A stretch of DNA of 23,917 bases, from positions 1 through 23,917 of the forward strand of contig RBNI01001172.1 in NCBI GenBank assembly GCA_003990745.1. Direction: 5' to 3'. The position numbers and the translations under genes are program-made. Positions 1-23,917 of the stretch are shown here, piece by piece. Below the pieces are notes generated by a model, which ran no database searches, was not told the DNA's origin, and saw only the letters and a program-made list of their open reading frames with translations. The number at the start of each line of letters is the position of its first letter. Position 1 is the stretch's first letter. The stretch is from Jimgerdemannia flammicorona. Its lineage: Eukaryota; Mucoromycota; Endogonomycetes; Endogonales; Endogonaceae.

Positions 1-16
1 AAAAAAAAAAAAAAAA
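1..16 (+). repeat. Poly(A) run at window edge
   Basis: Sixteen A residues open the window. This could be the 3' tail of a plus-strand retroposon lying upstream, as the two other A-tails in this window belong to LINE-type inserts. Nothing left of base 1 is visible, so no target-site duplication can be tested. Confidence 0.5.
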
Positions 17-600
17 GGTCTATATACTGAGAAGGGTCAGAATAGTACCAATGGACAATTTAACTTAAAATGGTTATATTAATGTCTATAATTATCTAAA
101 TATAATAAAACACATACTATTCAAAAGTTTAAAGGCTATTTTATTATTGTTTAAAATTTTGGTGAAATAGAATTTATATTGGAGGTATAATATAATTAAA
201 ATATTAATAATAACCAAACATTGGTACACTTTTAACTATCACTGTATATATGTATATGACTTATTTGAGAAGTCTGAAAAAGGAAAGAGTATAAAAAGAG
301 AAAGAATTATAAAGTCCAGCTCAAATAAAATATCCCAAATAAAGAAGAGAATACTATATGTGGTGAGAGAGAGAAGAAAGAATAGAAGAAAGAAAGTGCA
401 TATATAGCAGCAGGAGTGGAGGAAAAAATGATATGGTAATGAGTGGTCATTGGAGATAGGTACAGGTGGTATGGTATGATAGAGTGATGTATAGTCAGGT
501 AGAGCAGAGAGGACAATGAGCAGTCAGGCTGATAAGTAATCAGGCCAATCTAGTGAGGAAGATGGATATTGGATATGGTAGAAGAATGAAGAGAGAGAAT
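17..600. other. AT-rich then purine-rich stretch, no gene seen
   Basis: Bases 17-250 are AT-rich with no coding signal that I recognise. Bases about 280-600 are strongly purine-rich on the plus strand, with runs of GAGAGA and AAGAAAG. This is probably the 3' terminal, non-coding end of the minus-strand DIRS-like element that follows. I could not find the split or inverted terminal repeats expected for that class. Confidence 0.4.
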
Positions 601-1400
601 GCATGAGATAGGTATGTGAATATAGGAGCAGAATACATTACTTAACTAATAGCCCAAGATTTGAATTTTGTAATTAGCCAGATCTGCTACTATAGCATTA
701 GATGTGACACCTATCCAAAAGCTATGCCCAGTATAAAGGTAGGGGTTGAGGCCAATACAAGGTAATAGAGACTATAGGCAGTCTACTAGTCAACATTAAG
801 AGAACATCTATCAATTGGGTAGAGAGAAAAGTAGAGCAGTACCAGGTACTAAAGAGAGAAATAGACAGCAAAGTAGAGTGATAGCATAGAGAATGCTGGG
901 GGTACTCATGGGATATGGATCAAGACACCCTATTGAAAAGGGTCAGTTTTGAAAGAGATAAGTATGAGGATAATATAGGAGAAGAGAGTGAGAGAGAGAT
1001 GGAAGGATATATAATCTCAGGATATATACATTATAAGGTCAAAGAGGTGGTCCCAAGTGATTTCTCCTGAATGAAGGAAACCAAAGTAAGCAAGTATAAT
1101 AGTGGCCACAAACATGAGGTCAGGGATATCACTATTTAGCTAGAGATATGAGAGTAGATAGCAGAGGCAGCTAGATGTAAAGAGGAATCAGAGTTATATA
1201 TTATATATACCTAGTTACTACTTAATACTGTAAAGGACTCTGAGCAGTTATTGAAGCTCCACTAATAAGTCAAGCAAACTGGAGTTAATGTATAGAGAAC
1301 AGACTACTGACAGATACTTCTTAATAGTGGTTGGTATAAGACAATAAAGGGCTAATGAGGAAATCCAGTATATTAGCACTAACTTGAATATAGAGAGAGT
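600..1400 (-). pseudogene. Tyrosine recombinase of the DIRS/Ngaro-like element, catalytic Arg residues lost
   Basis: This enzyme would integrate the circular DNA copy. On the minus strand, KKYLSVVCSLYINS (about 1290-1330) matches the N-terminal SAM-like core. FVATIILAYFGFLHSGE (about 1058-1110) is box A, and GHSFWIG (715-729 and onward) is box B. In family members box A carries an Arg before S-x-E and box B reads H-x-x-R. Here these are His (codon CAT) and Trp (codon TGG), each one C-to-T step from an Arg CGN codon. A Tyr-Ile pair about 30 codons after box B may be the nucleophile. Several stops interrupt the frame. Very likely a dead recombinase. Confidence 0.8.
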
Positions 1401-1639
1401 AGGTTAATTGGTCAGAGTGTGAAGGACATGGAACTGGAGGAAGCTCCATTGGCCAGATGAGTATAATTGACATATTGATCTTAGTAGGCCAAACTAAAGG
1501 AAGAAGACTATGAGAGATAGAAGGTGGGAATATCAGTAGATCTTATTGGCATTGAGAGTGACTATGCAGAAGGGGTAAGAGAGCAAAAATAGGCTAAATT
1601 GGTACATGAGAGGGTATTGGTGATATCATTATCTTGAGA

Positions 1640-1915
1640 TAAGATATATATGATATATCAGTGGAAGGCATATTATATTATCAGTAGTGAGATATAGTAT
1701 AGTAATTTAAGGAGAGTGGGGTTAGTAGTAGTACTAGAGTTGATGATATGTAAGATGGCCTGGTTGTCAGTATAGAGTAGAATATAGCAGAATGTTCAAA
1801 GTGAGCCCCATATAGCAGCAGCCAAAATAACAGTATATAGTTCTTTAAATTGAATATCAAGATATTGCATTGTGGTGGACCAAGGAGATGTAAACCATCT
1901 GTCCTCAAAATAAGT
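1640..1915 (-). pseudogene. RNase H domain of the DIRS/Ngaro-like element, decayed
   Basis: RNase H degrades the RNA strand of the hybrid made by the RT. The minus-strand frame shows DIQFKELYTVILAAAIWGS at about 1805-1862, with the catalytic Glu in KEL. LYTDNQAILHII at about 1740-1780 follows, with the third catalytic Asp in TDN. The spacing and the I-x-x-K-E-L ... W-G ... D-N-x-A pattern fit the RNase H that follows the RT in YR retrotransposons. One in-frame TGA sits where a Trp is expected after WGSL. A 75-codon open frame at 1681-1908 is in another reading frame and is only a shadow of this domain. Confidence 0.75.
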
Positions 1916-2214
1916 ACTTAGGCCTATCTTACCACTAGTATCTATATAGATATAAGTATTCAGAGTGACTGTCTAGTTGGCAGAGTGAAATATTGAGACA
2001 ATATTCCAATATAATAGAAATATAATCCACTACTGAATATCAGTCTGGAATTTATCATCAAGTATAATAGTGAATTGATCAGTTGATAGGTGATTGATAA
2101 AGTACTGCAGGAATGGGCAGTTTAGTGGGATAATTTTGCAGGCAAAACTCAGTAATCTAATAAGAGATTGAAGCTATATTCAAGAGCAGATATATCAGGA
2201 GGGTCATCAGCAAA

Positions 2215-2905
2215 GCTTGTCCATGATATCAGTGAGTTTTCTAGCTAGAAAGTGGGCCTCTATAGTAACTATATTCAGTTTAATGCCCAGGAAGACAATA
2301 TATATTAATGGTCTGATGATTTTTTGCAATTGTGTCATCCATCTAAGATGATGACAGAGGTGAAGGAACTGGGAGAGATTGGAGAATGTGAGGGGGAGAT
2401 CATTGGAAAGTAATGTGAGAATAAAATCATCTACATAATGAAGGAGATATTAGAGGCCTTAGTGATGGGCAATTTATATAAATAGCTCAGCAAAGATATT
2501 GAATAGGAATAGAGAAGAGCTGGTGCCAAATGGGAGACAATAGTTAAAGTAGTACTATCCCAGCTATTCAAATCTAAGAAATTTCCAATCTGATGAGTAG
2601 ATGTATATATATATAATGAAAAGCATCAGCAAAGTCAATCTTGGAAAGTAGGCAGCCCTGACTAAAGTATCAAATAAGATCCAGACTATCATTAAAACAT
2701 ATGTAGGACATATGATAGAATACTAGTATTGATAGAGAGGCCATGTTGGGGTCAGAAGAGATCATGGATATATTGTTATTTGGATGATGAATTCTTCTTA
2801 GTAATTATACTCAGAAATAAGAAGTAAAATAGAAGGAATGGTGGAGTTGAGAATGGGCTACAGATGTGACCAGCTGCTACTTCTCAGATAATGTTCTTAA
2901 AGATT
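2215..2905 (-). pseudogene. Reverse transcriptase of the DIRS/Ngaro-like element, decayed
   Basis: This would copy element RNA into DNA. On the minus strand the motifs come in order: EVAAGHICSPFSTPP at about 2845-2895, LSKIDFADAFHY at about 2610-2650, TSSSLFLFNIFAELFI at about 2480-2525, YVDD at 2426-2437, and FLGIKLN then EAHFLARKL at about 2235-2290. The opening G-x-I-x-x-P-F-x-x-P-P box and the FLGI-x-L box after the catalytic site are hallmarks of the DIRS/Ngaro RT family rather than of Gypsy or Copia. Both catalytic Asp residues of YVDD survive. At least one frameshift separates the SKIDFADAF block from the next, and several TAG, TGA and TAA codons interrupt it. Confidence 0.85.
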
Positions 2906-2959
2906 GCTTTAGTATAAGCAGTTGCTGACTGATGGTTAATCTTGATCTGATAGTACTGG

Positions 2960-3890
2960 GTATATAAGAATGCCTTGAAAAATAACATCAACAATAGTGT
3001 GAACAAGGTCTTGGTCTAGGTACATAATGAGAGCTATTATTTAGATAGTTAGTTGGAGGGCAGAGGAAAGAAAAGAGAAGTGAGCTTGGATTTCACAGAT
3101 AATAGCAACAAGGAGAATGGAGAGGGAGTGATGAAGACAGATATTTAGAGCTGGCTGGAGAAGAGTATTGCTAGTGGATATTGCATGGTCAGGGACAAGT
3201 TTCTAGGGTTGTTTTGAGAGATTGTTAGGATACTTGAGCCAAGGATAGTTGAGACTACAATTTAAATATATATGAGTATAAATATATTTGCATTAGCAGT
3301 AGTCAGAGTCCCATATTAGAATACTGTTAGGAAGAGAGCTATTGTAGTTATGGTATATCAGTGAGGGTTTGGAGAGGCTAGAGCTGCAAATAGTATATAT
3401 TGAGTAAGACATCTGGTACAAATGAGATGATGATTTGGAAAATGAGGCTATAGTAGAGATAGATACCAACAGCTTTTAATGAAGGCTCAGAGACATGAAT
3501 AGATCAGAGTCATGTTTAGTCTAATAGTGGTACTATATGACTGAAATACTATCATAACTGACTTCAGCAATATATTTGTTGTAAAAGGCAATATAGTAGT
3601 CAAGTAGTATATGCCAAAGTGATATTGCTATCAGGGAGACAAAGTTGATGGTATAAGAGAGGAAAGGCATGGGTTCAGTCAGTTTCAGATAGGTATTATA
3701 AATAATGCTAAAGTATATAAGTAGACTGGAGATAAAGATAGGATATCTAGGAGATTTTTATATAGAGAGGTAGCTTTCTTGATAATAATGCATGTGTCTA
3801 ATTCATAGATTGAATTAGTATAAGATATAGGTGTTAATGACTTGAAGCATATGAGAAGAAATAGAATGAGTGGTAGAATGAATGAGTGCC
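2960..3890 (-). pseudogene. Gag-like N-terminal region of the DIRS-like element, decayed
   Basis: Upstream of the RT on the minus strand lies about 900 bp with a broken but mostly single-frame coding pattern. Near 3220-3290 it reads a Cys/His-rich segment (residues like C-K-Y-I then H, N-C, N-Y-P, L-K-Y-P). I read this as a damaged zinc-finger-like motif in which some Cys and His have become Tyr. Closer to the RT is a leader with DQDLVHTIVDVIFQGI, in the position of the conserved segment before the RT of YR retroelements. The start codon is not identifiable; ATG candidates lie near 3893. Assignment as gag rests on position and the Cys/His pattern, so it is less certain than the RT. Confidence 0.5.
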
Positions 3891-3900
3891 ATTCTACTGA

Positions 3901-4139
3901 GTGACCAATGTGTGTATCTAAGTAGCATATATTTATTTTAATAAATACTAGCTAGAGTACATCATTTGTATCAAATTGTTCTTTACTTTGGTACTGAATA
4001 TCTCTAGTACTAAATGTTTAAAACTGGTATACAAATGCAATATAAGATCTCTATACTCTACTTCTAACCTATAACTGTAAGTAAACTAATCATTGCATAT
4101 CCATTGACTTGTAATTTCAGTTAATATTACTTATTTACC
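3901..4139. other. AT-rich gap, possible LTR remnant
   Basis: No coding sequence is visible. The stretch lies directly upstream of recognisable Gypsy gag sequence, so it may be an LTR or leader remnant. It has AATAAA-like words near 3950 but no clear ends or primer-binding site. Confidence 0.25.
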
Positions 4140-4420
4140 AGAGCATGCACTATTATCATAGCTCAAAGGCCAAGAGACAATAAAAATAACAAAGGAGACA
4201 AATAATGTCAATTTGAAAAAAAGAATAAACTCTGAAATGAGTTCTCAAGACTATAAAAAGGATTTAAGAAACTCTCTAATAAAGAAATAAAAGAACTCAT
4301 GAAGAAAGGAGTATGTTTTCACTATAAGAAGAGAGGACATATATCTTATAAATACTCTAATAAGACCAATATAAACAAAGAACCATCCTTCTTATATACT
4401 ATTATTATAATAAGAGATGA
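4140..4420 (+). pseudogene. Gag C-terminus with damaged CCHC zinc knuckle (Gypsy 1)
   Basis: The frame reads a basic, Lys-rich stretch (KLSNKEIKELMKKG) followed at 4314-4355 by a C-x2-C-x4-H-x4-C nucleocapsid knuckle, read here as CFHYKKRGHISYKY. The first Cys and the His survive; the second and third Cys are Tyr, each explained by TGT/TGC to TAT/TAC. The knuckle would bind element RNA in the virus-like particle. The gag core upstream of this segment is missing or unrecognisable. Confidence 0.7.
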
Positions 4421-4467
4421 TTCCAAAGAAACCTCTGAGAAATTAAGATCAAGAGATTCTACATTAC

Positions 4468-4740
4468 TATGAAGATTCCAGATAAAGTATATAAATCTGA
4501 TGCTAGCTATGATCTCTACTCTAGCATAGAAGTAATTATTAAATCAGGCAAATAAGTAACTATTAATACAGATATTGAAATAGAAGTCTCTAAAGAAATC
4601 TATATCTGTCTTGTAGAAAGAAGTAGTCTGGCTAAAAAAGAAAGACTCCACATAGCTAGAGGAGTTGTAGATCAAGAATTTAAAGGCAAAATCAAGGTTC
4701 TACTATATAATACTGAATAAAAGGCTATCAAATCATATAT
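4468..4740 (+). pseudogene. dUTPase domain inside Gypsy 1, between nucleocapsid and protease
   Basis: dUTPase hydrolyses dUTP to dUMP and limits uracil incorporation into DNA. The motifs appear in family order: SDASYDL at about 4496-4516 (motif 1), RSSLA at 4619-4633 (motif 2), and GVVDQEFKGKI at about 4661-4693 (motif 3, with its Asp kept). A following VLLYN block fits the R-G-E-V-x-V-x-L-x-N strand. A full glycine-rich C-terminal motif is not seen. Two TAA codons interrupt the domain at former Gln positions. The hydrophobic spacing between motifs also fits a trimeric all-beta dUTPase of about 130 residues. I regard this as a firm family call and an inactive copy. Confidence 0.8.
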
Positions 4741-5089
4741 AGAAAATGAGTTACCTAAGCCATTATTGAAGTAATATATAATAATCTTGAAGTTGAAGAA
4801 ATAAAGAATCTCAAGATTGAGATCAGAAATGATATTAATATATTATTGATGGATATGTTCCTGTAGAATGATGCTTTCATAGATTTAAGATATACTATTT
4901 CAAACACATAAGAGAATATCTTATATATGTTCTTAAATTCAAGAAGTATAAACCAACTATCCCAGAATAATAAGATGAAGAAATCAAAAGCATCAATGAT
5001 AAAGATAGAGAAGTATAAGATTGGGAAGAAGAAACTACCCTGGAAGTAATTATCACCTAATAAGAAACCAATATAGAATATATCTACCT

Positions 5090-5420
5090 CTAAAGGAAAA
5101 TTGAAGGAAATCCTATTAAAGTTCTTATTGACAGTAGAGTAAGTAAATTCTATCTCAATAAAGAAACTACTGACAAATTTCACCTTAAGATGCAGAGGAA
5201 TCTAGAAGAAAACATTGCTATATTCAGAAACAAAATAATACAAAAACTCTCCAAGATATATAAGAGTACACTTCTATAACTTAGAGACTATACTATAAGA
5301 CAAACTTTTTATATTATATACCTCTCTTTATAAATACAATCTCATTCTCAAAAAATCCTGACTTACTCAGGAGAACCTCCACATTAATTAGTGAACTAAT
5401 TCAATCTCTCTAGGAGATAT
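5090..5420 (+). pseudogene. Retropepsin-type aspartic protease (Gypsy 1), active-site Gly lost
   Basis: The frame at about 5121-5200 reads VLIDSRVSKFYLNKET, matching the V-L-I-D-S-G-A-S active-site loop of Gypsy proteases. DSGA has become DSRV (5130-5141) through G-to-A and C-to-T changes. About 70 codons on, after a frameshift, LILKKS, stop, LTQENLHIN (about 5342-5394) matches the conserved L-I-L-G-x-x-W-L end of this domain, with Trp turned to TGA. The Asp is retained, but the missing Gly and the stops make it inactive. It lies downstream of the dUTPase, the reverse of the order in Gypsy 2. Confidence 0.7.
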
Positions 5421-5691
5421 CAAGTTACAACCCAAGTATACCAAGAAGAAACCAAAGTCTAAATATGATATTATTTCTACTATCTAGATAAAAAAGCTGA
5501 TTTAAAAACTAGACTAGTATATTTATATATATATAGTCAAGAAGACCTCAGAAAAAGATAATGAAGAACTCTCTGAACTTTTAAAGAATGAAGATAATGA
5601 GGAAGACAATCTCTAAGAACTACTTAAGGAATATGAAGATATTTTCCAAGAACCTCAAGAACTACTACCAGTCTGAGCAGTAGAATATAGC
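5421..5691 (+). pseudogene. Decayed linker between protease and RT (Gypsy 1)
   Basis: Broken coding sequence rich in Lys, Glu and Asp, with a short acidic run (EDNEEDN-like, about 5585-5612) and a motif near 5640 reading YEDIFQEPQELLP. That motif is the position of the conserved FxE...P-x-x-R segment just before Gypsy RT. The MITE insertion follows immediately. Confidence 0.5.
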
Positions 5692-5699
5692 ATCAAGAC
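5692..5699. repeat. Target-site duplication, left copy (MITE)
   Basis: ATCAAGAC abuts the left terminal inverted repeat; its partner is ATTGAGAC at 6053-6060. Both are one transition from ATCGAGAC. Confidence 0.7.
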
Positions 5700-6052
5700 T
5701 AGTGCTCTCAAATAAATTAAATTAATTCAAATTGAATTAAATTGAGGGTCATTTGAATCAAATTGAATTTAGGATTTTTCAATTTAAATAAAGTTTGAAT
5801 TGAATCAAATTCAAATCAAATTGAGGATTCAATTTAAACACTATTTTTCAAAATATAATAACTCAATAAAAATATATTCAAATTTAATAATCATTAGCTT
5901 GTTAAATTTCTCCTATATAGAGAAATCTAACAAGCTAAAAATAATTAAATTTGGACATATTTTCATTAAGTTATTATATTTAAAAAAAAAATTGAGTTTG
6001 AATTGAATCTCAAATTGAATTAGATCTTTGATTTGATTTATTGAGAGCACTA
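5700..6052. mobile_element. hAT-type MITE, 353 bp, with 8-bp target-site duplication
   Basis: The ends read TAGTGCTCTCA inward from 5700 and, on the other strand, inward from 6052. The flanks are ATCAAGAC (5692-5699) and ATTGAGAC (6053-6060), 8 bp each with 6 of 8 identical. The two differences are CA against TG, as expected if both copies came from ATCGAGAC by CpG deamination on opposite strands. Eight-bp duplications and ends starting T/C-A-R-N-G are traits of the hAT superfamily. The inside is AT-rich, built of AATTGAATT/TTCAAATT words, with long inverted arms. There is no transposase. It splits the Gypsy 1 pol frame exactly between residues before and after the insertion. Confidence 0.8.
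5825..6010. repeat. Long inverted repeat (foldback) at the MITE centre
   Basis: Left arm about 5825-5912 and right arm about 5920-6010 are imperfect reverse complements. The inner stem is clearest: AGCTTGTTAAATTTCTC at 5896-5912 against GAGAAATCTAACAAGCT at 5920-5936, with a 7-base CTATATA loop. The arms continue outward with few mismatches by eye. A transcript could form a long hairpin. Confidence 0.75.
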
Positions 6053-6060
6053 ATTGAGAC
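6053..6060. repeat. Target-site duplication, right copy (MITE)
   Basis: ATTGAGAC directly follows the right terminal inverted repeat and pairs with ATCAAGAC at 5692-5699. Confidence 0.7.
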
Positions 6061-6600
6061 TATTCCTGGTTCAGACCCTCCCTACTGTAGAATCTATCAA
6101 CTAGCCCAACCTAAGCTAGAGATCCTTAAGGAATAACTAGCAGAATTAACAAGTAAAGACCTCATCTATTCATCAAAATCACTATATAGTGCACCAATCC
6201 TCTTTGTCTATAAGAAGAATAGAAGTCTCTATATATATATTAATTACTAAATACTTAACAAGATCTCAACCAAGAACTAATATATACTCTCAAGAATCAA
6301 TAAACTACTTGATCAAGTATATAAGGCCAAGATCTTCTCACTTATCAATCTTACTTCTAGATATTATCAAATCTATATCAAGAAAGAAGACATTCCCAAA
6401 ATAGTCTTTCAAATAAGATTTAGATACTACAAATTCTATATAATGTCATTTGACCTTACAAATATACCAGTAACATTCTAAATACTGATGAATGACATCT
6501 TTTGAAAATATCTTAGAGTGTTTATTCTGGTCTATCTGAATGATATTATGATATATAGTATAAGTAATATAATTTACTAATAATATCTATAAATAGTTTT
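6061..6600 (+). pseudogene. Reverse transcriptase of Gypsy 1, decayed
   Basis: After the MITE the frame resumes with IPGSDPP, then YSAPILFVYKK (about 6187-6219), NLTSRYYQIYIKKED near 6345-6390, and MSFDLTNIPVTF near 6441-6476. The catalytic box is YLND (6533-6544) where YLDD is expected, so the first Asp is Asn. These are RT boxes in Ty3/Gypsy order with their usual spacing. Many stops occur (TAA, TAG) where Gln, Arg or Trp are expected. The loss of a catalytic Asp plus the stops make it inactive. Confidence 0.85.
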
Positions 6601-7320
6601 TACATATTCTATAAATACAAGCTCTCAGCAAAAAGAAAGAAATGCTACTTCTTCAAGAAGAAAATCAAATATCTAGAATATATTATCTTAGAAAATAGTA
6701 TTACTATTGACCCAGATCCAAGCAATCTACAATTGGCTCATTCTAAAGACCCTTAAATCCCTATGAGAATTCAATAGACTAGCAGAATATTATAGGATAT
6801 TTATTCAAGAATTCTCTGCAATTACTGTCCTACTCACAAGCCTTACCAAGAAGAGAGTCAATATTAAAAAAGAATAAACAGAAGAATGTATCATAGTCAT
6901 GAACACTCTTATGAGAATACTGACTAATGTACTAATCCTAATTAGTCTTAACTCAACAGAACCCTTCATAGTCACTACTGATGCTTTAAACATTACTATT
7001 AGAGCTATTCTGACTTAACATAAACACCCTGTTACCTACTTGTCTCAGAAACTCAATAAATATAAAAGAAACTATACTATACAAGATAAAGAACTTCTTA
7101 CTTTCATCTGATCTCTATAAGTATGGAGATATTTTCTCCTCAGTAAAATGTTCACCTTATAGACTAAGTATTAAGTTCTTTGATATATTCAGACATAGCT
7201 AATTCTTATAGAAAAATAGGCCTATAGATGCAAATCTTTATACCCTTTGATATTGAAATTAAGTATATTGCTAGAACTAAGAATAAAGTAGTTGATACAC
7301 TTTCCTAGAGTACTATAAGA
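6601..7320 (+). pseudogene. RT connection and RNase H of Gypsy 1, decayed
   Basis: At about 6961-7000 the frame reads PFIVTTDALNITI, matching the P-F-x-x-x-T-D-A-S start of Gypsy RNase H with its catalytic Asp. HPVTYLSQKLNKYKRNYTI and KELLTFI (about 7029-7108) follow, with the catalytic Glu in KEL. The C-terminal end reads VVDTLS near 7291-7308, the position of the V-A-D-A-L-S-R tail. Several Gln and Trp codons have become stops. No integrase follows; the sequence ends at a LINE insertion. Confidence 0.8.
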
Positions 7321-7359
7321 GGGTTACTTTATTAGAGTACCATTACATAGTTCTGGAAG

Positions 7360-7375
7360 GGTTTTTTGAAAGTTC
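7360..7375. repeat. Candidate target-site duplication, left copy (LINE)
   Basis: GGTTTTTTGAAAGTTC abuts the poly(T). It matches GGTTTTCTGGAAGTTC at 13250-13265 at 14 of 16 positions, and both differences are transitions. Confidence 0.5.
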
Positions 7376-7453
7376 TTTTTTTTTTTTTTTTTATAGTTAC
7401 TTGGACTCCATCTTTATTACCAGTCTATGATTAAGTATACAGTATTACCCCCA
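7376..7453 (-). other. LINE 3' UTR, poly(A) signal and A-tail
   Basis: On the minus strand the 3' UTR is about 60 bp, with AATAAA at 7413-7418. It is followed by exactly 20 bases (7393-7412) and then 17 A (7376-7392). The same AATAAA, 20-base, A-tail layout occurs in the retroposon at 16030-17859. Confidence 0.7.
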
Positions 7454-10400
7454 CTACCCAATCCCCATAGAGGAGTCCCTCTCCACCTCCTCATGAATAA
7501 AGATCACCCTCTCACCCACTACTCCAACTCTCCCCCCACTCTGTCTACAGATTTTCTCTACCAAATAATACCTTTGACCACTCTGCAGTCTCCAACCAAG
7601 CCACCAGCCTGTCAAGGTGTCTTCCATAAGACTATGCCACTGCACCAATCTGACCCCCAAGCCCTGTCACCTTCTATCCTCAAAAACAAATAGCCAGTGA
7701 CTAGTCAGCCCCACCCAAATGGCCAAAGCCCAGCCTAAGGTAAGCCACTTCTTTTCTACCCTCCCTACTAATTGATCCCTCAAGTCCTCCCACCACCCCT
7801 GTGCTTCATCTCCCCTACACCTAACCCCCAGGTGATCCCCAATGGCCTGCTAAAAGTCCCCCATCACCTCATACTCTCCAAGCCAATGTTCTGGCATCTG
7901 TATACAACCTCCTTCCTGTTTGACATTATGGCACTCCTCATAGTTGAAGCAACTCCCTATGATAAGGTGACCTGAGCGATAGTTGAGCATTACATTCCTC
8001 CTCAGCATATGCTACCAGACCACCCAGTACTTTGGCGGCATCCACTTTCTCACTGCAGCACTCTAGGTCCAAACACTATACCAGTTCCACTCTTCACCAA
8101 TTCCAACTCCTTGCCAACCGCTAGGCCACAGATCCTGGCCTGGTTCCCTTTGGTACTCTATTCCATCACTAATGTTGAACTCAGATAAAGGAATACCACC
8201 CAGTAGTATATAATCCCACCTCTATATTGCTAGGTCCCAATCCACCTCCCCTTCATTCCTCTACCAACGAATTCTGATGTGGTGTGCCCCCTCCGCTATC
8301 CCCCACCAGAATCCTTTATATTGCAATTGTTCAGTATTCCAAAGTCCAACCAATGAAAGGAGATTGCCAGTCAAGCCTCTTGGCGATGACCGCCTCTCCT
8401 AAACCTTCTGCAACAGGAGAACCCAACTACCTCCTCTCAACTCCACTGCTCTCTTTAGCCACTATGCTCTCAAGCAGTATAGCTGCTTTGGAAAGTCAAC
8501 CAGCCCAAGGCCACCTCTTGCCACTGGTAAGGACAAAGTCTCCCAGCTGATCTGACTCCTTCTGCTAGCCCAGATCCATCCCTTCACCAGCTTCATTAAT
8601 CTCTTCACCATCCAGGCTGGGAAGTCCAGATGATAAGCCAGATACTACAACTTTAACAGCCAATAGATATTCAAAATCGAGACATGTCCCACTAGAGAAA
8701 AATACCTTCCCCCCCAACTCTGCAGGGCCTCCTCCCAAATTCCAATCCTCTGCTCCCACCAAAGTCTAGGCAGAACTGACCCATAGACTGACAAATAGAT
8801 GCCCAAGTACTATACTACCTCACCAGTGGGGACAATTGTTCCTATAACCTCTCCTCCCACCAGACCATTACCTAGTACCATTGTTTCACACTTGTGCCAA
8901 TTAAGCTTAGCCCCAGAGTTCTCCTCATACCACTCTACTGTCTTCTTGAGCTCTTCGACATCAGCAATTGACCCAGGCCAACCACCATATCATCTGTAAA
9001 GGCCCCAACTTTCCACCCAATTTCAAACACAGAGAGCCCCACAATCCTCTGCCTGATTCTGTCCATTAGCAGTTCCAGGGAGAGAGCATACAGAATGGGG
9101 GACAGTGGGTCCCCCTGGGACACCCCCCTATCCAGGGGGAAAGCTACCCCTCTATGTCTATTATATATGAGTGCAGCCCTACTCCCTTCTAGTAGACTGA
9201 CCATTGCTGACCAGAATTGGTGCGGAACCCCGATTCTATCTAATACTTTCGCCAGCCAGACTCGTCTCACCCGATCATAAGCCTTTTTCTGGTCTAAGAA
9301 GACTAGCTGCCCATCCAGTCCACAGGCCCTCACCCCTTCAATAACTCCATGTACCCAGGCTGTACCATCTCTGATGAGCCAACCACCCATAAATCTCCTC
9401 TGCTCAATACCCATGACTTGCTGGGCCACCTTTTGTAGTCTTGCAACCACCACCTTAGTCACCAACTTTCTGTCCATATCTAGTAACATTATTGGCTGCC
9501 AGTTCTTCCAATCCTCTTGCCTTCCTTTGTTCTTATACAGCAGTGTCACCAGCCCAAGGTCCTGCTCCCCCACCCATCTCTCTGTCTGTAGGATAAAATC
9601 ACACAATGCCATCATCTCTTCTATCACTCCTGAGACTCCCACCATTCTCTTCCAGAAGTCCCAGGGCAGCCCATCCTCTCTAGGTACCATACCTGGTGTT
9701 GTCACAGCAAGAACCTGGTAGATCTCCTCCTCCTGTACCGGCCTCACCAAGCCACCTAACTCCTCTACTTGTAGTGAGTGCCAATCCTCCAATGTTCGGT
9801 CAATGGTAGCAGCATCTGCCCCCCCCTCCTCCTCACTTCACAATCCACTCCATTGCTCCTTCAATGATCTAAGAATGTCCTGTACACTATGCACTAGTAC
9901 ACCATCAGAGTCAAGTACCCCTTCCCACTGCTGCTGCACCCTTCTTGCCCAAAGAGCCCTCATAAGAAACTCAGAAGGCCTCTCTCCTTCCTCCAGATCC
10001 TGCCAATGAAGCCATGCTGCTAAGCTTTGCACTCTTGCTTCTTCCTCTTCCCACAGCACCTGTTGTAGTTCACCAACCTCCATCTTCGCCCTCATTACTC
10101 TCCAATCTTCTTCCCCCTCCAACATTGCCAGTCTCGCCTACTCCTCCAGGAGCCTAGCCAGTCTAGTAGAAGCCCAATGCACTCTTCACCTTCTCTGCTT
10201 CCCTGCCTCCTTGCTGGCCTCACTCCAGTAGATCTTGGCCATCTCTTTCATCCTCATCCACCGAATACCAATGGGGGCCCCTTTTTGCTGCCAGTTCTCC
10301 ACCCTCAACTGAATGTCCTTAGCCCACTCATCCCACTGGGCCTTATCATCTAACAAAGAGGAATTTAGGCACCAATGTCCAGGCCCATCCCCACTCCCCC

Positions 10401-11109
10401 CAAACTGCCCCTGTCCTAGAAGCCTCTAGTGATCCAACCATGGACACAATTCCACCTCCAGCGACTTCCAAACATCTAGGCCCCAGTAACTGGCTGTCAG
10501 AATCCAGTCGATTCTTGTCCCCAGGCCTCCTGCCCAATGCGTATAAACCCTCCTATCCCCCCAGCACTCCCTACCAGCATCCACCAGTACACTTAGTCTT
10601 TCTACTTCCTCCCATGCTGCCAGCCCTCCACTCCTGCTCTCAGCACCCCATCCTCTATCTGTTCTATCTACCAGTATATCCCGAACCATGTTGAAATCTC
10701 CTCCAAGCACATCCACCCCAGCCTCTGCAAGGAGCCCATTCTCCAGGAGACCTTTCACCCAATCTACATGCTCACCCCGTACTGTAGGATAGTAACAGGA
10801 GCCAACTATAACTGGCTCTCAGCCTACACAAATCCACTCACTCCAGACCAGTCTCTCCCCCCAGCTCCTCATATCCCTTATCTCCCCTCTGCCTTTCCAA
10901 ACCAGAATCCTGACCTTGTCCTTCCAAATCACCACACCTCCCCATTTCTTTGTCTATTCCATCCTATCAGAATCATCCTCACACCTGACATCCTGCAAGA
11001 GGAAGAGATCAGCCTCCAATCCCTTCAGCCAAGTAAAAATGTTCCTACGTCTAGCAGCTCCCCATAACCCATTCATATTCAAAGAAAAAATGTTGGTTAT
11101 ACTGTTCAT
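7454..11109 (-). pseudogene. LINE ORF2: endonuclease and reverse transcriptase, interrupted
   Basis: ATG at 11109 opens MNSITNIFSLNMNGLWG. The APE-type endonuclease shows NMNGL, LLQDV (about 10985-11000; family Glu replaced by Asp), GGDFN near 10695, TRIDWIL near 10515 and LDH near 10430. A Lys/Glu/Trp-rich linker follows. The RT (about 9750-8700) has FLDQKKAYDRV, RGVSQGDPLSP and FTDD at 8989-9000, where FADD is usual. Endonuclease, linker and RT share one frame with a few TAG and TGA codons, such as TGA near 9838. A one-base loss near 8973 then shifts the frame; the new frame reads ARGGLGLVDFP near 8493-8526 and probably ends at 7454. Total about 1,218 codons, normal for L1/Tx1 ORF2. It would nick target DNA and prime reverse transcription. 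Confidence 0.85.
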
Positions 11110-11140
11110 AATGATATATATTGTATTTATCAGTCCATCC

Positions 11141-13164
11141 CTACTGCTCTATGTTCATCTCCTCCTATGCTGTGTCCAGATTATATTCTGCTGTCACTTC
11201 CTCCTCTTCAGCCCTCTGAGCCTCCAATCCAGCCAACAGTTCATTCATCTCCCCATTGGCCTTTTCCTCAAACTCCTCCTGGTACTCAATGCAGGCCTCC
11301 TGTCAGAACTGCAATCTATGACACTTGTTCCAGCAGTATTCAGCCCTCTCCCCAGCAACCACTGCCAGCTCTGCCTCCTGCTCCTTATCCATCTCATACC
11401 CTTCCTCCTCCAGATACACTGCAAGAATTTCTGCCTTCAATGCCATCCTCACTCCATCTCCCTGCAGTATCTGTGCCCAATGCTCATCACCCATCACTCT
11501 CAAGTCCACCTCTCCCAACTCTTCTACCACCAGGTTGTTCATCATCCAGTACATCCAAAGTAGGTTCCCCACCTCCTTCCCTCCAGGGGTCACCAGCCTC
11601 CCTCCATCCAGCATTGTGGTGTCAGCCCCAGTACTTGCAGACTCATCCTATACCTCTGGGACATCCACTAGTTCCTCCTCTCCAGCTGCCACCACTTGTC
11701 CCTCAGTTGCTACCTCCAGAACTCCAAATTTCACCTACTGGGCCCCCCACATAGGCACATCCTCCACCACCCTGTTTCAGGAAGCTGGGCCTCGCCTGAT
11801 AAGAGGGGATGGGGTAGGAGAGTCCTCCCAGTCTACCTCCCAAACCTCTAGTGTACTATCAGCATATGGGTCACTACCAGTTACCTCCTTATCCTCCCCT
11901 GTCTCCTTCCCAGCCTTCCCACCCCCCTCGCTGGCCCAGACACTCACTTTGGCCTCCCCCATGTCCTTCATCTTGCTCGCATTCTCTAGTGGTCTGCCAT
12001 CCAGCTTAGTCAGCAGATCCTTCTATCTCTTATATCTCTGAGCTCTTTCCCACTACTCCTTGTCCACTCAAATCTGCTTTCCATCCACCACTTCCTAGTG
12101 TATTGACTCCACAAAGGCCTTCCATACCTTCACTCGCTGCTCTACAGTACCCCCCAACTCTTCTAGTGCTTCTAATAAATCCTCTTCCTCCTCCTCACTT
12201 CCCTTCACTCTTGTCACCTTACACAAGATTGCACCCCAGGCCATTACTGAAGACCAATCCCTTGCCTTCCCAGTAGCTTCTTTCTCAGCTAGCCGAATCC
12301 TCACATCTATGTCACCAGTCCTGAGTGAGGTCCCTTCCCAGACCCTGAATCTAATATCCACCACCTCTCCATATTCCGCTATGACCTCCTCAACTCTCCT
12401 TCTCATCTCCACTGCCATCACCATAGGCACTCCTTTCACCAGCAGTTGGACCACCCTGGGATCCCATTTCAGACAGTGTACCATCAGAATACACACCTCC
12501 CCAACTATCAATCCAACCTTCAGCACCTCCTCCAGTGGCTCAGCCTCCTCAAAACCCACCTCCACTCCCTCCAGTCCCTTCAAAAACTTCACTGATACAG
12601 CTCCTGCACCTGCTTAGCAATAAGCCCCAGCACCATTTTCACTGTCACTGCTAAGCCCCAGAAGCACAGTGTAACCATGAATACCAAGATCGATTTTTTG
12701 AGTAATGGGGCCACTACCAGGCCCATCACGCTATCTGCCAAATCTCCTTGTCTTCCAAGCCTTACCTGCTCAGCCTCATCATCAGCTATTACATCTGGAT
12801 TTTTTTCCAGATTGGCAGTCCCGTTGTTATCAGCAGTCACACTCCCCCCAGCTGCTACTCCCCCAGCTCTACTGTCCCCCTTTCCAAGGGCTACTCCCCC
12901 ACATACTGCCACCTTCTCGGTCTCCTTGCCCTTCCTCAGCCAGCCCTTCAGTCCCGATGCCTGCTGTCTCTCCTTCACCGTCTCTGCAAAGCTCGCCCTT
13001 CCAGACCCTTGGTCTCTACCACTACCTCCTTCCCTTCCATGTCCACCTGCCAGCAGCCCCCTCATGTCTCCCCCCAGGCCCAGGCCTCTCCCCACCTACT
13101 GTCAGTTGAAAGCGCTTGGGCCGCTCTGCCCAGTATGCACCTCAGATAGCCTGTTGGTTGCCAT
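11141..13164 (-). pseudogene. LINE ORF1 (RRM-like RNA-binding protein), interrupted
   Basis: ATG at 13164 opens MATNRLSEVHTGQSG. Two stops (TGA, TAG) occur about 20 codons in, and the frame then stays open to 12589. It is Gly- and Arg-rich, then has a hydrophobic segment near 12600-12660. A frameshift near 12590 moves to a frame with FLKGLEGVEVGFEEAEP and an RRM-like fold region: VVQLLVKGVPM, then VEEVIAEYGEVVDIRF (about 12360-12470). Acidic and coiled-coil-prone segments follow. The end is a TAG at 11165-11167 or 11141-11143, some 30-55 bases before ORF2. ORF1 proteins coat LINE RNA. No CCHC knuckle was seen. Recognition rests on position, length (about 670 codons) and the RRM-like stretch. 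Confidence 0.65.
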
Positions 13165-13249
13165 GTTGTTAGTCACTTTTCTCCAAAAACGATGTTGTAA
13201 GTGTCTTCCAAAGGTTGTATAACCTGACTGGTACCGGAGAAAGATGTTT
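13165..13249 (-). promoter_or_regulatory. LINE 5' UTR (candidate internal promoter region)
   Basis: About 85 bases lie between the candidate duplication and the ORF1 ATG. They keep a few CpG sites and are not AT-rich, like the LINE and unlike the flank. No promoter motif was recognised. Confidence 0.35.
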
Positions 13250-13265
13250 GGTTTTCTGGAAGTTC
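13250..13265. repeat. Candidate target-site duplication, right copy (LINE)
   Basis: GGTTTTCTGGAAGTTC lies just beyond the LINE 5' end and pairs with 7360-7375. Confidence 0.5.
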
Positions 13266-13893
13266 TGAAAGACCATTTTCTTTAAGATCAAAATCAATTT
13301 TATATAGAGTATATTCTCTATGCTTATTGATTTCAAGATTAGATTGATATCTCAACCAAAGTCCTTTTCTAAACTTATTCTGAATGTTCAGGATTTTTCA
13401 TATTTCAGAAAGTTTAAAAACTAAGACCAGCTTAATTGAATTGATATATTACTGCAGACAATACCTAATTAGAAAATTTTAGGATCTAGTTAGGAGTGAG
13501 ATCTAATGGGGTACAGATTTACTTAAGAGTAGTTTGTGAGTTATTAAATAGGTTTATTTGCTATTCATGATATTGCTATACTAGGAGTAGTGTGTGAAGG
13601 AATATTTGTATAGGAAAGTATTTATCTGGATTCTTGTCTATGTTTCTATCTGAGTTTCTGAGGTCTGGGAGAGTAGATATTTATACTAATAAGAGACTAT
13701 CTGAGCTATACTAAATTTAGGTATAGTACTTAGTACTTTGATAAGTCAGAATACAGTCACATAGTATAAGTATGAACTGATATATCAAGAGATCATTTAA
13801 CTGATAAGTCAGTATGCAGTTATATAATATAAGACTAATCTAACCATATTAATAACTGTTAAGCTATCTTTAGATTTAGATACTGTCTGAATA
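13266..13893. other. AT-rich stretch without recognised gene
   Basis: Stops occur in all frames and no domain is recognisable. If the LINE duplication is real, this is the far side of the pre-insertion site and should adjoin 7375. It does not read as Gypsy integrase in any frame I tried. Confidence 0.4.
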
Positions 13894-14973
13894 TTATTCA
13901 ATGAGGTCACTATTAATGATATTATCTCTGATGAAGTAGTCATCTAAAAAGAGTGGTTTTTGAATTACATCTCTCTGTTTATTTATATAGTAATAGATTA
14001 GAACTATATTACTATCCCACAAGATAGTATCATCTGTCTCATATGCTGAGTAGGGTATTAGTGGGCCAAGAAGGAGTATATTATCTTTACTTTTATTGGA
14101 TTTGCTATTAGTATACCTTTGATAGATTACAGCACTATATGTTGCAGAGTTATAGTATACTAGTGGCTGTGGTTCATTTCATTTATACTTAGGAGGTGGA
14201 GTTGTTAGTTTAATCTTGAGAGTTGTTTGGAGATATAGGTTATGTTCTCTGATCTCTTCATTATAGTTGAAGTAATCAGGCATGAATGTAGATTAGTATT
14301 CATACTAGTGGTCATTATCTCAATAGATCTCATAGATGGTTATGAATTATTATAAGTTTATTAGCAAAGTTAGTAGAGTGATCAGGGTTGGCAGAGATCT
14401 TTAACTGGAGGTCATATCAGTATCAGAGAGATTATTATCTTCTGCTTCATCATTGTTAAACTGAATTATATCATAGATATTCTTCATGATATATCCAACT
14501 TGGGATATTTGCAGGATGTGGTCATTAGGGTATGGAAAGGATCTATCTGTAGTTTGGACATACTTGATATACTTGTGGTTGAGTTCTTGTACCATATCAT
14601 TGATTTGACCATAGGACAGGGTGGCAACCATTTCAGTGGTAGTAACTTAGAGGCAGAGAATAAAGGTACTGTACTCATAAAAGAGTTCTCAGTGTTTGTA
14701 GATAATAAGTTTCTGATATTGAGACATTTTGATAATATCTATATTATAGTAATGGCTAACCATATCTTCTAAGAGACAGCTGATCTGGTAGTAGCTTGAG
14801 ATTTGTCTAATTTGGTAGTCTTTACTAAGTATGTTCAGGGTATTCTATTGGGTTTCTACAAAATAGAGGGGTACTAGACTATAGATATTTATAAGGAGCA
14901 GGAGAGGTATGGCTAAGTTGACAATAATATTCCAAATATTAGCATAGATACAGTTGTAGACTTCAGTGGTCAT
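13894..14973 (-). pseudogene. Unrecognised decayed reading frame A, about 360 codons
   Basis: From ATG at 14973 one minus-strand frame runs without a shift to TAA at 13894. Roughly ten in-frame stops break it, nearly all explainable as Gln or Trp codons after C-to-T change. The N-terminus reads MTTEVYNCIYANIW, with a hydrophobic stretch soon after (LAIPLLLLINIYSLV). The middle has LSYGQINDMVQELNHKY and an acidic patch (NNDEAEDNNLSDTD). The C-terminal part is best kept: PLVYYNSATYSAVIY, DTILWDSNIVLIYYYI. I do not recognise a family. It faces away from frame B across about 280 bp. It may be part of a transposon or a decayed host gene. Confidence 0.5.
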
Positions 14974-15251
14974 GTTTGGTATATATTCAAGAGTTATAGT
15001 TATTTGTTTGGTTTGTTGTGGTTCTCTATTTTGATATATCTGTGTATTCAGTATATATACTTTTAGTCCTAATTAGTAAGGTTCCATTTTTGTAAATCTT
15101 GTATTCTGTAACTTCAAGTTAACTTAGCTTTGTAATCTGTGACTTCAGTTTGACTCAGCTTCATAATCTTATATGTGATTTCTGAATTTGTTCTAAGAGT
15201 GATATGTGATTTTAGTGGCTTGGAGATTGTATACTTACAAGTGCTCAGAAA
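14974..15251. promoter_or_regulatory. Intergenic region between divergent frames A and B
   Basis: AT-rich, non-coding, and flanked by two frames reading outward, so it may hold promoters for both. It contains a diverged tandem pair of about 31 bp at 15099-15161. No convincing TATA pair was identified. Confidence 0.3.
15099..15161. repeat. Two diverged ~31-bp tandem copies
   Basis: Copy 1 (15099-15130) and copy 2 (15131-15161) share the pattern CTGTRACTTCA...TTRACTYAGCTT. A partial third copy may follow. Confidence 0.45.
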
Positions 15252-16013
15252 GATAACCTTACTGTAATTAGTAATATCATTACTAGTCTATTTGAAAAAG
15301 TCAAGAAAGAGTATACCAAAGATACCAATATATAAGAAATCACTAAACAAATCCTTAAAGAAGGTAGCAATATCATGAAAAAGATCTACAAGAATATATC
15401 TATTCAAAATAAATATATGTATCTTAATAATATAAGAATCTAGATCTCTGATATCTCTAACTACATATAAATCCTATAAGAACTATATAATATACCTATA
15501 GCTAGATATTGTAACAGTGATCTCAGAATAGTAATATCATCATAAAAGACAGCCTTTTCTTATAAGCTACTAGATTAAAGTACAAGAAAATTATATAGCA
15601 TAACTTACCCAAGCTACAAGATGAGTAATGATGACCAACCATAAGTCATAACAACCACAAGATAGATATCTCAAGGAATATAAAAGAAGGACCAGGAAAC
15701 TACAGTAGCAGTAACTCCAATAAGACTCACAAAAATCTGAAATAGTTCAAAAGACTCACTATAAACAAAATGCCACCTGCTTATCAAACCACAAGATTCA
15801 GGAACTACTAAGGCTTCTCAGTCTAAGAAAGATATTCCAAGATATCAGGAGAGCTATGAGAATCCACACTAGAAGGATCTCTAGCCTCAACTTGAGCACT
15901 GGTGACCCTTACTACTTTATCCTCTACTATCATAAAATAGAGACAAGGATCACTATCACTACTGAATACCTCTGGATGTGGTAGGAATACAAAATAGGAA
16001 ACCTCCTCTACTA

Positions 16014-16027
16014 GGAATTCTCTCAGA

Positions 16028-16029
<2 letters not shown>
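16014..16029. repeat. Target-site duplication, left copy (VNTR retroposon)
   Basis: GGAATTCTCTCAGATC directly precedes the poly(T) and is identical to 17860-17875. Confidence 0.9.

Positions 16030-16058
<29 letters not shown>
16030..16058 (-). repeat. Poly(A) tail of the VNTR retroposon
   Basis: Twenty-nine T on the plus strand, uninterrupted, next to the left duplication. The long pure tract suggests recent insertion. Confidence 0.9.
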
Positions 16059-16337
16059 CTCTATAGACCAGAGCCCCATTTATTAACTATCTAAAATCCT
16101 CATGCCATACCAGCAGCCACATTCTGCATCTCACCCCACCCTACTCTCATACTACAATTTCTAAACCAATAACAATCTAAGTACCTTTAGGATGTGAGTT
16201 GCGACCTCACTACCTGAGTAACTAGATCCTCCTACCCAGCCTGCCCCACCCAAGAGTGGGTATGGGTTGTGAGCCCCAACCACCTCAAGTACTTGGCATC
16301 TAGTGCACCTGGCCTACCCCTATTAGTGTCTCTCTAT
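16059..16337 (-). other. 3' unique part of the VNTR retroposon
   Basis: About 280 bp, C-rich on the plus strand, with the AATAAA signal at 16079-16084. A short GTGAG/CTCAC hairpin lies near 16195-16213. No coding sequence is recognised. By eye it does not match the LINE 3' UTR beyond the poly(A) signal and its spacing. Confidence 0.6.
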
Positions 16338-17651
16338 CTTGCCCATCTTGCCCGTCTTGCCCAGTTGCCCGGTTGCCCATGTCATTTTTCCCATTTTGTC
16401 CATCTTGCCCATATTGCCCATCTTGCCATCTTGCCCATCTTGTCCATCTTACCCATGTTACCCGTATCTTGCCCATGTCGTTTTGCCCGTTTTGCCCATC
16501 TTGCCCATATCGCCCAACTTGCCGTCTTGCCCATCTTGCCCGTCATGCCCGTATTACCTGTCTTGCCCATCTTGCCCATCTTGCCCATCTTGCCTGTCTT
16601 GCCCATGTCACCCGTCTTGCCGTCTTGCCCATCTTGCCCATCTTGCCCATCTTGCCCATCTTGCCCATGTCACCCGTCTTGCCATCTTGCCCGTCTTGCC
16701 TGTCTTGCCCATGTTACCCATCTTGCCTGTCTTGCCTGTCTTGCCCATCTTGCCTGTCATTTTGTCCATTTTACCCATCTTGCCCATATCACCTGTCTTG
16801 TCTTGCCCATGTTGCCCATGTTGCCCGTTTTGCTGGTCTTGCCTGTGTCATTTTGCCTATTTTGCCTGTCTTGCCCATGTTGCCCATCTTGCCATCTTGT
16901 CCATATTGCCCATCTTGCCTGTTTTGCCCATTATGCCCATCTTGCTCATTTTGCCCATTTTGCCTGTCTTGCCCATTTTGCCCATCTTGCCTGTTTTGCC
17001 TGTTTTGCCCATTTTGCCTATCTTGCCTGTGTTGTTTTGCCCGTTTTGCCTGTCTTGCCCATGTCGCCCGTCTTGCCGTCTTGCCCATCTTGCCCGTTTT
17101 GCCCATGTTGCTCGTGTTACCTGTATTACCCATCTTGCCCATCTTGCCCATCTTGCCCATCTTGCCTGTATCGTTTTGCCCATTTTGCCTGTCTTGCCCA
17201 TGTCGCCTGTCTTGCCATCTTACCCATCTTGCCCGTCTTACCCGTGTTACCTGTCTTGCCCATCTTGCCCGTCTTGCCCGTCTTGCCTGTCATTTTGCCT
17301 GTTTTGCCTGTCTTACCCATGTTGTCCATCTTGTCTTGCCTGTGTTACCCATCTTGCCCATTTTGCCCTGTCATTTTGCCCGTTTTGCCCGTCTTGCCCA
17401 TGTCGCCTGTCTTGCTATCTTGCCTGTATTGCCCATCTTGCCCATTTTGCCAGTCTTGCCCATGTCGTTTTGCCCGTTTTGTCCATCTTGCCCATCTTGC
17501 CCATCTTGCCTGTGTCATTTTGCTGGTTTTGCCCATCTTGCCCATATTGCCTGTTTTGTCATCTTACCCGTCTTGCCCGTCTTGCCTATATTGCCCATAT
17601 TACCTGTGTTATCCGTCTTGCCTGTCTTGCCTGTGTCGTTTTGCCTGTCTT
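16338..17651. repeat. Minisatellite of 9-bp units, TTGCCCGTC family
   Basis: About 1.31 kb of units such as TTGCCCATC, TTGCCCGTC and TTGCCTGTC, with some units lacking a base or reading TTTTGCC. The words GTCGTTTTG or GTCATTTTG recur about ten times at irregular spacing, a loose higher-order unit. Because 9 is a multiple of 3 and the unit lacks stops, all plus-strand frames are open and give false proteins of 437-469 residues made of Leu-Pro-Ile/Val repeats. Confidence 0.95.
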
Positions 17652-17859
17652 ACTCCAAAATTCTTGAAATCCTTGTAACTTGCTGAAACTAGAAGCTATG
17701 GCTACACCAAAAAGACCAGGTCGGACTCCTATACCTAAGGGATGAGGTACACCTGTCGGCGCTCCTTGGAGCCTATATTTGTGGCCCCCAAAACTTGAGA
17801 AGCTCACCATCCTGGTGGCTTAGACATGGAGCCAACTGTTTGGTCCAAGTGAAAGGTAT
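17652..17859 (-). other. 5' unique part of the VNTR retroposon
   Basis: About 208 bp with retained CpG sites (such as GTCGGCGC and GGTCGGAC on the plus strand). A 75-codon minus-strand frame (17586-17810) starts here and runs into the array; coding is doubtful. A transcription start or promoter would be expected in this part, but none was recognised. Confidence 0.5.
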
Positions 17860-17875
17860 GGAATTCTCTCAGATC
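17860..17875. repeat. Target-site duplication, right copy (VNTR retroposon)
   Basis: GGAATTCTCTCAGATC, 16 of 16 identical to 16014-16029. Confidence 0.9.
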
Positions 17876-18439
17876 AGTCTCTAAGAGATATAAGATACCA
17901 CCTCTATAGATTGAAGGTAGCCAAAAAGATCTATCAGGTCTTCAGATATATATCTTGGTCAATCTCTAACTTAGAGTATACCAGAGTCTCAGACTTCAAG
18001 AAATTGTCAGCTTATTGCATAAATGCACTAAAAGCCATAGTGGTTACAGAAGCTCAATCTACTATCACTCTCAAAAGTGATAAGGTAGAAGAATTCTGAA
18101 ATCCCATCCTTGAGGACAATCCAGATCAATTTCTGCAAGGATTAATCTCAATATTCCAAGGCCCCAGTATTCAGGTCAGATCCCCTCAAGATCTTATCTT
18201 TATTTTCTACTTTGTGGAAAAATGTTATAGATTGGAGAGCTCCTGATCTCTTTTCCACCACCATCAAATATAATAATATCACTAGTAATAATATCATTCT
18301 GCTAATTGACACATATGAAATAAATAAAACAGCAATATTCACTGACCTTATTTTCTTTGAAGACATTCTGTCTCTGACCTCTAGCCTTAATGATAGTAAT
18401 GAATACAAAGTCCTCAGGATTCTGAACATTCTACTCTAA

Positions 18440-19040
18440 TTTGTTTATATAACTATTTATTTGAACACTTAAATATTCTGGCATCCTGATCTCATATAAC
18501 TGTCAGAAATTATTCCAGCATTCTGATTTTGTGCAAACAATTGTACATATACTCAAATTTGTACTTATAACCTAAAGTTTCCTGTATTCAAATATCTTAT
18601 TTAGTTATTGGATTTTATATTTAGCTTTATATCTTAGCAATTATTGAATTATATTCTATATAAATACCCCTCTCATTTCCTTGAAATAAAGTCAGTATTA
18701 AAACACTTAAGTATTCAAATACCCAACTACTCAAGAGTATAAGAGTTCTAGTCCTCTACTCAATTCTATGCAAGTAAATCTAAGAGACAATAAAATAGTT
18801 TAAAGATAAGAAGTTTGAGGACTATAAGATCTTAGAAAGGTATTCCAATAGAACTTGCTTATAAGAAACTTGTGGTTGGTCTAAGAGATATATCTTGAAG
18901 AAAATCTGATATACTTGGAGAACTTAGTGCTCTCTATATAACAACTTAGTACTTATTGGCTGGTGATATCATTAGGATTTCTCACTTTCAAGCTAAATAA
19001 TAAACAACTACTACAATAACTACCCTAACTACAAGAGTCA
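18440..19040 (+). promoter_or_regulatory. Possible 5' LTR and leader of Gypsy 2
   Basis: AT-rich, non-coding, directly upstream of Gypsy 2 gag. A TATA-like word (TATATAAATACC) at about 18655-18670 is followed by AATAAA at 18685-18690, the layout of a U3/R region. I could not define TG...CA ends, a primer-binding site or a matching 3' LTR, so this is tentative. The rest of the stretch to 19040 holds no gene that I see. Confidence 0.35.
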
Positions 19041-20152
19041 CCCCCTGTAAGAATTCAAGATAAGATAGAAATACATCTCTCCACATTCTATGGATTTACC
19101 ACTGAAAAGTTAATTCTGACCTTCATTGAAGACTTTGAACAATTTGCTGTCATATAAGCTCTCAATATTGAAGTACAATTGGCCCTCCTATCTGTTAGCC
19201 CAGAGGATCTGCCAGAGATAAGTTCAATGTAGCCACTATTGCTAACAATAGTACAGCCAAACTTACCAATATGAAGAACTTCCTCAGAACTATATACTAT
19301 ACTAAAGAGATCAAGCAAGCTCTTAAAGATCAACTCAATACTATCTGCCAAGGACTCAATAAAGACCTCAACTTATTCTATATTCAAATCTGCTATCAAA
19401 TTATCTTAGCTAACTATAATGATACCCTCAAGAAATAGATAGCTGATTCAATCTTCCTAAAAGAAGTCTACCACAAAATTGCTCTAGCAATCTGGTCTAT
19501 CTTAGCTGCTCTGACTCTTGACCAGAAAGTGATCTTTGTACAGAGATATTGAACTACCAGATATCCCACTGAACACTCAATGGAAAGAATAACTAGTATC
19601 AAGATAGAGCTACTAAAGTCAACCAGTATCATATCTATGTACTACAGCTCTCAACAGACAACCATTCCCACCTACTCCCAAGTAGCCAAAGCCAACCCAG
19701 TGGAAGAACTCACCCAATAGTTTACCAAGATGGCAGCATATTTTAGTGATATTGTTAGAGAAGTACAAAGTACCAACAGGAGACCAGTACAGAAGTTTAT
19801 AGCTACTACAGAGGAACACACTATCATATACTTCAAATGTAGAGAAGAAGGCCACTGTACAAAGAATTGCATAACTGAAATAAGGTACAGAGCCCAATCA
19901 AGTAATGCTACTAAAACCAGAGAACAAACCAATATTGAAGAGATTAGTGACACTAATGATGAAGAATACTATGAGGAGTCTGAATTCTACCCTGTTACTA
20001 AAAGTACCAGAACCCAGTCCAAGCTCTATAATAAGAAGAGCAATAGTAAGCTAGTTGGAAGACCAAAAAAGACCCCAACCATTATCATTCAAAGTAAGAT
20101 CCAACCTGAGGAGATTGATCAAGACATAGAGTTAGATGAAGCTATCTACTAA
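19040..20152 (+). pseudogene. Gag of Gypsy 2 with CCHC zinc knuckle
   Basis: The first part (about 19085-19400) reads FYGFTTEKLILTFIEDFEQF, a typical start of a retrotransposon gag core, and then breaks. From 19730 an open frame of 140 codons reads a polar stretch and, at 19829-19870, the knuckle YFKCREEGHCTKNC. Its first Cys is Tyr (TAC from TGC); the other Cys, His, Cys are kept. An acidic tail follows (TNDEEYYEESE; EEIDQDIELDE) and the frame ends with TAA at 20152. It would package element RNA. Confidence 0.75.
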
Positions 20153-20429
20153 ATTATTGAAGGCACTACTCCAGTCTCAAATGAAAGTGAAAGTAAGAAA
20201 GAACAGAAGCTATACAAGACCAAGATTCATTAGTATAATATTTACAAGAATCTCAAGAAATAGAAGATCAATGCTACTTTTGGACAACTAGCAGAAGTCT
20301 CTGCAGTTGAGAGCAGGACTTACAACTACTATCAAAAACCAAAAGTACAAGATCATAGAAGCTCACAATGTATAAAAAGATGAATAAGAAGACTCAGACA
20401 AAGAATTTGAAGATCAGTATAAGACCTCA

Positions 20430-20780
20430 GCCTATACTCAATATCAGATTAAAGATTGTATCTTTAATACTATCATTGATACTGGTGCTAGAGAATGTCT
20501 TATGAGTAAAAAGGCATTTGACTGCCTAGGCTGGAATATTGAAGAATCTATCAAAATAGTCTATGTCACAGTAGATAGTATATGAGCTACCCCTCTAGAC
20601 AAGATCTGAGAAGTCTCTATTAAGATTAGAAGAGCTACTATCTCAGTAGATATGATAATTATGAGTACCACCAACTATGACATCTTCATTGGTAACCAAT
20701 AGCTTCACAAGGCTAAGACTATCATTTACCTCAATGCTCAGAATATACAGATCAACTATAGAGGAAGAAAGGTATAAGTC
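20430..20780 (+). pseudogene. Retropepsin-type aspartic protease of Gypsy 2
   Basis: IIDTGARECLMSKKAF near 20472-20519 carries the active-site loop DTGA (20478-20489), intact. Downstream NYDIFIGNQ, stop, LHKAKTIIYL (about 20670-20735) matches the conserved D-x-x-I-G-x-D/N-W-L region, with Trp turned to TAG. Two further TGA codons interrupt. It would cleave the Gag-Pol polyprotein. It precedes the dUTPase here. Confidence 0.8.
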
Positions 20781-21220
20781 TCTATCAATATCTATAAAAA
20801 AGTACTATCAGACATAGAGAAAGGAGATGAAGAGGATACAGAAGTCTTCATGTACTCAGTATATAAGAATAAGAGCAAGACAACCAAGCTTACAGATAAG
20901 CAGTGGTATAACAAGATCATCAATGGCTATACCCCTCAAGGAAGATGCCCCTATGGTGCCAGGATGTACTATTCTAAACATCTAAATAACTACTGGTCCT
21001 ATATTAGTAAAGTCAGAAAAATCCATCAATAAAAGTATGAGCAAGAAGCAGCTGAAGCAAAAAAGAAAGCTGAAGAAGATGACCAGTCCCCAGAGCTTCA
21101 AGCTGATAGTGATAATGAGGAGGAATATGAATCAGACATCACTCTCAAGGTCAAGAAGTTTCACTCCAAAGCTAAGATCTCAGAATATAAGACTGAAGAA
21201 GCTATAGAAATAGACCTTAC
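20781..21220 (+). pseudogene. Protease-dUTPase linker of Gypsy 2
   Basis: Largely open coding sequence with two pieces: YTPQGRCPYGARMYYSKHL (about 20929-20985), and then a charged run with AEAKKKAEEDD and DNEEEYESDI. No domain is recognised. The Cys/Tyr-rich piece is not a clear zinc motif. Confidence 0.5.
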
Positions 21221-21500
21221 TAGTATCTAAGATACTATCCTTGAACTATAAACCACTACTCTACTTGGTACTGGAATTGGAGTCAAGTTACTAGAGAACT
21301 ATACTAGAATTATCAAAAGCAGAAGCAGTCTGGCCAAGAGAAAAATCTCAGTTAAAGGAGGAGTCATTAATCCTGATTACATTAGTGAGATCTTTCTTAT
21401 AGTTAAAAATCACAACCCCACCACCCTATTTGAAGTTAAGAAGTATGACAAGATTGGCTAGATACTGATCTATAAAGTTAAGAAGCCTAAGATTGCTAAA
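21221..21500 (+). pseudogene. dUTPase domain inside Gypsy 2, between protease and RT
   Basis: The frame reads TGIGVKLLENYTRIIKSRS, then RSSLA at 21321-21335 (motif 2), GGVINPDYISEIF at 21358-21396 (motif 3) and VKNHNPTTLFEVKKYDKIG (the Q-L-I-side C-terminal strands). In the family motif 3 is G-V-I-D; here Asp is Asn (AAT), one G-to-A step away. One TAG occurs after KIG, at a likely Gln. About 90 residues are readable; the N-terminal motif 1 is weak. It would hydrolyse dUTP but is probably inactive here. Confidence 0.8.
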
Positions 21501-21659
21501 GCTATTAAACTCATCAAGACTAAGAGAGAAGAACAAGACTTTGGATCTACTGAAAGAGGAGCCTATACTGCCACTAAGATTACCAAACTTGAGCACAAGA
21601 AAGATAAGGACCAGAATAAGTATATATATACTATTGGAGAAAACTTTTCTCTAGAAGAA

Positions 21660-22330
21660 TAACTTCTCAAGATCCTGCACCAGAATGAAGAAGTACTTAT
21701 CATAGACTTCAGGGATATCCATAATCAAGAACCTAAATATTACCATGAAGTTGATACTAGTGATACCAAGCCCATCTACCAGAAAGCCAGACCTATACTA
21801 CCTATCTACAGAGAATGACTATAAATAGAACTCAAGGAAATAGAAGAAGCTGGTATTATTAAGCAAGCTATTAGCTCCTGGGCTTCACCTATTGTCCTCA
21901 CCCTAAAGAAAGAAATCAAGCCTAGAGAGTTTGCCTCAAGACTCTATGTTGATTGTAGAAAGCTCAATGTAATCACCAAGAAGGATAAGCAGCCCTTGCC
22001 AAATATTCAAGAAATCCTTACTACTCTTGGAAGTAAAGCCAAATACTATACTATCTTGGATCTGTTCTTAGGCTTCTATCAGATTGATCTCACTCAAGAT
22101 ACTAGTGAGAAATCAGCCTTCATTATATCTGACACCACCTATGTCTACTTACAAATATCATTTGAAATATACAATACCCCAGTAAGTTTTCAGCAAATGA
22201 TAGATAGAGTCTTCAGTAATGAAATTGGAAAATAGCTTCTTGTCTATGTTAATAATGTGATCATCTTCAGCAATACTGTATAGGAACATATCAACTATAT
22301 ATAGCTAGCCCTCAAGAAGCTTATAGAAAT
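21660..22330 (+). pseudogene. Reverse transcriptase of Gypsy 2, catalytic Asp pair lost
   Basis: Boxes in order: KPIYQKARPI (about 21770-21800), EEAGIIKQAISSWASPIVL (about 21844-21900), LYVDCRKLNVITKKDKQPL (about 21943-21997), YTILDLFLGFYQIDL (about 22048-22092), FEIYNTPVSFQQMIDRVF (about 22160-22213), and the catalytic box YVNN (22245-22256) for YVDD. Both Asp are Asn; GTTGATGAT to GTTAATAAT explains this as two TpG-to-TpA changes on this strand. Few stops remain, so most of the RT is readable. The domain ends near 22330, before the thumb is complete. Confidence 0.9.
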
Positions 22331-22334
22331 TATA

Positions 22335-23351
22335 GGCCAGATAACTGAATAGAATAAATCTACTAAGACTCTATAAATATCAATCTTCAGTAGAAAGAAT
22401 AGTGATATTAAAAGCTTTATCAATATAGTTGATATAGGATATTATACTAATTAGTAGAATAATGATCAAGTATCCTCTCAAATGCTCACTAACAATATAG
22501 AAAGTATCCTTTAGCAACTATTTGTCACATCAATAGCCTAGGTGAAAATAGTTATAACCTTTTTCTCAGGAACAGTAGCTGAGTTCTGGTATACTCTAGA
22601 AGAATATTCAGAGACTTGAGAAGATTACTCTCAAGTTATTATATAGAACTCAACTAATGCTAGACCAGGATGAGATAACTATAATGTGGTCTCAGAACTC
22701 AAGACTCTTTTACTGAATAAATTTCAAAATATAGTATATATTCCAAAAATCTGAAACAAGCTAGTCTATTTGAAGTTTCACAAGGATAGTGAGAAGGATC
22801 TCAAAACATTTATTACTAGATAGATGCCTACATCAAGACTATAGGACTTATCTATTAGAAAAATAACTTAGTTATTATAGTATAAGGACCAACTATCTCT
22901 TTATAGCTCTACCAGATTGACTTATTCAGAAGATCAAGGAACAGAGCTTTCTCCAGAAATACAGGTACTACTTATAGTATTTTATCCAAGTATAATATAG
23001 AGTCCATGAAATTCTAATTGCCCAGGCTCTATAAAACCAAAAACTCAGAAAGAATCAATAAGATAAAAAGGTTACTTTATCTGGAAACAAGAGCCAGAAC
23101 AACTAAAAGGACTATAAAAAAACTAAGTCATATAGTAATAATGAATGAAGATGGCTCTGTAACAAGGGTCTATACTTCAACTATAAGAAGAAAGACCATA
23201 TATCTTATAATTATCTTGAAAAAAAGAATAAAGATTTATCTAGTAAATTAAAAAAATATAGTATTACTGTAATTAGAGAAAAACTAGATAAGAAAAGCCC
23301 AGAGAATATTATCAAGATACAGAGGATATTCTATAAAGTTACTATCTCTAC
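22335..23351 (+). pseudogene. Gag of a third Gypsy element, interrupted by hAT
   Basis: ITFFSGTVAEFWYTLEEYSE near 22555-22614 matches the F-x-G-x-A-x-x-W core of retrotransposon gag. At 23173-23214 is a knuckle reading YFNYKKKDHISYNY. All three Cys are Tyr and only the His remains. The segment after the knuckle resembles the equivalent part of Gypsy 1 (an I-x-x-R, then K-x-S-x-E-x pattern), so this is probably the same subfamily. A hAT element cuts in at 23352, before a dUTPase could appear. Stops at Gln and Trp codons are frequent. Confidence 0.7.
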
Positions 23352-23369
23352 TAGTGTTCAGAATGAATC

Positions 23370-23530
23370 AAATCAAATTGAATTTAGACTAAATTCAATT
23401 TGATTTAAATAGTTTAAATTGAATTAAGAGCTAATTTGATTTGAACTAATTTGAATTAAAGTTTAATTTAATTTGAATTAAATTAAGTTATAATTTGAAT
23501 TAAATTGAATTCAAAATTCAAATTCAAAAC
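23370..23530. repeat. AATTGAATT-rich subterminal repeats of the hAT element
   Basis: Many overlapping TTGAATT and AATTCAA words in both orientations. hAT ends often carry such short subterminal repeats for transposase binding; that role is inferred. Confidence 0.55.
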
Positions 23531-23535
23531 TAAAT

Positions 23536-23917
23536 ATGGTAATTTCAAATATATGTGATATAACTCACAATATATATATATACTCTCCCAAAGTAATCAT
23601 ATCAGATATATCTTTTATACCTTCTATAGAGGATACTATAATAATAGCTTTAGTGTCAGATATAGCTTCAACAAGTCTAGCTTCAATAAGTCTAGCTTCA
23701 ATAAGTATAATCTCATCTAAAAAAGAAAAAGAAAAAGTACAAGAGTGATCTGATATTTGGAAGGTATTCACAAAGGAGTATAAGGAAAATAGAAATATTT
23801 AAATCAAATATAACTACTATAAAGTATTATATAAGGCTATTGGTGGCTTAATAACAAATTTGTAGGCATATTTCAACAAATTTCATAAGAGTTGTCAAAC
23901 AGGAGCAATAGAGTTTT
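23536..23917 (+). pseudogene. hAT transposase N-terminus with damaged BED zinc finger
   Basis: ATG at 23536 opens MVISNICDITHNIYIYSPKV. A three-fold Ser/Ile repeat and a Lys/Glu run follow, up to TGA at 23746. The same frame continues with SDIWKVFTKEY and a BED-finger region, KYNYYKV ... LITNL, stop, AYFNKFH. A BED finger has C-x2-C and H-x4-H; here both Cys and the first His are Tyr, each by one transition (TGT to TAT, CAT to TAT), and the last His stays. BED fingers bind DNA at the N-terminus of hAT and related transposases. Several stops (TGA, TAA, TAG) interrupt. The frame runs off the window. Confidence 0.7.
23664..23708. repeat. Three tandem 15-bp copies in the hAT ORF
   Basis: AGCTTCAACAAGTCT, AGCTTCAATAAGTCT and AGCTTCAATAAGTAT follow one another in frame, coding Ala/Ser-Leu/Ile-Ser repeats. 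Confidence 0.85.

Follow-up and report, generated by a model that had tools for sequence, protein, structure and literature searches.

The window, by which we mean the whole analysed stretch of 23,917 nucleotides of Jimgerdemannia flammicorona contig RBNI01001172.1, holds a near full-length L1-like LINE (LINE-A) and a composite element at 16030-17859 whose sense strand is the minus strand. The composite consists of a 5' part, a minisatellite (VNTR) of 9-bp units, a 3' part and an A-tail (Table 1). Both copies of the flanking duplication read GGAATTCTCTCAGATC, with zero mismatches; the boundaries given in the first-pass annotation proved exact, the 16-bp duplication being perfect and the T29 run and the minus-strand AATAAA being located by sequence. 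The array extends over 1.31 kb and was detected as 141 copies of the unit with 71% match and 9% indels (score 764). Three plus-strand open frames of 446-486 aa run antisense through it. A protein-coding array was rejected, as the repeat is stop-free and unit spacings of 8, 14 and 5 bp among copies break any reading frame.

Table 1. Coordinates of the composite element and of LINE-A in the window
Feature	Position	Strand	Basis
Target site duplication, 3' side of the element	16014..16029		sequence
Poly(A) tail, A29 (T29 on the plus strand)	16030..16058	-	sequence
3' part, 279 bp	16059..16337	-	blast, 94-97% identity to non-self copies among the 40 scored of 202 candidates
LINE-related 3' tail ending CTATAG	16061..16124	-	alignment with LINE ends L101-L103; shuffle tests with and without the last 11 nt
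AATAAA, 20 nt upstream of the A-tail; probable polyadenylation signal	16079..16084	-	sequence
3'-part core common to subfamily B	16185..16327	-	sequence alignment, 89.5% identical
Minisatellite (VNTR), 9-bp unit GGGCAAGAT with variants	16338..17651	-	repeat detection, register alignment
5' part, 208 bp	17652..17859	-	blast, 94-98% identity to non-self copies among the 40 scored of 90 candidates
Target site duplication, 5' side of the element	17860..17875		identical 16 bp to 16014-16029
LINE-A, near full-length L1-like LINE with A-tail	7379 to about 13250	-	frames broken into pieces

The window copy of LINE-A has an imperfect target duplication (manual reading). Its reverse transcriptase matches Pfam RVT_1 with an E value of 6.7e-19, the endonuclease match lies just below the curated cut-off, and a comparison with solved structures gave 82-84 bits for chains labelled LINE-1 ORF2 and 36-37 for R2 proteins. 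Elsewhere in the window, decayed retroelement pieces at 19721-22235 (plus strand), with a CCHC-like knuckle frame (manual reading) and a reverse transcriptase frame, are probably the remains of an LTR retrotransposon, and an inverted repeat at 5844-5988 has 69-bp arms that are 86% complementary around a 7-nt loop.

The composite recurs throughout the genome. The 134.8 Mb searched are divided among 7754 contigs, and as the contigs seen were all at least 10 kb, the copy counts are lower bounds. The RPB2 of this genome comes closest, among solved structures, to 3h0g (Schizosaccharomyces pombe, 326 bits), ahead of animal chains (294) and of 1i3q from budding yeast (273). In a large protein set, the best of the 120 matches listed among 1228 reach at most 72% identity; those with a name are a protein labelled Myotis brandtii (62% over 73% of the query) and one of Linnemannia elongata (68% over the full query). 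RPB2 thus makes a fungal host likely. With up to 3 mismatches, a 25-mer from the 3' end was found at 58 places and a 27-mer from the 5' part at 37, while the reversed control of each gave 0. AATAAA is present at 56 of the 58 3'-end places, the search motif itself containing AATAAA. Sixty loci were extracted from the blast matches, one 5'-part match near a contig start being omitted. All 53 copies that have a 5' part, window included, continue from it into the array (53 of 53), and the composite lies on dozens of contigs, bearing out the proposal, made from the window copy, that it moves as one unit. Local expansion of a minisatellite beside a chance A-run would also leave a long array at a single place; it is refuted by dispersed copies of the same composite, each with its own flanks and duplications, and we give it virtually no credence.

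Array length varies from 551 to 1478 bp (median 1295, 43 copies). Ten long-class arrays, compared in 45 pairs, aligned in register with scores that averaged 1972 and never fell below 1719; rotating one array of each pair lowered the mean to 1507 and the highest score to 1584.5. Arrays of different copies thus keep a common register, so the array is passed on with its element instead of being built anew after insertion; its length would have shifted over time. The structure noted at first in one place is therefore beyond chance, given the register alignment and end motifs that recur dozens of times and not once with the reversed pattern. Among 24 copies, pairwise distances in the three parts (5' part, array, 3' part) show no significant correlation, the observed r being reached by 455, 820 and 149 of 2000 Mantel permutations in the three comparisons of parts; for array-length difference against the 3' part, 748 of 2000 did so. 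The copies may accordingly have exchanged sequence or spread in a star-like burst, and low divergence plus a burst could explain the missing correlation. In five arrays the GC content is 0.50-0.54, and the sense strand carries 4-11 four-run GGG motifs per array while the antisense strand has 0 (raw counts), giving the sense strand a potential for G-quadruplexes.

Individual insertions carry the marks of retroposition. Both junctions and an intact 3' end are available for 19 copies, and 15 of these carry a target duplication of their own. Exact duplications of 11-17 bp occur in 13 of the 19; in L022 the duplication measures 13 bp and begins where the copy is truncated, in L013 it measures 18 bp with one mismatch, and none was found in L015, L019, L030 and L039. 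This count leaves out copies with the tail at a contig end. Such a position is common, the tail lying at most 20 nt from the end of the contig in 21 of the 39 loci extracted by the 3' part (L011-L049), so the assembly probably breaks at composite tails. Truncation at the 5' end falls within the 5' part in L011, L022, L029, L032 and L044 (duplication checked for L022 only) and within the array in L020, L026, L028, L037 and L043; L017, L045 and L047 reach a contig end and were excluded from these calls. A 5'-truncated copy of a second subfamily at C741 has a 15-bp duplication with 2 differences, and L107, an extreme case, retains about 22 bp of the 3' end with an A-tail and a duplication (both by manual reading). 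Truncated copies with duplications point to target-primed reverse transcription that begins at the 3' end. The first-pass annotation had foreseen many copies with varied array lengths, A-tails and distinct duplications, and the genome contains them, with duplications of 11-18 bp. It had also reckoned that flanking unique parts free of array and tail elsewhere would speak against its reading. The 3' part does occur array-free, in L098 and in the short remnant L107, and both look like 5'-truncated copies of the family.

The 3' part can itself be shortened or missing. Eight of 14 testable copies of this kind have duplications of 12-16 bp, each matched by 0 of 200 shuffles, and the LINE-related tail is absent from all eight. 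In L055 and L063 the 3' part stops near position 210 and an A-tail follows, L069 breaks off near position 97 with a short A-run, and five copies (L050, L053, L061, L062 and L070) end inside the array and lack a long A-tail. The eight insertions indicate that the LINE-related tail is not strictly needed: an A-tail by itself, or priming within the array, can suffice. The remaining copies, L051, L052, L054, L056, L060 and L067, have no duplication; some of them look to be interrupted by other repeats. Two of the eight, L050 and L061, are independent insertions with an identical array end point, GGGCAAAATGGGAAAAAT, each followed by its own duplication, which suggests a recurrent internal priming or cleavage point.

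As to transcription, the window gave no tRNA and no Rfam match at the gathering threshold. Pol III boxes in the 5' part are no better than in shuffled sequences, 492, 487 and 499 of 500 shuffles being as good, and a T5 run lies inside the 5' part at element position 148. On these grounds a Pol III SINE was rejected. As Pol III signals are missing and AATAAA and an A-tail are present, RNA polymerase II is the better guess.

The composites share their 3' end with a LINE other than the one in the window. A tail-motif search of the genome led to L100 (L101) and L102-L104, which form a second LINE family (LINE-B); pieces of the LINE-A translation match L101-L104 at 32-70% identity. L101-L103 end in CTATAGA followed by an A-tail, and the LINE-B 3' end reads GGCCTATAG. 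LINE-B was found at 6 places in contigs of at least 10 kb, the five others being 66-77% identical to L100, so that no young LINE-B was present among these places, whereas the composites are 94-98% identical. The last ~60 nt of the composites align with L101-L103 in 29 invariant columns across 13 sequences, although most of these tails were found through the last-nucleotide motif and the invariant columns are thus partly selected. One of the tails, that of L110, comes from a 276-bp sequence in which LINE coding was not found, so its LINE label in the alignment is putative. Two further matches to the motif, L113 and L115, look like chance, L113 lying within LINE coding sequence.

Shuffle tests separate the two LINEs. 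Over the last 70 nt, composite A scores 26, 23 and 31 against LINE-B, values reached by 2, 2 and 0 of 1000 shuffles, and composite B scores 38-48 (0 of 1000); against LINE-A, composites A and B score 15-20, which 51-362 of 1000 shuffles reach. Because the LINE-B ends had been found by the last-nucleotide motif, the test was repeated without the last 11 nt. Six composites then scored 22-59 against LINE-B (0-13 of 1000 shuffles, 18 pairs) and 15-19 against LINE-A (41-317 of 1000, 12 pairs). In a 160-nt comparison, the composite scored 63-76 against LINE-B with shuffled maxima of 47-57, and 28 and 44 against LINE-A with shuffled maxima of 54 and 52. We therefore take the tail to come from the LINE-B lineage or to be common to that lineage and the composites, and LINE-A was rejected as the sequence source of the composite 3' end. 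No conserved stem-loop was found in the tail (5 predicted pairs, 0 compensatory).

What the tail says about the machinery is less direct. It points to a LINE of the L101-L103 lineage as founder or helper. Given the six diverged LINE-B places and the tail-less copies, however, the active helper may be LINE-A or a young LINE-B beyond the places found. It is conceivable, if less probable, that the abundant LINE-A moves the composites through poly(A) alone, the LINE-B-like tail being an ancestral relic. LINE-A is far commoner, its 3' end giving 2768 first-look candidates (40 scored), and its copies have A-tails and, at about 12-17 bp, duplications like those of the composites (manual reading); L055 and L063 have A-tails and duplications but no LINE tail. 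Against a LINE-A helper stand the chance-level similarity of the 3' ends and a tail common to several diverged subfamilies. Target choice does not discriminate: the base just before the duplication is a pyrimidine in 19 of 23 composites, and likewise in 7 of the 8 LINE-A copies (10 examined) whose duplication could be read, both by manual reading. The earlier suggestion that the L1-like LINE of the window carries the family thus needs amending, as the shared 3' end leads to the low-copy LINE-B, with LINE-A kept as a possible helper. The LINE-B-like tail could also mean that the composite is an internally deleted LINE-B, its 5' part a LINE-B 5' UTR and its array standing in place of the coding region. 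We consider this improbable, as comparing the 5' part with the translated LINE-A pieces and with the available LINE-B pieces gave nothing convincing (best E 0.009).

The family is not uniform. Subfamily B (L097, L099 and L105) is 92-95% identical apart from self, with 40 of 214 candidates scored, and has the same array but a 3' part only 74-79% identical to that of the window copy; L105, the one copy of subfamily B read toward its 5' side, begins inside the array. This core and the tail recur in L108, L109, L111, L112 and L114, which are additional variants. At the other end of the element, most copies that were read start at (G)ACCTTTCAC, while six (L018, L021, L034, L042, L050 and L064) have a second start type, before (G)ACCAAACAG (manual reading). 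This diversity bears on whether the copies are processed pseudogenes of one repeat-bearing host non-coding RNA gene, made from a master and dead on arrival. Such an origin would fit the A-tails, the 5' truncation and the missing internal Pol III promoter, but the presence of at least two main subfamilies, of several diverged 3' variants with the same tail, and of the second start type in six copies speaks for multiple sources and makes it unlikely.

In this genome the composites are thus scattered, and they show individual target duplications, A-tails, 5' truncations and a LINE-related tail. They very probably constitute a family of non-autonomous, non-coding retroposons, probably transcribed by RNA polymerase II, with a tail related to an L1-clade LINE. 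In the life cycle we propose from these features, the RNA would start at about (G)ACCTTTCAC and be cleaved and polyadenylated about 20 nt past AATAAA. An L1-like LINE protein would then take up the composite RNA in trans, and copying from the A-tail at a nicked site, by target-primed reverse transcription, would create the duplications of 11-18 bp.

The first-pass annotation had likened the window copy to primate SVA elements. SVA, LAVA, PVA and FVA are VNTR composites described as specific to hominoid primates (PMC4432496). As portrayed there, they share with the composite a non-coding, non-autonomous plan of 5' part, central VNTR, 3' part, A-tail and target duplication; movement in trans by an L1-clade LINE is stated for the primate group and presumed for the composite (PMC4432496). 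Unlike the 30-50 bp GC-rich units of the SVA group, the composite unit is of 9 bp with about 50-54% GC (five arrays), and the composite lacks a CT-hexamer/Alu-like 5' region, judging from Rfam on the window and from 17652-17859, where a CT-hexamer array was not seen (PMC4432496). Its 3' end is LINE-B-like and probably differs from the SINE-R, LAVA, PVA and FVA types of the primate group (PMC4432496). Mammalian L1 3' ends are reported to have no similarity to SINEs beyond poly(A) (PMC3747384). The composite works like SVA and is a lookalike rather than SVA; the likeness is fair for architecture and fails for unit size and 5' region.

Other non-autonomous elements resemble the composite in part. 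EhSINE1 of Entamoeba histolytica, with 1-4 internal repeats of 26-27 bp in a total of 451-684 bp, is likewise LINE-dependent and has conserved 5' and 3' regions around a variable number of internal repeats, whereas the composite has about 60-160 units of 9 bp, reaches about 2 kb and has an A-tail (PMC2996970). Eg-R1 of Blumeria is also a fungal non-autonomous non-LTR element free of Pol III boxes and presumed to use Pol II, but its genomic copies are reported to lack a 3' poly(A) and the word 'tandem' is absent from the main text of the paper (PMC6022598). L1-clade LINEs with tail-sharing SINEs are described from maize and sorghum and from Chlamydomonas, where SINEX-3_CR shares about 80 nt, then poly(A), with L1-1_CR (PMC3747384). 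The composite 3' end is similarly homologous to that of an L1-clade LINE; unlike those SINEs, the composite has no Pol III head, carries a large VNTR, is about 1.8 kb long, yielded no conserved stem-loop and can dispense with its tail (PMC3747384). The family thus joins features of the SVA group, EhSINE1, Eg-R1 and tail-sharing SINEs and matches none of them.

We found no fungal VNTR composite in the open-licence literature searched. To our knowledge, the reason for an RNA parasite to carry a minisatellite is not settled. On balance we favour the view that a fungus evolved an SVA-like plan on its own, with several subfamilies branching from it; this would suggest that a G-rich tandem array within the RNA aids its transcription, LINE-protein binding or copying. 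A second, unrelated origin would separate the essentials (array, A-tail and L1-type helper) from primate accident. With tailed and tail-less copies in one family, tail-dependent and tail-independent copying become comparable, and the family would supply the fungal genome with dispersed minisatellites of variable length. In L047 and L056, near-identical non-composite sequence beginning AGGACTTCTTTTGCT follows abruptly after the composite at two different internal points, and is probably another repeat inserted in composites.
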